A DNA stretch of 64,000 nucleotides from Chryseobacterium sp. GTDB lineage: Bacteria; Bacteroidota; Bacteroidia; Flavobacteriales; Weeksellaceae. The translations under genes and the position numbers were made by a program. The stretch lies in the NCBI RefSeq assembly GCF_008014695.1, contig NZ_VOXE01000001.1:682001-746000 (forward strand), written 5' to 3'. Positions 1 through 64,000 of the stretch are shown one piece after another. Numbering within the stretch: the stretch's first letter is position 1; the number at the start of each line of letters is the position of its first letter. A model generated the notes under the pieces. That model searched no databases and had not been told where the DNA came from. It saw only the letters and a list, made by a program, of their open reading frames with translations.

Positions 1-730
1 TGCCAAGGACAGAAAAATTTTCCAGCAGCGCCACAGCGAATGCTTTTCGGTTTTCAACAATAAAATCTTCAGCCGACTGCTCTTTTAAAAATTCGATGGC
101 ATTCTTACCCATATAAAATGCAAATGCAATGATGGCGAGGAAACTTTTCAGGTAATTGGCGGTGAGTCCATATTTCAGTAAAGAGGCGATGGAAATACTG
201 ACTTTATTTTCCGGCGGTGGTGCACTCAAAAGTTGCGTCTGATCTGTCGTTAATACTGCAGAACCTCTGTTTTCCAATAGATAATTTTTCAGATCAAGTG
301 CATTTTGGTAAGAAATAGCATTTACACGCACCTCTTTTGTATCACTTCCTGGCGTGTCGATTTCCAGTTTAAAGATATTTAAAACCTTATGAATAAAAGG
401 CTGGTTAATATTGACCTCCTGTATTTTAATTTTCTCGATGCTGATTGTCTTTTTATTGATAATTCCACTCCGGATCACGAATTCTCCCGTCTTGGTATTG
501 ATAAAATAAGAGAAATTTCGGTACTGGAAATAAGAAATAACGGCGAAAAAAAGAAAAGGTAGTGCTGTTAAAGCCAACATCATCAGCCACTGATATTCAT
601 TCTGTTTAAAGAAAACAAACAGATAAAGAGGCCAGATGGCTTTCAGAAATTTTCCGAAATTAACAACTGTAATCAGTAGAATTCCTTTTGCCGACTGTCG
701 CTGGGGTCTTGAAAATGCATTATTTTCCAT
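1..730 (-). CDS. Tandem bPH2 (PH-like) domain membrane protein, partial at left edge
   Basis: The frame opens at ATG (728-730 on the minus strand) and runs off the left end of the window, giving about 243 codons. The N-terminus is MENNAFSRPQRQ, followed by two hydrophobic segments (roughly residues 17-60) and a domain reading FVIRSGIINKKTISIEKIKIQEV, which matches bacterial PH domain family 2 (YdbT type). It overlaps the stop of the upstream bPH2 gene by 11 bases, so the two are translationally coupled. In the family, YdbS/YdbT-like proteins are membrane proteins of unsettled function. The C-terminus lies outside the window. The family call is good; the function is unknown. Confidence 0.8.
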   Translation of the reverse strand, partial: MENNAFSRPQRQSAKGILLITVVNFGKFLKAIWPLYLFVFFKQNEYQWLMMLALTALPFLFFAVISYFQYRNFSYFINTKTGEFVIRSGIINKKTISIEKIKIQEVNINQPFIHKVLNIFKLEIDTPGSDTKEVRVNAISYQNALDLKNYLLENRGSAVLTTDQTQLLSAPPPENKVSISIASLLKYGLTANYLKSFLAIIAFAFYMGKNAIEFLKEQSAEDFIVENRKAFAVALLENFSVLG

Positions 731-1331
731 CTTGCTCTTCGGATTGGGCAACAGTTTCTCCCAGTTGGGTTTCAGTAGAAAATGGATTTGCGTCTCCTGT
801 ACCAAATGAACCATTGGAACTCGGATCTTGTATTTTTTGCAAGATCAGCTGATTGAATTTTTCTGCAATCTCTTTAGGCAGACCATGAATCGTAAGATCC
901 GACGCTTCTGAACCCGCCGTAAAAACGCTTAATGATTTCAGGCCTAAACTCCGCGATAGCCAGCCTTCCTGCAAAGCGCTGTGCTGTATTCTGCTGTAAG
1001 GAAAGATGAAGGTGGTCTTTTTCAGCAGTCCATAATGATATACCAGATCCTGTTGCCGAAATGCATACTTTCTTTGAAAAAACGCGTAGTAAGATGTAAT
1101 GAAACGGATGATCATCAATGAAAAAACCACGATAAATACCAACCAAGAATACATAAAAACATCCCGCAAAAAATAATAGCTTACGCCACCCGCAATCCAT
1201 AACAATAAAGAAAAAACAGCACTGTTAAAAATTACCACTTTCAAATATTTTTCAGAAACGGGCTTAAGTTCCAAATTTTCAAAATCTGGTAAATCATGTT
1301 CAAGAATAGAATTGTTATGAAATTCCTGCAT
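720..1331 (-). CDS. bPH2 (YdbS-like) PH domain membrane protein
   Basis: 203 residues. Two transmembrane helices (about 33-50 and 58-80) are followed by a bPH2 domain containing FRQQDLVYHYGLLKKTTFIFPYSRIQHSALQEG, the typical 'Y-G-L-...-P-Y-x-R-I-Q' signature of YdbS-like proteins. The C-terminal 40 residues are Ser/Gln/Glu-rich and probably disordered. It is the first gene of a two-gene unit with the partial bPH2 gene at 1-730, with overlapping stop and start. The pair resembles the YdbS/YdbT pair of Bacillus and other bacteria. The role is not known beyond a membrane location. Confidence 0.82.
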   Translation of the reverse strand: MQEFHNNSILEHDLPDFENLELKPVSEKYLKVVIFNSAVFSLLLWIAGGVSYYFLRDVFMYSWLVFIVVFSLMIIRFITSYYAFFQRKYAFRQQDLVYHYGLLKKTTFIFPYSRIQHSALQEGWLSRSLGLKSLSVFTAGSEASDLTIHGLPKEIAEKFNQLILQKIQDPSSNGSFGTGDANPFSTETQLGETVAQSEEQDGK

Positions 1332-1387
1332 CGTTTGGGATTATTGGATAAGGGATGTTTTCAAAATATAAAATGTGACCGTGAGAA

Positions 1388-2224
1388 TTAAGATATCCAC
1401 TTATTCTCCCCGAAATTCGGTTTTCTTTTTTCCAGAAATGCATTCCGCCCTTCTTTCGCTTCTTCGGTCATATAAGCCAGACGTGTAGCTTCACCTGCGA
1501 AAACCTGCTGCCCCACCATTCCGTCGTCGGTTAAGTTCATGGCAAATTTCAGCATGCGGATGGACATTGGCGACTTTCCGAGAATTTCCTGAGCCCACTG
1601 ATAGGCAGTTTCCTCCAGTTCAGCGTGTGGAATTACGGCGTTCACCATTCCCATTGCTTCAGCTTCTTTCGCAGAATAATTTCTTCCTAGAAAGAAAATT
1701 TCCCGCGCCTTTTTCTGCCCGACCATTTTCGCCAGATAAGCAGAACCGTAACCGCCGTCAAAACTCGTCACGTCGGCATCGGTTTGTTTGAAGATTGCAT
1801 GTTCTTCGCTGGCCAAAGTCAGATCACAAACCACGTGCAGCGAATGTCCGCCACCCACTGCCCAACCGTTCACGACCGCAATCACCACTTTCGGCATAAA
1901 ACGGATCAGTCTTTGGACTTCCAGAATATTAAGACGGTGACGTCCGTCATCACCCACATAACCCTGTTCGCCGCGTGCTTTCTGGTCGCCTCCGCTGCAG
2001 AATGCATGTCCACCGTCTTTCGGGCTCGGTCCTTCTCCAGTGAGCAATATCACACCCACGGAAGCATCTTCCGAGACATGGTAAAAAGCATCATATAGTT
2101 CGGAAGTGGTTTTCGGACGGAAGGCGTTGCGCACTTCCGGTCTGTTGAATGCAATTCGGGCTACGGCGCCGGATTTCTGATAGGTGATATCTTCGTATTC
2201 CTTTACGGTTTTCCAGTCGGTCAT
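1388..2224 (-). CDS. menB: 1,4-dihydroxy-2-naphthoyl-CoA synthase
   Basis: Crotonase-fold enzyme of menaquinone biosynthesis that cyclises o-succinylbenzoyl-CoA to dihydroxynaphthoyl-CoA in the cytosol. Visible family marks are FNRPEVRNAFRPKT near the N-terminus, the oxyanion-loop region GHAFCSGGDQKARGEQGYVGDDG, and the active-site stretch TSFDGGYGSAYLAKMVGQKKAREIFFLGR, followed by a C-terminal NFGENKW-type tail usual in MenB. The frame is open to 2272, but I place the start at the MTDWKTVKEYEDI methionine (2222-2224), which gives 278 residues, the normal MenB length; the 16 extra residues upstream are not family-like. No other men genes are in the window. Confidence 0.93.
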   Translation of the reverse strand: MTDWKTVKEYEDITYQKSGAVARIAFNRPEVRNAFRPKTTSELYDAFYHVSEDASVGVILLTGEGPSPKDGGHAFCSGGDQKARGEQGYVGDDGRHRLNILEVQRLIRFMPKVVIAVVNGWAVGGGHSLHVVCDLTLASEEHAIFKQTDADVTSFDGGYGSAYLAKMVGQKKAREIFFLGRNYSAKEAEAMGMVNAVIPHAELEETAYQWAQEILGKSPMSIRMLKFAMNLTDDGMVGQQVFAGEATRLAYMTEEAKEGRNAFLEKRKPNFGENKWIS

Positions 2225-2442
2225 TTTCTTACAATTTTGGGGTAAAGATAAGGATTTTTGGGGCCTGGACAAAAGGAAAAACGCCTGCTTATTGCAAACT
2301 TAGCGTCTTTTTTGAGGTGCAAGATGTTCGTGTGTTTTTTGAAATGAGGGTCCCGCTTTCACTGCAATCTTTTTTTGAAAAATATTATTTGAACGATGTC
2401 AATACATAAATCTCAGTTTAGCTCCGAAAAACATCGATAAAT

Positions 2443-2475
2443 GGTTTCGGCCCCGTCTACGACGGGGCCGAAACC
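2443..2475. repeat. Perfect GC-rich hairpin between permease and menB
   Basis: Arms GGTTTCGGCCCCGTC (2443-2457) and GACGGGGCCGAAACC (2461-2475) are perfect 15-base complements around a TAC loop. It lies 34 bases past the permease stop on the minus strand. No T-run follows on either strand, so it is not a classic intrinsic terminator. It could still stabilise the permease mRNA 3' end or be a lone REP-like palindrome. Confidence 0.7.
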
Positions 2476-2509
2476 ACAAATGAAAATCAACTGAATATCT
2501 TAATGAAAT

Positions 2510-3922
2510 TTACTGCTCCGTTTTCTTTCTGCTGATGAACCAGTAAACCGGTAAACCAATTAATATCAGAATAAATCCTGGCCAAGTGTACTGTGGCTTG
2601 AACCAGATCAGCAACCCACAGAACGCAGTCCCGATGAGTAGATAAATAATTGGCGCAATAGGGTAAAGCCAGGTTTTATAAGGCCTTTCCAATTCCGGTT
2701 TCTTGATTCTTAAATAAATCACCCCGAAAACGGTAATCATATAAAACAATACAATCACGAAAGAAATCATGTCCAGAAGATCGCCGTACTGACCGCTGAG
2801 CGCCAGAACTGAAGCCCATATTCCCTGCATCCACAGAGATCTTTCCGGAACGCTGTGTTCATTGTTCACAATCGCGGATTTAAAAAAGAGGCCGTCTTTC
2901 GCCATCGTCTGAAAGACTCTTGCTCCTGCCAAAACCAGTCCGTTGATGCAGCCAAATGTAGAAATCATGACCAAAATCGCCATGATCACGGTACCGATAT
3001 TCCCAAAAATAACTTCTGAAGCAGCAACTGCGGGCCGGTTTTTATCCGCAAAGGCAATTCCGTCGCGGTCAAGAGCATTCAGATATACAAAATTGACGAG
3101 AAGATATAAAATCATGACCACCGTAGTTCCCAAAACCATTGATTTTACCACATTTTTTTTAGGATTTTCGATTTCTCCCGAAACAAAAGTCACATTTTCC
3201 CATGCAACCGAACTGAAGACCGAACCTACCATTGCCGCGGCGATCCCGCCCAGAAGGGTAAGGCTTCCGATGGATTTCCATCCGGTTGGCATTAAGTCGT
3301 TTCCTACTTCTCTGCCGAAATCCTGAAATGCACTCCATCCAAAACTCATATTTCCGGACCACTGCGAATTCTTCACCAGTAAAAATCCGAAAATGATAAT
3401 TCCGAGCAATGCCAGTATTTTGGAAGCCGTAAACAGATTCTGCAATATTTTTCCGTTTTTAACGCCTTTGGTATTGATAAATGTAAGCAGTAGAATCACT
3501 AAAATTGCTAAGATCTGGATCCAGGTAATTTTAAAATTTCCGCTTTGAAAAAGTGGCGCAGAATCGTTCAGCCACGGAACAAGATAAGCAGTAAACTTCC
3601 CGAAAGCCATGGCAACCGCTGCAATGGTACCCGTCTGAATAACGGTAAAAAGACCCCAGCCGTACAAAAATCCGGTCATTTTTCCGAAAATTTCTGTCAT
3701 GTAGGTGTACTGACCGCCCGCCTTCGGAAACATCGACGAAAGTTCGCCGTAAGAAATGGCCGCCGCCACTGTCATGATTCCGGTGATGATCCATACCGCG
3801 ATTAGCCAGTATCCTGAGCCGAGATTCCGCATCATATCCGAACTTACGATAAATATTCCGCTGCCTATCATAGAGCCCATTACGAGCATGGTGGCGTCCC
3901 ACAGTTTGAGTTTTTTCTGCAT
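2510..3922 (-). CDS. APC-family amino acid permease
   Basis: 470-residue inner membrane transporter with about twelve hydrophobic helices. The N-terminal segment LWDATMLVMGSMIGSGIFIVSSDM contains the helix-1 'G-S-x-I-G-S-G-I-F' substrate-binding motif of the amino acid-polyamine-organocation superfamily. A second conserved stretch is AYLSY-like AAAISYGELSSMFPKAGGQYTYM. The length and pattern fit the LAT/YfnA-like branch, expected to import or exchange amino acids, but the substrate cannot be read from the sequence. It is a single gene; an upstream AT-rich region separates it from the divergent DUF4920 gene. Confidence 0.88.
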   Translation of the reverse strand: MQKKLKLWDATMLVMGSMIGSGIFIVSSDMMRNLGSGYWLIAVWIITGIMTVAAAISYGELSSMFPKAGGQYTYMTEIFGKMTGFLYGWGLFTVIQTGTIAAVAMAFGKFTAYLVPWLNDSAPLFQSGNFKITWIQILAILVILLLTFINTKGVKNGKILQNLFTASKILALLGIIIFGFLLVKNSQWSGNMSFGWSAFQDFGREVGNDLMPTGWKSIGSLTLLGGIAAAMVGSVFSSVAWENVTFVSGEIENPKKNVVKSMVLGTTVVMILYLLVNFVYLNALDRDGIAFADKNRPAVAASEVIFGNIGTVIMAILVMISTFGCINGLVLAGARVFQTMAKDGLFFKSAIVNNEHSVPERSLWMQGIWASVLALSGQYGDLLDMISFVIVLFYMITVFGVIYLRIKKPELERPYKTWLYPIAPIIYLLIGTAFCGLLIWFKPQYTWPGFILILIGLPVYWFISRKKTEQ

Positions 3923-4023
3923 TTTTATGTTTCAGGTTATAAGTTTGTTTTAATGGAAGTAAATATAGAAATTTTTACAAAAGACTCATCAGTTTATCAA
4001 AAAATTACAGTAAAACGGCATAT

Positions 4024-4031
4024 TATATTTG
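4024..4031 (+). promoter_or_regulatory. Candidate -7 promoter element (TATATTTG)
   Basis: TATATTTG fits the Bacteroidota -7 consensus TAnnTTTG and lies about 50 bases upstream of the DUF4920 start codon. No clear -33 TTG was found at the ideal distance. Confidence 0.4.
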
Positions 4032-4081
4032 CTGTGTTTTCATTTTAAGTTTAAAATAATTAATTTCGCAAAAAATATCAA

Positions 4082-4588
4082 ATGAAAAAATTAGCACTCC
4101 TATTTACTTTGTTACTTTCAACCCTGATCTTTGCACAGGAAACTGCCACAAAAAAGTTCAGTCCACCTGCCGGAAATGCAGCTGTTGGGGATGTATATGG
4201 CTCAAACGTTTCTTTAAATTCAGAAACCAACGCCATTTCGGCAAAGAAACTCGACAAAAAATTAAAGAAGAGCAAAAAACTCGAAAATATTTCGGTTGTC
4301 GGCAAAGTGACCGACGTTTGCGATAAAAAAGGGTGCTGGTTGACAGTGGAAACCGATAACAACGAGAAATTTTTTGTGAAGATGAAAGATTATGCCTTCT
4401 TTGTTCCGACTGCTTTAAAAGGCAAAACCGTCGTTTTGGAAGGGAATGCCGAAACAAAAATTATTTCTGTTGACGAACAGAAGCATTACGCAGAAGATGC
4501 AAAAAAATCTCAGGAAGAAATTGATGCGATAACCCAGCCACAGGAGGAAATCAGATTTGTAGCAAACGGAATCAAAGTAATCAAGTAG
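4082..4588 (+). CDS. Secreted DUF4920 domain protein
   Basis: 168 residues starting with a clean signal peptide (MKKLALLFTLLLSTLIFAQ, cleavage after FAQ). The mature part carries the DUF4920 signature with a paired-cysteine motif VCDKKGCWLTVE and a following FFVKMKDYAFFVP stretch, which looks like a small OB-like beta barrel. DUF4920 proteins are nearly confined to Bacteroidota, are predicted periplasmic, and have no established activity. The CxxxxCW motif might bind a metal or form a disulfide (inference). The gene is a single transcription unit closed by a strong bidirectional terminator. Confidence 0.85.
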   Translation: MKKLALLFTLLLSTLIFAQETATKKFSPPAGNAAVGDVYGSNVSLNSETNAISAKKLDKKLKKSKKLENISVVGKVTDVCDKKGCWLTVETDNNEKFFVKMKDYAFFVPTALKGKTVVLEGNAETKIISVDEQKHYAEDAKKSQEEIDAITQPQEEIRFVANGIKVIK

Positions 4589-4610
4589 TTTAGCGATACA
4601 TATAAACATT

Positions 4611-4638
4611 AAAGCGAAGTCCGTGACTTCGCTTTTTT
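4611..4638. terminator. Bidirectional intrinsic terminator
   Basis: AAAGCGAAGTC / GACTTCGCTTT arms around a CGT loop, with a T8 run on the plus strand and an A-run giving U's on the minus strand. It separates the convergent DUF4920 gene and M14 peptidase gene. Confidence 0.85.
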
Positions 4639-5748
4639 TTATTCGATCGTGAAATCAACTTCCGCTTCCAGCTTTGGAAATCTTCTTTCGGAAACGAATT
4701 TTTTTCCGGTACAGTCGATTTCTTTCCAGCCTTTCTTGTTTCCAATGTCCCCTACTTCTGCCACAACAGGAGTAAAAGTAATTTCATCATCACCATTCAG
4801 AATTTCTTCCCGATATTGTACAGCAATATCCAAAATACATTCAAAATCGGTATTCATTTTCACATTCCGGTAGATAATATCGTAATGCGTGTCTTTGTTT
4901 TCGGGGATTTCAAAATATTTTTCCCAATTTTCCGACGCCCCGTTTAACTCACCCATTGCTTTCAGACCTTCATACAAAGCATGCGCGTAATATTTTCGGG
5001 TGACCTGCCTCATGTAATCTTCCGGGAAATGTCCGCCTTCAAATAAAATTGTTGGGATTCCCATCTTCGTGAAGTTATCACCTGTTGACGTAGGATAAAA
5101 TTCATCGGAATACCGGGCGATGTGCTGGGGAATTTCCTTATTCAGTTCTTCAAAAATCCTTGAAATTACTGCCATTGCTTTTTTACGGACCAGCGTAATT
5201 TCTCTTTCGTGATTCACCGAAGGGGCTAAAAATGAAAGGGTAGCGGGATTTTCTCCGTCAGTGGTAAAAATCGTTCTTTGCTCATGGAGATTCAAGGCAT
5301 ATTTGTACTTTCCATTTTCAGCAATCGTTTTTAGAATGCGGAATTCTTTGCTTGAAAGCTGAAAAAAATCCCTGTTCATATCGATGTCCAGCGCATTTCT
5401 CCGGTTCCAGATTTCAGAACCGTCTGGATTCAGCATAAAAATAAAATCCAGCGTTATTTTCGAAAATAATTCCTCTTTCAGCGAAGGATGATGCTTGAAT
5501 ATCTCCAGCAGATCCAGCATTGCTAAAGTAGCATTTGCTTCGTTACCGTGCATTTGCGACCATGCCAGGACTCTTATTTTGCCTTTTCCCAGCGTCATCA
5601 TGTAAATGGGCTTTTCCAGATAAGAGGTTCCGGCTTCTGAAATACAGTCGCTGAAATTCGTCTGTAGGTAATTAAATAATTTTTCCGGGGAAATATACCG
5701 GTTTGGGAAATGAGGGTTTTTACAGTAAACAAAATTTTCAGGCATCAA
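4639..5748 (-). CDS. M14 family zinc carboxypeptidase
   Basis: 369 residues, no signal peptide. Zinc ligands are visible as HGNE (H67, E70) and LNLHEQ (H155); the general base is the Glu of ILFEGGHFPED (E237). NPDGSEIWNRRNALDIDMNRDF is the typical substrate-binding stretch of the M14 family. The ligand spacing fits M14 peptidases related to the peptidoglycan- or peptide-trimming branches seen in flavobacteria. The absence of a signal suggests a cytosolic role such as cell-wall peptide recycling, but this is inference. It is a monocistronic gene on the minus strand. Confidence 0.83.
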   Translation of the reverse strand: MMPENFVYCKNPHFPNRYISPEKLFNYLQTNFSDCISEAGTSYLEKPIYMMTLGKGKIRVLAWSQMHGNEANATLAMLDLLEIFKHHPSLKEELFSKITLDFIFMLNPDGSEIWNRRNALDIDMNRDFFQLSSKEFRILKTIAENGKYKYALNLHEQRTIFTTDGENPATLSFLAPSVNHEREITLVRKKAMAVISRIFEELNKEIPQHIARYSDEFYPTSTGDNFTKMGIPTILFEGGHFPEDYMRQVTRKYYAHALYEGLKAMGELNGASENWEKYFEIPENKDTHYDIIYRNVKMNTDFECILDIAVQYREEILNGDDEITFTPVVAEVGDIGNKKGWKEIDCTGKKFVSERRFPKLEAEVDFTIE

Positions 5749-5753
5749 TCACT

Positions 5754-6070
5754 TTTTACAATTCTCAAATTTAATTTTTTTTTACGGGATTTTAAAATTT
5801 ACTTTTGTAATATTATTAAACGCACTGTAATGTCAGTTTGTCTGTTGATAAAATTGTGGATTGAATTATTTTTATTTTAAAAATATATTAAACTGTAAAT
5901 CTGTTTATTATATGTTTTATATCAATTTAAATTTTAATATTGCTTTAAGTACTGAATCATGTGGAAAACTCCGATTGTAGGTTAATAAAATAAACAGATA
6001 ATTTATCGAATATTCAATAACCGATCCTTAATATTACATATGTAAATTTACGGCAAACAGATAAATTCTG
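5754..6070. other. AT-rich intergenic region with no gene
   Basis: About 320 bases between divergent M14 and TerC genes. No open frame of note, RNA gene or clear hairpin was seen; it presumably holds both promoters. Confidence 0.6.
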
Positions 6071-6078
6071 TACATTTG
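6071..6078 (+). promoter_or_regulatory. Candidate -7 promoter element (TACATTTG) of terC-like gene
   Basis: TACATTTG matches TAnnTTTG and ends 14 bases before the ATG at 6093, implying a very short leader. Confidence 0.5.
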
Positions 6079-6092
6079 CAGATATCATTTAT

Positions 6093-7184
6093 ATGGCAAA
6101 CGAGACTATTTTTTTACTGGTATTTGTGCTGTTTATCTTTTTTATCCTGGCGCTGGATCTGGGACTTCTGAAGAAAAAAGCCGATACGATTTCGATGAAG
6201 CAGGCAGGAATGATGAGTTTCTTCGTGATTTCCCTGGCCATGTGTTTTTACTTTTTCCTGATTACCTACGGTCACCTACTCCATGGGATCAACAGCATGG
6301 AAAAACTTCAAAGCGTTATTTCTTCGCATCACCATCCCGTAAAAATAATTCCCAATGATCTGGAACACAGCATACAGCTGTATAACCAGAACCTTGGACT
6401 GGAATATTTGACCGGTTACGTTGTAGAATATGCCCTTTCGGTTGATAATATCTTCGTAATGGTCTTAATTTTCACCGCTTTTGGAGTAGCCCAGAAAAAC
6501 TATCACCGGGTCCTATTTTGGGGAATACTTGGCGCAATCGTTATGCGGTTCATCTTTATATTTCTAGGTGCTGCCCTTATCGAGAAATTCAGCTGGATCA
6601 TGTATGTTTTTGGGGCGTTTCTCGTGTTTACAGGTATTAAGATGTTTTTTGATAAAGATGGTGGCGATAAAATCGATACGCAGAATCATCCGGTGGTAAA
6701 GTTTGCCAACCGTTTCTTTCAGGTACATAATCATTTTGTAGGCCACCGGTTTTTTGTAACCATTGATGGAATTAAAAAAATAACACCCTTATTCCTTGTA
6801 TTGCTCATTATAGAAGCTACCGATCTGATCTTCGCCGTCGACAGTATTCCGGCGATATTCTCGGTCACAAAGGATCCTTACATCGTCTTCTTTTCCAATA
6901 TTTTTGCCATCATCGGGCTTCGTTCGATGTTCTTTCTTTTGGCGGGGATTATCGATAAGTTCAGGTTTCTTAAAATTGGTCTTTCGGTGCTGCTGACCTT
7001 TATCGGACTGAAGATGCTTTTCCACAATTATCTTCAGAACTGGGGCTTCTCCACAACACATTCGTTGATTGTTATTGTAAGTATTTTAGCGCTTAGCATC
7101 CTTTTCTCTCTCATGTTTCCGGAAATTAAGAAAGAGAGAAAACTTAAGTTTGATCCTGAAAACGATGAACATCTGCGCCATTAA
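6093..7184 (+). CDS. TerC family integral membrane protein
   Basis: 363 residues with about nine hydrophobic helices. The TerC/Alx family acidic motifs are present: GYVVEYALSVDNIFV and EATDLIFAVDSIPAIF, whose Asp and Glu residues are thought to coordinate metal ions in the membrane. Members (Alx, MeeY/MeeF, TerC) export manganese, or support metal loading of exported enzymes and tellurite resistance. A His-containing loop (SSHHHPVKI, about residue 80) between early helices could be a metal-sensing or metal-binding segment (inference). No ter operon is present, so the Alx-like Mn2+ exporter role is the likelier one. It is a single gene followed by a hairpin. Confidence 0.87.
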   Translation: MANETIFLLVFVLFIFFILALDLGLLKKKADTISMKQAGMMSFFVISLAMCFYFFLITYGHLLHGINSMEKLQSVISSHHHPVKIIPNDLEHSIQLYNQNLGLEYLTGYVVEYALSVDNIFVMVLIFTAFGVAQKNYHRVLFWGILGAIVMRFIFIFLGAALIEKFSWIMYVFGAFLVFTGIKMFFDKDGGDKIDTQNHPVVKFANRFFQVHNHFVGHRFFVTIDGIKKITPLFLVLLIIEATDLIFAVDSIPAIFSVTKDPYIVFFSNIFAIIGLRSMFFLLAGIIDKFRFLKIGLSVLLTFIGLKMLFHNYLQNWGFSTTHSLIVIVSILALSILFSLMFPEIKKERKLKFDPENDEHLRH

Positions 7185-7193
7185 TATCCTTTT

Positions 7194-7313
7194 GTAAATA
7201 ACTAAATTTCTATAAACCAATACGATAAGTATTGGTTTTACTTTTGTAAATAACAATTTAAATGAATGGTTTACATATGTTGTTTATAGTGTTGATTTAA
7301 TTATTTACATTTG
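7194..7313 (+). promoter_or_regulatory. Promoter and GTAAATAA operator-like sites before XRE gene
   Basis: Two direct copies of GTAAATAA (7194-7201, 7246-7253) and one inverted copy TTATTTAC (7301-7308) precede the XRE gene. Two TAnnTTTG elements overlap or adjoin them: TACTTTTG (7239-7246) and TACATTTG (7306-7313). The last ends 5 bases before the ATG, suggesting a nearly leaderless transcript. The arrangement suggests autoregulation by the XRE protein (inference). Confidence 0.4.
7214..7238 (+). terminator. Hairpin after TerC gene
   Basis: AAACCAATAC (7214-7223) pairs with GTATTGGTTT (7229-7238) around GATAA. The following run is short (TACTTTTG), so termination may be weak. Confidence 0.5.
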
Positions 7314-7318
7314 TAATT

Positions 7319-7831
7319 ATGAATCTGAACGAAAGAATCGCCAAAATCATCGAATATTCAAAACTGTCTTCCTCAGAATTCGCAGACGAAATTGAAGTGC
7401 AGCGTTCGAACATTTCCCATATCACGTCAGGAAGAAATAAACCTTCCCTTGACTTCCTTATCAAAATCAAAGAACGTTTTCCTGAACTGGAATGGGAATG
7501 GCTCATAAAGGGCGAAGGGGAAATGAAGAAAAGTCCGGAAGAAGAGTTGGTTCCGGAGAAAGTAAAACCCAGCCCGATACCGGATCTTTTCTCGCTCATC
7601 AATGACGAAAACTTTGGGGTCACCGAAAGGGAAGATAAAGTCCAGAAACAAGTTTCGCGAGAATCTGAAATTCCTGCAAACAATCCAGTGAAAGAAAATA
7701 TAGCCGATTCTCAGCGATTAGCAGCAGCGCAAAGCACCGTTAACACACAAGATGCTGAAAGTCAGGAAAATAAGATTAAACGCATTGTATGGTTTTACGA
7801 AAACGGTAAATTTGAAAGTTTCGAGCCTTAA
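7319..7831 (+). CDS. XRE-family helix-turn-helix regulator
   Basis: 170 residues. Residues about 5-62 form a Cro/CI-type HTH: IIEYSKLSSSEFADEIEVQRSNISHITSGRNKPSLDFLIKI, with the recognition helix VQRSNISHITSGRNKPS. The remainder (about 70-170) is charged, Glu/Gln/Asn-rich and probably disordered, ending in a short IKRIVWFYENGKFESFEP segment. The C-terminal tail resembles many small Bacteroidota XRE repressors with no known target. No phage genes adjoin it. Repeated GTAAATAA motifs upstream could be its operators. Confidence 0.85.
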   Translation: MNLNERIAKIIEYSKLSSSEFADEIEVQRSNISHITSGRNKPSLDFLIKIKERFPELEWEWLIKGEGEMKKSPEEELVPEKVKPSPIPDLFSLINDENFGVTEREDKVQKQVSRESEIPANNPVKENIADSQRLAAAQSTVNTQDAESQENKIKRIVWFYENGKFESFEP

Positions 7832-7861
7832 ATTCACCCATCGGTTGGGTTTATAAAAATA

Positions 7862-7896
7862 AAAACTCCTTTTCAAAAAAATTGAAAAGGAGTTTT
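7862..7896. terminator. Bidirectional terminator between XRE gene and scoB
   Basis: AAAACTCCTTTTCAA (7862-7876) and TTGAAAAGGAGTTTT (7882-7896) form a 15-bp stem with an A5 loop, with U-runs possible in both directions. It lies between convergent genes. Confidence 0.85.
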
Positions 7897-7916
7897 CTTA
7901 TCTTATATATAAGGAG

Positions 7917-8570
7917 TTAAAAAACCATCTCCGGGATTTCTCCTTCAATGATTAAATCTGCTTCCGTTGCTTTTATAATCTCTTCAACACTTACACCCGG
8001 CGCGCGCTCCAGAAGTTTGAAACCTTTTGGCGTAACATCCATCACCGCAAGTTCCGTCACTACTTTCTTCACACAGCCAACGCCGGTTAATGGAAGCGTA
8101 CACTTTTTGAGGATCTTGCTCTCTCCTGCCTTGTTTACATGCATCATGGCTACGATGATGTTTTCGGCTGAGGCCACGAGGTCCATCGCACCGCCCATTC
8201 CCTTCACCATTTTACCGGGAATCTTCCAGTTGGCAATATCGCCGTTTTCGGAGACTTCCATCGCGCCAAGGATGGTAAGATCCACTTTCTGACTCCTGAT
8301 CATTCCGAAACTGAAAGCAGAATCGAAGAAAGAAGCGCCCGGAAGCGTCGTGATCGTTTGCTTACCTGCATTAATAAGGTCTGCATCTTCTTCGCCTTCA
8401 AACGGGAAAGGTCCCATGCCAAGTACCCCGTTTTCGCTTTGGAATTCAACGGAAATGTTTTGAGGAACATAGTTGGCGACAAGGGTCGGGATCCCTATTC
8501 CAAGGTTTACATAATAGCGGTCCTTTACTTCTCTGGAGATTCTCTGGGCGATCTGTTCTTTTGTGAGCAT
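7917..8570 (-). CDS. scoB: 3-oxoacid CoA-transferase subunit B
   Basis: 217 residues. Class I CoA-transferase beta subunit, transferring CoA from succinyl-CoA to acetoacetate or another 3-oxoacid. Marks are YVNLGIGIPTLVANYVP at the N-terminus and the catalytic glutamate in SENGVLGMGPFP (about residue 47), plus GAMEVSENGDIANWKIPGKMVKGMGGAMDLV. The partner subunit A lies 3.7 kb away on the same strand (12282-12983). An ABC exporter on the opposite strand, a small ORF, an HU-like gene and a toxin-antitoxin pair lie between them. Separate transcription from its own upstream region is therefore likely. Confidence 0.92.
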   Translation of the reverse strand: MLTKEQIAQRISREVKDRYYVNLGIGIPTLVANYVPQNISVEFQSENGVLGMGPFPFEGEEDADLINAGKQTITTLPGASFFDSAFSFGMIRSQKVDLTILGAMEVSENGDIANWKIPGKMVKGMGGAMDLVASAENIIVAMMHVNKAGESKILKKCTLPLTGVGCVKKVVTELAVMDVTPKGFKLLERAPGVSVEEIIKATEADLIIEGEIPEMVF

Positions 8571-8666
8571 AGTTGAAATTAAACTGCAATTTAATGATTT
8601 TGGACAGAATACTAAAATCTTCTTTTGGGAAAGCGAATAATAAATGCCGGATCAGATTTATATCTG

Positions 8667-8674
8667 TAATTTTG
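8667..8674 (+). promoter_or_regulatory. Candidate -7 element (TAATTTTG) of ABC transporter gene
   Basis: Matches TAnnTTTG, 16 bases before the ATG at 8691, in the divergent scoB/ABC intergenic region. Confidence 0.4.
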
Positions 8675-8690
8675 CACATTATATTTTTAC

Positions 8691-10475
8691 ATGAAAACAT
8701 TACAGCATTATCTGAAACCGCACAAGTGGCTCATCATACTCTCTCTCTTCCTTGCCACCGTTAACCAGGTATTTTCCCTCTTTGCCCCGGCGATTACGGG
8801 GAACATCCTCGATCAGCTTGTAACGCATCCCAACTCATTTGACAAGGCAGGGCAGCTGCCGAGAAACCTGGATCAGTTCTTCTATGGAAGCGGAATCTAT
8901 AACGGAGTTTTCTATTTCCTCGGCCTGCTCATCGGAACTGCTATGATCAGCAGAATTGCAAAGGCCTTTCAGGATTATGCAGTGAGTGTGATCACCCAGA
9001 AATTCGGTGCCAATATCTTTACCGACGGGCTTCGGCATTCCATGGCTTTGCCTTTTCAGGAATTTGAAGACCAGCGAAGCGGTGAGACCCTTTCGATCCT
9101 GACGAAAGTACGGGAAGACTCGGTGAAATTCATCACCAGTTTCATCAATGTATTCTTCGGGATCCTGGTAAGTATCGTTTTCGTTTCCATCTACGCTATA
9201 AGACTACACTGGTCCATTATGCCGGTGTACATCATCGGGATCTTCCTTATTGCCTTCGTTACCAACCTTCTGAGCAAGAGGATCAAGAACATCCAAAGAA
9301 CCATTGTGGCCGAAACCACCGGGCTTGCCGGAAGTACGACTGAAAGTTTACGGAACATCGAGATTGTAAAAAGTCTCGGCTTAACCAATCAGGAAGTGAA
9401 AAGGCTGAACAACAATACCTATAAGATCCTGGGTCTCGAACTGAAGAAAGTAAAGAGCATCCGTTCTTTGAGCTTTATTCAGGGCACAATGGTGAACTTC
9501 CTTCAGCAGATGATCACGTTTACCCTGCTCTATCTCATCTTTAAGAATATCGTTACTCCCGGTCAGTACCTGTCGTTAATGTTCTACGGATTCTTTATTT
9601 TCGGGCCGATGCAGGAGATCGGAAACATCATCATTTCCTATCGGGAAGCCCAGGCTTCACTCAATAACTTCGACGTGCTGATGAAAAAACCTGCCGAGGA
9701 AAAACCTCACACCCCGAAACAGATCGGCGGTATCGAAGAGCTGGAATTCAGGAATGTATCCTTCAAACACCAGTCGGCGCAGTACAAAGCCCTGAACAAA
9801 ATCTCATTCGATGTGAAAAGCGGCGAAACCATTGCCTTTGTGGGCCCCAGCGGTTCCGGAAAAAGCACGCTCGTAAAACTTCTGGTCGGACTGTACCGTC
9901 CGCTGGAAGGCGACATCTATTACAACGGCATCAACGGGAAAGAGTTTGATTTCGATGAACTGAGGAACCAGATTGGTTTCGTGACTCAGGACACCCAGCT
10001 GTTTGCAGGCACCATCAGGGAGAATCTCCTTTTCGTAAATCCCAATGCAACGGATGAAGATCTTACCCTTGCTTTGCAGAAATCCAGCTGTACTGCCCTG
10101 CTCGAGAGAGCTGAAAAAGGCATAGAAACCGTGATTGGCGAAGGCGGACTGAAACTGAGCGGCGGCGAAAAACAAAGGATTGCCATTGCCAGAGCCCTTT
10201 TACGGAAACCACATCTCCTTATTTTCGATGAAGCCACATCAGCTTTAGACAGCATTACTGAAGAAGAGATCACCTCCACGATCCGGGAGATTTCCCGGGA
10301 AAAGGAGCAGATCACCGTGCTCATCGCTCACCGTCTGAGCACGATCATGCATGCAGACCGGATCTTTGTGCTGGAACGCGGCAACGTGGTAGAAACGGGC
10401 TCCCACCTGAACCTGACGGCAGAAAAAGGGCTGTATTACGCGATGTGGAGACAGCAGATTGGGGAAAGGAAATAA
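8691..10475 (+). CDS. ABC exporter, fused membrane and ATPase domains
   Basis: 594 residues. An N-terminal six-helix ABC exporter membrane domain (about 1-320) is followed by a nucleotide-binding domain with Walker A GPSGSGKST (about residue 384), Q-loop VTQDTQLFAG, signature LSGGEKQR, Walker B LLIFDEATSALD and the switch His in LIAHRLST. It is a half-transporter expected to work as a homodimer in the inner membrane, of the MsbA/lipid-and-drug exporter type. The substrate cannot be assigned. It starts divergently from scoB and is monocistronic. Reading frame and length are complete. Confidence 0.9.
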   Translation: MKTLQHYLKPHKWLIILSLFLATVNQVFSLFAPAITGNILDQLVTHPNSFDKAGQLPRNLDQFFYGSGIYNGVFYFLGLLIGTAMISRIAKAFQDYAVSVITQKFGANIFTDGLRHSMALPFQEFEDQRSGETLSILTKVREDSVKFITSFINVFFGILVSIVFVSIYAIRLHWSIMPVYIIGIFLIAFVTNLLSKRIKNIQRTIVAETTGLAGSTTESLRNIEIVKSLGLTNQEVKRLNNNTYKILGLELKKVKSIRSLSFIQGTMVNFLQQMITFTLLYLIFKNIVTPGQYLSLMFYGFFIFGPMQEIGNIIISYREAQASLNNFDVLMKKPAEEKPHTPKQIGGIEELEFRNVSFKHQSAQYKALNKISFDVKSGETIAFVGPSGSGKSTLVKLLVGLYRPLEGDIYYNGINGKEFDFDELRNQIGFVTQDTQLFAGTIRENLLFVNPNATDEDLTLALQKSSCTALLERAEKGIETVIGEGGLKLSGGEKQRIAIARALLRKPHLLIFDEATSALDSITEEEITSTIREISREKEQITVLIAHRLSTIMHADRIFVLERGNVVETGSHLNLTAEKGLYYAMWRQQIGERK

Positions 10476-10599
10476 AGGTTGTTGCGGTGGTTTCGTATTG
10501 ATTAAAACAGTGCACCCTGTTTTTGTTGGAATGATGTAGGATAACAGAACTCGGTTTAAGTCCAAAAAATTTATATATTTATCAGATTAAGATAATTAA

Positions 10600-10794
10600 A
10601 TGGAAAACAGATCAAAGAAAAACATCTCAATTTTCATGATGGTTGGAGGGTTAATGGTGATGGCTTATTATCTTTTTAAACTGGATTCAGCCACAGATAA
10701 GACGAGTTTCTTCATTGTTATTGGCTGTTCGATAATCTATACCTTTATCGGTTTCATATCCTTTTTAAAATACACAAAATTGCAAAGGAAATAG
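10600..10794 (+). CDS. Small two-helix membrane protein, unknown
   Basis: 64 residues. Two hydrophobic helices (about 9-26 and 36-56) lie between Lys/Arg-rich ends (MENRSKKN... and ...KYTKLQRK), so both termini should face the cytosol. I do not recognise the family. The codon pattern and the membrane topology make it a believable gene. It stands alone between the ABC exporter and a palindrome array. Confidence 0.55.
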   Translation: MENRSKKNISIFMMVGGLMVMAYYLFKLDSATDKTSFFIVIGCSIIYTFIGFISFLKYTKLQRK

Positions 10795-10870
10795 AAACAT
10801 TGGACCTGCAGTAACCTGTGTACCGATCGGCTAAATGCGAGGTGTTCTGTTACAGACAGCAATTTAATAT

Positions 10871-10979
10871 AAAAAGCAAGCTTGCTTTTTCTTAAAACCA
10901 AGCTTGCTTTTGGGAAACTCGTCGAAAGGATTTGGGTAAAAGCAAGCTTGCTTTGTGCAATAAGCAAGCTTGCTTTTTG
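10871..10979. repeat. Four-copy palindrome array (AAGCAAGCTTGCTT)
   Basis: Copies at 10871-10890 (perfect 20-bp palindrome AAAAAGCAAGCTTGCTTTTT), 10894-10911 (one arm degenerate, AAAACCAAGCTTGCTTTT), 10938-10954 and 10962-10975. The core is AAGCAAGCTTGCTT. The array lies just downstream of the HU-like gene's stop and after the small membrane protein. It could act as paired terminators, or as a clustered protein-binding site; spacing between centres is about 22, 44 and 22 bases. Confidence 0.8.
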
Positions 10980-10986
10980 AAACACT

Positions 10987-11373
10987 TTATTTTTCCTTTT
11001 CAAAAGTCATATTATTGAGCATTTCTTTCAAATCTACTCCCGGACGGAAATTCACTTTTGCACCTTTAATCATGGTCTTCCGGAACCTGTCTTCATTTTC
11101 TACACCTTCACTGGAAAGAGACAGGCTAAAAGAACCAAAAGAGCCGAAACGCACAATCTTCCCTTCGCTGAGATGGTGGGCAAGCGCTTTTGAAAGGTCG
11201 TTGAGTACCGCGAGCACATCAGTGTCGCTTACCGTGGTTGATCCGGCGGCAATCTCTTTACTGAGACCCCGGAAGGTAACTTCGCCGCTGGATTTTGCAT
11301 TGGCATAAAACTTTTTAGGAGCTGTGGGATTGCCGGGATTCCCCTTTTGGGATAATGTGAAATTTACAGGCAT
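10987..11373 (-). CDS. HU/IHF-like DNA-binding protein (Bacteroidota type)
   Basis: 128 residues. The N-terminus PVNFTLSQKGNPGNPTAPKKFYANAKSSGEVTFRGLSKEIA and the core GKIVRFGSFGSFSLSLSSEG, then KVNFRPGVDLKEML, match the HU-like family common in Bacteroidota, which is longer than classical HU (about 90 residues). The 'V-R-F-G-x-F-G-x-F' strand and 'F-R-P-G' turn are the HU-fold marks. It should bind DNA without strict sequence specificity and shape the nucleoid. The function of this paralog group is unproven. It is single, ending at the palindrome array. Confidence 0.82.
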   Translation of the reverse strand: MPVNFTLSQKGNPGNPTAPKKFYANAKSSGEVTFRGLSKEIAAGSTTVSDTDVLAVLNDLSKALAHHLSEGKIVRFGSFGSFSLSLSSEGVENEDRFRKTMIKGAKVNFRPGVDLKEMLNNMTFEKEK

Positions 11374-11680
11374 AACTTTGTTTTTTTGAGATGAAACAGT
11401 AATTGATGATATGCTGAATGTCCATTTAAACCTTTTTTGTTTTGAACGTTTTAAACAGACCTTCGTGTATTTTCCGACATAAAGTTAGCTGTTTTCTAGT
11501 GACTTACGCAAGAAATATTTAAAAAAAAATGATGTGCTATGTTTATACCTATCAATAATTTTATTTCCGATATATGAGAATTGACATTCAACCGAGAAAG
11601 TTTATATGCTGAACCTTTAATCAAAACAAAAACTAAATCAGAAAAAATTTATAATTTTATATCACGAAATTAATTTGATA
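11374..11680. other. Intergenic region without gene
   Basis: About 300 AT-rich bases between the divergent HU-like gene and the toxin-antitoxin pair. It contains both promoters presumably; no open frame or RNA was recognised. Confidence 0.5.
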
Positions 11681-11683
11681 ATG

Positions 11684-11917
11684 ATGAGCACTGCAGAACT
11701 GAAAATTGATTTAATCAACCGAATAAAAAACACCACCGACCAGGTTAAACTGAAAGAATTATTGGAACTGTTGAAGTTTCAGGCTGACGAATCTGTATAT
11801 GTTACCAGTGAAGATGATAAAAAAGCAATCTCAGAGGCCCGTCAACAAATTAAGGAAGGCAAGGTAATTCCTAATGGGGATGTTCAGAAAGAGATCTCAG
11901 AATGGCTGACAAAATAA
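11684..11917 (+). CDS. Type II antitoxin, RelB-like
   Basis: 77 residues from the second of two tandem ATGs (11681 and 11684); the frame also has a TTG at 11675. The N-terminal helix pair STAELKIDLINRIKNTTDQVKLKELLELLKF is followed by an acidic and flexible C-terminus. This matches the small antitoxins paired with RelE/ParE toxins in Bacteroidota. The gene overlaps the toxin start by 16 bases. In such systems the antitoxin neutralises the toxin and usually represses the operon; the second role is not visible here because no HTH/RHH fold is clear. Confidence 0.78.
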   Translation: MSTAELKIDLINRIKNTTDQVKLKELLELLKFQADESVYVTSEDDKKAISEARQQIKEGKVIPNGDVQKEISEWLTK

Positions 11918-12204
11918 TATGGACGTTTAAGGCTAAGCAGGAACTGATTGAAATTCTGCAATACTGGATAGACAGGAATAAATCAAATTCGTTCAGTATA
12001 AAATTGAATTCTTTAATTGAAAAAGACCTGAATTTGATTTTAGAATCTCCAAGAATCGGCAGAATAACCGACGTTCCAGAGGTTTATGTTAAAGTGGTTC
12101 ACAAATATCTTTTATATTATCAAATCTCCGATAATACGCTTTACGTCTTAACCATAAGACATAGAAGTAAAAACCCCAAGACACTGAAATTATCATCTGA
12201 ATGA
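11902..12204 (+). CDS. RelE/ParE superfamily toxin
   Basis: 100 residues: IIWTFKAKQELIEILQYWIDRNKSNSFSIKL..., then PRIGRITDVPEVYVKVVHKYLLYYQISDNTLYVLTIRHRSKNPKTL. The helical N-terminus plus antiparallel sheet and the terminal 'L-x-I-R-H-x-x-K-x-P' stretch are typical of ParE/RelE toxins, which cut ribosome-bound mRNA (RelE) or poison gyrase (ParE). Which target applies cannot be told. It overlaps the antitoxin gene and is followed by a terminator. It is intact and small enough to be a mobile cassette inserted between scoA and scoB (inference). Confidence 0.82.
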   Translation: MADKIIWTFKAKQELIEILQYWIDRNKSNSFSIKLNSLIEKDLNLILESPRIGRITDVPEVYVKVVHKYLLYYQISDNTLYVLTIRHRSKNPKTLKLSSE

Positions 12205-12218
12205 CGACAATATACAGC

Positions 12219-12250
12219 AAAAGCGATCCAATGGAGCGCTTTTGTTTTTT
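12219..12250 (+). terminator. Terminator after toxin-antitoxin pair
   Basis: AAAAGCG (12219-12225) pairs with CGCTTTT (12237-12243), extended by CC/GG inside, followed by GTTTTTT. Confidence 0.6.
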
Positions 12251-12281
12251 ATAATGAAATGAAAAATGTTTACCACATTTA

Positions 12282-12983
12282 TCATTCACGCTTGCGTACG
12301 GTTCTCTGTTCAATCCTTTTCTCGAATTTCTCTCCCTGAAAGATCCGCTGCACCATGATGCCGGGAATATGGATTTCGTTCGGGTCCAGTTCACCCGGTT
12401 CTACCAGCTCTTCCACTTCGGCAATGGTGATTTTTCCGGCTCCGGCCATCGGTGCGTTGAAGTTCCGTGCCGAGCCTTTAAAGATCAGGTTGCCGGCATG
12501 GTCGCCTTTCCAGGCTTTTACAATGGAGTATTCTGCTTCGAAGGCATGCTCTAGGATATGCATCTTTCCGTGAAATTCCTTCGTCTCCTTACCTTCCGCC
12601 ACCTCGGTTCCGTAACCTGCTGGCGTATAGAAAGCCGGGATTCCTGCCTGCGCGGCGCGGCTTCTTTCGGCTAAAGTTCCCTGGGGAATGAGATCTACTT
12701 CCAGCTCACCTGACAGCATCTGGCGCTCGAACTCCGCATTTTCACCTACATAAGATGAGATCATTTTTTTGATCTGCCGTTTCTGAAGAAGCAGTCCGAG
12801 CCCGAAATCATCCACTCCCGCATTATTGGAGATGCAGGTAAGGTTGGTGACATTGCTCTCGACCAAAGCGGCGATGGAGTTTTCAGGTATCCCGCAAAGG
12901 CCGAATCCCCCCAGCATTAAGGTCATTCCGTCTTTGATGCCTTCAATGGCTTCCTGCGCATTCTTTACTCTTTTGTCTATCAT
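12282..12983 (-). CDS. scoA: 3-oxoacid CoA-transferase subunit A
   Basis: 233 residues from the [23 protein letters not shown] methionine (12981-12983). The frame is open to 13160, but the first 59 residues of that longer version are not family-like. Subunit A of class I CoA-transferase: [16 protein letters not shown] is the conserved glycine-rich CoA-binding motif, with [17 protein letters not shown] and [13 protein letters not shown] also typical. It works with ScoB (7917-8570) in ketone-body or 3-oxoacid activation. The two subunits are usually adjacent, but here they are 3.7 kb apart. Confidence 0.92.
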
Positions 12984-13184
12984 TTTCAGTGCGAATTTTG
13001 AGAGAATAAAAATAGGAAATATTATTGATTTCAGCATTTGCTCTAAGGGATTGATTTGATGGAAGTTTGAAAATTTCTGCATTGCCAAAGCCGGTTTTCT
13101 TAAACAATATCCTGCACTTTTGTAAATCCAAAGAATCATTTTACCGGTTATTTTCGGCAATTTGCAGAAATATTGCTTAAGGTA

Positions 13185-13215
13185 TTGGCTGTTAGAATTA
13201 TTTGTCTTATTTTTG
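13185..13215 (+). promoter_or_regulatory. Promoter of rplS
   Basis: A TTG at 13185-13187 and TATTTTTG at 13208-13215 are separated by 20 bases, fitting the Bacteroidota -33/-7 pair. A leader of about 65 bases then precedes the rplS ATG. Confidence 0.55.
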
Positions 13216-13219
13216 CGAC

Positions 13220-13287
13220 CTGTTAATCAACCTCTGACGAAGGACGTGAATGTTGCTTAGCTCGACAAAACAAATTTTTTTATTAAA
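13220..13287 (+). promoter_or_regulatory. Possible bL19 leader RNA
   Basis: The transcript leader before rplS includes CTCTGACGAAGGACGTGAA and GTTGCTTAGCTCGAC, which look structured. I recall that bL19 leaders have been proposed in Flavobacteria, but I could not verify a match to the model; the call rests on position and family precedent. Confidence 0.3.
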
Positions 13288-13641
13288 ATGGATTTAGTAA
13301 AGTACGTACAGGACAAGTACATCACAAAGAAAGAATTCCCAGAATTCAAAGCCGGTGACACCATCACTGTGTATTACGAAATTAAAGAGGGCGCGAAAAC
13401 AAGAACTCAGTTCTTTAAAGGAACTGTGATCCAGTTAAGAGGGACCGGTCTTACCAAGACATTTACCATCAGAAAAATGAGCGGTGATGTGGGTGTAGAA
13501 AGAGTATTCCCAATGAACCTTCCTGCTCTTCAGAAAATTGAATTAGACAGAAAAGGTAAAGTAAGAAGAGCGAGAATCTATTACTTCAGAGACCTTAGAG
13601 GTAAGAAAGCGAGAATTAAAGATGCTGCTTATAAAAAGTAA
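13288..13641 (+). CDS. rplS: 50S ribosomal protein bL19
   Basis: 117 residues, standard bL19 length. Recognisable core: FKAGDTITVYYEIKEG and FKGTVIQLRGTGLTKTFTIRKMSGDVGVERVFP, then KVRRARIYYFRDLRGKKARIKD. It sits at the 30S-50S interface. It is monocistronic here, with its own promoter and a strong terminator at 13672-13697, unlike the rpsP-rimM-trmD-rplS operon of Proteobacteria. Confidence 0.97.
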   Translation: MDLVKYVQDKYITKKEFPEFKAGDTITVYYEIKEGAKTRTQFFKGTVIQLRGTGLTKTFTIRKMSGDVGVERVFPMNLPALQKIELDRKGKVRRARIYYFRDLRGKKARIKDAAYKK

Positions 13642-13671
13642 TCTTTATTTGAACTTATTATCAAATAAATT

Positions 13672-13703
13672 AAAGTCCGGTACCAGTACCGGACTTTTTT
13701 GTG
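13672..13703 (+). terminator. Terminator of rplS
   Basis: AAAGTCCGGTAC (13672-13683) and GTACCGGACTTT (13686-13697), 12-bp perfect stem followed by T's. Confidence 0.9.
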
Positions 13704-13793
13704 CGGTTAAGTGAAAGAAGTTTCCAATATGTTCTTCAGGATTTATTTCATTCACTTCCCACAAAGATTTTTTATATTTGTTAAAATTATGGA

Positions 13794-14261
13794 ATGGAAA
13801 AACTAGATGCCCTGAATCAGGTGGCCGAATTTCACAGGACCTTCAACGCTCCGATACTGGATGAGCCTCAGATTCCGTCGAAAGAAAGATGTGAACTCAG
13901 GATTTCATTGCTTCAGGAAGAACTCAACGAACTCAAGGAAGCCATTGCTGATAACAATCTGGTCGAAATTGCCGATGCCTTGTGTGATCTGCAATATGTG
14001 CTGAGTGGCGCGGTGCTGGAGTTTGGATTGGGCGAAAAGTTCGTGACCCTTTTCAACGAGGTACAGCGTTCCAACATGTCAAAAGCCTGCTCCACCCACG
14101 AGGAGGCAGCAGAAACCATCGCTTATTATCAGGAGAAAGGTGAAGAAGCATTCGCTGAAATTTCAGGTGAAAAAATAAATGTTCACAGGCGTTCCGACCA
14201 TAAAGTTTTAAAAAATAAATATTATTCCCCCGCGGATTTAAACAGAATCCTCGAAAACTAA
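13794..14261 (+). CDS. MazG-like nucleotide pyrophosphohydrolase
   Basis: 155 residues. The all-alpha NTP-PPase metal site is visible as LQEELNELKEAI (ExxE) followed 15-20 residues later by EIADALCDLQYV (ExxD). The protein resembles the phosphoribosyl-ATP pyrophosphohydrolase-like (Cof/MazG-type) group that hydrolyses nucleoside triphosphates to monophosphates, often as house-cleaning enzymes. The C-terminal tail (HRRSDHKVLKNKYYSPADLNRIL) is conserved in this group. It is the first of a run of four plus-strand genes (13.8-15.6 kb) with short gaps, so probably an operon start. Confidence 0.82.
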   Translation: MEKLDALNQVAEFHRTFNAPILDEPQIPSKERCELRISLLQEELNELKEAIADNNLVEIADALCDLQYVLSGAVLEFGLGEKFVTLFNEVQRSNMSKACSTHEEAAETIAYYQEKGEEAFAEISGEKINVHRRSDHKVLKNKYYSPADLNRILEN

Positions 14262-14272
14262 AACCTATCAAT

Positions 14273-14800
14273 ATGAATCCAATCATCAGAAATACAGTAC
14301 TTACAGCAGCCCTGTTATGCATGTTCACAGGATGTACCGCGCAGCAAGCAGTGCCCAACCAGGAAGTAACTACGGAGAAAGACGGCAAAATGCTGCTCGG
14401 AACCCAAACAAAAGATCAGCTGTTAAAAGCGCCTTTCAGCGAATGGTATGCGAAGGAACATGAAGAATATGCACTCGATAAGACCGCAGTTCCCGAATTG
14501 ATGAAGAGCAATCTAAACGATTATCAGATCACTTTGGTGATGGGAACATGGTGCGAAGACAGCCACCGTGAAGTGCCCCGTTTAATGAAAATACTGGAAA
14601 CCGTGAAGTTTCCGGATGAAAACCTTACGATGATTGCTGTTGACCGGCAGAAAAAATCTCCCGCTGGCGAGGAAGAAAAGTTCAGGATTGAGAAAGTTCC
14701 TACAGTAATTGTTCAGAAAGATGGCAAGGAAGTTGGTAGAATAACGGAAAGTCCGACGAGCGGCTGGCTCGAAAGAGATTTGCTGCAAATCATTAAATAA
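14273..14800 (+). CDS. Thioredoxin-fold lipoprotein with CxxS motif
   Basis: 175 residues. Signal peptide and lipobox (FTGC, Cys21) mark it as a lipoprotein. A thioredoxin fold is indicated by TLVMGTWCEDSHREVPRL (active-site Cys94 with Ser97 in place of the second Cys) and the cis-proline loop EKVPTVIVQKDGKEVGR. A single-Cys thioredoxin cannot cycle a disulfide by itself, so a monothiol, glutaredoxin-like or isomerase role is possible (inference). It lies 11 bases after the MazG-like gene and 16 bases before the DUF4230 gene. Confidence 0.8.
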   Translation: MNPIIRNTVLTAALLCMFTGCTAQQAVPNQEVTTEKDGKMLLGTQTKDQLLKAPFSEWYAKEHEEYALDKTAVPELMKSNLNDYQITLVMGTWCEDSHREVPRLMKILETVKFPDENLTMIAVDRQKKSPAGEEEKFRIEKVPTVIVQKDGKEVGRITESPTSGWLERDLLQIIK

Positions 14801-14816
14801 CCTTTATCAATAGCAA

Positions 14817-15431
14817 TTGAAAAATCAACAAAGAATAATTACTTTCGTTTTGGGCGCAGCCGCAATGCTGCTTTTATTTCTGGTATGGAACAGCATCACT
14901 AAAAAATCCGAAGAAAAAGTCCGCAACGACTTCTATATCATTACGAACCAAATCAGGAAGATGAATAAGATGGTCGTCATGGAACAGGACTTTTCGAGTA
15001 TGCAGAAAACAAAGTTTACTTCCGAGCTTTTGGGCGGAGGGATTCTTCCTCCTGTGGAAAAGGAACTGATCACTTTCACAAAGACCAACGCCCAGGTTTC
15101 CTATGATTTAAACAAAATGAAGCTCGACGTGGATTCAGTCAACAGAAAGCTGATTATTAAAGAATTGCCTGATGCGGACATCCGAATTACGCCAAGCGTA
15201 GAAATACAGTCGATGGACGATTCTTTTTTCAACCGTTTCGACCAGGATGACCTGAAAAAGATCACAAAGTCTGCAAAGGACAATGCCTATAAAACGGTAA
15301 ACCAGAACAGGCTCCGCAGCGAGGGAAGAAAACAGTTGGTAGAAAACCTCAATACTATTTTTGTGCTTGCAAAGGCGTTAAATTACACGATCGAGGATCA
15401 AACCGGTCAGATCGATACTGCTAAACTTTAA
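14817..15431 (+). CDS. DUF4230 membrane-anchored protein
   Basis: 204 residues. The start appears to be TTG (14817-14819), giving KNQQRIITFVLGAAAMLLLFLVW, a signal anchor with one helix. The external part has the DUF4230 layout: MNKMVVMEQDFS, VSYDLNKMKLDVDSVNRKLIIKELPDADIRITPSVEIQ and a helical C-terminal half. The family is widespread and of unknown function. No ATG is available upstream in frame close by, so the TTG start is a reasoned choice. It belongs to the 13.8-15.6 kb gene run. Confidence 0.75.
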   Translation: MKNQQRIITFVLGAAAMLLLFLVWNSITKKSEEKVRNDFYIITNQIRKMNKMVVMEQDFSSMQKTKFTSELLGGGILPPVEKELITFTKTNAQVSYDLNKMKLDVDSVNRKLIIKELPDADIRITPSVEIQSMDDSFFNRFDQDDLKKITKSAKDNAYKTVNQNRLRSEGRKQLVENLNTIFVLAKALNYTIEDQTGQIDTAKL

Positions 15432-15441
15432 AATTAAAGAT

Positions 15442-15633
15442 ATGAATACAGATAAAAATCAGGAGAAATCCAAAGAATCCGAGGTAAGAAAGCAAAATCA
15501 GGATCTCCCGAATATTCCCGCTTCTTCAGACAAAATACATTCTGAAGACAAGACAAAGAAAGAAATCGATGAAACGTCTGAACTTCATCCTGACGGCAAA
15601 ACCGATAATACAGATCATAACAGCGGAAAATAA
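15442..15633 (+). CDS. Small charged, probably disordered protein
   Basis: 63 residues, almost entirely Lys, Glu, Asp, Ser, Asn, Gln (for example EKSKESEVRKQNQD and DETSELHPDGKTDNTDHN). No fold or family recognised. It begins 10 bases after the DUF4230 stop and ends at a weak hairpin. Similar short hydrophilic proteins are often stress-related in Chryseobacterium, but that is only an analogy. Confidence 0.5.
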   Translation: MNTDKNQEKSKESEVRKQNQDLPNIPASSDKIHSEDKTKKEIDETSELHPDGKTDNTDHNSGK

Positions 15634-15652
15634 TTGCCGCTTTCTTTTTTTT
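15622..15652 (+). terminator. Weak terminator at end of 13.8-15.6 kb run
   Basis: AGCGG and CCGCT arms flank the stop codon, followed by TTTCTTTTTTTT. Confidence 0.45.
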
Positions 15653-15763
15653 AGTATTTAAATGTTAATTAAATTCTAAAATTGAAAATGTGGCTGATTT
15701 TGTCATGGTTTTTGATATTATGTTAACGCAATTCACAGAAACTTAACATTAAAAACTTAAATT

Positions 15764-16291
15764 ATGTCGTACACTGTTGTGGGCATGTTCCCAACCACCG
15801 ATGATGCCGATCAGGCATCAAACAAACTCGATAACGCAGGCTTTGCGAAAGAAGATTACAGAGTTTCCAAATACTCCACCTCAGGAGAAATCTCAGGAGA
15901 AAAGGATTTTGATTATGAAGAAGACGAAAAAACAACCGGATTCTGGAACTGGCTTTTCGGAGACAATGAAACAGATAAGAACCGATACAGTTATGCCGGA
16001 ACAAAAAGCAATCTGGTGACCGTTTATACCGATGATTTGAGCCGCGCTGAAAAAGCAAAAGAAATTATGAATGATCAGGGTGCCATCAACGTAAATGATT
16101 TTACGAAAGAAAGATATCCTGCTGAAGAATTCATATCTCCGGATAATAATTTAACTGCCGACGAAAGGGCAAGAATCATCAGCAAAGCAAAGAATGACCT
16201 TTATCTGACTCAGGAATACCGATCTTATAAGGTATCCGATAAAGGAATGACCAATGAAATGGATTCTCAGGGAAATAACACGACCTTTTAA
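15764..16291 (+). CDS. General stress protein 17M-like (YflT domain) protein
   Basis: 175 residues. The N-terminal YTVVGMFPTTDDADQASNKLDNAGFAKEDYRVSKYS matches the heat-induced YflT/GsiB-like 'general stress protein 17M' domain, and a second half repeats the pattern (LVTVYTDDLSRAEKAKEIMNDQGAINVNDF). The acidic insertion (about 50-75) contains FWNWLFGDN. The family is induced by heat, salt or ethanol stress in Bacillus; its biochemical role is unknown. It has its own promoter region and terminator. Confidence 0.78.
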   Translation: MSYTVVGMFPTTDDADQASNKLDNAGFAKEDYRVSKYSTSGEISGEKDFDYEEDEKTTGFWNWLFGDNETDKNRYSYAGTKSNLVTVYTDDLSRAEKAKEIMNDQGAINVNDFTKERYPAEEFISPDNNLTADERARIISKAKNDLYLTQEYRSYKVSDKGMTNEMDSQGNNTTF

Positions 16292-16313
16292 GATCTTTTT
16301 CATAATTTTTAAT

Positions 16314-16344
16314 CCGGCTTCATTTACTGAAGCCGGTTTTTTTT
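16314..16344 (+). terminator. Terminator of general stress gene
   Basis: CCGGCTTCA (16314-16322) and TGAAGCCGG (16328-16336) around TTTAC, then a T8 run. Confidence 0.9.
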
Positions 16345-16443
16345 ATTCTGTTTATTTATTCCCGAAACAACTTTTATGAAAGTTCAAAACGATTAATACT
16401 TTTAATTTCCGGAAAACAGGAAGAAGCTTTCAGGGAAAATCCG

Positions 16444-16451
16444 TATTTTTG
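16444..16451 (+). promoter_or_regulatory. Candidate -7 element (TATTTTTG) of thrS operon
   Basis: TATTTTTG fits TAnnTTTG, 22 bases before the thrS ATG. Confidence 0.45.
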
Positions 16452-16473
16452 CTTCTTAAATTTTCAGTACAAA

Positions 16474-18393
16474 ATGATAAAAATAACACTTCCCGACGGG
16501 AGCATCAAGGAATTCGAAAGCGCAGTAACGCCGCTTGAAGTAGCAAAATCGATCGCAGAAGGTCTGGCCAGAAACACCATTTCCGCCATTGTAAACGGAA
16601 CCCAGGTTGAAATCACCAAGCCGATTACGGAAGATTCTACGCTTCAGCTGCTTACGTGGAACGATGATCTTGGAAAAAAAGCATTTTGGCACTCCTCTGC
16701 TCACCTTTTGGCGCAGGCGATTATGGATTTTTACCCGGAGGCAAAACTCACGATCGGACCTGCAATTGACCAGGGTTTTTATTACGATGTGGATTTTGGC
16801 GACGAGACCCTGTCCGACAAGGATTTTGAGAGAATTGAAAAGAAAATGCTGGAAAATGCGAAAAAGGACTCAACCTTCAGCCTTTATCCTGTTTCCAAAT
16901 CCGATGCATTGAAAGAATATGCCGACAATCCTTACAAAACTGAATTGATTACCAACCTGAACGACGGTGAAATCACCTTCTGTTCTCATGATAATTTCAC
17001 TGATTTATGCCGTGGCGGACATATTCCGTCAACAGGAATCGTGAAAGCGGTTAAAATTCTTAATGCAGCCGGAGCGTATTGGAGAGGTGACGAAAAAAAC
17101 AAACAATTGACGCGTGTTTATGGGATTTCTTTCCCAAAACAGAAAGACCTGACCGAATATCTGGAAAGGCTGGAAGAAGCGAAACGCCGTGACCACCGGA
17201 AACTGGGCAAGGAGTTGGGTATTTTCGCTTTTTCTGAAAAAGTAGGTGCCGGTCTTCCTTTATGGCTTCCGAAAGGAACAGCATTGAGGAAAAAACTGGA
17301 AAACTTTCTTTCCGAGGCGCAGAAAAAATCGGGTTACGAATTTGTCATGACTCCGCATATCGGGGCAAAAGAACTCTATGTAACGTCGGGGCACTGGGAT
17401 AAATACGGCGCAGACAGTTTTCAGCCGATTAAAACGCCAAATGAAGGCGAAGAATTCATGCTGAAGCCGATGAACTGTCCGCATCACTGCGAAATCTATA
17501 AAGTTGGACAGTGGTCTTACAAGGATTTGCCGAAACGTTTTGCTGAATTCGGTACGGTTTATCGTTACGAACAGTCGGGAGAACTTCACGGTTTGACGAG
17601 AGTGCGCGGTTTTACGCAGGATGATGCCCACCTGTTCTGTACGCCCGATCAGCTTTTGGCTGAATTCGAAAATGTGATTGATCTGACGCTTTACGTTTTC
17701 AAATCTTTAGGATTCGAAGATTTTGTGACTCAGGTTTCATTAAGGGATCCTGAAAACAAGCAGAAATATATCGGTTCTGACGAGAACTGGAAGAAAGCCG
17801 AAGACGCCATTATTCAGGCTGCAGAAAAAAAAGGCCTGAAAACCATCGTAGAATACGGAGAAGCTGCATTTTACGGCCCAAAACTGGATTTTATGGTGAA
17901 AGATGCACTCGGAAGAAGCTGGCAACTCGGAACAATTCAGGTGGATTACAATTTACCGGAAAGATTTGATCTTTGGTACACCGGAAGTGATAACGAAAAA
18001 CACCGTCCGGTAATGATTCACAGAGCTCCGTTCGGTTCAATGGAGCGATTTATTGCCATCCTTCTGGAGAACACTGCGGGCGATTTTCCGCTTTGGTTGG
18101 CGCCGGATCAGTTCACGATTCTGCCCATCAGTGAAAAATACATAGAATATGCGAAAAAAGTTTCACAATTGCTGGAAAATCACGATATTTGCGGCTTGAT
18201 TGACGAGCGTAATGAAAAAACGGGAAGAAAAATCCGTGATGCAGAGATGCAAAAGCTGCCATTCATGCTTGTTGTAGGTGAAAATGAAGAAGATAGCGGC
18301 ACCGTTTCCGTAAGAAGAAGAGGTGAAGGAGATTTGGGCACGATGAGTGTCGAGGATTTCATCAGTTACTTCAAAAAAGAAGCTGCAATTTAA
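16474..18393 (+). CDS. thrS: Threonyl-tRNA synthetase
   Basis: 639 residues, usual length. Domains in order: TGS (1-60), editing/SAD domain with [11 protein letters not shown] and the SCHD-like zinc/editing Cys stretch (about 60-230), class II catalytic core with [11 protein letters not shown] (zinc Cys), motif 2 [23 protein letters not shown] and motif 3 region [10 protein letters not shown], and the C-terminal anticodon-binding domain. It charges tRNA-Thr in the cytosol. It heads the thrS-infC-rpmI-rplT operon. Confidence 0.96.
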
Positions 18394-18425
18394 AAATCAG
18401 AATTTAACCATTTAAAATAAACACC

Positions 18426-18989
18426 ATAGCACAGAAATTTAATTACAGAGGCAGAGGTCCACAAAGACGTGTTCAGGAAGACTTGCACCAGATCAACGAG
18501 AAAATCCGTGCAAAGGAAGTGCGTTTGGTAGGCGACAATGTTGAAGCCGGAGTATATCCGCTTGCAAAAGCACTGGAAATTGCAAAAGAGCAGGAATTGG
18601 ATTTGGTGGTCATCTCAGACAAGGCAGAACCTTATATTTCCAGAATTCTGGATTATAAGAAATTCCTTTATGAGCAGAAGAAAAAAACAAAGGAACTGAA
18701 AGCCAAACAGGTGAAAGTTGTTGTAAAGGAAATCAGGTTCGGTCCGCAAACGGATGATCATGATTACGAATTCAAGAAAAAACACGCTGAGAAATTTTTG
18801 GAAGAAGGTTCAAAACTGAAAACCTACGTTTTCTTCAAAGGACGTTCGATCATCTTCAAAGACCAGGGAGAAATTCTTCTTTTGAAACTTGCCCAGGATC
18901 TGGAGCACGTGGGAAAAGTTGATCAGCTGCCGAAACTGGAAGGCAAAAGGATGATCATGATGATGAGCCCGAAGAAGCCGATAAAATAA
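18426..18989 (+). CDS. infC: Translation initiation factor IF-3, apparent ATA start
   Basis: 187 residues when started at ATA (18426-18428): (M)[18 protein letters not shown] then [31 protein letters not shown]. The in-frame stop TAA lies at 18405-18407, and no ATG, GTG or TTG occurs between it and TTG 18483; starting at that TTG would cut off the conserved basic N-terminus. The IF3 N- and C-domains are complete ([38 protein letters not shown]). E. coli infC uses the rare AUU start to autoregulate IF3 levels. ATA here would serve the same logic. It sits between thrS and rpmI. Confidence 0.88.
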
Positions 18990-19057
18990 TACACCAGGCT
19001 GTTATGAACAGATGGTGATGACAACGAATTGATAACAAATAGATAAAATTAAGCAAA

Positions 19058-19255
19058 ATGCCAAAATTAAAAACGAAATCAGGTGCTAAGAAGCGTTTTA
19101 AGCTTACCGGAACCGGTAAAATTAAAAGAAAAGGTGCTTTCAAAAGCCACATTCTGACGAAAAAAGAAACGAAGCAAAAGAGAAATCTTACGCAGACTTC
19201 TTATGTTGCAGAAGTGGACAAAAAAAGCGTTTTACGTCAATTAGCCCTTAGGTAG
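19058..19255 (+). CDS. rpmI: 50S ribosomal protein bL35
   Basis: 65 residues, basic: [41 protein letters not shown] is the standard bL35 sequence. It follows infC by 68 bases and precedes rplT by 119 bases in the usual infC-rpmI-rplT order. Confidence 0.97.
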
Positions 19256-19374
19256 TTTTTATAAATCCTTTCGGTTTATAAGAATTCTCGAAATTCAGAA
19301 AATTTAACCCTGAAACGGAGCACAAAAGTGTAATGAAATAAATTACCGCCCTTTTCAAAAAAAACAATTAAGTT

Positions 19375-19719
19375 ATGCCAAGATCAGTAAATTCAGTAGC
19401 TTCAAGAGCTCGAAGAAAAAAAGTAATCAAGCAGGCTAAAGGTTTTTTCGGTAGAAGAAAAAACGTTTGGACCGTAGCTAAAAATGCCGTGCAGAAAGCA
19501 ATGCAATATGCTTACCGCGGTAGAAAAGAGAAAAAGAGAAGTTTCAGAAGTCTTTGGATCATGCGTATCAACGCTGGTGCAAGAGAGCACGGAATGTCTT
19601 ACTCCCAGTTTATGGGCGCTCTGAAAACCAACAACATCGAACTGAACAGAAAAGTTTTAGCCGATTTAGCAATGAATCACCCTGAAGCCTTCAAAGCAGT
19701 TGTAGATCAAGTAAAATAA
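19375..19719 (+). CDS. rplT: 50S ribosomal protein bL20
   Basis: 114 residues: [38 protein letters not shown] and the C-terminal domain [28 protein letters not shown]. It is an assembly protein of the 50S subunit and in several bacteria also the autogenous repressor of rpmI-rplT; whether a leader site exists here was not established. It ends the operon. Confidence 0.97.
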
Positions 19720-19743
19720 TGTAGAATTTTTGTTATCAATACT

Positions 19744-19773
19744 AATCCCGGGATTTTTCCCGGGATTTTTTCT
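19744..19773 (+). terminator. Terminator of thrS-infC-rpmI-rplT operon
   Basis: AATCCCGGGA (19744-19753) and TCCCGGGATT (19758-19767) with a T-rich loop and tail. Confidence 0.85.
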
Positions 19774-19805
19774 ATAAAACAACATTCGAAATTTTGTTAA
19801 AAAAA

Positions 19806-20966
19806 ATGAAAAAAATAAACGTCCTCTTTCTTTTATGTTTCGCAGTCGCAGTTCAAGCTCAAAATTTTATTCAGGCTTATCAGGATAGGGCAAACCAGGT
19901 ACTTCAAACCAACATTACCACTAATCTTCAGCAGTTTGGTAACTTAGGCGTAAAAACTACAGGTTCTACAAATAATGTAAATGCGCTTAACTGGATCAAA
20001 AATAAATACCTTTCTTACGGTTATTCGGCAAGCCAGATCAGCGAGGATCCCTTTACGTTTGGAAGCACTTCTTCTAAAAATCTCATCATTACTAAAGTAG
20101 GAACACTATATCCCAACACTTATGTAATAATCTGCGGCCATTTTGATACCATTTCCGGACCGGGTGTCAGCGATAATGGAAGCGGAACCTCCATCATGCT
20201 GGAAGCAGCAAGAATTTTAAAGGATATTCCGACCGAATATTCGATCAAGTTTATTCACTTTTCCGGGGAAGAGCAAGGACTGATTGGAAGTACGCATTAT
20301 GTAAATACAGTCGCATATCAAAACAATGTCCGTCAGCTGGATATCCGACTGGTCTTTAATATTGATCAGGTAGGGGGACAGCTCGGAAACCTTAATAACA
20401 CGATTTTCTGTGACCAGGACCAGGGAAATCCATCAGTTAATAATGCCGCTTCACAGGCAGTCACCCAGCAACTCGCCACTTGTACAGGTCTATATTCACC
20501 TTTACAAACTGCTATCGATCCGGCTTATGCTTCTGATTATATGCCTTTTGAAGATAAAGGAGAAGTCATTACCGGTTTCTATGAATATGAGCGCAGTTAC
20601 AACGAGCATACGCCTAACGATACATTTGCAAATGTAGATCCGGTATATGTTTATAATGTTGGGAAAGCTGCAGTTGGAGCACTTCAGCATTTTGCAGTAG
20701 CTTCAGTACAAAATTTAGGGGTTAACGAAACGTATGCAGATGATTTTCAGATCTATCCGAACCCCACCAAAGATTTTATCAATATTGTAATGCCCGGTAA
20801 AATAAAAGATTTTTCATTTACCCTAACCGATATTGCGGGAACTTTCATTTCCAGAACTGAAAATACCTCCAAAATAGATATTTCCCGCCTTCAGGCTGGA
20901 GTTTATATCGGGATGATTGAATTTGATGACAAAAAGATAACAAAGAAGATCATCATCACCAAGTAA
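19806..20966 (+). CDS. Secreted M28 family aminopeptidase with T9SS type A signal
   Basis: 386 residues from ATG 19806; a TTG at 19794 is in frame but only adds LLKK-type residues. The signal peptide (KKINVLFLLCFAVAVQAQ) ends at QAQ. The M28 zinc-peptidase core contains GHFDTISGPGVSDNGSGTSIMLEAARIL (first His/Asp ligands) and IHFSGEEQGLIGS (Glu catalysis). Residues about 310-386 form a type IX secretion C-terminal domain with FQIYPNPTKDFINI and ending IIITK. It is probably exported across the outer membrane and surface-attached or released, degrading peptides for nutrition. Confidence 0.88.
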   Translation: MKKINVLFLLCFAVAVQAQNFIQAYQDRANQVLQTNITTNLQQFGNLGVKTTGSTNNVNALNWIKNKYLSYGYSASQISEDPFTFGSTSSKNLIITKVGTLYPNTYVIICGHFDTISGPGVSDNGSGTSIMLEAARILKDIPTEYSIKFIHFSGEEQGLIGSTHYVNTVAYQNNVRQLDIRLVFNIDQVGGQLGNLNNTIFCDQDQGNPSVNNAASQAVTQQLATCTGLYSPLQTAIDPAYASDYMPFEDKGEVITGFYEYERSYNEHTPNDTFANVDPVYVYNVGKAAVGALQHFAVASVQNLGVNETYADDFQIYPNPTKDFINIVMPGKIKDFSFTLTDIAGTFISRTENTSKIDISRLQAGVYIGMIEFDDKKITKKIIITK

Positions 20967-20985
20967 TTATCGGACAGGAACTGAT

Positions 20986-21013
20986 AAAATCCCGGACTTT
21001 TTGTTCGGGTTTT
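20986..21013. terminator. Terminator between M28 peptidase and hisC
   Basis: AAAATCCCGGAC and GTTCGGGTTTT arms around a T-rich loop; convergent genes share it, and the hairpin reaches the hisC stop. Confidence 0.6.
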
Positions 21014-22037
21014 ATTTTTGTTGTCTTAATTGAATAAGCAAATTTTCATTATCCTCTTCTGTCCCCACATTGATTCGGATACAGTTCCAGATTTCAGGAT
21101 GTTTAAGGCTTGTAACAATGTTTTCCTGAAGCAGATTCTGATACACTCGCTCAGCGTCATTAAATTCTACCAAGAGGAAATTGGCTTCTGTAGAATGAAC
21201 TTTTTTAACACACCTGAGTTTCAGCAAATTTTCGTGCAAACGGTTTCTGCTCTCTAAAACCTGCCGAATTCTTTCCCTGATTGCATCAAGATTCTGAAGT
21301 TCCTGAAGCGCTTTCTGTTTCGAGGCATTGCTGATGGAATACGGCGGCTTCACTTTGCTGATAAGCTGCGCAATATCAACTGAAGAAATTCCGATCCCGA
21401 TTCGCAGTCCGGCCATCCCAAATGCTTTGGAAAGCGTTCGCAGAATAATGAGATTGCTGTACTTGTCTAAAAGATCAATGGCTGAATTTTCGGAAGAATA
21501 CAGATGATACGCTTCATCCACCACCACCAAACCTTTGAAGTTTTTAATAAAATATTCAATGTCTTTCACACAGTTGCCGGTGGGATTATTTGGAGAACAT
21601 AAAAAAAGAATTTTTGCGTTTTGGAGGTTCAGCACATCAAAATCTGCTTTCGGAATGTCAAAATTTTCATCAAGCCGGAGTTTTTCCACTTTCACTTCAT
21701 TCAGCACCGCGTAATATTCATACATCGAATAGGTGGGGTGCATCACGATAACGGAATCTTTTTTGGGCTCGCAGAATACCCGGATCATCAGATCAATTAA
21801 ATCCTCGCTGCCGTTTCCAAGAAAAATGTGTTCAGCTTCCAGATTTTTTATTTCGGCAATGCGTTTTTTCAGGTCGCAGTGGAAAGAATCGGGATAACGG
21901 TTCCACGTTCCAAATGGTGACTCGTTGGCATCAAGGAATTTTGCATTTTTGTCAAAATATTCCTCCCTCAACCCCGAATAATGAGATAAAGATTTAATAT
22001 TTTCGCGGACTAAAGCATTAAGATTGAAATTTTCCAT
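21012..22037 (-). CDS. hisC: Histidinol-phosphate aminotransferase
   Basis: 341 residues, fold-type I PLP aminotransferase. Marks: ANESPFGTWNRYPD, LGNGSEDLIDLMIRVF, SPNNPTGN, VVVDEAYHLYS and the PLP lysine in RTLSKAFGMAGLRIGIG. The pattern and length are those of HisC, which converts imidazole-acetol phosphate and glutamate to histidinol phosphate. No other his gene lies nearby; related orphan HisC-like enzymes can act on aromatic amino acids, so the substrate is likely but not certain. A 36-base gap separates it from the upstream glycosyltransferase gene on the same strand. Confidence 0.85.
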   Translation of the reverse strand: MENFNLNALVRENIKSLSHYSGLREEYFDKNAKFLDANESPFGTWNRYPDSFHCDLKKRIAEIKNLEAEHIFLGNGSEDLIDLMIRVFCEPKKDSVIVMHPTYSMYEYYAVLNEVKVEKLRLDENFDIPKADFDVLNLQNAKILFLCSPNNPTGNCVKDIEYFIKNFKGLVVVDEAYHLYSSENSAIDLLDKYSNLIILRTLSKAFGMAGLRIGIGISSVDIAQLISKVKPPYSISNASKQKALQELQNLDAIRERIRQVLESRNRLHENLLKLRCVKKVHSTEANFLLVEFNDAERVYQNLLQENIVTSLKHPEIWNCIRINVGTEEDNENLLIQLRQQK

Positions 22038-22073
22038 GCATTACATAACAGATGCTGCATGTTAAATGTAGGA

Positions 22074-23174
22074 TTATTTTGCCAATGCGGAATAAATTTC
22101 CATCATATTTTTAGCAATAATCTCATCGCTGAACTGCTGAACATACAGAAGACCTCTTTCAGCACGGCGTTTCCTTTCGGCTTCATTGTTCCAGAGGAAA
22201 ATGATTTTTGATTTCAGATCGCTGATGTCTTCAGGATGAATATACAGGGAATCCTTCCCTCCCGCTTCCGGTAGACTGCTTGTATTGGCGGCGATGACAG
22301 GCGTTCCGGAAAACAGTGCTTCGATAATCGGAATCCCGAACCCTTCGAAAACGCTCGGGTAAACAAAGACCTCTGCAAGCTGATAAATCGCTGCAAGTTC
22401 CTCCATGGAAACATTTTCAGGGAAGAACACCTGATTTTCCATCTTGTTTTTAATGATAAACCGGTTTATCTTTTGGAAATACCCTGTCTTTTTACCCACT
22501 GCCACCAATGGAATTTCAGCGCCCTGAAGCGCTTTCACCGTATTCAGAAGGTTTTTCCGCTCCTCAATCGTTCCCACACTGAGGATAAAGCGTTCCGGCA
22601 GGGAGAATTTCTCCTTTACCGACTGAAGGAATTCGGGAGATTTCTCTTCTTTAAAGGAATGATGACAGCCTTGGTAAATGACTTTAATTTTGGTTTCAGG
22701 AACCTTCAGAAACTTGATAATATCCCGTTTCGTCTGTTCCGAGATCGCGATGATCAGATCAGCCTGTTCAGCCGCTTTTTTAAACTTCCAGAAGTGGATT
22801 TTACGGTCAAAGAAACTGTAATACTGCGGAAATCTCATGAATATCAGGTCATGAATCGTCACAATCTTTTTTATGGGCGCATTATCCCATTTTAAAGGCA
22901 GTTCGCCTGAGAGTCCGTGGAAAATATCAGCATTGATATGCTGAGCATCCGTTCCCATCTGTAACTGTCGTGAAAAATTCCCTTTAGAAGTCGGAATGAA
23001 TGACACATTCGGGAGCTCAAGAATCTCCGATCCCCTCTCCGTCTTGTTTTTATTGAGAAGAAAATAGTCGTTATTCGGATAAAAACCCGCTAATATGCGG
23101 ACCAGATCCCGGGAATAATTACCCAAGCCGGAACTGTTGCTGAAGAAACGTTTGGCATCGAAGGCGATTTTCAT
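22074..23174 (-). CDS. Family 4 glycosyltransferase
   Basis: 366 residues. GT-B fold with N-terminal Rossmann start MKIAFDAKRFFSNSSGLGNYSRDLVRIL and C-terminal nucleotide-sugar site including SVGTIEERKNLLNTVKAL and VFVYPSVFEGFGIPIIEALFSGTPVIAANTSSLPEAGG, the retaining GT4 E(x7)E motif. It probably builds a surface polysaccharide or glycolipid at the cytoplasmic face of the membrane. The start overlaps the stop of the next upstream glycosyltransferase by 4 bases (ATGA), so the two are coupled. Confidence 0.88.
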   Translation of the reverse strand: MKIAFDAKRFFSNSSGLGNYSRDLVRILAGFYPNNDYFLLNKNKTERGSEILELPNVSFIPTSKGNFSRQLQMGTDAQHINADIFHGLSGELPLKWDNAPIKKIVTIHDLIFMRFPQYYSFFDRKIHFWKFKKAAEQADLIIAISEQTKRDIIKFLKVPETKIKVIYQGCHHSFKEEKSPEFLQSVKEKFSLPERFILSVGTIEERKNLLNTVKALQGAEIPLVAVGKKTGYFQKINRFIIKNKMENQVFFPENVSMEELAAIYQLAEVFVYPSVFEGFGIPIIEALFSGTPVIAANTSSLPEAGGKDSLYIHPEDISDLKSKIIFLWNNEAERKRRAERGLLYVQQFSDEIIAKNMMEIYSALAK

Positions 23175-23839
23175 GAGTTTTCCTCCGGTTTTATAATATC
23201 GGTGAGTTCCTGTTTCCGTTTCCAGTGTTCCGATTTGTTTTTATAGAGGAAGAATTTTCCCATCTTGTATTTGAACTGCATATGACCGCCATAATCAGGT
23301 TCCATGAACCGGTGCGGAATATCAGGATTCTGCTCCAGACACTCTTTTACCGCAAGCGTGTATACCGACGGGCCGGTTGTTTTATGAACGTTGTGCGGGA
23401 AACGGTGGGTGTTGATGTTGTCCAGCATCATTTCCATGGTTCTGGCCAGAAACGGATGGCCGGCTTCATAGAAAAGTGCCCACTGCACATAGTATGTGGG
23501 CGGAACCTCATCGGTCACCAAAGCCACATCGTCTTCTTTAATAAAATCCTTGAATCTGGTTCTCACCCCACTGTCGATATCGATATAAATTCCGCCTTTT
23601 TTATAAAGAACGGCATACCGGAAAAAGTCGGCTTTCGCCGCACCGATGGTGAGCCTGTTGTAAGCCTGAAGGTATTCAGCAGGATATTCTTCAGCCAGAA
23701 AACGGACGATTTTTTCATCATCATAAAAATGATAAGCATATCCCGGATTGCGCTTAAGCATTCTCCTGATGTAAAAACGGGTGAGCCAGGGCAGCTTTTC
23801 GCTCTTAAAAGTCTGAAAAATCTGTTTGGGAATCGCCAT
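23171..23839 (-). CDS. GT32-like glycosyltransferase (DXD motif)
   Basis: 222 residues. IPKQIFQTFKSEKLPW at the start and YKKGGIYIDIDSGV with its DxD metal/nucleotide-sugar motif are the hallmark of the DXD-containing (Och1/capsular, GT32) family; AKADFFRYAVLY precedes it. It is a retaining GT-A type enzyme, cytosolic or membrane-peripheral. It is coupled to the GT4 gene downstream and lies 13 bases after dapD, so these three probably share a transcript. The acceptor is unknown. Confidence 0.83.
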   Translation of the reverse strand: MAIPKQIFQTFKSEKLPWLTRFYIRRMLKRNPGYAYHFYDDEKIVRFLAEEYPAEYLQAYNRLTIGAAKADFFRYAVLYKKGGIYIDIDSGVRTRFKDFIKEDDVALVTDEVPPTYYVQWALFYEAGHPFLARTMEMMLDNINTHRFPHNVHKTTGPSVYTLAVKECLEQNPDIPHRFMEPDYGGHMQFKYKMGKFFLYKNKSEHWKRKQELTDIIKPEENS

Positions 23840-23852
23840 TGAGGTAAATTAA

Positions 23853-24662
23853 TTAAACTGCGACGTTGTTTTCGCGCAAAGCGTCGTTCAGCGAAGTCTT
23901 TTTGTCGGTAGATTCTTTTCTCTGTCCGATGATGAGTGCACACGGAACCTGATACTCCCCTGCCGGAAACTGTTTCGTATAACTTCCCGGAATCACCACA
24001 GAACGGGCCGGAACCCTTCCTTTGATCTCTACCGGAGTGTCACCTGTAACATCAATTATTTTGGTGGATGCCGTTAATACCACATTTGCGCCCAGAACGG
24101 CTTCTTTTTCCACATGAACGCCCTCCACAACAATGCAGCGGGATCCTACGAACACATTGTCTTCGATAATTACGGGTGCTGCCTGAAGCGGTTCGAGTAC
24201 GCCGCCGATTCCGACGCCGCCGCTCAGGTGAACATCTTTACCGATCTGCGCGCAGCTTCCCACCGTGGCCCAGGTATCCACCATCGTTCCTGAATCCACA
24301 TAGGCGCCAATATTTACATAGGAAGGCATCAGAATCACGCCGGAAGCGATGTAAGCGCCTTCGCGGGCTACCGCATGCGGAACGACCCGAACTCCTTTTT
24401 CTGCATAATTTCTTTTCAGCGGCATTTTATCGTGAAATTCGAACGGTCCCACTTCAATTGTTTCCATTTTCTGGATCGGAAAATACATGACCACGGCTTT
24501 TTTAACCCATTCATTTACCTTCCAGCCATTTTCGGTAGGTTCTGCAACGCGGAGTTCGCCCAAATCCAGCTGACGGATGACTTCGCGGATGGATTTCTGG
24601 CTTTCGGCGTCTTTCAAGAGTTCCCGGTTCTCCCAGATATTTTCAATGGTTTGCTGTAACAT
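23853..24662 (-). CDS. dapD: Tetrahydrodipicolinate N-succinyltransferase
   Basis: 269 residues. Left-handed parallel beta-helix acyltransferase of the succinylase branch of lysine and diaminopimelate synthesis. Visible hexapeptide repeat region YIASGVILMPSYVNIGAYVDSGTMVDTWATVGSCAQIGKDVHLSGGVGIGGVLEPLQAAPVIIEDN and conserved C-terminal CALIIGQRKESTDKKTSLNDALR. It uses succinyl-CoA on tetrahydrodipicolinate. It is first in a run with two glycosyltransferases and hisC on the same strand. Confidence 0.95.
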   Translation of the reverse strand: MLQQTIENIWENRELLKDAESQKSIREVIRQLDLGELRVAEPTENGWKVNEWVKKAVVMYFPIQKMETIEVGPFEFHDKMPLKRNYAEKGVRVVPHAVAREGAYIASGVILMPSYVNIGAYVDSGTMVDTWATVGSCAQIGKDVHLSGGVGIGGVLEPLQAAPVIIEDNVFVGSRCIVVEGVHVEKEAVLGANVVLTASTKIIDVTGDTPVEIKGRVPARSVVIPGSYTKQFPAGEYQVPCALIIGQRKESTDKKTSLNDALRENNVAV

Positions 24663-24721
24663 AAGTATGGGTTATAAATTATAGATTTTAGGTTAGGAGG
24701 TAAGCTTTAAGCGGTGCAAAT

Positions 24722-25261
24722 TTACAAAACTCTGCGTGTAAAAAGATAGGCTTTGTTCCAGTATTTTTCGTTGAGGGAAGAAATGATGACCCCTTTTGAG
24801 GTGGAGGCATGAATGAACTTCACTTCCCCATCAGAACCGATATCGTGTACAATTCCGACGTGGGAAACGGTTTCTCCACCTGACGTTGCGAAAAAAAGAA
24901 GGTCGCCGGGTTCGGCGCGCCGGATCTCTATTTCTTTACCGGTATTGGCCTGATCGGCCGATCTGCGCGGAAGCTGCACTTTGTTCTCAGCGAAAACTTT
25001 TTCTGTAAAACCTGAACAGTCGAAGCCGGCAGAAGTATTTCCAGCGTACTTGTAGGGTGCCCCGAGGTATTTTTCCGAATCTTCAATAAGATTCCTGACA
25101 GCTGCCGACATTTTCTCGGAATAAACGGCATTCAGGTTCCGCAGATCTTCAGTTTTCTTTACCGTTTTCGTGGGGACTTCCCTTTTGACCACCGCTTTCC
25201 TTGAGGCTCCGCAGGAAACCAGAAGAATTGCCGCGCTCATAATGATGATGATGTTTTTCAT
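24722..25261 (-). CDS. NlpC/P60 (C40) cell-wall hydrolase lipoprotein
   Basis: 179 residues. Lipoprotein signal with lipobox LVSC (Cys17). NlpC/P60 domain: catalytic Cys in AGFDCSGFTEKVF, His in ETVSHVGIVHDIG and third polar residue His in VKFIHASTSKGV. It should cut the gamma-D-Glu-diaminopimelate bond of peptidoglycan stem peptides in the periplasm. Upstream region to 25452 is short; it is divergent from a small gene. Confidence 0.9.
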   Translation of the reverse strand: MKNIIIIMSAAILLVSCGASRKAVVKREVPTKTVKKTEDLRNLNAVYSEKMSAAVRNLIEDSEKYLGAPYKYAGNTSAGFDCSGFTEKVFAENKVQLPRRSADQANTGKEIEIRRAEPGDLLFFATSGGETVSHVGIVHDIGSDGEVKFIHASTSKGVIISSLNEKYWNKAYLFTRRVL

Positions 25262-25451
25262 TGTACTTCAGCTGTTTATATGGAGATCAGCTTTCCTTAA
25301 TGTATTACAGCACTTCGTGCGTTCTGTAAAGCCCTTCAAATATAATAAAAACTCTTATGAAAAAGCACTTCAGAACAAAATCCGTGTCCAAAAAAATTGT
25401 AAATTCGTTCTTCAAAAAACAGCATTAAAAAATTATCAAATAAACCAGATT

Positions 25452-25706
25452 ATGAAATTTCAACTTCAGGAAAATGACATCACCATCCTTCAGTTAGGCG
25501 CCACTGAAACGGAGAATGGCGGAGACGTGCGTAACGTAACCTTTGAAATCAACGGGAAATCCTTTGAAAGAAAAATCCTTTTGGGCAAGAAAGAAGACGG
25601 CGGCAACGAAGACGATCCGGAACAGTTTTACCTCAGCAATAAAGAACAGATCCAAAGCAGCCTGATTGATTTTCTTTCGCAGAATCATCTGTATTACAAC
25701 CAGTAA
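25452..25706 (+). CDS. Small conserved-looking protein, unknown
   Basis: 84 residues from ATG 25452 (KFQLQENDITILQLGATETENGGDVRNVTFEINGKSFERKILLG...). The frame is open upstream to 25170, but that part overlaps the NlpC gene and is not protein-like. Soluble, acidic, ends in a helix FLSQNHLYYNQ. I do not recognise a family. Its clean terminator and coding-like composition support it as real. Confidence 0.6.
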   Translation: MKFQLQENDITILQLGATETENGGDVRNVTFEINGKSFERKILLGKKEDGGNEDDPEQFYLSNKEQIQSSLIDFLSQNHLYYNQ

Positions 25707-25725
25707 TCTGTGGATGATAAATTTT

Positions 25726-25756
25726 AAAGGAGTGCGTAACTGCACTCCTTTTTTTG
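25726..25756 (+). terminator. Terminator after small gene
   Basis: AAAGGAGTGC (25726-25735) and GCACTCCTTT (25742-25751) followed by T's. Confidence 0.88.
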
Positions 25757-25810
25757 TTGCCGTAATTACATTATTCATATATTTGGTTGGTTAACTGATG
25801 AGCATTTGAC

Positions 25811-26563
25811 ATGAAAATAATCTTCAATATTCTGCTTTATTTCATTCCTCTGGGATGTTTTGCCCAATCCAATACTTCTCCTGAATACATTGTTGGACCT
25901 ATTGGTAAAAAAGAAAATATTTTGAAAACCTCAGATCCGGGGTTCTTTTACGTGAAACCTATTCAATACATCGGGACTGTGAAAGCGTCTATAAATATTA
26001 ACTACAACAACCATGATAAATACAACCCTGAACTGCAAAGCAATTATGAAAGAATCACGGATTCGTTGAATGCAGAATACAATAACCGCCATTATAACAA
26101 TTTAAATATTTTTGTTGATACTGTTCAGACCACACCTTTGGAATTCGTAATTACAGACATGCAAAAAATAACTATAGAAGAATTGGATCTTGCAATGGAA
26201 ATGATGAACGAAGGAAAAAAACCCTTGCGTGACATTCCTGTAAAAACTGAATATTATGATGGCTTTCCGGTGACGATATCCAATCAGGGTTCAGAAAACC
26301 CCATCATTGGTTTTGGCAATCATCTTCCGCTGGAATTGGAAGTTTTAGATCAACAAAAAAGGTGGAAAACAGTTTACGGAGTCAGAAGATACGGTTGCGG
26401 ATATGGAGTAGATAATTATATCATTTTAAAACAGAATGAGATTGCAACAGTATTTGAGCCAAGACTGAAAGGAGATTTTAAAACAAAATTCCGTTATCGG
26501 TTAGCAAATATCGTCTCGAATGAGTTTATCGGAAATATTGACCCAAGGTATATTCCGGACTAA
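25811..26563 (+). CDS. Secreted hypothetical protein
   Basis: 250 residues with a signal peptide (MKIIFNILLYFIPLGCFAQ). Mature part has no recognised domain; it is rich in Asn and Tyr with two halves, including NLNIFVDTVQTTPLEFVITDMQKITIEELDLAMEMMNEG and a Gly/Tyr cluster RRYGCGYGVDNYIIL with two nearby signals for beta structure. No T9SS tail. Probably periplasmic; function unknown. Confidence 0.6.
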   Translation: MKIIFNILLYFIPLGCFAQSNTSPEYIVGPIGKKENILKTSDPGFFYVKPIQYIGTVKASININYNNHDKYNPELQSNYERITDSLNAEYNNRHYNNLNIFVDTVQTTPLEFVITDMQKITIEELDLAMEMMNEGKKPLRDIPVKTEYYDGFPVTISNQGSENPIIGFGNHLPLELEVLDQQKRWKTVYGVRRYGCGYGVDNYIILKQNEIATVFEPRLKGDFKTKFRYRLANIVSNEFIGNIDPRYIPD

Positions 26564-26566
26564 AGA

Positions 26567-26592
26567 AAAAGCGGACTCTCGTCCGCTTTTAA
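26567..26592. terminator. Bidirectional terminator
   Basis: AAAAGCGGAC (26567-26576) and GTCCGCTTTT (26581-26590) around TCTC, shared by the convergent secreted protein and lipocalin genes. Confidence 0.85.
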
Positions 26593-26597
26593 ATTGA

Positions 26598-27131
26598 TCA
26601 GTCCTGTTCTACCCAGATCAGGTTTTCTGTTTTATAACCTATTGCTTTTGCTTTTTTTAGAAAACGCTGCTTAATGTTTTCAGGGATGGTCTTTTCCCGG
26701 GAGAGGATCCAGAGATAATCCAAATCGTCGCCCGCCACCAAAGCGTATCTGTAATCCTCCAGGTCAATCACATTATATCCGGCCCAGAAGGGTTTAAAGA
26801 ACGACACTTTCAGCCTCGCCACCGTTTTATCCTGAACAAATCTTGCCTCGCCTTCTGCTTCCGCCCATTTGTTCTTTTCCGTATTGTAGCCTTTGTTCAG
26901 TACTTTAATCGTGCCGTTTTCGTTAAGCGCATACTCGGCGGTCACGTTTTTAAGGTTTCTTTCGAAACGGTAATCGAATCTTGCGATTTCATACCATTTG
27001 CCGAGATATTTTTCGGAACTGAAACCGGTCACTGCAGTCGCGCCATCCGGAATTTTGGGCGTGCATGCGCTCAGAACAAAAAGACCCAGAAGGCCTAAAC
27101 CTAGCGCTGCCGATATTTTGTGAAATTTCAT
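26598..27131 (-). CDS. Outer-membrane lipocalin (Blc-like)
   Basis: 177 residues. Lipoprotein signal with lipobox LSAC (Cys22). Lipocalin motif 1 is YLGKWYEIARFDYRFERNLKNVTAEYALNENGTIKVLNKGY (G-x-W-Y), motif 2 is ALVAGDDLDYLWILSREKTIP. Bacterial Blc binds lysophospholipids and is anchored in the outer membrane, often induced in starvation or osmotic stress. It lies 11 bases after a flavin-nucleotide type protein on the same strand. Confidence 0.9.
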   Translation of the reverse strand: MKFHKISAALGLGLLGLFVLSACTPKIPDGATAVTGFSSEKYLGKWYEIARFDYRFERNLKNVTAEYALNENGTIKVLNKGYNTEKNKWAEAEGEARFVQDKTVARLKVSFFKPFWAGYNVIDLEDYRYALVAGDDLDYLWILSREKTIPENIKQRFLKKAKAIGYKTENLIWVEQD

Positions 27132-27142
27132 TTGGAATGGGT

Positions 27143-27661
27143 TTATATTTCCAGTTTCCCCTCTACCCCGCCGTCTTCCATTTTAGCACCGGTCGCTGCT
27201 ACCAACAGCATTTTTGCCATGGCTACGAGTTTATTCTCTTTCGTTTCGTAATAATAAGAATCGACCGGTTTTACGCGGATGATCGTCACTCTCGGATCAT
27301 CTTTCCCGTCGAACCAGGCGTTGGCGAAATCGGTCCAGTACTTCTCGATCAAGGCAGGATCTTTGTGAATAGAGGCCTCACCCAAAACATAAAGGTATTC
27401 ATACTTGCCGTTGTTCTGAAAATAGAGCTGTACTCTGGCATCGTTGGAGATCTCTTCGTTCTTATGACTTTCAGATGAACTGATGAACCAGAGGTTTCCA
27501 TGCTCGCAAACTTCCTGAAGTGCCATCGGACGCGTATGCGGAAGATTGGAATCAATATTGGTGGTGAAAAAACAGTTCCCTGCCGCTTCTGCAAGTTCCT
27601 TCATCTTTTCGATGGCCTGCTCACTGGTAAGGTTTTCTTTTGGTGAAATTGCTTCTGACAT
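27143..27661 (-). CDS. Pyridoxamine 5'-phosphate oxidase-like (general stress FMN-binding) protein
   Basis: 172 residues with a split-barrel FMN fold: CFFTTNIDSNLPHTRPMALQEVCEHGNLWFISSSES and ARVQLYFQNNGKYEYLYVLGEASI. It matches the 'general stress protein 26' branch of the PNPOx-like superfamily. Such proteins bind FMN or related flavin; the substrate is not known. It lies between the lipocalin and STAS-like genes on one strand, likely one transcript. Confidence 0.82.
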   Translation of the reverse strand: MSEAISPKENLTSEQAIEKMKELAEAAGNCFFTTNIDSNLPHTRPMALQEVCEHGNLWFISSSESHKNEEISNDARVQLYFQNNGKYEYLYVLGEASIHKDPALIEKYWTDFANAWFDGKDDPRVTIIRVKPVDSYYYETKENKLVAMAKMLLVAATGAKMEDGGVEGKLEI

Positions 27662-27682
27662 AATTGTATATTTTTAATGTGG

Positions 27683-28051
27683 TTAATTTTGATCTGATAC
27701 CCAAGCTACAGCAGCGTCATAGTCGCTGTGTTCAAAAACCTTGAACTCCCCGATCATCACTTTGCTGAAAATATCGGTAACCACTTTGATGGTTGCGGAA
27801 TCTGAAATGATCGCCGAACGGTTCCATTTGGTGAGTTCCTTCAGGCCGAGCCAGGCATCGGAAATCCAGGCGCCGGAAGTGAAATTTTTAACATCCGTGT
27901 CCAGCACGAGCATGTAGTTCAGTTGGTCCTGGGTTTTAAGGAATTCCTTTACTTCAGGAATCACGGTGTTCTGAAAATCTTCTGCAGTTACATCGCCCGT
28001 AGCGCGGAAGCCGATCATATTGCCGGGAAGGTCATTAATTTTTGAAATCAT
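27683..28051 (-). CDS. SpoIIAA-like (STAS/SEC14) protein
   Basis: 122 residues from MISKINDLPGNMIGFRATGDVTAEDFQNTVIPEVKEFLK (ATG 28049-28051); the frame is open 15 codons further to 28096. NYMLVLDTDVKNFTSGAWISDAWLGLKELTKWNRSAIISDS and VFEHSDYDAAVAWV are typical of the SpoIIAA-like family (PF11964). These are small cytosolic proteins of uncertain role, often found with stress genes; the neighbours here agree. Confidence 0.78.
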   Translation of the reverse strand: MISKINDLPGNMIGFRATGDVTAEDFQNTVIPEVKEFLKTQDQLNYMLVLDTDVKNFTSGAWISDAWLGLKELTKWNRSAIISDSATIKVVTDIFSKVMIGEFKVFEHSDYDAAVAWVSDQN

Positions 28052-28119
28052 GTGGTAATTTTTAAAGTGAATATCTTGACGGTTTTGAACAAACAATTAA
28101 TGTTCCATTTTTGTCCAGA

Positions 28120-28785
28120 TCAGGAAAACTGTCCGGAACCGTCCATTTCAAAGATCAGGTTCTCGGAAAAGGCAATGCAGTGATAATCGCCGCAGGATTT
28201 CGTATCCAGGCCGGTAAATCTGCTGAATGCCGGAAGCACAAGCTGCGTTTCGGAATATCGGTAACAGGGCAGACTCACGCTTTTATTCCGTTCCAGCTTC
28301 AGCGTTATTCCGGGATGAAGATGTCCGGATACCAGGAAACTTCCTTCTCTGTCTTCCGGCTCATGTATAAAGGTAAAAGGTGGCATCTCAAGTTCAGAAC
28401 CGCAGATTTCAACGGATTTCTTTTCCAGAAACGAGGCTTTAAAAACATCGTGGTTCCCTTTGATGATCCTGATGCGGACGTGCGGAAACTGGACCTGCCA
28501 TTCTTCAAAAATAGCATAGTCGGAATTTTTACCGGCATGCAGGAAATCTCCCACGATGAGGACCTGTTCGGCGTCAAAATGTTTGATCAGTGCTCCGAGC
28601 CGTGCCAGATCATCACTCAGGATATCAGACGGAACCGGAATTCCGTTCCTGCGGAAATAAGCGGTCTTCCCCACATGAAGATCACTCAGGATCAGGGCTT
28701 TTTCTCCTGTCCAGAAAAGTGCCCTTTCGTTGGTAAAGATGATCTCTTGGTTTTTAATGGTTTTTGTGATGGTTTTCAGCGTCAT
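28120..28785 (-). CDS. pdeM: Ligase-associated DNA damage response endonuclease PdeM
   Basis: 221 residues, calcineurin-like metallophosphoesterase. Metal-binding motifs in order: LILSDLHVGKTAYFRRNG, VGDFLHAG, IKGNHDV and VSGHLHPG. PdeM is part of the four-gene ligase-associated repair set (exonuclease, ligase, Lhr-like helicase, PdeM). Its start overlaps the helicase stop (ATGA), so it is the last gene of the operon that runs from 33888 leftward. Expected cytosolic DNA end-processing role; the substrate is not established by sequence. Confidence 0.9.
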   Translation of the reverse strand: MTLKTITKTIKNQEIIFTNERALFWTGEKALILSDLHVGKTAYFRRNGIPVPSDILSDDLARLGALIKHFDAEQVLIVGDFLHAGKNSDYAIFEEWQVQFPHVRIRIIKGNHDVFKASFLEKKSVEICGSELEMPPFTFIHEPEDREGSFLVSGHLHPGITLKLERNKSVSLPCYRYSETQLVLPAFSRFTGLDTKSCGDYHCIAFSENLIFEMDGSGQFS

Positions 28786-31235
28786 TTCCGGAGTCTTTTT
28801 TTCATGGCTTCGGTTTTAAGCCTCAAAATCCTTGCCGAGAGTTCTTCACTGCTCAGACTTTGGCGCATGCTGTCGACTTTAATCGGGAAACTGAGCGGCG
28901 TAAAAGCATTCGACTGTTTCACAATGATCCGGCTGTCGTGAATCCTGCTGAATGCCTGTGCAAGCCTCGCTTCATCGATCTGCTGGAAGAATACTTCTGC
29001 ATAGGCCTGTTTCAGCAGCAGGTTCTGCGGATCATAATCCTCGAGCACATTGAAGATGAGCCCCGCTGAAGACTGCAGGTTTTTATTGTTCTTCTGCTGT
29101 CCCGGATAATTTCGGATGACCATTCCAGAGATCACGGCAATGTCACGAAATTTCCGTCTGGCCATTTCCGTGGAGTTCACCGAACTCAAAACATCCTTGA
29201 TCAGATTTTCCTTGTTGAGTATTTCCTGAATATTGCTGTCATCCACCGGAATCTCGAGTTTTGAGAACAGTTCAAAGCCGTAATCGTTCATGGCCATCGA
29301 AAAAGAGATGGGGGAAATCCTGGAGATTCGGTAGGCCACGAGTGCGGCCATGATCTCGTGCAGAAGCCTCCCTTCAAAAGGATACATGAAGAGATGGAAC
29401 CCTTCACGCGTTTTTATCTTTTCCACCAGAAACTCATCCTCTTTCGGGATATGGGAATTTTCCTGCTGGCTGACGAGGAGCGGATGCAGGAATTTCAGCT
29501 CTTTTTCGGAAGATTTGGCATCGAGCGATTCTGACAGTTTCTGCCTTAAAAAACCACTCAGGGAAGAGGACAGCGGCAGTCTTCCGCCCAGATAACTCGG
29601 GACAATGGCTTTTCCGGAAGAGTTGCGGACATATACCGTCATTTCCTTTATATGCGAAACTTCGAGCACTCTTCCGGCCAGAACAAAACGGTCATTCTTC
29701 TTGAGCTTCGAAATGAAATATTCCTCGATCATTCCGACATAGCCACCGCTGAAAAATTTCACCTTCATCATCGAATCGCTTACAATTGCCCCGATGTTAA
29801 AGCGGTGCAGCATCGCAATCCTGCGCGAAGTGACTTTATACAAACCATCCTCCACCACGACCTTGTGGTATTCTTCATAGTTCTTCAGTTTTCCACCTAC
29901 GGTAATGAAGGAAAGGATCCAGTTCCAGTCTTCCGGCGTGACTTCCCGGAAAGCGTGGGTCCGTACAATCTGTCGGTACGTTTCCTTTTCTTCGAAACCC
30001 ATCCCCACGGCCAGTGTCATGACGAACTGAAGCAGCACATCGTAACACAGCACCAAAGGCTCCCGCGGTTCAATCCGGTTCTGTTTCACGGCTTCCTTTA
30101 AAGCGGCAACTTCAATGAGTTCCAGAGAATGGGTCGGAACGAAATAGATTTTCGAAGTTTCATACGGCGAATGCCCGCTACGGCCGGCGCGCTGCAGGAA
30201 ACGTGCGATCCCTTTGCTGGAACCGATCTGAATGACCGTATCCACCGGCTTAAAATCGACGCCCAGATCCAGTGAAGAAGTGGAAATCACGGCTTTGAGG
30301 TATCCCGAAGACAGGTTTTCTTCAATCCAGATGCGGATGTCTTTATCAACAGAACTGTGGTGAATAGCGATCTGTCCGGCAAAATCGGGATGCACGGTCA
30401 GCAGAACCTGATACCACATTTCCGCCTGGCTGCGCGTATTCGTGAACACCAGAGTCGTGTTGCTCGCGAGGATGATCGGAATGATCTTATCGGCGAGTTT
30501 GGTTCCCAAATGACCGGCCCACGGAAGGATTTCAAGATCATCGGGAAAGACCGAACGGATCTCGATCTTCTTTTTCTCCTTTGCGACTACTTTTGTCTTT
30601 TTGAGATCATACGGAATCAGTACTTCCATGGCCTGATCCAGATTTCCGATCGTGGCCGTTATTCCCCATATCCTGAGGTCTTTGCGATAGCTGAAAATGC
30701 GCGACAAGGCCAGTTCGGTCATGACGCCGCGCTTGGAACTGAGGAGTTCATGCCATTCATCTACAACGATGCACTGCAGGTTCTTGAAGAAATTCAGGTG
30801 ATTTTTCTGTGCCAGCAGCAAATGGAGACTTTCGGGCGTGATGATGAGAATGTCGGGCATCTTTTTGGTCTGCTTCGCCCGGATGTCTTTAGGCGTATCG
30901 CCGTTCCTTACGTCCACTTCCCAGTCGAGGCCGATTTCTTCGAGTGCTTCGCTCATGGCTTTGGCAATATCCTTTGCAAGGGCACGAAGCGGCGTGATCC
31001 AGAGCAGTTTCATGCCGTGCTTATACTGTTCCGGGTGATTCATGAAATCGATGACGACCGCCAGAAATGCGGAAAAGGTCTTTCCGAAACCGGTTGGTGC
31101 GATGACCATCCCGGAGTAATTTCGGGAATATTTGCACCAGGTTTCCGCCTGAAAACCGAAAGGTTCCATGTTCTTGGATTCCATCCATTTGTGAATGATC
31201 TGATAGCCGTCGGAATTCCGGAATTTCTCGGTCAT
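28782..31235 (-). CDS. Ligase-associated DEXH helicase (Lhr-like)
   Basis: 817 residues, SF2 helicase. Motifs: Walker A APTGFGKTFSAFLAV, Walker B VDEWHELLSSKRGV, motif III GITATIGNL, motif IV-V SSLDLGVDFKPVD and motif VI QRAGRSGHS. The C-terminal 400 residues match the Lhr-core region with winged-helix/DUF4145-like parts. In Pseudomonas and Bacteroidota this helicase is linked to a ligase, an exonuclease and PdeM for DNA repair. It overlaps pdeM and follows the ligase gene by 29 bases. Confidence 0.92.
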   Translation of the reverse strand: MTEKFRNSDGYQIIHKWMESKNMEPFGFQAETWCKYSRNYSGMVIAPTGFGKTFSAFLAVVIDFMNHPEQYKHGMKLLWITPLRALAKDIAKAMSEALEEIGLDWEVDVRNGDTPKDIRAKQTKKMPDILIITPESLHLLLAQKNHLNFFKNLQCIVVDEWHELLSSKRGVMTELALSRIFSYRKDLRIWGITATIGNLDQAMEVLIPYDLKKTKVVAKEKKKIEIRSVFPDDLEILPWAGHLGTKLADKIIPIILASNTTLVFTNTRSQAEMWYQVLLTVHPDFAGQIAIHHSSVDKDIRIWIEENLSSGYLKAVISTSSLDLGVDFKPVDTVIQIGSSKGIARFLQRAGRSGHSPYETSKIYFVPTHSLELIEVAALKEAVKQNRIEPREPLVLCYDVLLQFVMTLAVGMGFEEKETYRQIVRTHAFREVTPEDWNWILSFITVGGKLKNYEEYHKVVVEDGLYKVTSRRIAMLHRFNIGAIVSDSMMKVKFFSGGYVGMIEEYFISKLKKNDRFVLAGRVLEVSHIKEMTVYVRNSSGKAIVPSYLGGRLPLSSSLSGFLRQKLSESLDAKSSEKELKFLHPLLVSQQENSHIPKEDEFLVEKIKTREGFHLFMYPFEGRLLHEIMAALVAYRISRISPISFSMAMNDYGFELFSKLEIPVDDSNIQEILNKENLIKDVLSSVNSTEMARRKFRDIAVISGMVIRNYPGQQKNNKNLQSSAGLIFNVLEDYDPQNLLLKQAYAEVFFQQIDEARLAQAFSRIHDSRIIVKQSNAFTPLSFPIKVDSMRQSLSSEELSARILRLKTEAMKKRLRK

Positions 31236-31264
31236 GTGGGTTTTAAGCAGTCAAAATCTGACTT

Positions 31265-32845
31265 TTATTTGATGAGTTTTTTGATTTCTTCAATATCATC
31301 GATCTCTTCCACGGTTTTGTCTTTCCGCCAGCGGACAATCCTGGGAAAGCGCACCGCTACCCCGCTTTTGTGGCGGCTGCTGAAACCTATGCCTTCAAAA
31401 GCGATCTCGAAGACGAGTTCAGGTTTAACCGTGCGGACCGGACCGAATTTCTCAATTGCATTCTTGTTCACGAATCTGCTCACTTCCATGATCTCCTTAT
31501 CGGTAAGTCCCGAGTAGGCTTTGGCGATGGTCACGAGATTCCCGCCGCTTTTTACCGCAAATGTATAATCGGTGTAGTAGCTGCTCCGTCTTCCCGATCC
31601 CTTCTGCGCATAGATGAGGACCGCATCAATCGTGAGCGGACTCACTTTCCATTTCCACCAGTCTCCTTTTTTCCTGCCGGCGTGGTAGTGGGAATTTATT
31701 TCTTTCAGCATGAGGCCTTCGGAATTGTTGTCCCGTGATTGCTCACGGATCTCAGTGAGCTCCTCCCAAGTTTCTGTATCTACGATTTCTGAAATCAGGA
31801 TGTTTCCGGTCGGATGGTCTTTGATGAGGCTTTCCAGGAGCAGCCTTCGCTCTGTGAGGGGTTTTTCACGGAGATCCTCCCCTTCCAGTTCCAGGATATC
31901 GTAGACGAATATCTTTACCGGGAGTTCTTCGAGCATCTTCTTCGGAATGGTCTTTCGGTTGAGGCGTTTCTGAAGTTCATTGAAATTCATTACCTGACCG
32001 TCTTTCACGACGAGAATTTCGCCGTCGATGACAAAATTGCCGGTCATTTCATTCAGGGCGGATACGACTTCCGGAAACTGTTCGGTGACGAGTTCCTCAC
32101 CGCGGGACCAAATGAAGACCTCCTCATTCCGTTTGATGAACTGCCCACGGATGCCGTCCCATTTGTATTCCGCCTGCCAGTTTTGGCGGTCGCCGAGTTC
32201 TTCGATCTCCTTTTCAAGCGGATACGCGAGACAGAACGGATAGGGTTTGGAATCATCGGGATTGATATTGGTTCCCTGAATGAGGTTTTCAAAATCTTCT
32301 TCCTCGATCTTCCATTTTCCCATGATGCTGTGCATCAGAATATTGGCGTCGATGCCCGAATATTTGGAGAGGGCGTTGATGAGCAGTTTCTTCGATACGC
32401 CAATGCGGAAGCTCCCGCCGATGAGTTTATTGAATATAAAACGTTCGAGGTGGTTGAGTCCGTTCCAAGATTCCAGCACGTAGGCTTTCTTCTCCTCATC
32501 AGTCAGATCCTTCAGGGCAATCAGTTCTGCCATCCATTGGGTGAGGGTCTTTTCGATGGTTTCATTCGGATTGGGCAGGATCAGGGATAAGGTTTCACCC
32601 AAATCACCCACTGAAGAGTACGATTCCACAAAAAGCCATTCGGGAAGCCCGGTGATTTCGAGTGCCCATTGTTTCAGAAGATTCGTATTGACAGGTCTTT
32701 TGGGTCTTTTTCCTGTAAACAAAGCCAGAAACCACAAACGGTCACTTGAATTGGCCGTCTGCAGGTAATACACCATTGCATCCACTTTTGCATTGGTCTT
32801 GTTCGTACTGTCGAGGGTATTGATGAGTTGGGCAAAATCTTTCAT
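31265..32845 (-). CDS. ATP-dependent DNA ligase
   Basis: 526 residues. The nucleotidyltransferase lysine is K228 in AEYKWDGIRGQ (KxDGxR). Other motifs: FIWSRGEELV, NFVIDGEILVV, EGLMLKEINSHY and KGDWWKWK (motif V). An N-terminal DNA-binding domain (about 1-200) precedes the catalytic core and a C-terminal OB fold with DAVLIYAQKGSGRR. It is the bacterial LigB/LigC-type ATP ligase of the ligase-associated repair cluster and joins nicks, distinct from the essential NAD ligase. Confidence 0.92.
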   Translation of the reverse strand: MKDFAQLINTLDSTNKTNAKVDAMVYYLQTANSSDRLWFLALFTGKRPKRPVNTNLLKQWALEITGLPEWLFVESYSSVGDLGETLSLILPNPNETIEKTLTQWMAELIALKDLTDEEKKAYVLESWNGLNHLERFIFNKLIGGSFRIGVSKKLLINALSKYSGIDANILMHSIMGKWKIEEEDFENLIQGTNINPDDSKPYPFCLAYPLEKEIEELGDRQNWQAEYKWDGIRGQFIKRNEEVFIWSRGEELVTEQFPEVVSALNEMTGNFVIDGEILVVKDGQVMNFNELQKRLNRKTIPKKMLEELPVKIFVYDILELEGEDLREKPLTERRLLLESLIKDHPTGNILISEIVDTETWEELTEIREQSRDNNSEGLMLKEINSHYHAGRKKGDWWKWKVSPLTIDAVLIYAQKGSGRRSSYYTDYTFAVKSGGNLVTIAKAYSGLTDKEIMEVSRFVNKNAIEKFGPVRTVKPELVFEIAFEGIGFSSRHKSGVAVRFPRIVRWRKDKTVEEIDDIEEIKKLIK

Positions 32846-32850
32846 GCAGC

Positions 32851-33888
32851 CTATTCTTTTGTGAGGATTTCTTTTTCCTCCAGTTCTTCGTCACCGAAAA
32901 TGGTCTGAAGTTCTACGGCATCGATTCCGAGTTCATTCAGATATTTTGAAAAAACAGCGGTCTGACCATGGGTCACATATACCTTTTCCGCTCCAGTGGC
33001 TTTCACCGTATTGATCAGTCCGTTCCAGTCGGCATGATCGGAAATGGAAAATCCGGCATCTGCAGAGCGCCACCTTCTGGATCCACGCACCTGCATCCAG
33101 CCTGAACAGATGGCCGTGGCGCGTTCCGGGATTTTTTTGATGACATTGGAATCAAACAGGGCCGGCGGCAGGATGACGATCTCTCCTTTTACCTCCTTGA
33201 TGTTATCGATGAAATTCACCGTTTCATAGTCAGGAAGGTCGATGCCCACGGATTCAATCCCTTCATTGAGCCGCGCGATGGACTGGTGCACAAAAATTTT
33301 TCCGCTGCCTTCCACCGATTTCATGATTCGCTGGGCTTTCCCCAAAGAATAGCCGATAAAGACAGAGGTTTTTCCGTTGCTGCGGTTTTGTTCCACCCAG
33401 GACTGCATGAGTTCCGAATACGCTTCCGGTTTCAGCCAGTTGTAAATGGGCAGCCCGAAAGTGCTTTCGGTAATGAATTCATTGCATTTTACGAGTTCAA
33501 AAGGCGTTGAAAGCCCGTCGTCATCCGTTTTATAATCACCGGAGAAGACAATGACGTAGCCTTTGTACTCCATTCTGATCTGGGAGGAGCCGACGATGTG
33601 ACCGGCGGGAAAAAAGGAAACCTTTACGCCGTTGATGCTTATCTCTTCGGCATATCCCAGACTCTGGACTTCGATATCCTCCCCGATCCGGAGTTTTAAA
33701 ATAGGTTTTGTGTAATGGTGACAGAGGTATTTCTTCATCCCCCATCTTGCGTGGTCGCCGTGACCGTGGGAGATGACCGCCATATCCACCGGTTTCCAGG
33801 GGTCGAGATAAAATTTCCCCGGGATGCAGTAGATACCTTTGTCGGTAAAGCGGATGAAAGTTGGGTTTTTCACAAAAAGTTTTTGCAA
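32851..33888 (-). CDS. Ligase-associated DNA repair exonuclease (MBL fold)
   Basis: 345 residues. Metallo-beta-lactamase/beta-CASP nuclease with VISHGHGDHARWGMKK (HxHxDH), FFPAGHIVGSSQI (metal His) and VIVFSGDYK. The C-terminal GSRRWRSADAGFSISDHADWNGL and VYVTHG match the SNM1/Pso2-like ligase-associated exonucleases. It is the first gene of the operon exonuclease-ligase-helicase-pdeM, with gaps of 5, 29 and -4 bases. Confidence 0.92.
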   Translation of the reverse strand: MQKLFVKNPTFIRFTDKGIYCIPGKFYLDPWKPVDMAVISHGHGDHARWGMKKYLCHHYTKPILKLRIGEDIEVQSLGYAEEISINGVKVSFFPAGHIVGSSQIRMEYKGYVIVFSGDYKTDDDGLSTPFELVKCNEFITESTFGLPIYNWLKPEAYSELMQSWVEQNRSNGKTSVFIGYSLGKAQRIMKSVEGSGKIFVHQSIARLNEGIESVGIDLPDYETVNFIDNIKEVKGEIVILPPALFDSNVIKKIPERATAICSGWMQVRGSRRWRSADAGFSISDHADWNGLINTVKATGAEKVYVTHGQTAVFSKYLNELGIDAVELQTIFGDEELEEKEILTKE

Positions 33889-34097
33889 CAGAAGCCAAAA
33901 TTAAGCCAAATGGGAGCAGGAAATGATGAGTTTATCCATTGCAGCTACTCATTCAGCTTCGCAAATTTTTCAGATGAAGTACATGATTCCCTTTTCAGGC
34001 ACTCCCATGCACTAAGGTGGCTTTAGAGTGGGAGTTGGTATACTTAAGAGTAGCTTCTCCTCTAAGCCGGTTTTGGTAAACGCCTGGATTCAGATGG

Positions 34098-34150
34098 AAA
34101 AATTTCATCGGTTTTTGCCCCGGCCCTGAAGGGTGACCGATGAAATTTTT
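34098..34150. repeat. IR element, copy A (AAATTTCATCGGT...ACCGATGAAATTT)
   Basis: 15-base inverted arms AAAAATTTCATCGGT (34098-34112) and ACCGATGAAATTTTT (34136-34150) enclose TTTTGCCCCGGCCCTGAAGGGTG. This copy ends 30 bases before the DUF559 start codon. Other copies: 34676-34729, 34879-34930, 35097-35150, 38790-38845 and 38995-39045, plus a partial one at about 34610-34660. Confidence 0.85.
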
Positions 34151-34179
34151 TATAACTTTAATTTTAAAAAACAAAGACT

Positions 34180-34584
34180 GTGAAAAAGATAAGACCTCAT
34201 CGCGACGACGGAATGTGGAAGGGCGCTCCGAAAGAGGGTTTCGCTAAAGCGTCAGTGCTGCGGAATAATCTTACCAAAAGTGAAGCACTTCTCTGGGAGA
34301 GACTGAGGCAGGGACAATTCAAAGGATTAAAATTCAGAAGACAGCATCCTGTCCATATTTATATTGCAGATTTCTACTGCCACAGATACCAATTGATTAT
34401 CGAAATTGACGGCGCCTATCACAACACTCCGGAACAAATCCCGAAAGATGGCAGACGAACGAAAATCCTGGAAGAACTGGGTTTGGTTATTATCAGATTT
34501 ACCAATCTGGAGGTGGAGACCCATATGGAACGAGTTCTGGAGCAAATCGGTGATAAAATCGAAGAATTGAAATCTCAAACGTAA
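34180..34584 (+). CDS. DUF559 endonuclease-domain protein
   Basis: 134 residues from GTG (34180-34182). DUF559 (Vsr-like PD-(D/E)XK) domain: LRNNLTKSEALLWERLRQGQFKGLKFRRQHPVHIYIADFYCHRYQLIIEIDGAYHN, with catalytic Asp of IADFYC and E-I-D of IIEIDG. Such proteins are common in Bacteroidota and are likely small nucleases; natural substrates are unknown. The gene is bracketed by IR element copies (A before, partial copy and B after). The composition is typical of the host; the repeats suggest a link to a mobile or REP-like element (inference). Confidence 0.8.
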   Translation: MKKIRPHRDDGMWKGAPKEGFAKASVLRNNLTKSEALLWERLRQGQFKGLKFRRQHPVHIYIADFYCHRYQLIIEIDGAYHNTPEQIPKDGRRTKILEELGLVIIRFTNLEVETHMERVLEQIGDKIEELKSQT

Positions 34585-34604
34585 ATCGCCTGACCACCAA
34601 AGGG

Positions 34605-35150
34605 AGGAGTTGAAAAATTTCATCGTTTTGCCCAGTTCCCTACTTCGGAAGGTCAGCATAAAAGGATGTACCGGTGGAAAATTTCATCGGTTTTTGCCCC
34701 AGCCCTGAAGGGTGACCGATGAAATTTTTAACGTGATTCAGGAAAGAATACAAGGACCTGCCTGTGTGGTAGAAAGTTTCCAACTGGCTCCCTTCAGGGC
34801 GGGGCATTCCAGGTGGAAAATTTTCAGCGGCTTTGTCCAACCCTGCCGGTCAGAATCAGTATACAAGGCTGGCGGGTGGAAAATTTCATCGGCTTGGCCC
34901 CAGCCCTGAAGGGTGACCGATGAAATTTTAACGTGATTCAGGAAAGAATACACGGACCTTCCTTCAAAGCAGGTAACGTCTCCGGATCCAGAAAATTTTC
35001 CAGGTGGCTCCCTTCAGGGCAATCCAGGTGGAAATTTTCAGCGGTTTGCCCGTCCCTTTTGGTCGACAGGGTGAGCATTAAAAATGGGTGACAGTCAAAA
35101 AATTTCATCGGCTTGGGCCCGGCCCTGAAGGGTGACCGATGAAATTTTTA
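34605..35150. repeat. Composite repeat block 1 (IR copies B, C, D and spacers)
   Basis: A run of about 545 bases holds a partial IR element (about 34610-34660), full copies B (34676-34729), C (34879-34930) and D (35097-35150), and related spacers containing GGCTCCCTTCAGGGC and AACCCTGCCGGTCAGAATC. The B-spacer-C unit (34676-34930) is almost the same as 38790-39045 on the far side of the siderophore genes. No gene of its own is credible; long ORFs here are repeat translations. Confidence 0.85.
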
Positions 35151-35208
35151 ATCAGGTCAGGGAAAAAAACACGAACACTCTCATCACGTTGGGTAAAGGA
35201 TTCTTATT

Positions 35209-36426
35209 TCAGGCGGGTGTTCTTTTTACTTTGTTCCTACGGCCCCACCAGACCAGAAATCCGGTCACCGGCAGGGAAGCGCAGGCGAGACTTACGATAA
35301 AGGCCAGGATTTTTCCCCATATCCCGAGGATGGCACCTACATGGATGTCATAGTTTGCAGCAACGTACTTCTGTCCAAAGTCTTTTGTTTGGTGAGGTCG
35401 GTTCTGCAGCATTTCGCCTGAATTCTCATCAAAAATAATCTGGTGGTTGATGTAGTAGGAATAATCCAGCTGTTTTACAAAAACCTCGTAGTTCGGATGT
35501 TCGTGATCATCGATATGCGGATGCCCGAAATCAATACTGTATGCAGATACGGTGGGATACAATTCCTCCACCTTTGCGGCAATTTTATCCAGGGTGCCGG
35601 CATTACGCATTTCTTTCGGGGCGGTGGTTTTGAAATGTGAATAATCAGGATAGGCCGTATTTCCGCCTGAAAAGAGGAAGTACATGAGCGACTGAATGAA
35701 GAGAAAAGAATAAAAGAGACCAGTTATGGCCGCGATAAGCGCGAGAAAAGACGCATAAAACCCCACAATGCTGTGAAGATCGTAGTTCTTACGGCGCCAG
35801 CTTTTTATGTTCTTCCAGTGAAACCAAAACCGCTGTTTACGGGCCTTTTTATTTTTGGGCCACCAGAGGATGATTCCGGAAATAAGCATAAAAAGGAAAA
35901 TGAATACCGGAATTCCAACGATGTATTTCCCCCACTCCGACTTCAGGAGGAAACTCCAGTGGATGAATTTCACAATATTGAAGAACCCGTTCTTTTCATC
36001 CTGTACCGAGAGTACTTTTCCGGTAAAGGGGTTTACATAAGCGGTTTTGTAGATGACGAACTCATCAAAGTAATTCCAGGCTTCGGGATTATTTTCGTAG
36101 TAATAAAATTTGTAGGTCTTGGATTTGTCCAACGGAATATCGACCCAGTGAAGCGGGAATGTTTCACCTGTCTGCTCATTCACTTTTTCTTCCAGAACCC
36201 TCAGGGGCAGCGTTTTTTTTGTTTCAATACCGGACTCGGCGTGAAAATGGTAATCTTTCCGAAGAAGGTTCTGCACTTCATCCTTAAAGACATAGAGTGC
36301 GCCCGTAATGCTGACGATGAATACAATGAGACCGATGCTGAGACCGAACCACAGGTGCAGTTTGCCGGCCCATGTCTTTATGAATGATTTTTTTGAAGTT
36401 CTGATATGGTGAAGTTTTTTTCTCAT
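35209..36426 (-). CDS. PepSY-associated transmembrane protein (siderophore-iron reductase type)
   Basis: 405 residues from MRKKLHHIRTSKKSFIKTWAGKLHLWFGL (ATG 36424-36426); the frame is open to 36465. Four hydrophobic helices, the first two flanking a PepSY region (VIFDENSGEMLQNRPHQTK and EEVNEQTGETFPLHWVDI). Conserved His residues occur in KLHLWFGLSIGL, FIHWSFLLKS and DLHSIVGFYASFLALIAAITGLFYSF. This is the PepSY_TM pattern of inner-membrane ferric-siderophore reductases (FoxB/FsrB-like). It lies 30 bases downstream of the TonB receptor gene on the same strand, forming an uptake-and-release pair. Confidence 0.85.
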   Translation of the reverse strand: MRKKLHHIRTSKKSFIKTWAGKLHLWFGLSIGLIVFIVSITGALYVFKDEVQNLLRKDYHFHAESGIETKKTLPLRVLEEKVNEQTGETFPLHWVDIPLDKSKTYKFYYYENNPEAWNYFDEFVIYKTAYVNPFTGKVLSVQDEKNGFFNIVKFIHWSFLLKSEWGKYIVGIPVFIFLFMLISGIILWWPKNKKARKQRFWFHWKNIKSWRRKNYDLHSIVGFYASFLALIAAITGLFYSFLFIQSLMYFLFSGGNTAYPDYSHFKTTAPKEMRNAGTLDKIAAKVEELYPTVSAYSIDFGHPHIDDHEHPNYEVFVKQLDYSYYINHQIIFDENSGEMLQNRPHQTKDFGQKYVAANYDIHVGAILGIWGKILAFIVSLACASLPVTGFLVWWGRRNKVKRTPA

Positions 36427-36495
36427 TTTGATGTGGAAAAACCGGAAGCAACGGTATGCCACCACTTCCGGAATATTAAAACTGATAGGAATGTT

Positions 36496-38634
36496 CTAAA
36501 AATTAAATCCCAATGAAAGGGACAGGGTCCGCAGTTTTTGCGGCGTTACCGTGCTCCAGCCGGAAAAATATTTTTTATTGGCAAGGTTGTCGAGTTTCAA
36601 GGCGATGCTATATTTTGCGGGGAAATATCCTACCATGGCGTTCATCACGGTATAGCTTGGCAGCGTAAACGTTCCGATGATATGGCGGTTAAGGGTTTTA
36701 TGCTCACTGGCGTAATTCAGGCCGAAACCTGCCGTCAAATCTTTCAGCATGCCTTGCTGCACTTTGTAGTTCGCCCAGAAATTGACGAGGGTCTCGGGGC
36801 CGGCTTCTTCGGGTCTTAAACCATTGTAGGTAACATCACCACTTACGAGTTCACTTTCATTGCGGCTGAAACCTGCAATTACATTCAGGCCTTCAACCGG
36901 AGTTCCGACCGCGCTGAATTCAAAACCCTTACTGAGTACTTTACCCCCCTGCAGCGCGCCATCGGTTCCTGGATTGGATACAATCTTATTCGTAACGGCA
37001 ATGTCGTAGTAACTGGCTGTAAGAGAAAGTTTATTAGCGATTAAGTTTGCCTTTGCCCCAACTTCCCACTGGTTGGCTCTTTCCGGATCATAAATGATAA
37101 GCTTTGTCTCAGACGAACCCGGTACCGTTACCTTTGAAGGCGACAGATACTGGAAACCATTCATGTAATTGGCAAATACAGACAATCTATTTAATATCGG
37201 CTGATACACGAGTCCCAATTTCGGGGAAAGTGAAGTCTGGTTCTCGATTTCTTCTTCAGCCCACTGGTTGGGTTTACCGCTGAAGTTGTCGACGCGGAGG
37301 CTCACCATAGCAGACAACTCAGGTAAAATATTGAGCACATTGGAGAAATAAGCACTTTTAATGTTGGTCTCTGCGGAAGCTTGCGGAACAGCAATTAAAG
37401 CACCTACCGCTAAGTCTGCAGCGGATTTTGTAAGAATTCCTGTATCGGTTTGGTTGACTAAAGACACCACTCCTAAGGTGGTCCAACCAGTATCGTTGGC
37501 AATGACTTTGGTAGTCAAATAATCGAGTCCTACCACAAGACGGTTTCTCATATTTGCTATCTTGAAGTCCCCAATGAAATTTTGCTGTATGCCAGACGCA
37601 AGCGTTTTGCTGTTGCTTTTAGAAAGAAAGCGGGTAAAACTGTCGCCGTTGGAATCGTCCCAGAGGTACTGGTAATAACCCATAGCTTTGCTGGAACTCG
37701 TTGAAACCTGTGTTTGGGAAGTCCACTGGGGAGAAAGCTTGTAAATCATCTGGGTCTGTATGCTGAAGCTGGGGTTGGTAGTTGTGAGTTCGCTGCTGGT
37801 GTACGATTTCTTATAATTTTCTTCAAATAGATCCATACTGTTAAATGAAAGCGGCAAGTATCTGCTTAAGAAAATCATTGGCGCATTTGCCGCCTCATTA
37901 TTCTTGAATTCTGTATTTACCAAAAAGGTCAGACGATCTGTAGCTGCATATTTAAGTGAGGGAGCAAGGAAAAAAGATAAGTTCGAGCCCCGGTCCTGGA
38001 ATGAATTTTCAGAGTGAAGAGCAGTGTTGAGCCGTAGCGAAAGTTGAGCAGATGCGGGGGCATTCACATCGAGTGTGAATCTGTGCAAATCATTTGTGCC
38101 GGTGATATAATTTACTTCACCACCAAAATGATCGTAGGGTTTTTTGGTTTGGATGTTCACCAATCCGCCGTAGGATACCAGGGAGCCGCCATAAAGTGTT
38201 CCTGCGGGACCCTTGATCACATCAATATTTTCAATATTTGCAGGATCGAGTCCGCCGTTGTTAAAACTCGCCATACCGTTCACCAGCCGCGACTGGGTAG
38301 AAAAACCGCGCATGGTGTAGTATTCTGCACCGTCGCCGCCCCGGGAGGTACTTTCCCAAAGACGGGTGATTCCGGTGGCATTTGTCAGCACACTTTTAAA
38401 ATTCGTGGAGACCTGGTCTTTCAGGATTGCCTTGGGAATACTGTTGTACACCTGAGGGTTTTCGATGTCTTTCAGCGGTAATTTGGAGACCGCGAATGCA
38501 TTCTCATTCTTGTATTTCTTTGTCTGATTGATAATCACCTCGGTGATGTCCTCCGCTTTAAGGGTGTCAGTTTTTTGGGCCAGCACATTGGCAGCCGTCA
38601 TTAACAGGGCAATGGGTACTACAATTTTCTTCAT
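36496..38634 (-). CDS. TonB-dependent siderophore receptor
   Basis: 712 residues from MKKIVVPIALLMTAANVLAQ (ATG 38632-38634); 11 extra upstream codons in frame are not needed. Signal peptide, then a plug domain (PKAILKDQVSTNFKSVLTNATGITRLW, TMRGFSTQSRLVNGMASFNNGGLDPANIENIDVIKGPAGTLYGG) and a 22-strand barrel ending LSLSLGFNF. The plug lacks the CarboxypepD_reg extension common in SusC-like proteins, matching FhuA/FpvA-like ferric siderophore receptors. It takes ferric siderophore across the outer membrane with TonB energy. PepSY reductase follows; IR repeat blocks flank the pair. Confidence 0.92.
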   Translation of the reverse strand: MKKIVVPIALLMTAANVLAQKTDTLKAEDITEVIINQTKKYKNENAFAVSKLPLKDIENPQVYNSIPKAILKDQVSTNFKSVLTNATGITRLWESTSRGGDGAEYYTMRGFSTQSRLVNGMASFNNGGLDPANIENIDVIKGPAGTLYGGSLVSYGGLVNIQTKKPYDHFGGEVNYITGTNDLHRFTLDVNAPASAQLSLRLNTALHSENSFQDRGSNLSFFLAPSLKYAATDRLTFLVNTEFKNNEAANAPMIFLSRYLPLSFNSMDLFEENYKKSYTSSELTTTNPSFSIQTQMIYKLSPQWTSQTQVSTSSSKAMGYYQYLWDDSNGDSFTRFLSKSNSKTLASGIQQNFIGDFKIANMRNRLVVGLDYLTTKVIANDTGWTTLGVVSLVNQTDTGILTKSAADLAVGALIAVPQASAETNIKSAYFSNVLNILPELSAMVSLRVDNFSGKPNQWAEEEIENQTSLSPKLGLVYQPILNRLSVFANYMNGFQYLSPSKVTVPGSSETKLIIYDPERANQWEVGAKANLIANKLSLTASYYDIAVTNKIVSNPGTDGALQGGKVLSKGFEFSAVGTPVEGLNVIAGFSRNESELVSGDVTYNGLRPEEAGPETLVNFWANYKVQQGMLKDLTAGFGLNYASEHKTLNRHIIGTFTLPSYTVMNAMVGYFPAKYSIALKLDNLANKKYFSGWSTVTPQKLRTLSLSLGFNF

Positions 38635-38664
38635 GGTTATTTGGAATGGTTTTAAATAAGAATG

Positions 38665-38710
38665 CAAATGTAAATATTATTTTTTATTATTTTTATTGAT
38701 TCTAAATAAA
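38665..38710 (-). promoter_or_regulatory. Promoter and possible Fur-like operator of receptor gene
   Basis: The minus strand reads TACATTTG at 38665-38672 (plus CAAATGTA), a -7 element. Upstream, TTTATT (38692-38697) and AATAAA (38705-38710) form an inverted repeat around GATTCTA, where an iron regulator such as Fur could bind. The second part is inference. Confidence 0.35.
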
Positions 38711-38789
38711 ATTAGCATTTATGACATAAAAAATCTTTGGGATTATTGATTTGTGTTATTCCTTGAGAAGGATTAACATCAAAAAAGGG

Positions 38790-39045
38790 TGGAAAATTTC
38801 ATCGGTTTTGGCCCCAGCTCTGAAGGGTGACCGATGGAATTTTTAAGGTGGTTCAGGAAAAATACGTAGACCTGCCTGTGTGGTAGAAAATTTTCCAGCT
38901 GGCTCCCTTCCGGGCCGGGCACTCCAGGTGGAAAATTTTTCAGCGGCTTTGTCCAACCCTGCCGGTCAGAATCAGTATACAAGGCTGGCGGGTGGAAAAT
39001 TTCATCGGCTTTGGCCCCGACCCTGAAGGGTGACCGATGGAATTT
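38790..39045. repeat. Composite repeat block 2 (IR copies E and F)
   Basis: IR copies E (38790-38845) and F (38995-39045) joined by a spacer. Together with its spacer this matches block-1 unit 34676-34930 at high identity in the same orientation, including AACCCTGCCGGTCAGAATC and GTATACAAGGCTGGCGGGTGG. No independent gene is present; the region upstream of the next gene (39046-39143) contains only its promoter. Confidence 0.85.
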
Positions 39046-39143
39046 CATATGCCCCACGCTGCATAAACATACTGATGTTCTGAAAATAATATTTGCAGTT
39101 TTAGTAAATTGTATTTATTTTTACGTTACAATAAACCTGATTT

Positions 39144-42023
39144 ATGAAAAAAATCTACCAAAATCAAACTAAAACAGAAAATTGGCCTTTTGTGTTTAAA
39201 AGTCTCTTTTTTATGTTTTTACTGGGTTTCTCAGGGTCATCTCTGAAAGCTCAGGTGAGTCTGTATTCCTTTTCCAGTTCTATGGGAACCTATACGGAAA
39301 TTACCGGAGGAACGGTGCTTGCCACTGCGACCGGAAACACATCTGCAACCAGCCTTGATGCCGGAATTTATGCGTTTACCCCTTCTTTCACTTTTTTCTT
39401 CAACGGTGCTCCGGTGACGAATATCAGTGTTAATACGAACGGCTTTCTGACCTTCGGAGCCGTCGAGTCCACCCCCACTACTGCTACTCCGATATCCGGC
39501 AGTATTGCCTACGACGGAGCCGTATCTGCTTTCAGCAGAAATACCAATGCGGTCTTCGATATTGCAGGAAGAACCGGTGAGATCCGATGGGAAACCGTAG
39601 GCACCGCTCCGAACCGGGAAATGGTCATTCAATGGAAGAATTTCCGGCCCTCACAAAGTACTTCTGTTACGGAGGTGTATGTACTTTCATACCAAATACG
39701 GCTTAAAGAAACCAGCAATGCCATTTCGGTAGTATATGCGGGCGGGACCTATCTTGCAGGATCTGCAGCCATCACTTTTACCCTCCAGAACGGACTTCGA
39801 GGTGCCACCAATGCAGACTTCAACAATCGGATGAATGCCACCAGTGTGAAATATATGGAGAGCACAGCCGGTACGGCCAACTCCAGTACCCAGAATTTTA
39901 ATACCGTCAATGATCCGCCGGGAATGCCGGCTGCCGGTTTTACATACACCTGGCTTCCGCCCACGTGTCTGGCCCCAACCGCGGTGAATGTCAATCCTGT
40001 CACCGCTACAACCGCTACTGTCAACTGGACTGCTTCATCGACCCCTGCCAGCAGCGGATACGATGTTTATTTCAGCACTGTCAACACTGCACCTACCGGC
40101 AGTACTGTTCTGGATGCTTCCAATTCAGTAAGTGTTCCTTCAGCCGCAGTTTCTGCACTCATCCCCGGCCTTGCTCCTGGCACCAACTATTTTGTGTGGG
40201 TGAGATCGAAATGCTCTGCGTTAGACCAAAGCGCATGGACCGCTGTTTCGGTACCATTTACTACCCCATGTATTGCGGTAAGTTCACTGTTTGAAAATTT
40301 CGACAGTTATGCAACGGGAAGCATTGTACCCAACTGTTGGGCCAGAATCGTACCTGCTACCACTCCGGGCACGCAAACCATCTCCTCCACTTCCCCGTTT
40401 TCAGGAACACGAAACCTCGTTCAGACCACCACTGCTGCCCAAACACCCCTTGTTGTTGTGCTGTCTGAATTCAGCAATATCAATGCAGGCACCCACTGGC
40501 TCCGTATGAAAGTGAGGGTGAGTTCATTACCGGGAACGCTTGACGTGGGATATGTTACCAATGCTGCAGATGCCAGTACATTTGTGAGTCTGCAGACTCT
40601 GAATATTACCAATACCGCTTACAGCCCATGGACCGACTATATGGTGACTGTGCCGACCAGCGTTCCTGCGGGTGCAAGACTTGCCACCAGAACTCCGTCA
40701 GACGGAAAATCCTATTATTATGATGATGTTTACTGGGAACAGATTCCCAGCTGTATGGTCCCAACCAGCGTAACGGTGACCGCTCAGGCAGCTACGAGCG
40801 CCCAGATTTCGTGGACACCCCCTTCTTCTGTTCCTGCCCAGGGCTATGATGTATATTACAGTACGTCGAATGTTGCACCTGTTTCTACAACGGTACCTCA
40901 GCTGACTCAGGTTAACTCCCCAACCACGATCACCAATCTTCAGCCCGTAACGCAATATTATGTGTGGGTTCGGTCCCGATGTTCGTCAACGGATCAAAGC
41001 GCATGGACCCCGGCAGCGGTATACGTGTTCAGCACCTGTGCTCCACCCGCTATAACCAGTACCACTCCCGCTACGGTTTGTCCGAACAATACCGCTACAC
41101 TCAGCGCCACGGCCGACTCGGGAGCAACCATCCACTGGTATGACGGAGGAGGTGCAGAAGTGGGTACCGGACCTTCGTATACCACCCCGACCCTTACTAC
41201 TACCACCACTTATTATGCGACCGCCTCTGTCGGTACGGGCAATATACCGGTGGGGAAAACCACTTTTGAACCGTCGCCGACCAGCGGTTCCGGAGTCACC
41301 AATTTCGGGCTGGTCTTTGATGTGCTGAGTCCTTTCACTTTAAGCAGTGTAACGATTTACCCGATCAGTTCTACCAGTGCATCAGGAACTGTAACCATTG
41401 ATGTGATTGACGGGAACAACAATATCCTGCATACCGTTACGGTAAATACCACCGGTGCACCCATCGCCAGTGCCGTAGCACAGGTGGTTAATTTAGGATT
41501 CACCATGCTTCCGGGAACGAACTATAAAATAAGACCGAGAGGTTTTACCGGAATCAGCGGACTGGCCTTTGACCCCAGCGCCAATGCACCCGGCGGAAGC
41601 TACAATTATCCGTTTACGGTACCCGGCGTGGTGTCCATCAATACCAGTACCCTGAGTACAGCACCAGCCAATACTGCGCGTAACGATCTGTACTACTATT
41701 TCTATGACTGGAAGATCTCCACAAAATGTGAGTCTGCATCCCAACCTGTTGTAGCGACCGTTGACAGCGCGTGTCTTTCCACTTCAGAAACCGGGAAAGA
41801 GAAACTGCAGATCTATCCGAATCCGTTTACCGACATCATTACTATTTCTGATGTCCGTGATCTCAAATCAATAACCGTTCTGGACATGACCGGCCGTGTT
41901 GTGAAAACCATTCTGAAACCGGCATCCAAAATCAATCTGTCTGAACTGAAGACCGGCATATATCTGCTGAATTTAACCGATCAGAACGGGTCTACACAGG
42001 TCATTAAAGTGATGAAGAAATAG
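39144..42023 (+). CDS. Large T9SS-secreted fibronectin type III protein
   Basis: 959 residues. A long N-terminus (MKKIYQNQTKTENWPFVFK) precedes a signal peptide (SLFFMFLLGFSGSSLKAQ). Then come a beta-rich domain (about 40-280), two FN3 domains starting CLAPTAVNVNPVTATTATVNW and CMVPTSVTVTAQAATSAQISW, interposed with a jelly-roll-like carbohydrate-binding region (about 385-520), an Ig-like segment (CAPPAITSTTPATVCPNNTATLSATADSGATIHWYDGG), and a type A T9SS C-terminal domain (LQIYPNPFTDIITISDVRDLKSITVLDMTGRVVKTI). Surface adhesin or secreted multi-domain protein; ligand unknown. A terminator follows (42046-42067). Confidence 0.85.
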   Translation: MKKIYQNQTKTENWPFVFKSLFFMFLLGFSGSSLKAQVSLYSFSSSMGTYTEITGGTVLATATGNTSATSLDAGIYAFTPSFTFFFNGAPVTNISVNTNGFLTFGAVESTPTTATPISGSIAYDGAVSAFSRNTNAVFDIAGRTGEIRWETVGTAPNREMVIQWKNFRPSQSTSVTEVYVLSYQIRLKETSNAISVVYAGGTYLAGSAAITFTLQNGLRGATNADFNNRMNATSVKYMESTAGTANSSTQNFNTVNDPPGMPAAGFTYTWLPPTCLAPTAVNVNPVTATTATVNWTASSTPASSGYDVYFSTVNTAPTGSTVLDASNSVSVPSAAVSALIPGLAPGTNYFVWVRSKCSALDQSAWTAVSVPFTTPCIAVSSLFENFDSYATGSIVPNCWARIVPATTPGTQTISSTSPFSGTRNLVQTTTAAQTPLVVVLSEFSNINAGTHWLRMKVRVSSLPGTLDVGYVTNAADASTFVSLQTLNITNTAYSPWTDYMVTVPTSVPAGARLATRTPSDGKSYYYDDVYWEQIPSCMVPTSVTVTAQAATSAQISWTPPSSVPAQGYDVYYSTSNVAPVSTTVPQLTQVNSPTTITNLQPVTQYYVWVRSRCSSTDQSAWTPAAVYVFSTCAPPAITSTTPATVCPNNTATLSATADSGATIHWYDGGGAEVGTGPSYTTPTLTTTTTYYATASVGTGNIPVGKTTFEPSPTSGSGVTNFGLVFDVLSPFTLSSVTIYPISSTSASGTVTIDVIDGNNNILHTVTVNTTGAPIASAVAQVVNLGFTMLPGTNYKIRPRGFTGISGLAFDPSANAPGGSYNYPFTVPGVVSINTSTLSTAPANTARNDLYYYFYDWKISTKCESASQPVVATVDSACLSTSETGKEKLQIYPNPFTDIITISDVRDLKSITVLDMTGRVVKTILKPASKINLSELKTGIYLLNLTDQNGSTQVIKVMKK

Positions 42024-42045
42024 ATCCTCTCGTCACCCCATAAAG

Positions 42046-42073
42046 AAGACAGCTGCAAGGCTGTCTTTTTTAT
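42046..42073 (+). terminator. Terminator of T9SS FN3 gene
   Basis: AAGACAGC (42046-42053) and GCTGTCTT (42060-42067), followed by TTTTTATT. Confidence 0.82.
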
Positions 42074-42270
42074 TGTCCCCTGATGGTGGATTTTGGATTA
42101 CGGATTCTGAATTATGGATTTTACCCTCTCATTGTACCGGTTTTCAACATTTATTCTTCATATTATGAATCCATTATAGGCTGATGCTCCCAGGTGATCA
42201 GTCAACCAGTATGTGTATCGTAATGCACTGACCACCAGATAAAAATTATAGAATCATAGCAAATAATTCG
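42074..42270. other. Intergenic region without gene
   Basis: About 200 bases, AT-rich with GGATTTTGGATTACGGATTCTGAATTATGG-like short repetitions (GGATT units). Nothing gene-like was seen. Confidence 0.4.
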
Positions 42271-42278
42271 TATATTTG
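42271..42278 (+). promoter_or_regulatory. Candidate -7 element (TATATTTG)
   Basis: Fits TAnnTTTG, about 48 bases before the SnoaL-like start codon. Confidence 0.35.
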
Positions 42279-42326
42279 ATTTATCTGCAATGCGATGAGC
42301 AATTAGCAATAATTAACTTAAATTGT

Positions 42327-42695
42327 ATGTCTGAGAATAAACAAACCGTCGAAAAATACATTCAGGGTTTCAGAGAAAGCGACCATGAAGCAATACTTTC
42401 CTGTCTGACGGATGATGTCGTTTGGGAAATGCCGGGAATTTACAGACATACCGGAAAAGAAGAATTCGATCAGGAAATTGAAAACGAAAACTTTGTCGGA
42501 AGTCCAACAATACAGATCTACAGATTGGTTGAAGAGCAAAACGTGGTCATTGCTGAGGGTGCTGTTCAGGGCGTGATGAAAAACGGAAATCAACTGGACG
42601 CAGTATTCTGTGATGTATTTGTATTGGAGGATCATAAAATCAAACACCTCACATCGTATCTGATGTCCAAAAATTCGTCTTTAAATTTTGGATAA
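42327..42695 (+). CDS. SnoaL/NTF2-like protein
   Basis: 122 residues from MSENKQTVEKYIQGFRESDHEAILSCLTDDVVWEMPGIYRHTGKEEFD (ATG 42327); an earlier ATG (42276) would overlap promoter-like sequence. The layout helix - acidic 'L-T-D-D-V-x-W-x-x-P' strand - sheet is that of the SnoaL/NTF2-like fold, used by many small enzymes and binding proteins. No catalytic residues can be assigned. It stands before a secreted esterase gene on the same strand with a 70-base gap. Confidence 0.75.
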   Translation: MSENKQTVEKYIQGFRESDHEAILSCLTDDVVWEMPGIYRHTGKEEFDQEIENENFVGSPTIQIYRLVEEQNVVIAEGAVQGVMKNGNQLDAVFCDVFVLEDHKIKHLTSYLMSKNSSLNFG

Positions 42696-42768
42696 GGGCA
42701 CAATAGCAGCTGCTAAAGCCTAGTCAGTCCTAAAAAGTACTGTAAAATCAGTTTAAATATCATGTACA

Positions 42769-43737
42769 ATGAACCGGCACAGCATCCCATTATTATTTTC
42801 TTTAGCCCTTCTGGGTCTCCACTCCTGCGAGAAAAAACAGGAAAGACCGGAAAGCCGGGCCGAGACCCGAAAGGCTCAGGCTCCAATCACCATTCCGGTA
42901 TGGCCCAACTCCATTCCTGATTCCGGACTCATCAAAGGAACCGAAACCTACCATGACGGCATGGTCAGGAATGTCTCCACCCCAACGATGACCATCTATT
43001 CACCCACGGGAAAGAATACCGGAGCGGCCGTCATTGTTTTTCCGGGCGGCGGATACACCAAGCTGGCCATTGACCTGGAAGGAAATGAAATCTGCAAATG
43101 GCTGGCCTCTATCGGGATCACCGGCATCCTGCTGAAATACCGCGTTCCCGGTTCCGGACCGCACTATGATGAAAAATGCGACTGCGAAAAAGACCCGGTC
43201 AAACCGCTTGCCCTGCAGGATGCGCAAAGAACCCTTGGCGTGATCCGCGCGCGTGCAAAAGAATGGAATATTGACCCTGAGAAGATCGGTGTCATGGGCT
43301 TTTCCGCTGGCGGACATCTGGTGGCGGACCTCAGCACCCACTACAGAAAAAGGGCGTACGCAGCGACCGATGATCTTGATAACATCAGCTGCAAACCCAA
43401 TTTCGGCATCGTGTTCTATCCGGGGCATATGACCTTCCACACGACTAAACCATACGAACTCAATACTGACCTTCCTGTGGACCGGGAAACCCCGCCCACC
43501 TTTATTCTGCAGGCCGGAAATGATCCGATCGACCCTATTGAAAATTCGCTGGTGTATTATATGGCCCTGCAGAAAGCAGGCGTTCCGGCGGAATACCATG
43601 TTTATGCGGAGGGCGGGCACGCTTTCGGCCTCAACGAATCTGCGATGAAGGTTAAGGACTGGCAAAAACTGCCGATCGCCGGCTGGGAAAACCTTGTGGA
43701 ACGGTGGCTGAAAACCATTAAAATGACTTCCCAATAA
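42769..43737 (+). CDS. Alpha/beta-hydrolase lipoprotein (acetyl xylan esterase/BD-FAE-like)
   Basis: 322 residues. Lipoprotein signal with lipobox LHSC (Cys20). Alpha/beta-hydrolase core: oxyanion region VFPGGGYTKLAIDLEGNE, nucleophile elbow GFSAGGHLVADL, acid in QAGNDPIDPIENSL and His in YAEGGHAFGL. This is the pattern of periplasmic or surface carbohydrate esterases (bifunctional feruloyl/acetyl esterases) of Bacteroidota, so it may deacylate plant or microbial polysaccharides. It is likely surface- or periplasm-anchored. It is separated from the SRPBCC gene by 120 bases. Confidence 0.83.
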   Translation: MNRHSIPLLFSLALLGLHSCEKKQERPESRAETRKAQAPITIPVWPNSIPDSGLIKGTETYHDGMVRNVSTPTMTIYSPTGKNTGAAVIVFPGGGYTKLAIDLEGNEICKWLASIGITGILLKYRVPGSGPHYDEKCDCEKDPVKPLALQDAQRTLGVIRARAKEWNIDPEKIGVMGFSAGGHLVADLSTHYRKRAYAATDDLDNISCKPNFGIVFYPGHMTFHTTKPYELNTDLPVDRETPPTFILQAGNDPIDPIENSLVYYMALQKAGVPAEYHVYAEGGHAFGLNESAMKVKDWQKLPIAGWENLVERWLKTIKMTSQ

Positions 43738-43856
43738 ATTCTAAAATAAGGATGCCGGAACTTTTTGAAGTTTATTCTCGTGGTCTTTTTGTTATCTTTA
43801 CCCACCCCTGTTACCACCGGCGAAAATACATCAAGGCTTAGGCTAATTCTGCATCC

Positions 43857-44324
43857 ATGCGAGAGATCAATTTAAAAACCTTCATCAATGCCCCGGCCCA
43901 GCAATGTTTTGACCTGGCCCGTAATATCGAATTTCACCAATTATCGACTCAAAAAACCAAAGAAGTGGCAGTGGGCGGAAAAACGGAAGGCTGGGCGGAT
44001 CTACATGATGAGATCACGTGGGAAGCGGATCATTTTATGATCAGACAGCAGCTGTCTGTGAAGATCACTGCATTTGAAGCACCTTTTTTTTTCGAAGACC
44101 AAATGACGAAAGGGGCTTTTAAAAGCATGCGGCACGAGCACCATTTTGTGATGGTGGGTGAAGAACAGACTGAGATGGAAGACCGGTTTTATTATGAAGT
44201 TCCGTTCGGTTTTATCGGGAAAATATTCGATATGCTTATTTTAAAAAAACACATGCAGAAGCTTTTGGAGGAACGAAACAGAATGCTGAAGGAAATAGCC
44301 GAAAACGGCAGCGCTGTGGGCTAA
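43857..44324 (+). CDS. SRPBCC (START-like) family protein
   Basis: 155 residues: REINLKTFINAPAQQCFDLARNIEFHQLSTQKTKEVAVGGKTEGWADLHDEITWEADHF and the C-terminal FYYEVPFGFIGKIFDMLILKKHMQKLLEERN helix. This is the START/Bet v1 cavity fold found in polyketide cyclase-like and cell-division-inhibitor-like SRPBCC proteins. Soluble, with a C-terminal membrane-hugging helix pattern common in the SulA-like branch. Ligand unknown. Confidence 0.75.
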   Translation: MREINLKTFINAPAQQCFDLARNIEFHQLSTQKTKEVAVGGKTEGWADLHDEITWEADHFMIRQQLSVKITAFEAPFFFEDQMTKGAFKSMRHEHHFVMVGEEQTEMEDRFYYEVPFGFIGKIFDMLILKKHMQKLLEERNRMLKEIAENGSAVG

Positions 44325-44457
44325 AGCGGAAGGTACGGGACCGGATTTCCTCATCACTTTATCCGGAACCATTCATGGACCCGTTAGCGGTATGGGCCAT
44401 ATCTTATTACTGATCACCGGTAGCTTTATGACAGTCGCCGATTTAAAAAACAGGCTT

Positions 44458-44831
44458 ATGACAGAAAAACCGATCAGCAGACCGCAGCGCACTATTTTTG
44501 GGGCGAGCAGTGTGAGAGCTGGATCCTGGCCGACACGCCCGGGCTTTCCGTGAAGCAGGAAAAAATGCCGGCCGGGACACGGGAGCAGCTGCATTTTCAT
44601 ACCGAGGCGCAGCAGTTTTTCTACGTGCTGAAAGGTACGGCGACCTTTTACTCAGACGGGCAGACCACCACGGTCGGTGAACACCAGGGCATCCTGATCC
44701 ATCCAAAGACCCCGCATTATATTGCCAATGAAACGGCCGGGGTGCTTGAATTCCTTGTCATCTCGCAGCCGTCGACCAATGCAGACCGGACGGAGCTTGA
44801 TGCCTCGCAGGAGCCTTCAGCCGCTGTATGA
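44458..44831 (+). pseudogene. Cupin protein with frameshift at a poly-A tract
   Basis: The 3' reading frame (from 44550, GTG) encodes the cupin end GTREQLHFHTEAQQFFYVLKGTATFYSDG...ILIHPKTPHYIANETAGVLEFLVIS. Upstream in the same frame HYFWGEQCESWILADTPGLSVKQEKMP continues the cupin, but no start codon precedes it before a stop at 44421. ATG at 44458 lies in a different frame and continues ACA GAA AAA then A5 to 44469. Adding one A to that run would join MTEK to TDQQTAAHYFWGEQ, giving a normal 124-residue cupin. So either one base is missing or the gene is mutated. Confidence 0.75.
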
Positions 44832-45046
44832 TCTTTTATCCGCAAAGCGCAGTTTTGCCGGAAATATACCCCTTTGTCCGAATTTGGTGCGGATGTCCGA
44901 TTTCAGAGTACAGTTGGGGTGAAGTATCCCCGGGGTATCCTGCTCTTTGCAAGCATTCCCAATGGTAAAGAGCCAAGTAAAAAGGAAAAAGAGTCAAGGA
45001 AAAGGAAGGGCGAAGTACTCAAAGACGACTGCATAAGATCAATTAA

Positions 45047-45088
45047 AAAAAGGAATCCGTCTCAGAACTGAGGCGGATTCCTTTTTTT
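45047..45088. terminator. Long bidirectional terminator
   Basis: AAAAAGGAATCCG (45047-45059) and CGGATTCCTTTTT (45074-45086), continued inside by CTCAG/CTGAG around AA; nearly uninterrupted 18-bp stem. Confidence 0.88.
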
Positions 45089-45100
45089 ATTTAGAATGAG

Positions 45101-47185
45101 CTATTCTCTGTTCTTAACAAGAACCCATCCAGAGAATTTTACCGGGGTTTTGGCTGCATTCGGCTCGTTCCATGTTACCGAATACCAGTACGTGCCAGTA
45201 GGTAATGGTCTGTCAATAAGTTTTCCGTCCCATTTATAGCCGTTCGATTTATCTGCCTGGAAAACTTTACTTCCGTAACGGTCATAAACATTGAAGACCA
45301 GGTTTTGTTTGTAAGCCAGGGCTGAATAATCTACTACATCATTTACTCCGTCGTTATTTGGAGTGAGCACATTTACCAGGTTCGGAACGGTAATTTCAAC
45401 AGCGATAGGCTCGCAGTCATATGAATCTTTAACATAGATCATGTTTTTCCCTCTCGGTACGTTTGTAAAAGTGTTGGAATCCTGCCACAGAAGATTGTCC
45501 AGAGAGTATTTGTAAGGTGGCGTGCCTCCCATTAGACTCACTGTGATGGTATTGTTTGCAATATCGATTCCGGAAACAACAGGACCTGAAGATGCTGAAA
45601 CCGTTACCGTCTGTCGGGTTACACATCCATTAGCTGTAAGATTTACCCAATAGTAACCTACGCTTACATTTGATATAGAAGAGGTCGTTGCGCCAGTACT
45701 CCACAAGTATGTGCTGAATCCAGGGCCTGCATCAAGCGTCGTGGTATCTTCTGCGCAAATGATTTTATCCTTTAAAATTGCCGAGTATTTTGGAGGGGTC
45801 ACATTAAGGGTGATTTTTGAAATCCCTGTGCAGCCGTTTGCGTTGGTACCCTTCACATACACCACTGTGTTTGGTGAGATGAAAGCAGCCGCAGGAGAGA
45901 TCGCATTTGTTCCGTTGACCGCATCAGTATAGGAAGGATAATAGGTTTTTGTTACCGCACCGCCGCCAACTGTAGCGTTATTCAGATTAAATAGTCCTGT
46001 AGAAGGATTTGCCTCGATAAAGCATGTGGTTAGGGAAGCATCGTTCATCACCACAACCGGATAAAATTGAAGGGTAATGGTGCCGTAGTTCGTACAGTTT
46101 TGAGTGGTAGTGACTTTCATATAAACCGTTGCCGGAGCTGCCGATAAAAATGCAGCAGGGTTTGTAATGGGATTTACGCCATTATTCATGTCAGTTATCG
46201 TGCGGTAATACACCCGTGTTGCCGTTGGATCTGCATACATGGCGGTTGAAACTGAGGTAAGGTCGAAGACCCCCGTTCCAGCATTGTTATTGTTACAAGC
46301 CTGAACTGTTGCATTGTTGACCGTAATTGCACCCTGTATAAATGTAATTGTTCCGGTCTGGGTACACTTATTTATCGGATTAGCAGGATTTAACGGATCA
46401 GTATAATGAATTGCATAATAATACGTATTGGCTGTATTCACAGTAACCGTTGTAATAGGATTACTGTTGGTTAAAGCATCATTGGTGTTATAGTGGTATG
46501 TTACGGAAAAGTTTGTATTCCCATTGATGATTCCGGCAGAGAGCGTTGTGAAATCAAAAATTGCCGGATTGGTACAGATGGTAATTACCCCATTGTGATC
46601 GGGACCGGGAGCAATAAAAGGATTAGGACTTATTGCAGGATCATAGAAAGGAGAAGCCATCGTTGCCGTTCCTCCCCAAGTTAGCGAAAACGGTGCGGTA
46701 GTCGTACTTCCTGCGCCCACCCAGTTATCAATGTATAAATAATAAGTTTGACCTGCCAACACATTCATGTACTGACAATATGGAGTTGTTGAACCTCCCG
46801 CAGCACTAATCACTGTACTTGTCATATTCAGACCCGTAGAAGCGCCAACCCCAATAACCGTAGCCGCATTACAGCGTATTGGTGACCCCAGGCTTCCGCA
46901 GGCAACATTAGGACCATAAACAGCCCAGTCATAATCTGCTGCCGGATCATTCGGGACAAGATTAAAGGTTAATGTTCCGCTTGTAGCAATTGTTATTTTA
47001 TACCAGATCGAATTATGTTCACCAGAACTCAGACATCCTCCCAAAGATTCATTGACTGCGCCAATACCGGTAGGACTGTACGTAATATTCGAGTTTCCAC
47101 AAACCGATAATGCGGTAGAGCAATCTGCCTGAGAAAAAAAAGTTTGCGAGATCAGGAAAATAATGAAGAGTACAATTTTTTTCAT
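45101..47185 (-). CDS. Large T9SS type B (gliding-associated C-terminal) protein
   Basis: 694 residues. Signal peptide MKKIVLFIIFLISQTFFSQ. N-terminal domain of about 170 residues (ADCSTALSVCGNSNITYSPTGIGAVNESLGGCLSSGEHNSIWYKI...YYLYIDNW) resembles the secreted Bacteroidota binding domains found before Ig-like or SprB-type repeats; repeated beta segments follow. The C-terminus VLTPNNDGVNDVVDYSALAYKQNLVFNVYDRYGSKVFQADKSNGYKWDGKLIDRPLPTGTYWYSVTW is the type B T9SS signal (gliding motility-associated C-terminal domain). A surface protein; role unknown. Repeated short matches flank it (see findings). Confidence 0.87.
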   Translation of the reverse strand: MKKIVLFIIFLISQTFFSQADCSTALSVCGNSNITYSPTGIGAVNESLGGCLSSGEHNSIWYKITIATSGTLTFNLVPNDPAADYDWAVYGPNVACGSLGSPIRCNAATVIGVGASTGLNMTSTVISAAGGSTTPYCQYMNVLAGQTYYLYIDNWVGAGSTTTAPFSLTWGGTATMASPFYDPAISPNPFIAPGPDHNGVITICTNPAIFDFTTLSAGIINGNTNFSVTYHYNTNDALTNSNPITTVTVNTANTYYYAIHYTDPLNPANPINKCTQTGTITFIQGAITVNNATVQACNNNNAGTGVFDLTSVSTAMYADPTATRVYYRTITDMNNGVNPITNPAAFLSAAPATVYMKVTTTQNCTNYGTITLQFYPVVVMNDASLTTCFIEANPSTGLFNLNNATVGGGAVTKTYYPSYTDAVNGTNAISPAAAFISPNTVVYVKGTNANGCTGISKITLNVTPPKYSAILKDKIICAEDTTTLDAGPGFSTYLWSTGATTSSISNVSVGYYWVNLTANGCVTRQTVTVSASSGPVVSGIDIANNTITVSLMGGTPPYKYSLDNLLWQDSNTFTNVPRGKNMIYVKDSYDCEPIAVEITVPNLVNVLTPNNDGVNDVVDYSALAYKQNLVFNVYDRYGSKVFQADKSNGYKWDGKLIDRPLPTGTYWYSVTWNEPNAAKTPVKFSGWVLVKNRE

Positions 47186-47344
47186 ATGAGCTTGGGTTTA
47201 AGGTTAAAGACTTATCAAATATATAATTTTTAATTATAATTACTGAATAATAATCAACTCATCACCTTTAATAGTGATAAATATATGCCTTTTTACTCAT
47301 ACTCCTGCGATTACTTCTATGACGACTCTATAGAAGAATCAAGA

Positions 47345-47430
47345 GCCAAGTAAAAAAGAAGAAGAAACAAGTGGTTGAATTTCTCGTCATTTCGCAGCCG
47401 ACGATCAATGCCGGCCGGACGTAAACCGAT
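47345..47430 (+). pseudogene. Decayed 3' copy of cupin gene
   Basis: GTTGAATTTCTCGTCATTTC and the following CAGCCGACGATCAATGCCGGCCGGACG parallel the cupin end at 44752-44800, and the preceding AGAGCCAAGTAAAAAAG parallels sequence at 44971-44995. The copy is short, with an immediate stop in the cupin frame, so it is a remnant. Confidence 0.6.
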
Positions 47431-47492
47431 GCTTAAGATCAGGAAAAGAGGGTTGAATTAAAAAACCTATATTTGACTTATATTACATCATA

Positions 47493-48377
47493 TTGATTCA
47501 ACTCCCCTTTATCCCTGATCAAATCTATCATCGAAGAAATGATATACATTTGCCGTATGGGGGCAACTGGCAATCGGGCATCGCTCCATCAGCATCTACC
47601 CCCTACATTTTTATTTTCACCGGAAGTTCGGGCTCTCAGCATGGCTACGAGGATGGGTGGGACAATCCAAATGTATTTTCCTATACAGGAGAAGGACAGA
47701 TCGGAGATATGCAGTTCACGAAAGGAAATCTTGCGTTAAGAGATCATAAACGAAATGGAAAGCGGGTATTTTTATTCGAACAGCATAAAAAGGGGTATGT
47801 GAAATTCGTTTCAGAGGTTGAAGTCATTGATGTGGACTATTTTGAAACGTATGATCGTTCCTCTGAACCTCGGATTGGGATAAAATTCTTTTTTCAACGG
47901 AAAGGGATTTCTGTTCCTTACCGTCTAGCCCTTATTTCTCCTGCAGTTGATAGGTTTGAATCCAACGCATTATATCATCCCTCTGAAACCCAAAAAGAGC
48001 GCTTCGTCAATACTCGGGTTGGGCAGGGAGCATACAGAAAGAGAATCATTCATCGGTGGGAATACAAGTGCGCCGTTACAGGATTTGATAATCTTCAGGT
48101 TTTGGTGGCGTCGCATATCGTACCGTGGGCACAAGCAGATGACCGGCAGAAACTGGATGTTCATAACGGCATCTTATTATCTCCTGCTTACGATGCATTG
48201 TTTGACCGAAATTTAATCACCTTCGAGAATTCAGGGAGAATCATTCTATCCAATGCCATCGAGAAAGAAGCTTTTCTAAAAATAGGGATCACAGGTATTG
48301 AACGAATTAAAAATTTAAGTGCGTATAACCATCACTATCTGGATTCACACAGAAGTAGATTTCTATCGAACGAGTAA
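47493..48377 (+). CDS. McrA-like SRA-HNH restriction endonuclease (type IV)
   Basis: 294 residues from TTG (47493-47495); no nearby ATG is in frame. Residues about 5-120 read IYHRRNDIHLPYGGNWQSGIAPSASTPYIFIFTGSSGSQHGYEDGWDNPNVFSYTGEGQIGDMQFTKGNLALRDHKRNGKRVFLFE, the SRA-like modified-base reading domain of ScoMcrA-type enzymes. The C-terminus holds an HNH nuclease: CAVTGFDNLQVLVASHIVPWAQ...NGILLSPAYDALFDRNLITF. It should cut DNA carrying modified cytosines. The Streptomyces protein also has a phosphorothioate-binding domain, which is absent here. It stands alone, without a methylase. Confidence 0.85.
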   Translation: MIQLPFIPDQIYHRRNDIHLPYGGNWQSGIAPSASTPYIFIFTGSSGSQHGYEDGWDNPNVFSYTGEGQIGDMQFTKGNLALRDHKRNGKRVFLFEQHKKGYVKFVSEVEVIDVDYFETYDRSSEPRIGIKFFFQRKGISVPYRLALISPAVDRFESNALYHPSETQKERFVNTRVGQGAYRKRIIHRWEYKCAVTGFDNLQVLVASHIVPWAQADDRQKLDVHNGILLSPAYDALFDRNLITFENSGRIILSNAIEKEAFLKIGITGIERIKNLSAYNHHYLDSHRSRFLSNE

Positions 48378-48526
48378 GTGATTTCAAATGGTAATGAGTT
48401 CCCTGGCAAGTTGCTGTTTACAAGTGGGTTTAGTTGGCGCTGTTTTATGAAGAATCCTAACTTTCAGTGGGTGCGAAGTCTGAAGGCTTTGAGCAGCTGG
48501 ATTTCCTACATAAGAAAGGATGCCTT

Positions 48527-48770
48527 CTAGGCATCCTTTTTCATTTCTACACCGATCCATTCTACCGGTATATCCTTTAGGAAATAGTCGAGCCAATCGT
48601 GCAGGCGCCGGGAAAGGTCGGCCTGGGCCTTATCATCCGTCATCCCATGGCCGTTGTTTTTATAGAACAGGGCAATCACCTTCTTATCATTCCTTTTCAG
48701 GGCATTGTAAAATGTCCGCGTATCCTGCCAGTCTACATGAATTTTGGATGATTGCGAATTCGGGGAATGG
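48527..48770 (-). pseudogene. Remnant of S9 family peptidase (C-terminal end)
   Basis: The minus strand encodes about 80 residues ending at TAG 48527-48529: SSKIHVDWQDTRTFYNALKRNDKKVIALFYKNNGHGMTDD... then HDWLDYFLKD..., the C-terminal part of a prolyl-oligopeptidase-type hydrolase (S9), where H of GHG is the catalytic His. No start, nucleophile or N-terminal part is present. Nearby open frames are noise. It is a 5'-deleted fragment. Confidence 0.65.
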
Positions 48771-49082
48771 TGTGAGGCTGGCTTTCCGTTTGCTGCAATG
48801 CTCTCACTTCGCTTCTCAAAAAGCGAGATTGCTTAATTTTTTGTTGCTGTCATTGACTTCGTCGAATCTTCAAGCTGCAAAAAATTACAGAAAACACAAG
48901 TACCTTTTGCCATTCAGTCCGCATATGATCGCCGTGCAAAAAACAGGATCACATGGAAATTGACCCTGATGAAAAGGGCTTCTAAAAGCGGCTGAATATC
49001 AGGCATTTCCAATTACTGATCTCCTGCGCTGTCACTGATGCCCTTTTTCAGATCACAAGAAAGGGATAGATCATAAAAAGCA
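48771..49082. other. Region without gene
   Basis: About 310 bases between the S9 remnant and the histone H1-like gene's terminator. It contains CGCTTCTCAAAAAGCGAGAT (imperfect hairpin) and no credible gene. Confidence 0.45.
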
Positions 49083-49112
49083 AACCCCGCTTTAAAGCGG
49101 GGTTGTTTTTTT
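49083..49112. terminator. Bidirectional terminator of histone H1-like gene
   Basis: AACCCCGCTTT (49083-49093) and AAAGCGGGGTT (49094-49104) abut without a loop in the drawn pairing; T-run on plus side GTTTTTTTT and a short U-run on the minus side. Confidence 0.75.
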
Positions 49113-49118
49113 TAAGTC

Positions 49119-49295
49119 TTATTTCTTCGACTCCTCTACCGAAACTTTTCTGAAGTCTTTGAACAGTTTGCTCAGTTCAAGGGCTGATTTTCTTGCTCTT
49201 GTCCCGGCAGCCTTGTTTCCTTTTTCGGATTGCTGATCAGCTTCGTTTGAAAATACTTCGAACTCTGCATTAATTTTTTCGATTAGTTCTTTCAT
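49119..49295 (-). CDS. Histone H1-like (Hc1-type) protein
   Basis: 58 residues: MKELIEKINAEFEVFSNEAD then NKAAGTRARKSALELSKLFKDFRKVSVEESKK. Short Lys-rich amphipathic helical protein matching the histone H1-like proteins known in Bacteroidota and Chlamydiae (Hc1 family). Probably binds and compacts DNA or RNA in the cytosol. Start chosen at the only ATG, 49293-49295. Monocistronic, with its own terminator. Confidence 0.85.
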   Translation of the reverse strand: MKELIEKINAEFEVFSNEADQQSEKGNKAAGTRARKSALELSKLFKDFRKVSVEESKK

Positions 49296-50018
49296 AAATG
49301 AATGGATTTGAAATTAATTTATCAGCAAATATAGTGGTTATAATGGTCCCATGCCTATTTTCGACTCCAGTTTAGGTAAAAATTATTCAGGTATGGACTT
49401 GCTGGACCAGGATGAGTGTGCTTCGTCGGCGTTCCGACTGCTCGCGATGACAGGATGAAAAGGAATAGAATGAATTCAGAAGCAGCGTGAAGAATCTTCA
49501 CTCATTTCTTTGCTGGTACACCCTTTTGCACTCCCGGAAAATCTCAAAAAACAAACCCTTCCGGCGTATGATTTTTTTTATTTTGATAAGGATCATCCGG
49601 AGCAGAACAGAAGTTTCTATCAGCAAAAAGCAGAGCGCCTCCGAAGGTTGAACTGTTTTTACCTGCACTTCCCAAATGGTCTTTTTACGCCTGTTAAATC
49701 CTCCAAATACAAACACGCTAACTGCTGAAGATCATTTAATAAGATGATCAAAATCGTTTTTTTTTAACAACTGCCGGCGTACTATTGCAGTACTTTCTGA
49801 TCCCGGCTTCAACTGAATTTATCGGGTGCCCTTAAAAATTCAGAAATGAACAGATCAGAGGGGAACGGAATCTGTAATGACATGCAATCACCGGTATCTG
49901 ACCATTCAGCTCTGAAGGCTTTGCGGGAAAGATCATGATGAAAGGACCGATCCACCGGTCAACTGATTCCGGAAAAAAATGTTTGAATAATAAAATATTA
50001 ACCATTAAAATTAAAGCA
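49296..50018. other. Region without recognisable gene
   Basis: About 720 bases. It contains TTCGTCGGCGTTCCGACTGCTCGCGATGACAGG (49420-49452), which resembles the dispersed GC-rich hairpin elements common in Bacteroidota. The two weak open frames at 49498-49728 overlap on opposite strands and lack recognisable features. I call no gene. Confidence 0.45.
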
Positions 50019-50402
50019 ATGGAAAATACACAGACCATTTACGAGTTACACGAAGACCACAAAACATGGTTAAACAAACTGCTGTTTTACACCGATGAAC
50101 TGTCGATCATGAACAACCGCATTTCAGAAGTGGCCATGAAGAACTCAGCGGAAGAAGTACTTTCGTCAGCGGAGCATTTTAAAGATCAGATCCGGAAGCA
50201 AAAGGAACAGGTCGATATCCTGAGCCAGGGCATTAAGGATCACGAAGCCTTTCTTGAAAAAGCGGCAGAGGACCATCCTGCAACGATCGAGAAAGAAAAA
50301 TTTCCGGACCATCAGAAACACCGCTCAGGTATTGAGGCATTTGAGAAATCATACAACGGCCTGCGGGCGGACCTGATCCATTTCCTCTCCAGGTGGATGT
50401 AA
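50019..50402 (+). CDS. Hypothetical helical protein
   Basis: 127 residues from ATG 50019 (ENTQTIYELHEDHKTWLNKLLFYTDELSIMNNRISEVAMKNS); the frame is open to 49935 but that part is not convincing. Predicted mostly alpha-helical/coiled coil with acidic and basic heptad-like runs. No known family recognised. It probably precedes the next small gene in the same transcript, 55 bases away. Confidence 0.6.
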   Translation: MENTQTIYELHEDHKTWLNKLLFYTDELSIMNNRISEVAMKNSAEEVLSSAEHFKDQIRKQKEQVDILSQGIKDHEAFLEKAAEDHPATIEKEKFPDHQKHRSGIEAFEKSYNGLRADLIHFLSRWM

Positions 50403-50457
50403 GTGATCAGGCTGCAGAACTCAAAAGCAGCATGAAGAAACAGCAGTTACCAATAAG

Positions 50458-50769
50458 ATGTTAGAATTAGGGAAACTGTACTTGCCGACCGTTCTGGCTT
50501 ACGACCCCGACCTCGGTAAAATCTTCTTTAACGGGCCGGAACCCGGGACCGATGTGTACAGTTATATGGCAGCGTGTACATTGGTGATCAGTTTTTCGGG
50601 ACCGAACGTTTATATTGACTATTCCTGCGACAACCTGAATTACCTGTCGGATCAGTTACAATTTAAAGACGGATGTATTGCAAAAGGAAGGCTGGATACC
50701 GAAAATTTTGAAGAAATTCAGAAACGGGCCCTTGACAACCTGGCTCCATTTATGGTTGATAAAGGGTAG
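50458..50769 (+). CDS. Hypothetical protein
   Basis: 103 residues: MLELGKLYLPTVLAYDPDLGKIFFNGPEPGTDVYSYMAACTLVISFSGPNVYIDYS. Possibly a small mixed alpha/beta fold; no family recognised and no signal. It lies between the helical protein and the pst operon. Confidence 0.5.
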   Translation: MLELGKLYLPTVLAYDPDLGKIFFNGPEPGTDVYSYMAACTLVISFSGPNVYIDYSCDNLNYLSDQLQFKDGCIAKGRLDTENFEEIQKRALDNLAPFMVDKG

Positions 50770-50885
50770 ATCGCGGGGCGCGGATGCCGAATGTTTACAC
50801 CACACGCTGATATTTTTTTACCTGTCCCCTGAAAAGATAACACTGCGTTAACATTTAAGTATCGTCATACCACTAACTTAGCGTT

Positions 50886-51713
50886 ATGAAATACGTCATG
50901 CCGCTATTGATGATTGTACTGTCTGCCTGTTCTTCCGGCCATGAGACTGTTAAAATCAAAGGCTCGGATACAGAAGTGAATCTTTCAGTCCTGCTGGCAG
51001 AGCAGTTTCACCGGACCAACAGTTCGCTGCTGGTTTCCGTTTCCGGAGGCGGTTCAGGATTGGGTTTTGCCTCTTTATTAAACGGCAATACCGACATCGC
51101 CAACTCTTCCAGAAGCATCAAAAAGGAGGAAGTCAATATGTTCAGGCATCAAAACATTGAAATCGATTCTTTTGTGTTTGCGCAGGATGCCATTGCTTTC
51201 GTCGTTTCAGATCAGCTTGGCATTGATTCGATTAGCACCGCAACTTTGTCCAGAATCCTCAGCAGTGCATATACCGACTGGTCGTTGGTCACCAATACCA
51301 CAATGCCCATCACAATTTACGGCAGGCAGAGCAATTCCGGAACCCACGACTATGTAAAGGATATTCTGAATATTAAATTTTCACCCTACGCGAAGCAAAT
51401 GAACGGGAACGCCCAAATTCTGGAAGCCATTAAGGCAGATGCTTCGGGTATCGGTTATGTAAGTGCGGGCTATATTTTGAACGGCAATGCCGACGGATTG
51501 AAAATCCTGACGGTGTATGATGGCAAAGAGAGGGCCATCTCGCCATTGGATACAGAAGCCATCGCATCAGGCGAATACTTTTTTCAGCGGCCGCTGTTTC
51601 AGTATTACCGTAAATCCAACTATCAAAAAATAAAGCCGTTCCTGGATTTCGAAAAATCGGCCGCCGGAGCCAAAATCATCCGACAGTCGGGCTATTATCC
51701 TGTTATGAAATGA
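50886..51713 (+). CDS. pstS: Phosphate ABC transporter substrate-binding lipoprotein
   Basis: 275 residues. Lipobox LSAC (Cys15). PstS features: VKIKGSDTEVNLSVLLAEQF (phosphate-binding loop GSDT), FVFAQDAIAFVVSDQ and YGRQSNSGTHDYVKDIL. Binds phosphate in the periplasm and delivers it to PstCA. First gene of pstSCAB; its stop overlaps the pstC start (ATGA). Confidence 0.93.
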   Translation: MKYVMPLLMIVLSACSSGHETVKIKGSDTEVNLSVLLAEQFHRTNSSLLVSVSGGGSGLGFASLLNGNTDIANSSRSIKKEEVNMFRHQNIEIDSFVFAQDAIAFVVSDQLGIDSISTATLSRILSSAYTDWSLVTNTTMPITIYGRQSNSGTHDYVKDILNIKFSPYAKQMNGNAQILEAIKADASGIGYVSAGYILNGNADGLKILTVYDGKERAISPLDTEAIASGEYFFQRPLFQYYRKSNYQKIKPFLDFEKSAAGAKIIRQSGYYPVMK

Positions 51714-52588
51714 ATACAAGAAAGCGAGAGCAGATCGATGGTCTGTTTAACATAATTTTTAAAAGTACGGGGCTCATCACGATTGCGCTGCTGGCCGGTA
51801 TTTTTATCATGCTCTTTTCGAACAGCATCTTATTTTTCCTGAAGGTTTCGCCCATCGACTTCTTTACCGGCTCGCAATGGGACCCGGAAACCCATTACAG
51901 CATCGTACCCCTGCTCGTCAGCAGCCTGCTGGTTGCCTTGGGTTCCATGATTATCGCGGTGCCGCTGGGCATTTTTACCGCTGCCTATTTATCGGAACTC
52001 GCCCCAAAAAAGGTGCAGATGTTTCTGAAGCCCATCATTGAAATGCTGGCCGCCATTCCATCGGTAGCCATCGGTTTTCTGGGAATTGTACTGGTAGGTC
52101 CGGGCCTGTCTTACGTTTTCGGGATCCAAAACGGGTTAAACGCATTAAACGGTTCCATTTTACTGGCTGTTATGGCGCTGCCAACCATCGTTACCATCAG
52201 CGAAGATGCCATTAACGCCGTACCCCAGTCGCACCGGGAAGCATCACTGGCATTAGGGGCGAACAAATGGGAAACGCTTTTTAAAGTCACCATCCCGGCA
52301 GCACTTCCGGGGCTCATTGCTGCGGTGATGCTTGGGCTCGGAAGGGCTTTGGGAGAGACGATGACCGTGCTTATGGCCACCGGAAATGCAGCCGCAATGC
52401 CCAAAGGGTTTCTGGATTCCGTAAGAACCATTACCGCAACCATTGCCATAGAAATGGGAGAAGTGCCCTACCAGACTACTCATTACTTTGCCCTGTTTGC
52501 TATTGCTGCCTTATTATTTCTGATTACACTTGCTGTAAATTTTGCAGGTGAATTTTTTGCCAACCGTCTTCGAAAATTTCATGTCTGA
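51710..52588 (+). CDS. pstC: Phosphate ABC transporter permease PstC
   Basis: 292 residues with six helices. The binding-protein-dependent permease motif EAA...G is visible as SHREASLALGANKWETLFKVTIPAALPGLIAAVMLGLGRALGETMTVLMATG. Overlaps pstS by 4 bases and pstA by 1, indicating coupled translation. Confidence 0.92.
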   Translation: MNTRKREQIDGLFNIIFKSTGLITIALLAGIFIMLFSNSILFFLKVSPIDFFTGSQWDPETHYSIVPLLVSSLLVALGSMIIAVPLGIFTAAYLSELAPKKVQMFLKPIIEMLAAIPSVAIGFLGIVLVGPGLSYVFGIQNGLNALNGSILLAVMALPTIVTISEDAINAVPQSHREASLALGANKWETLFKVTIPAALPGLIAAVMLGLGRALGETMTVLMATGNAAAMPKGFLDSVRTITATIAIEMGEVPYQTTHYFALFAIAALLFLITLAVNFAGEFFANRLRKFHV

Positions 52589-53439
52589 TGATGATGCGGA
52601 AAAAAATTTACCTTATCCTGAACTGGGCGCTTCTTGGCGGCAGCACAGTCACTGTATGCTTATTCTTGGGTATTATCCTGTGGGATATTTTTTCAAAAGG
52701 ATATTCGAGCCTGTCGTGGGAATTCATCTCCTCTTTTCCTACCCACGGAATGACGCAGGGGGGAATTCTTCCGGCAATCATCGGCACTGTTTTGCTCACG
52801 TTTATTACGACGCTGTTTGCAGTTCCTTTTGGGGTCGCCTGTGCGGTATACCTGAATGAATATGCGAAACCCTCTTTGCTGACCAATATTATCCGTGCCT
52901 CCATCAGAAATCTGGCCGGTATTCCTTCTATCATTTACGGCTTATTCGGTTTGGCCTTATTTGTACAGGCCCTGCATTTGGGTACTTCCATCTTATCAGC
53001 GGGTCTCACCTTAGGCCTGCTGTCCTTACCCTATATCATTACCACGACTGAAGAAGCGTTGAAAAGAATCCCCAACAGCCTGCGCGAAGCAACACTGGCG
53101 CTGGGGGTCACCCAGGCGGAAACTATTAAAGATATTGTGTTGCCAAAAGCACTGCCCGGAATTCTGACCGGAGTGATCTTAACGCTCTCGCGGGCTGCAG
53201 GAGAAACCGCCCCCATTCTGTTTACGGGAGTGGCCTTTTACATCAACGGGGTCATTACTTCGCCTACTCAGGAATTTATGGCACTTCCCTACCATTTATA
53301 CATGCTATCGACCCAGCACAATGCAATAGAACAGGTCAGGCCGCTGGCATACGGCACGGCTACGGTTTTGATCCTGCTTGTGTTCCTTCTGAACAGCATT
53401 GCTTTTTATTTACGTTTTAAAAACAGAACCCAGGACTGA
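52588..53439 (+). CDS. pstA: Phosphate ABC transporter permease PstA
   Basis: 283 residues, six helices. Permease signature in RIPNSLREATLALGVTQAETIKDIVLPKALPGILTGVILTLSRAAGETAPILFTG. ATG at 52588 or 52591 is close to the pstC stop. Inner-membrane partner of PstC. Confidence 0.92.
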   Translation: MMMRKKIYLILNWALLGGSTVTVCLFLGIILWDIFSKGYSSLSWEFISSFPTHGMTQGGILPAIIGTVLLTFITTLFAVPFGVACAVYLNEYAKPSLLTNIIRASIRNLAGIPSIIYGLFGLALFVQALHLGTSILSAGLTLGLLSLPYIITTTEEALKRIPNSLREATLALGVTQAETIKDIVLPKALPGILTGVILTLSRAAGETAPILFTGVAFYINGVITSPTQEFMALPYHLYMLSTQHNAIEQVRPLAYGTATVLILLVFLLNSIAFYLRFKNRTQD

Positions 53440-53441
53440 CC

Positions 53442-54197
53442 ATGGAAACCATCAAACTGCGCGCAGAACATCTGAACCTTCATTTCGGAAATAAACATAT
53501 TCTAAAGAACATCAACATTGATTTTCCCAAAAATCAGGTCACGTCACTGATCGGTCCTTCGGGATGCGGAAAATCCACCCTGCTCCGATGCTTCAACCGG
53601 ATGCACGATTTAACCCCAGACGCTGTAATCGAAGGAAAACTGTTTTTGGATGATCTGGATCTGTATGACCGCCAGAATTCAGTAACCGAGATCCGCAAAC
53701 GGATCGGAATGGTCTTCCAGAAACCGAACCCGCTGCCGAAGAGCATTTATGAAAACCTTTCCTACGCCTTGAAAATTCACAACTATCCCAAAGACGAAAT
53801 CCCCGGGCTGATCCGGAACGCCCTGGAGGAAAGTTTTTTATGGGAAGAAGTAAAAGACGAACTGAAAAAGCCGGCAGTTAAACTGTCCGGCGGCCAGCAG
53901 CAGCGGCTGTGCATTGCCCGGACGGTCGTGCTGAGGCCGGAAGTGATCCTGATGGATGAACCCTGTTCTGCCCTTGACCCCATCAGTACCAAAAAAATTG
54001 AGGAACTCATCCTGAAACTCAAAAAGGATTTTACCATTGTTATTGTTACCCACAATATGCAGCAGGCACAACGCATCTCAGATAAAGTTGTCTTTATGTA
54101 CCTGGGTGAACTGATTGAATATGGCAGTTGCGATGCTGTTTTTAATCACCCGCAGCATGAACTGACCCGGCGGTATGTCGGGGGCCATTTCGGATAA
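53442..54197 (+). CDS. pstB: Phosphate ABC transporter ATPase
   Basis: 251 residues: Walker A GPSGCGKSTLL, Q-loop VFQKPNPLPKSI, signature LSGGQQQRLCIARTV, Walker B VILMDEPCSALDPIST, switch His VIVTHNMQQ. PstB-specific features include the long loop after Walker A (LRCFNRMHDLTPDAVIEG). Follows pstA by 2 bases. The usual next gene phoU is absent. Confidence 0.95.
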   Translation: METIKLRAEHLNLHFGNKHILKNINIDFPKNQVTSLIGPSGCGKSTLLRCFNRMHDLTPDAVIEGKLFLDDLDLYDRQNSVTEIRKRIGMVFQKPNPLPKSIYENLSYALKIHNYPKDEIPGLIRNALEESFLWEEVKDELKKPAVKLSGGQQQRLCIARTVVLRPEVILMDEPCSALDPISTKKIEELILKLKKDFTIVIVTHNMQQAQRISDKVVFMYLGELIEYGSCDAVFNHPQHELTRRYVGGHFG

Positions 54198-54376
54198 CTG
54201 CAGATTGAGGCTGCTGGATTTTAGATCGTACTACAGAGATGCGGGTTGGCGTTGCCCCATGCGTAGGAAACGGTCGCCCATTTACAGTTTGCAGCTGCAG
54301 TAAATTTTTTGTATCTTCCACTTGTTTTCACCTTCTGAACATCGGCAGACAAAAAACTGCCATCTAAATTTTTTAC

Positions 54377-55144
54377 ATGAAAATAGGGCTAATAGGTTTC
54401 GGTAAGGCCGGTAAGGCAGTTGCCAATGTGATTTTACGAAGCGATCAACATTCGTTAGAGTGGGTATTGCGGAACAGTGCCGCAAATACTTCGACCGCTA
54501 AAGATTTTTTAGAGGTTGATAGCCCGGACCCCGCTGAAATTGTTTCTTTAGCACATCAAACTGTACGTCAATTATTAAACGAGCGTCCTGTGGATGCCAT
54601 CATCGACTTTTCCGGCGCAGAAGGTATTTATCAATATGGAAAGGAAGCTGCTGTCAGAAAAATAACCATCATTTCAGCGATTTCCCATTACGGGGAAGCG
54701 GAAAAGAAATTTTTAGAAGAATTATCCTTAGAAACCGCAGTGTTCTGGTCCCCCAATATTACATTGGGCGTTAATTATCTTTTATTTGCCGCCTCCCTTC
54801 TTAAAAACATTGCACCGGATGTTGATATTGAAATAAGTGAAGAGCATTTTAAAGCAAAGGCGGGGGTATCGGGAACGGCAGTAAAGATTGCAGAGTCGTT
54901 GGATGTAGAAGCGGACAGCATCAACAGCGTAAGAGCCGGCGGAATTGTAGGCAGACATGAAGTTATTTTCGGTTTTCCGTATCAAACGGTGAGGCTGGTT
55001 CATGAGTCGATCTCACGTGAAGCCTTCGGAAGCGGAGCATTATTTGTCGCTGAAAACCTCGTCAATAAACCTACAGGATTTTACAATTTTGAAGACCTTT
55101 TACGTCCCTATTTTTTCAGTACCTCAAAAGAGGAATCATCATAA
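54377..55144 (+). CDS. DapB-like dihydrodipicolinate reductase paralog
   Basis: 255 residues. Rossmann start MKIGLIGFGKAGKAVANVIL and the DapB-type motifs IDFSGAEGIYQYG, ITLGVNYLLFAA and a region SEEHFKAKAGVSGTAVKIAESL that corresponds to E. coli DapB HHRHKVDAPSGTALK. The first catalytic His and the Lys are replaced (HH..K becomes EH..A by my alignment), so activity may differ. The true DapB would carry the HH..K pair. It lies upstream of cphB on the same strand; function unproven. Confidence 0.72.
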   Translation: MKIGLIGFGKAGKAVANVILRSDQHSLEWVLRNSAANTSTAKDFLEVDSPDPAEIVSLAHQTVRQLLNERPVDAIIDFSGAEGIYQYGKEAAVRKITIISAISHYGEAEKKFLEELSLETAVFWSPNITLGVNYLLFAASLLKNIAPDVDIEISEEHFKAKAGVSGTAVKIAESLDVEADSINSVRAGGIVGRHEVIFGFPYQTVRLVHESISREAFGSGALFVAENLVNKPTGFYNFEDLLRPYFFSTSKEESS

Positions 55145-55237
55145 AATAATCCGGTCTTCGCGGTGGCATTTTAATTAAGAAAGTTGGTGTTTAAACAAAT
55201 TTTCTGAATATTATTATGCTATCCATTATAAATTTAA

Positions 55238-55498
55238 TATATTTGATTTTTCTTCATACTAAATGATTTGTTAAAATAAGGCTGCTCTTTGGGCGGCCTT
55301 ATTTGTGGGCGTCATGGCCGCCAAGGGTATACATTAATTTTATTTAACTGCACTAATTGGCATTTTCTTTGTTGGGTCTGAAAAGTCTCCAAGTTCCCTA
55401 GAACACGTATTACCATCCTGCCTGCCAGCAGGCTTTTTCTTGGTCGGTAATATGATGCGTTCATTGTGATCATCCTTAACAGTTTAAAATTAAAAAAT
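55238..55498 (+). promoter_or_regulatory. Candidate promoter and structured leader of cphB
   Basis: TATATTTG (55238-55245, TAnnTTTG) would start a transcript with a leader of about 250 bases. The leader contains an imperfect stem AATAAGGCTGC/GCGGCCTTATT (55275-55303) and a strong hairpin GCCTGC-CA-GCAGGC followed by TTTTT (55420-55438), 60 bases before the cphB ATG. The last could attenuate transcription (inference). The gap 55145-55498 has no gene. Confidence 0.4.
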
Positions 55499-56347
55499 AT
55501 GAAAGGCAAATTACTGATTATTGGCGGTGCCGAGGATAAAGGTGAAAAGGATCCGAAAAAGGGTTTTTCAGATGAAATTATTTTACGCAGGTTCATCTGC
55601 GAATCACGGTTAAAGGAAAAATCCCGAATCGAGATTGTTACCAGCGCGTCCGAGATCCCGGAGAAAATGGGTGAGGTATATGTGAAAGCTTTCGGAAAAA
55701 TCGGGGCTACGAATACCGGCGTCATGATTATCGAATCCCGGGAAGAAGCCGAACTCAAAAAGAACCTGGACCGGCTCCAAAAAGCAGACGCTGTTTTTTT
55801 TACGGGAGGCACACAGCTCAGACTCACTTCCATCTTTGGAGGAACCGAATTTTATAACTTACTTCTGAAAAAACTGGAAGATCCCCACTTTATCTATGCG
55901 GGAACATCGGCCGGTGCAGCAGCGGCTTCCGAGAGCATGATGAAGGACGGCAGCAGCGACGAAGCGGCAGACAAAGGGGAAGTTAGCACGACCACCGGAT
56001 TCGGATTGGTGAAGAATATTATTTTCGATACGCACTTCATAGCGCGCGGCAGAATCGGGCGGCTTTTCGAAATTGTGGTGAGCAATCCCACCGTTTTGGG
56101 CGTTGGCCTGGAAGAAAATACCGCTTTACTGATCTACCGGAACAAGATGGAAGCGGTTGGTCCCGGAATGGCCATCCTGCTGGACGGCAGGAGCATTACG
56201 GAAAGCAACCTGCTTGACGTTATTAAAGGCGCCCCCCTTTCGTTTTCGAATATGACGATGCACCTCATGAGCCAGACCGATGTTTTCAACCTGACCACGA
56301 TGAAACTCAAGATCCTCAATCCCCCTGAAGAAGAGCAAACTGATTAA
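55499..56347 (+). CDS. cphB: Cyanophycinase
   Basis: 282 residues from ATG 55499 (KGKLLIIGGAEDKGEKDPKKGF); 11 upstream in-frame codons are dispensable. Serine-peptidase S51 family: nucleophile Ser132 in AGTSAGAAAAS, and the conserved GLGLVKN-type segment TGFGLVKNIIFDTHFIARGRIGRLFEIV. It is an intracellular-type exopeptidase that releases beta-Asp-Arg dipeptides from cyanophycin. No signal peptide. The partner synthetase cphA is 1.7 kb downstream; no isoaspartyl dipeptidase gene is seen in the cluster. Confidence 0.9.
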   Translation: MKGKLLIIGGAEDKGEKDPKKGFSDEIILRRFICESRLKEKSRIEIVTSASEIPEKMGEVYVKAFGKIGATNTGVMIIESREEAELKKNLDRLQKADAVFFTGGTQLRLTSIFGGTEFYNLLLKKLEDPHFIYAGTSAGAAAASESMMKDGSSDEAADKGEVSTTTGFGLVKNIIFDTHFIARGRIGRLFEIVVSNPTVLGVGLEENTALLIYRNKMEAVGPGMAILLDGRSITESNLLDVIKGAPLSFSNMTMHLMSQTDVFNLTTMKLKILNPPEEEQTD

Positions 56348-56663
56348 ACCATGCCATAGACGGAGTGTAAGGCAGCTCTTGGAAGGACATGGGTAAGTTA
56401 AAAATTTAAAATCTCGAACATACCGTTAACATCAATTATCCAGCATCATCTATATGCTATGTATCAGATCATAAAAATGGCCCTTGATCAATAATATGGC
56501 ATAATTTCTGTGTACAAGATTCTGCAAATTCATGATGGGTGAATTATGATGATGATGCAGGTCTTTTGATTGTAAATCACCAAAACAGATCTTCAATTAT
56601 TATTTAAAAAAATCCCAACCATTACCGGTAACGGTAAAAACAATACCTTAAAAAAGAATTATT
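56348..56663. other. Intergenic gap with palindrome
   Basis: About 315 bases before the heme-oxygenase-like gene. Near the 3' end, ACCATTACCGGTAACGGT (56618-56635) is an imperfect 18-bp palindrome around TTACCGGTAA, a possible regulator site. No gene or terminator was seen. Confidence 0.45.
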
Positions 56664-57332
56664 ATGAACGCAGTTACTGAAGCGGAAATCACTCTGGCAT
56701 CTGTTAAAAAAAGCTACGAGGATTTTATTCTCAAAGAAGATCATCCGTGTATTATGGCCAAAACTTTATTCAAGATGGAGCTGTACAATCTTAACGTATA
56801 CCGGGATATCGATGAGACCGAAAGTCTGGCTCAGCTCGTTGAGGACGTTAAGCGGTATGTCGCACAATATGATTTTGAAGGAAATACTTTTGAATCCTTT
56901 CTGGCCGTATTCCCGAATAATCACTACCGCGATGAGGAAAGCTTTGAAACCGCCCTGTGGAAGGCACTTCAAACGATCCATGATCTTGATGAATCCGCGT
57001 GGGACCCTACTGTGAGTGACGATCCGGAAGATCCGCAATTCAGCTTCAGTGTTGGCGGGAAAGCATTTTATATCGTAGGTTTACATCCTGAAAGTTCCAG
57101 AATGGCGCGCCGGGCACCTTTTACAACCCTTGTATTCAACCTGCACCATCAGTTTGAAAAGCTGCGTGAAATGGGTACCTACCACGCCGTAAGAAATACG
57201 ATCCGGAAAAATGACCAGGAACTTCAGGGCAGCATCAATCCTGTACTGCGGGACCACGGAACTGATACCGAAACCAAACAGTACAGCGGCCGTCAGGTAG
57301 AAGAAGGCTGGAAATGTCCGTTCCACAAATAA
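56664..57332 (+). CDS. YqcI/YcgG (GntA-type) heme-dependent N-oxygenase-like protein
   Basis: 222 residues. The conserved YqcI/YcgG core HPCIMAKTLFKMELYN, ESFLAVFPNNHYRDEESFETALWKALQ, and HPESSRMARRAPFTTLVFNLHHQFEKLREMG then ND..LQGSINPVL..HG and the C-terminal GWKCPFHK. One member of this family (GntA) is a heme-dependent N-hydroxylase in guanitoxin biosynthesis, acting on a guanidino group; others are uncharacterised. Here it sits between cphB and the DUF1989 gene, so a guanidine- or arginine-type substrate is an attractive but unproven idea. Confidence 0.78.
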   Translation: MNAVTEAEITLASVKKSYEDFILKEDHPCIMAKTLFKMELYNLNVYRDIDETESLAQLVEDVKRYVAQYDFEGNTFESFLAVFPNNHYRDEESFETALWKALQTIHDLDESAWDPTVSDDPEDPQFSFSVGGKAFYIVGLHPESSRMARRAPFTTLVFNLHHQFEKLREMGTYHAVRNTIRKNDQELQGSINPVLRDHGTDTETKQYSGRQVEEGWKCPFHK

Positions 57333-57354
57333 AAAAACAAACCAAACTCAAATT

Positions 57355-57972
57355 ATGACCGAAACCATTACCATTGAAAAACAGAGCGGCAAAGCCTTTT
57401 ATCTGAAAAAAGGCGATTTATTAACCGTAACCGATCCGCTTGGCATGCAGGTGAGCGATATGGTCCTTTTTAATGCTGCCGACTTTGGAGAAAAAATATC
57501 TTCCGGAAAATCACTGGATTTTGAAGAATCTATCCTGTTATCTGCGGGAAACTTTTTGTGGAGCAACCGTTCGCACAAAATGATGGAGATCGTGGAAGAC
57601 ACCAACGGCAGAAACGATTTCCTTCTCGCCCCCTGCAGCAAAGAAACGTTTGAGATCATGTACAGCCATACCGGTTACCATCCCAGCTGCCTGGATAATC
57701 TGTCTAAGAATCTTGCTCCGATGGGCATCAAAGAAGATGATATCCCTACCGCCTTTAATATTTTCATGAATGTGCAGTTTGATGCACAGGGCAAAATCTC
57801 TGTACTGCCCCCTACGTCGGTGGCCGGAGATTACGTCCGCTTCAGGGCAGAGATGGACCTTTTGGTATGCCTGACGGCGTGTTCGGCGGAAGACAGCAAT
57901 GGCGGAACCTTCAAACCCATCCAGTATCAGATCACTCCTGCAGCGGTAAGCGGAACTGATGACTTAAGCTGA
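57355..57972 (+). CDS. DUF1989 (urea carboxylase-associated) protein
   Basis: 205 residues. Family features: GDLLTVTDPLGMQVSDMVLFN, SHTGYHPSCLDNLS and LLVCLTACSAEDSNGGTFKPIQYQI, with conserved Cys/His/Asp residues. Two members of DUF1989 form carboxyguanidine deiminase (CgdAB) in guanidine utilisation; this single protein may not need a partner, or has another substrate. It begins 22 bases after the YqcI/YcgG gene and is followed by cphA 70 bases later, so likely cotranscribed. The metal or substrate chemistry cannot be read with certainty. Confidence 0.82.
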   Translation: MTETITIEKQSGKAFYLKKGDLLTVTDPLGMQVSDMVLFNAADFGEKISSGKSLDFEESILLSAGNFLWSNRSHKMMEIVEDTNGRNDFLLAPCSKETFEIMYSHTGYHPSCLDNLSKNLAPMGIKEDDIPTAFNIFMNVQFDAQGKISVLPPTSVAGDYVRFRAEMDLLVCLTACSAEDSNGGTFKPIQYQITPAAVSGTDDLS

Positions 57973-58042
57973 TATCAGTCACTTAAACTCAAAGCCGGCT
58001 TTCCAAACCCTTCTTAAAAAAACTTATACCACTTACTTTTAT

Positions 58043-60604
58043 ATGATTTTCGACGATATCAGAATTATGCGGGGCCCCAATATGTGGTCCGGCAAACACC
58101 AGGTTCTGGCTGTTAAATATGAACCCTCGCTGTATCCAGAAACTGGAAACGCTCAGTACTACGGCGTAACGGAATATTTCCGGATCCACCACGGAATCGA
58201 ACATTCGGATACGGACGTGAGCAGATCGCTGTTCCGCTATACCATCCGTCTGGCGGCGCTTCTTCAGGACCGTAATTTTCATCATGAGATCATCGACCTC
58301 CCCGGAGACCGTTCGTACGGCATTGTGGAATACGGGACCGAGGAAGGCGGAACCGCAGCGCTGCAAACGGCAGGGCAAATCATCAGTGCACTCATTACAG
58401 GGGTTGAACCGGCCTCTTTTTTAAATGCCTGCGCTTACATCGCCAGCCTTAACCGCAAATTCGGAGAAGGGCCGAGTACCTCCATTATCACTCAGGCTGC
58501 CCGGAGGCGCAATATTCCCGTATCCAAAGGGCCGGCGGGATATCTTATCCTGGGCCAGGGGAAACATCAGCAGCGCATCAGCGCGGCCATGTCGCCAGAT
58601 ACCTCCTCCATTGCCGTTAATATCGCGTGCAATAAAGCCGCTACGAAAGAATTTCTGGAAAGCCAGTACCTGCCGGTGCCTCCCGGTGCTCACACCGACC
58701 AGGTCTCGGACCTGGAATCGATTGCTGAAAACTTAGGTTTTCCTCTGGTCACAAAACCGCTTACAGGCAACCAGGGCCGGAATGTGACGTGCAGCATCTC
58801 CAGTATAGAAGAACTGACCGAGGGTTTCCTCTATGCACAGGAAATTTCGGAAAAAGTGATCATCGAAAGGGAAATCGCCGGCGCCGATTACCGGTTGATT
58901 ATTGTAGGCCAGCAAATGATCGCTGCCTCCAAACGTTCACCAGCCTCTGTTACAGGGGACGGTTCGTCCTCGGTTGCGGAACTTGTGCATCAGGAAAATG
59001 AAAATGAGCTCAGAGGAGAAGGGCATGAAAACAGGCTGACCAAGATTCATCTGGATGCCGCTACCGATGCGGTTCTGGAAAAACAGGGCCTGTCCAGAAT
59101 TTCCGTACCGGCTGAGGGACAGCGTGTTGTTTTGAGACAGACGGCCAATTTAAGTACAGGAGGTACCGCAGAAGATGTTACTGATCTGGTGCATCCTTAC
59201 AATAAAATGCTTGCGGAAAAAGCGGCGCAGATCATCGGCCTGGATATTTGTGGGATTGACATCATCGCTCCTGATATTTCCGTTCCACTGTCAGAAAACG
59301 AAGGGGCCATCATCGAAGTCAATGCGGCGCCCGGATTGCGCATGCACCAATATCCCTTGACCGGAACGCCGAGAGAAACAGGTGACCCAATTGTTGATCT
59401 GATGTTTAAGAAGGATCAGAACGGACGCATCCCTATTGTCGCCATTACGGGAACCAACGGCAAGACCACCACCACGCGCTTAATGGCTCATGTGGCGGAT
59501 TCAGCAGGCAGGACGATAGGATTCAGCTCGACGGACGGCATCTACATCGGCGGCCATAAAATTTACGGCGGCGACTGTTCGGGACCGCAAAGCGCACGCA
59601 CCATTTTACAGAATCCTACCATCGATTTTGCTGTTCTGGAAAGTGCAAGAGGCGGAATAATCCGATCCGGACTGGGCTTTGACCAGTGTGATATCGCCAT
59701 CGTGACCAATGTGGCGGCAGATCATTTGGGATTAAAGGATATTCATACAGTAGAAGACCTGGCATTTGTAAAATCGGTGGTTCCGCGCGCGGTGCATCAG
59801 GATGGATGGGCTATTTTAAATGCAGGAGACGAACTTGCCTATGCCATGAAGAACCAGCTAAAGTGCAATGTTGCCGTATTTTCTTCGGATGACCGGCATG
59901 AAAATTTCGTGAAGCATATGGAAGTCGGCGGCACGGCCGTTTACACCGATCCGGAGCAGGACATTTACATCAGCCACCGCCAGGAAAAGATCTACATCTG
60001 CAATGCCGCAGAAGTTCCGATCACGCGGAAGGGCAAAGCAGGGTTTATGATTGAAAACCTCCTTCCTGTTGTTCTGGCTTCGTATCTGTCAGGTTTTCCA
60101 CTTGAAGGTACGGTAGCGGCACTGAAGAATTTTATTCCGTCCGGGGATACCACTCCCGGGCGAATCAACGAACTGGAAATCAACGGAGTGAACGTTATTG
60201 TGGACTATGCCCATAATCCGCACGGCTTAAAAGCACTGGCGGGCTACCTGAAAAAAATTGAGGGATATAAGCTGGGAATCATCACCGGAACGGGCGACCG
60301 GCGCGAGGAAGATATCATCGAATTCGGAAGAATTGCGGCCTCGATGTACGATGAAATCATCATCCGGTTTGACCGTGACCTCCGCGGAAGAACGGAAGAC
60401 TCCATTGTGGAACTTTTAACGCGCGGCATCCATGAGGTCGATCCAGAAAAGGAATATAACATTATACCCGATACCCAGACTGCGATTCACCATGCGGTAG
60501 AACACGCGCCGAAAGGCAGCTATGTAGTGGTGTGTGCCGACAACGCTACGTATACTTTGGGATTGACGAGGGCTGTAGCCGAACAGTTTCAGAATCCGGC
60601 TTAG
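58043..60604 (+). CDS. cphA: Cyanophycin synthetase
   Basis: 853 residues, standard CphA length. Opens MRGPNMW-like (IRIMRGPNMWSGKHQVLAV). N-terminal domain (about 1-160), ATP-grasp domain (about 160-470) with LGFPLVTKPLTGNQGRNVT and DICGIDIIAPDISVPLSENEGAIIEVNAAPGLRMHQ, then Mur ligase-like domain with P-loop TGTNGKTTTTRL and STDGIYIGG, RGGIIRSGLGFDQCDIAIVTNVAADHLGL and C-terminal VDYAHNPHGLKAL. It adds Asp and Arg alternately to make multi-L-arginyl-poly-L-aspartate. It ends the run dapB-like-cphB-YqcI/YcgG-DUF1989-cphA. Confidence 0.94.
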   Translation: MIFDDIRIMRGPNMWSGKHQVLAVKYEPSLYPETGNAQYYGVTEYFRIHHGIEHSDTDVSRSLFRYTIRLAALLQDRNFHHEIIDLPGDRSYGIVEYGTEEGGTAALQTAGQIISALITGVEPASFLNACAYIASLNRKFGEGPSTSIITQAARRRNIPVSKGPAGYLILGQGKHQQRISAAMSPDTSSIAVNIACNKAATKEFLESQYLPVPPGAHTDQVSDLESIAENLGFPLVTKPLTGNQGRNVTCSISSIEELTEGFLYAQEISEKVIIEREIAGADYRLIIVGQQMIAASKRSPASVTGDGSSSVAELVHQENENELRGEGHENRLTKIHLDAATDAVLEKQGLSRISVPAEGQRVVLRQTANLSTGGTAEDVTDLVHPYNKMLAEKAAQIIGLDICGIDIIAPDISVPLSENEGAIIEVNAAPGLRMHQYPLTGTPRETGDPIVDLMFKKDQNGRIPIVAITGTNGKTTTTRLMAHVADSAGRTIGFSSTDGIYIGGHKIYGGDCSGPQSARTILQNPTIDFAVLESARGGIIRSGLGFDQCDIAIVTNVAADHLGLKDIHTVEDLAFVKSVVPRAVHQDGWAILNAGDELAYAMKNQLKCNVAVFSSDDRHENFVKHMEVGGTAVYTDPEQDIYISHRQEKIYICNAAEVPITRKGKAGFMIENLLPVVLASYLSGFPLEGTVAALKNFIPSGDTTPGRINELEINGVNVIVDYAHNPHGLKALAGYLKKIEGYKLGIITGTGDRREEDIIEFGRIAASMYDEIIIRFDRDLRGRTEDSIVELLTRGIHEVDPEKEYNIIPDTQTAIHHAVEHAPKGSYVVVCADNATYTLGLTRAVAEQFQNPA

Positions 60605-60761
60605 TGTTGGGTGAACGATTTCGATTTTGGATGATGAATTAAAACGCGGAGATAAAGGCGGAGTGTGACTAGAAAGAGCACACTGCCGCTGTGGTCAGTG
60701 CAGGTTTGGTTTTGCTGGGTTTTCCTATTGCCTGCTGCGGTGGAGATCTGAGCTGGCGGTT

Positions 60762-61660
60762 TTATCTGGGCAAAAAATCGTAAAATATTTTCCTCATGAC
60801 GGAAGTTCCGCCTGTGGATTCGGTGCTGAAATATGAAAGCCCGTTCGGCCCTTCGGTCTGCAGCAGCAGACTGCGACCGGGCTGCAAAGGGCGCGGATAC
60901 AGATACCAGTTCGTACCAGCATCGAATGAAATATACACAGAGCCGTAGACTCCCGGGCTGATCAGGTAAATCCGGCCGCCCTGTTCCAGAATATAACATC
61001 CATCTCCCGAAACCTCATCTTTTATCTCCTGTTTTAATTCCAGACTTCCGGCGCCGTTTCTGAAGATCATTTTGCGGCCGTTGATCAGCCTAAAATTTAC
61101 GAATTCCCTGACGGTGTCAGCAGTTTGCCCCATTGCCGGGACAGGACGCCGGTATATTTTTTCCTCGACTTTAAATTTCCACTCCCCTTTACTCCTGACC
61201 AGTAAGGGCTGGAAATAACGGGTGGTATTTACCGTATAATGATCATCATAGGTCCAGCTGCCGAGAGACACCGTGTCGTTCTTTGCAGAGAAATAATAAT
61301 TGTTGTAATTGCTGTTATAATACAGGTCATCGGGAGTCTTTAACGAATCGGTCACCTTTCCGTTCCGCAGCAGATAATACGTTCCCTGTATGATTTGAGT
61401 CGCTTTTTTCTCCTGCTTTAATTCGTTTCTTGCATATCCGAGTGAGTAGTTCCGGTCCAAGAATTCGAATTCGGAAAACCCATATCCAGCAAACATTTTC
61501 CCGGTCTTTGCGGTCCTTTTCCAGGTCTTTCCTTCATCCCGGGACCGGTACATCTGTATCTGGGAGCGGAAAGTATTCTGGCAGTCGGAAAGCTGGATAT
61601 TGAAATGTTTTTTACTGATACCTGAAGATACAGCATTCCATTGAACCTGTCGCTGTACAA
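60762..61660 (-). pseudogene. Asp-box (BNR) secreted-type protein, start damaged
   Basis: The C-terminal 264-residue frame (ATG 61551-61553) includes an Asp-box SRDEGKTW and a second SFDAGTNWYLYP, typical of BNR/sialidase-like beta propellers. In the same frame the protein continues upstream (SKKHFNIQLSDCQNTFRSQIQ) without a start until a stop at 61662-61664. A different frame at 61600-61690 reads protein-like (IRGFKLYSDRFNGMLYLQ). No signal peptide exists in either. A frameshift or 5' deletion is likely. Confidence 0.6.
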
Positions 61661-61759
61661 TTTAAAGCCGCGGATTTTTCTGCGGAAAAAACTGTTCTAC
61701 CATACTAGCCGCCCTGTTCAGGACATCAAAAATATCCAAAGGACTACAGCAATCTAAAG

Positions 61760-62944
61760 TCAGGAGCCGGCGGCCACTTTTCGGTTCCTGTAATTCCTCA
61801 AACGACTTAATCCCCAGGAAAGCAGTTCCCGCGGGCAGGCGATATTGATCCTGATAAAACCTTCGCCTGACTCTCCGTACATGGTTCCGGGATTGAGCCA
61901 CAGTTTTTCTTCGTCGAGCAATATTTTTGTCAGTCCGGCTGAATCTTCATTTAAAGCGCTGCAGTCGAGCCAAACCAGATACGTCGCCTGCAGCGGAATG
62001 ACCAGGACTTCAGGCAGATATTCAGTGCAAAACTGCTGCAGATACTCAAAGTTTCCGGCCAGATAATCCTTCAGCTCTTCCAGCCACGCTCTTCCATTGG
62101 TATAGGCGGCGATCAGCGCTTCGGCAGCAAGAGGATTCGGATAAGCCGTTTCCTGCATCTCCAGCGTTTTGCGTATCCGCTCCAGCACCTGAAGATCGGG
62201 ACTGATGCTGTAGGCGATGGGTAAGGACGCCAGGTTAAATGTTTTGCACGGGGAACCGCAAGTGATGTGCCTTAGGGCATAACCTTCAGCCGCCCCTACA
62301 AACGGATGATGCTGATGCCCTTTCAGCACCAGATCCGCGTGAATTTCGTCTGAAACGACCATTACTTCATGTCTTGAACATATTTCGGCTATTTTTTCCA
62401 GCTCCTTCTTTTGCCAGGCCTTCCCTACGGGATTGTGGGGATTGCAGAGCAACAGCAGTTTGGTGCCGGGATCTGCGGCTTTGGTTTCCAAATCCTCAAA
62501 ATCTATTTTGTAGTCGCCGTTTTCAAAGATCAGGTTGTTTTTAACCAGGTGCATGCCGCAATTTTCAATGACCGTGAAAAAATGGTTGTAGACAGGAGGC
62601 TGGATGATCATGCTTTCCCCAGGCTTCAGAAAAGTCCTCACAATGGCAGACAGGGTTGGGATCATTCCGGGCCCGGCCAGGATCCATTCTCTTCTGACGG
62701 TAAAGTGATGGACATCCCGCCACCAACCGATTATGGACTCATAGAAATTTTCCGGAATACTTCCGTATCCGAACAGGCCCCCGGAAACCTTATTGATCAG
62801 TGCTTCTGTAATTTCTGGTGCAGTGCGGAAATCCATATCCGCGACCCACATCGGCAGCACCTCCGGATCTTGGGCAAGATCCCATTTCACGGAATCGGTG
62901 CCTCTCCGATCAATTATCTCATCGAAATCATATTTTTCAGCCAT
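61760..62944 (-). CDS. PatB/MalY-type PLP enzyme (putative C-S lyase)
   Basis: 394 residues, fold-type I aminotransferase. Marks: DFDEIIDRRGTDSVKWDL and DVLPMWVADMDFRTAPEI (PatB start), LCNPHNPVGKAWQKKELEKI, VSDEIHADLVLKGHQHHPF and the PLP lysine in GSPCKTFNLASLPIAY. Family members cleave cystathionine or cysteine conjugates. Its start is 5 bases upstream of the stop of the osmoprotectant permease gene, so these two may be cotranscribed. Confidence 0.88.
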   Translation of the reverse strand: MAEKYDFDEIIDRRGTDSVKWDLAQDPEVLPMWVADMDFRTAPEITEALINKVSGGLFGYGSIPENFYESIIGWWRDVHHFTVRREWILAGPGMIPTLSAIVRTFLKPGESMIIQPPVYNHFFTVIENCGMHLVKNNLIFENGDYKIDFEDLETKAADPGTKLLLLCNPHNPVGKAWQKKELEKIAEICSRHEVMVVSDEIHADLVLKGHQHHPFVGAAEGYALRHITCGSPCKTFNLASLPIAYSISPDLQVLERIRKTLEMQETAYPNPLAAEALIAAYTNGRAWLEELKDYLAGNFEYLQQFCTEYLPEVLVIPLQATYLVWLDCSALNEDSAGLTKILLDEEKLWLNPGTMYGESGEGFIRINIACPRELLSWGLSRLRNYRNRKVAAGS

Positions 62945-62949
62945 TGTAT

Positions 62950-64000
62950 TTATTTTTGATCCAGATATTTCCTGAGGTCAGAGATCCTTTTGATATGCAG
63001 GTCATCAGCCTGTTTCCTGCGCATCATCAAAGCGTAGGAATTATTGAATCCAAGGGGTTTCAACCATTTGATTCCATACTGTTTCAGGAATTCTGCATTT
63101 ACATAACCGTAAGTAGTTCCGGCGCTTTGTGTTACCGCTGAGACGGTTTTCGGGTCAGGCTGCAGTAAAACCAGAAGTCCGGTTCCGGTATATTCAGGAT
63201 AAAAATCGATGGCATCATTCATCAGGGCATCAAAACAGATCTTCGTGCCGCCCAAGCCTGTTTTTGTTTCGACCCGGTAGCCGGTGTAGCCTTCGATAAG
63301 CATTTTATATATCTCCGCAAGGATGTACTGTTCCCCGAAGATCTTTGACCCAATTCTCACGGTTCCGGCGTTTCCGTTCTGCGGATCCCTGTATAATTTA
63401 GTGGTCACTAGGAAATCCTTTGCAATTCTATGGGGCGTCTGATGGAGATGATCTGATCTGTAATTGAGGTCTGTCATCAGCGAATCACTGAATTTCCCGG
63501 CCAGGAGATCGAGCGTTTTTTCGAGGTCAGGAAATTTCTGCAGGGTCTTTGTCTTTATGATGGGTGCTGCATAATAAGGAGGAAATATTTTTCTGTCATC
63601 TTCCAGCACATACAAATCAAAGGCCCTGATCCTGCCGTCGGTAGAATAGCCGCTGATCAGATCCAGGTCGCCTTCAAAAGCTGCTTTGTACATGACCGCA
63701 TCATTCACCACCTCCGGATGCACGTTTAGGCCATAAACAGAACGAAGGCCGAGATCTCCGTCCTGTCTTCCCATAAATTCCGGGGTAAAACCGGCTTTGA
63801 GTTTATTCTCGGATCCGGTCTTGAACCAATACCCCGCACCGATCACAACCAGTATCACGGGAAAAATGACCCATAATCTCCGGAGCTGCTGATATCTGAT
63901 CTTTTGAAAAACAGCGATAAGTTTATCCAGCAACACCGCCAATAACGCGGCCGGGATTGCTCCCGCCAGAATCATATTGGTATTGTTGAGTGAGATTCCG
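62950..64000 (-). CDS. Osmoprotectant ABC permease/substrate-binding fusion, partial
   Basis: The frame continues past the right edge; the first visible residues GISLNNTNMILAGAIPAALLAVLLDKLIAVFQ are the end of an OpuC-type permease, followed at about residue 75 by a membrane segment and an OpuC-type substrate-binding domain (GSENKLKAGFTPEFMGRQDGDLGLRSVYGLNV; GTVRIGSKIFGEQYILAEIYKMLIEGYTGYRV; DFYPEYTGTG; MMRRKQADDLHIKRISDLRKYL). Such fusions import glycine betaine, choline or carnitine. The N-terminus and the ATPase gene lie outside the window. Confidence 0.88.
   Translation of the reverse strand, partial: GISLNNTNMILAGAIPAALLAVLLDKLIAVFQKIRYQQLRRLWVIFPVILVVIGAGYWFKTGSENKLKAGFTPEFMGRQDGDLGLRSVYGLNVHPEVVNDAVMYKAAFEGDLDLISGYSTDGRIRAFDLYVLEDDRKIFPPYYAAPIIKTKTLQKFPDLEKTLDLLAGKFSDSLMTDLNYRSDHLHQTPHRIAKDFLVTTKLYRDPQNGNAGTVRIGSKIFGEQYILAEIYKMLIEGYTGYRVETKTGLGGTKICFDALMNDAIDFYPEYTGTGLLVLLQPDPKTVSAVTQSAGTTYGYVNAEFLKQYGIKWLKPLGFNNSYALMMRRKQADDLHIKRISDLRKYLDQK

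Follow-up and report, generated by a model that had tools for sequence, protein, structure and literature searches.

A gntA-like gene and a DUF1989 gene form a mobile two-gene module, found beside a divergent cyanophycin synthetase gene in Chryseobacterium

Introduction

Why should two genes from families with guanidino chemistry lie between a cyanophycinase gene (cphB) and a cyanophycin synthetase gene (cphA)? This arrangement is seen in a 64,000-nucleotide stretch of a Chryseobacterium sp. genome, here called the window (the whole stretch of DNA that was analysed). An earlier note on this DNA had described four genes running in one direction, and had proposed that the middle two, a YqcI/YcgG (gntA-like) gene and a DUF1989 gene, carry out an arginine- or guanidine-linked step tied to turnover of the polymer. 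We find that the gntA-like gene and the DUF1989 gene are a self-contained mobile two-gene module, and it is this, over any link to the polymer, that we regard as the main finding. Both enzyme families are known already; among the titles and abstract openings that the searches of open-licence literature listed, none describes the pairing.

Gene content and layout of the locus

Open reading frames and family scans bear out the co-directional arrangement of cphB, YqcI/YcgG, DUF1989 and cphA, all of which lie on the + strand. The features of the locus are as follows.

55499..56347, + strand: cphB, cyanophycinase (peptidase S51); TIGR02069, 213.6 bits, cut-off 126.6
56497..56512, + strand: degenerate sigma-54-like site, TGGCAT-N5-CTGTG, about 150 bp 5' of the gntA-like start codon
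56664..57332, + strand: gntA-like gene of the YqcI/YcgG heme-thiolate guanidine N-oxygenase family; PF08892 and NF041366; candidate heme ligand Cys29
57355..57972, + strand: DUF1989 metalloprotein gene, the constant partner of the gntA-like gene; PF09347, 187.9 bits
58043..60604, + strand: cphA, divergent subtype, cyanophycin synthetase-like; TIGR02068, 934.9 bits, cut-off 850

The mechanical open reading frame of cphB starts upstream of the coordinate given, at a GTG at 55466. With gaps of only 22 bp between gntA and DUF1989 and 70 bp between DUF1989 and cphA, these three genes could form a single transcript; cphB stands apart from them because of the 316-bp gap that separates it from gntA. 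Scans for sigma-70 promoters and terminators over 55100-60900 gave results at chance level, and the PADLOC models of known anti-phage defence systems gave zero matches to the four window proteins at E 0.001.

The gntA-like gene and DUF1989 travel as a unit

Within the genus, 11 of 36 genomes have PF08892 and exactly these have PF09347; the two are found at 12 places and are always adjacent. The phylum was assessed with an evenly drawn sample of 395 genomes, where PF08892 is present in nine and PF09347 in ten; all nine PF08892 genomes have both genes side by side, and the tenth PF09347 genome has only a tandem DUF1989, 27% identical to that of the window. A search among named records then gave the best 80 of 165 gntA loci. 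At 78 of these best 80 there is an open DUF1989 frame downstream of gntA on the same strand; of the remaining two loci, L101 is cut by a contig end and L155 is a second copy from the same species as the pair-bearing L118. DUF1989 directly follows gntA at 42 of the best 80. The genes found in between at the others are a PaiB-like flavin-binding gene (25 loci), MgtC (5), PaiB with a split LigD (4), a catalase (1), and PaiB with a LigD_N-like gene (1), the LigD_N and LigD polymerase pieces having been named by eye.

The pair is also seen on plasmids. A gntA match over 80% of the query was found in 17 plasmid records, and 14 of these carry the pair, spanning Sphingomonadales, Skermanella, Comamonadaceae, Deinococcus and Bacteroidota. 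The three plasmid gntA genes that lack an adjoining DUF1989 come from Streptomyces (two) and Rahnella (one). The DUF1989 proteins of the 14 pair plasmids, among them a frameshifted copy from Hymenobacter, take the 14 top rows of the plasmid search at 48-84% identity, and the other 26 rows among the matches listed (508 records) are 33-37% identical. Five of these lower matches were inspected, and no annotated gntA was found within 4 kb of them.

A tree of canonical CphA, which took in 30 of the 36 genus genomes, requires at least five changes to account for its 10 pair-bearing rows. Shuffled labels gave a mean of 8.5, with 5 of 500 shuffles equally low. This fits a history of several gains, or of one gain and several losses. 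In a tree of DUF1989 proteins, 27 module proteins group almost alone; as the outer branches are very long and an archaeal row (L202) falls inside the group, we do not rely on it. A possible second, degraded gntA copy in the window genome (G000:C2:463739, E 3.4e-4) was not confirmed by tblastn and is probably a chance match. In short, these data support the claim that the two middle genes, both from families with guanidino chemistry, form one unit.

The tie to cyanophycin is local

The earlier reading makes cyanophycin, or its breakdown product beta-Asp-Arg, the substrate of the pair, with the window CphA as a dedicated partner. As at the usual cphA-cphB loci, both genes are present in the window above their family cut-offs; the window locus differs from these in its divergent CphA subtype and in having the pair between the two genes. 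An excerpt of a published survey reports cphA clustered with cyanophycinase in 81% of 658 genomes that have both (PMC10206079). Within the genus, canonical cphA is found in all 36 genomes and has an adjoining cphB at 26 of the 30 loci examined. The window cphA is not the main copy of its genome, since the canonical gene lies about 480 kb off, at G000:C1:257955 (1268 bits). The window protein retains GTNGKTTTTR, which we take to be the Mur-ligase P-loop motif; the divergent subtype may have a different substrate.

Eight of the 36 genus genomes have an extra cphA that passes the family cut-off, and all eight are among the 11 with the pair, against none of the 25 without it. The window type is found in G000 (the window genome), G025 and G027, at 62-82% identity; the window CphA is 82% identical to that of G027 and 62% to that of G025, and the remaining CphA copies in the comparison are 40-44% identical to it. 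A shorter type is present in G015, G020, G021 and G033 (58-79% identical among themselves, 41-44% to the window type). The extra cphA of G024 is interrupted by a stop and was left out of the identity comparison. At four genus loci (L067, L068, L070 and L071) cphB lies directly behind the extra cphA, and is 64-69% identical to the window cphB; the pair has therefore not simply been inserted between a ready-made cphB and cphA.

In each of the three genomes that have it, the window-type cphA is no more than 4 kb from the pair, and the other extra copies are not near the pair. In G000 and G027 the order gntA-DUF1989-cphA is co-directional with short gaps; against a dedicated partnership, the cphA of G025 is on the strand opposite to LigD, which sits between it and the pair. 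The sole plasmid match to the window-type CphA over 60% is on the pair-bearing plasmid of Chryseobacterium sp. SNU WT5, one of the same three genomes, where the pair, LigD and cphA are found together. The available excerpts on AglA, a heme enzyme of the gntA-like family, add that its substrate is an arginine conjugate and that free arginine is hardly accepted; the use of a conjugate counts in favour of the earlier reading.

Taken more widely, the link between the pair and cyanophycin is not supported as a rule. Twenty-five of the 36 genus genomes have canonical cphA but no pair, and the expected conserved neighbourhood of all four families is not seen: cph genes are present at one of the best 80 of 165 pair loci and absent from the other 79, within at most 10 kb per side. 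Of the 395 genomes sampled from the phylum, 46 have cphA, 40 of them without the pair. The gene is present in 6 of 9 pair genomes, a higher share than the 40 of 386 among the others, but kinship may explain this excess, as all nine sampled genomes of the window's family have cphA. Three of the nine pair genomes lack it; in the five besides the window genome that have it, some 200 kb or more separate it from the pair. A second LigD_N gene, which has no link to arginine, is just as restricted to pair genomes in the genus (7 of 11, against 0 of 25). Because it follows the same pattern as the extra cphA, we read both as accessory cargo inherited along with the pair.

What stands of the earlier proposal is a small association, that of the divergent CphA subtype with the pair in three genus genomes and of extra cphA copies with pair-bearing genomes; shared cargo on a mobile island and a shared pathway explain it equally well. 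We consider it unlikely that the pair acts on cyanophycin or beta-Asp-Arg. The cyanophycin genes of the window are a local neighbour that at most supplies arginine in this lineage.

Stress-type genes are frequent neighbours elsewhere

Several other families recur within 4 kb of gntA at the best 80 of 165 loci: DUF421 (49 of 80), SemiSWEET (33), SDR (21), long catalase (10) and MgtC (10). Seven scanned families, DUF421, SDR, catalase, MgtC, DUF892, DUF2383 and LigD, were counted as stress-type, a label that reflects general knowledge of these families. At least one of them lies within 4 kb at 64 of the best 80 loci, or at 40 if DUF421 is left out, and a stress-type family is found at 4-10 kb at 16 of the 80; the control here is near versus far within the same loci rather than genome-wide, and 18 of the 80 fall short of the full flank of about 10 kb on one side or more. 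On a Sphingobium plasmid, DUF421/YetF and a cation:proton antiporter adjoin the pair, and a catalase-family peroxidase lies near it on a Comamonadaceae plasmid.

The picture is sparser in the genus itself. Among those neighbours that were scanned, none beside the window's own pair belongs to a listed stress family, and stress families were identified near only 4 of the 12 genus pairs: LigD in L062, DUF892 in L064, and DUF892 with catalase 4-6 kb off in L058 and L060. Across the genus DUF892 does not follow the pair; it is present in 33 of the 36 genomes.

The sequence upstream of gntA was searched with a strict sigma-54-like pattern, TGGYAY-N5-TTGYW, which is found at 5 of the 12 genus places. 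Among 92 upstream stretches it occurs in ten, all from Kaistella or Chryseobacterium (three of the ten duplicate a genome already counted, under another locus id), against an expectation of 0.02 sites over all 92 from a simple letter shuffle. The window's own copy matches neither the strict pattern nor the relaxed one. Over the whole window genome a tight sigma-54 pattern gives 4 matches and its reverse 8, so the pattern alone is no sign of function. The genome has three strong PF00158 activators, which show little by themselves, as PF00158 matches occur in 14 of 14 control genomes. Words common upstream of gntA at the 92 loci are mostly A/T-rich, and the stretch used is partly coding. For comparison, an excerpt on the sigma-54 promoters of Flavobacterium psychrophilum describes the strongest response on blood agar, and a response to osmotic pressure only to some extent (PMC9723704).

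The two proteins

The gntA-like protein matches PF08892 with 204.8 bits (cut-off 27), which places it in the same family as the heme-dependent guanidine N-oxygenases AglA, ChmN, GntA and DcsA. A conserved cysteine that is a candidate heme ligand and a predicted AglA-like sandwich fold are both present, at only 18% identity to AglA in a structural alignment. The gene differs from these four in having DUF1989 as a partner and in that its relatives are often found among stress-type genes; the YqcI/YcgG members named in the literature excerpts belong to natural-product pathways. The NCBIfam equivalog NF041366 is passed with 297.6 bits (cut-off 145), but six of six further family proteins that were scanned pass it equally (three from pairs, a lone Christiangramia copy, and Rahnella and Streptomyces proteins without DUF1989), so this model does not separate functions.

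The window DUF1989 is a protein of 205 aa with a single Pfam domain, and is the one PF09347 match in its genome. Excerpted literature ties DUF1989 proteins to at least two different reactions. The domain is present in Tdm, a trimethylamine N-oxide demethylase, whose C263, C279, C343, H276 and D198 align with C94, C112, C176, H109 and D35 of the window protein. In the excerpted account of Tdm, the three cysteines bind zinc, H276 is a proposed iron ligand, and a bridging role for D198 is considered unlikely. The zinc-site cysteines are present in the window protein and prove invariant. Unlike Tdm, it has no C-terminal GcvT domain, and it scores 81 bits against the Tdm model (cut-off 1100).

Discussion

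We propose that the pair is a mobile two-enzyme module for guanidino N-hydroxylation followed by a DUF1989 step, set within a stress-associated accessory gene set, and we give this about an even chance of being right. From family and fold we infer that the thiolate-heme YqcI/YcgG enzyme would N-hydroxylate the guanidino group of free arginine or of a small arginine-derived molecule, with electrons presumably drawn from the cell's general reductases. That AglA itself hardly accepts free arginine counts against this reading. The metal site and the constant pairing suggest that the N-hydroxyguanidine would then be the substrate of the DUF1989 enzyme, whose metal centre would most likely deiminate it or cleave a C-N bond. 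As DUF1989 is linked to at least two reactions, the second step could be another, and the three of 17 plasmid gntA genes without an adjoining DUF1989 imply that the first can occur without the second. The pair is spread across phyla, and its frequent stress-type neighbours in other genomes point to a physiological role that may lie in stress.

A different use of the same chemistry would be assimilation or detoxification of guanidine, as a kind of shortcut resembling carboxyguanidine deiminase. That enzyme's subunits belong to DUF1989 according to the excerpted literature, and guanidine would be a small substrate for an N-hydroxylase of such a fold. CgdAB, the carboxyguanidine deiminase, shares family PF09347 with the window protein but has two DUF1989 subunits where the window genome has a single gene, and the UAAP1 and UAAP2 subunit models give scores well short of their cut-offs (115 bits, cut-off 285, and 84 bits, cut-off 206). 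With recurrent neighbours that, where identified, are not nitrogen-assimilation genes, we find a role in guanidine use improbable.

The proposed two-enzyme module could also be cast as a counterpart of nitric oxide synthase made from other parts, in which the heme protein would form N-hydroxyarginine and DUF1989 would convert it to citrulline or ornithine plus reactive nitrogen species, which would signal stress or protect against it. This idea rests on family chemistry and a weak structural echo, and comparison of profiles does not support it: no similarity to seven nitric oxide synthase sequences was seen for the gntA-like family, nor for DUF1989 in its own profile comparison, and the synthase domain PF02898 has no match in the window genome. 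We hold such a counterpart to be very doubtful, and think it just as doubtful that a widespread arginine-oxidation pair, known from three or more bacterial phyla and often plasmid-borne, releases reactive nitrogen species or another signal under stress. Least credible of all is a true gntA whose locus makes a natural product akin to guanitoxin, the function implied by the NCBI name and the NF041366 match, given that this model is not function-specific, that the aminotransferase close by is of the PatB lyase type (423.6 bits, cut-off 340; GntC model 131, cut-off 415), and that no other guanitoxin gene was seen among the eight window proteins scanned.

We return to the mobile two-enzyme module. 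The chemistry that the earlier note suggested remains plausible; the link to cyanophycin that it drew is no more than local. If the proposal is true, guanidine N-oxygenation would be an ordinary physiological step in many bacteria, beyond the making of natural products. The pairing would also correct a misleading toxin-pathway name, which 14 of the 17 near-full plasmid gntA matches carry as guanitoxin GntA.

Cyanophycin genes of the window and the genus

At least three CphA types, two of them extra to the canonical one, occur within the genus (Kaistella in the sense of the genome collection), with an identity across types of 40–49%, as judged from the window gene (58043–60604) and comparison loci L024, L062, L066 and L068–L071. 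At the other end of the cluster, the only strict sigma-54-like match within the 64 kb window lies at 55358, 108 bp upstream of the listed cphB ORF start (GTG, 55466).

Genes near and between gntA and DUF1989

Two further genes were recorded, one in the window and one at a comparison locus.

Window 62950–63975: OpuAC-domain protein, toward the window end
L064 6186–8384: BCCT-type betaine/choline transporter, near one of the two copies of the gntA-like/DUF1989 pair in genome G029

A second repeated neighbour motif of the pair, UDP-galactopyranose mutase (glf) with glycosyltransferases, is seen in two Comamonas plasmids and in Kaistella.

L181 10041–11192: glf, Comamonas plasmid
L211 8935–10086: glf, Comamonas plasmid
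L058 6513–7628: glf, Kaistella

Among the 17 nearly full plasmid matches to the gntA-like gene, 14 carry the guanitoxin GntA name, and DUF1989 adjoins in 11 of those 14. The equivalog model of NCBIfam that gives this name covers a broad family. In the Hymenobacter volaticus plasmid, the DUF1989 gene (L189 6626–7206) is frameshifted and absent from the listed annotation. On a Rahnella plasmid, a gntA-like gene that lacks a DUF1989 partner is lined up with SDR, 2Fe-2S, LysE-type and MOSC genes (L187 5941–11226), and this row looks like a distinct pathway.

Finally, in 30 of the 80 named loci (L091–L170, the best 80 of 165) the stretch from gntA to DUF1989 includes a gene whose product is PaiB-like and FMN-binding (PF04299). 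This protein could serve as an electron donor, or could provide an additional step.
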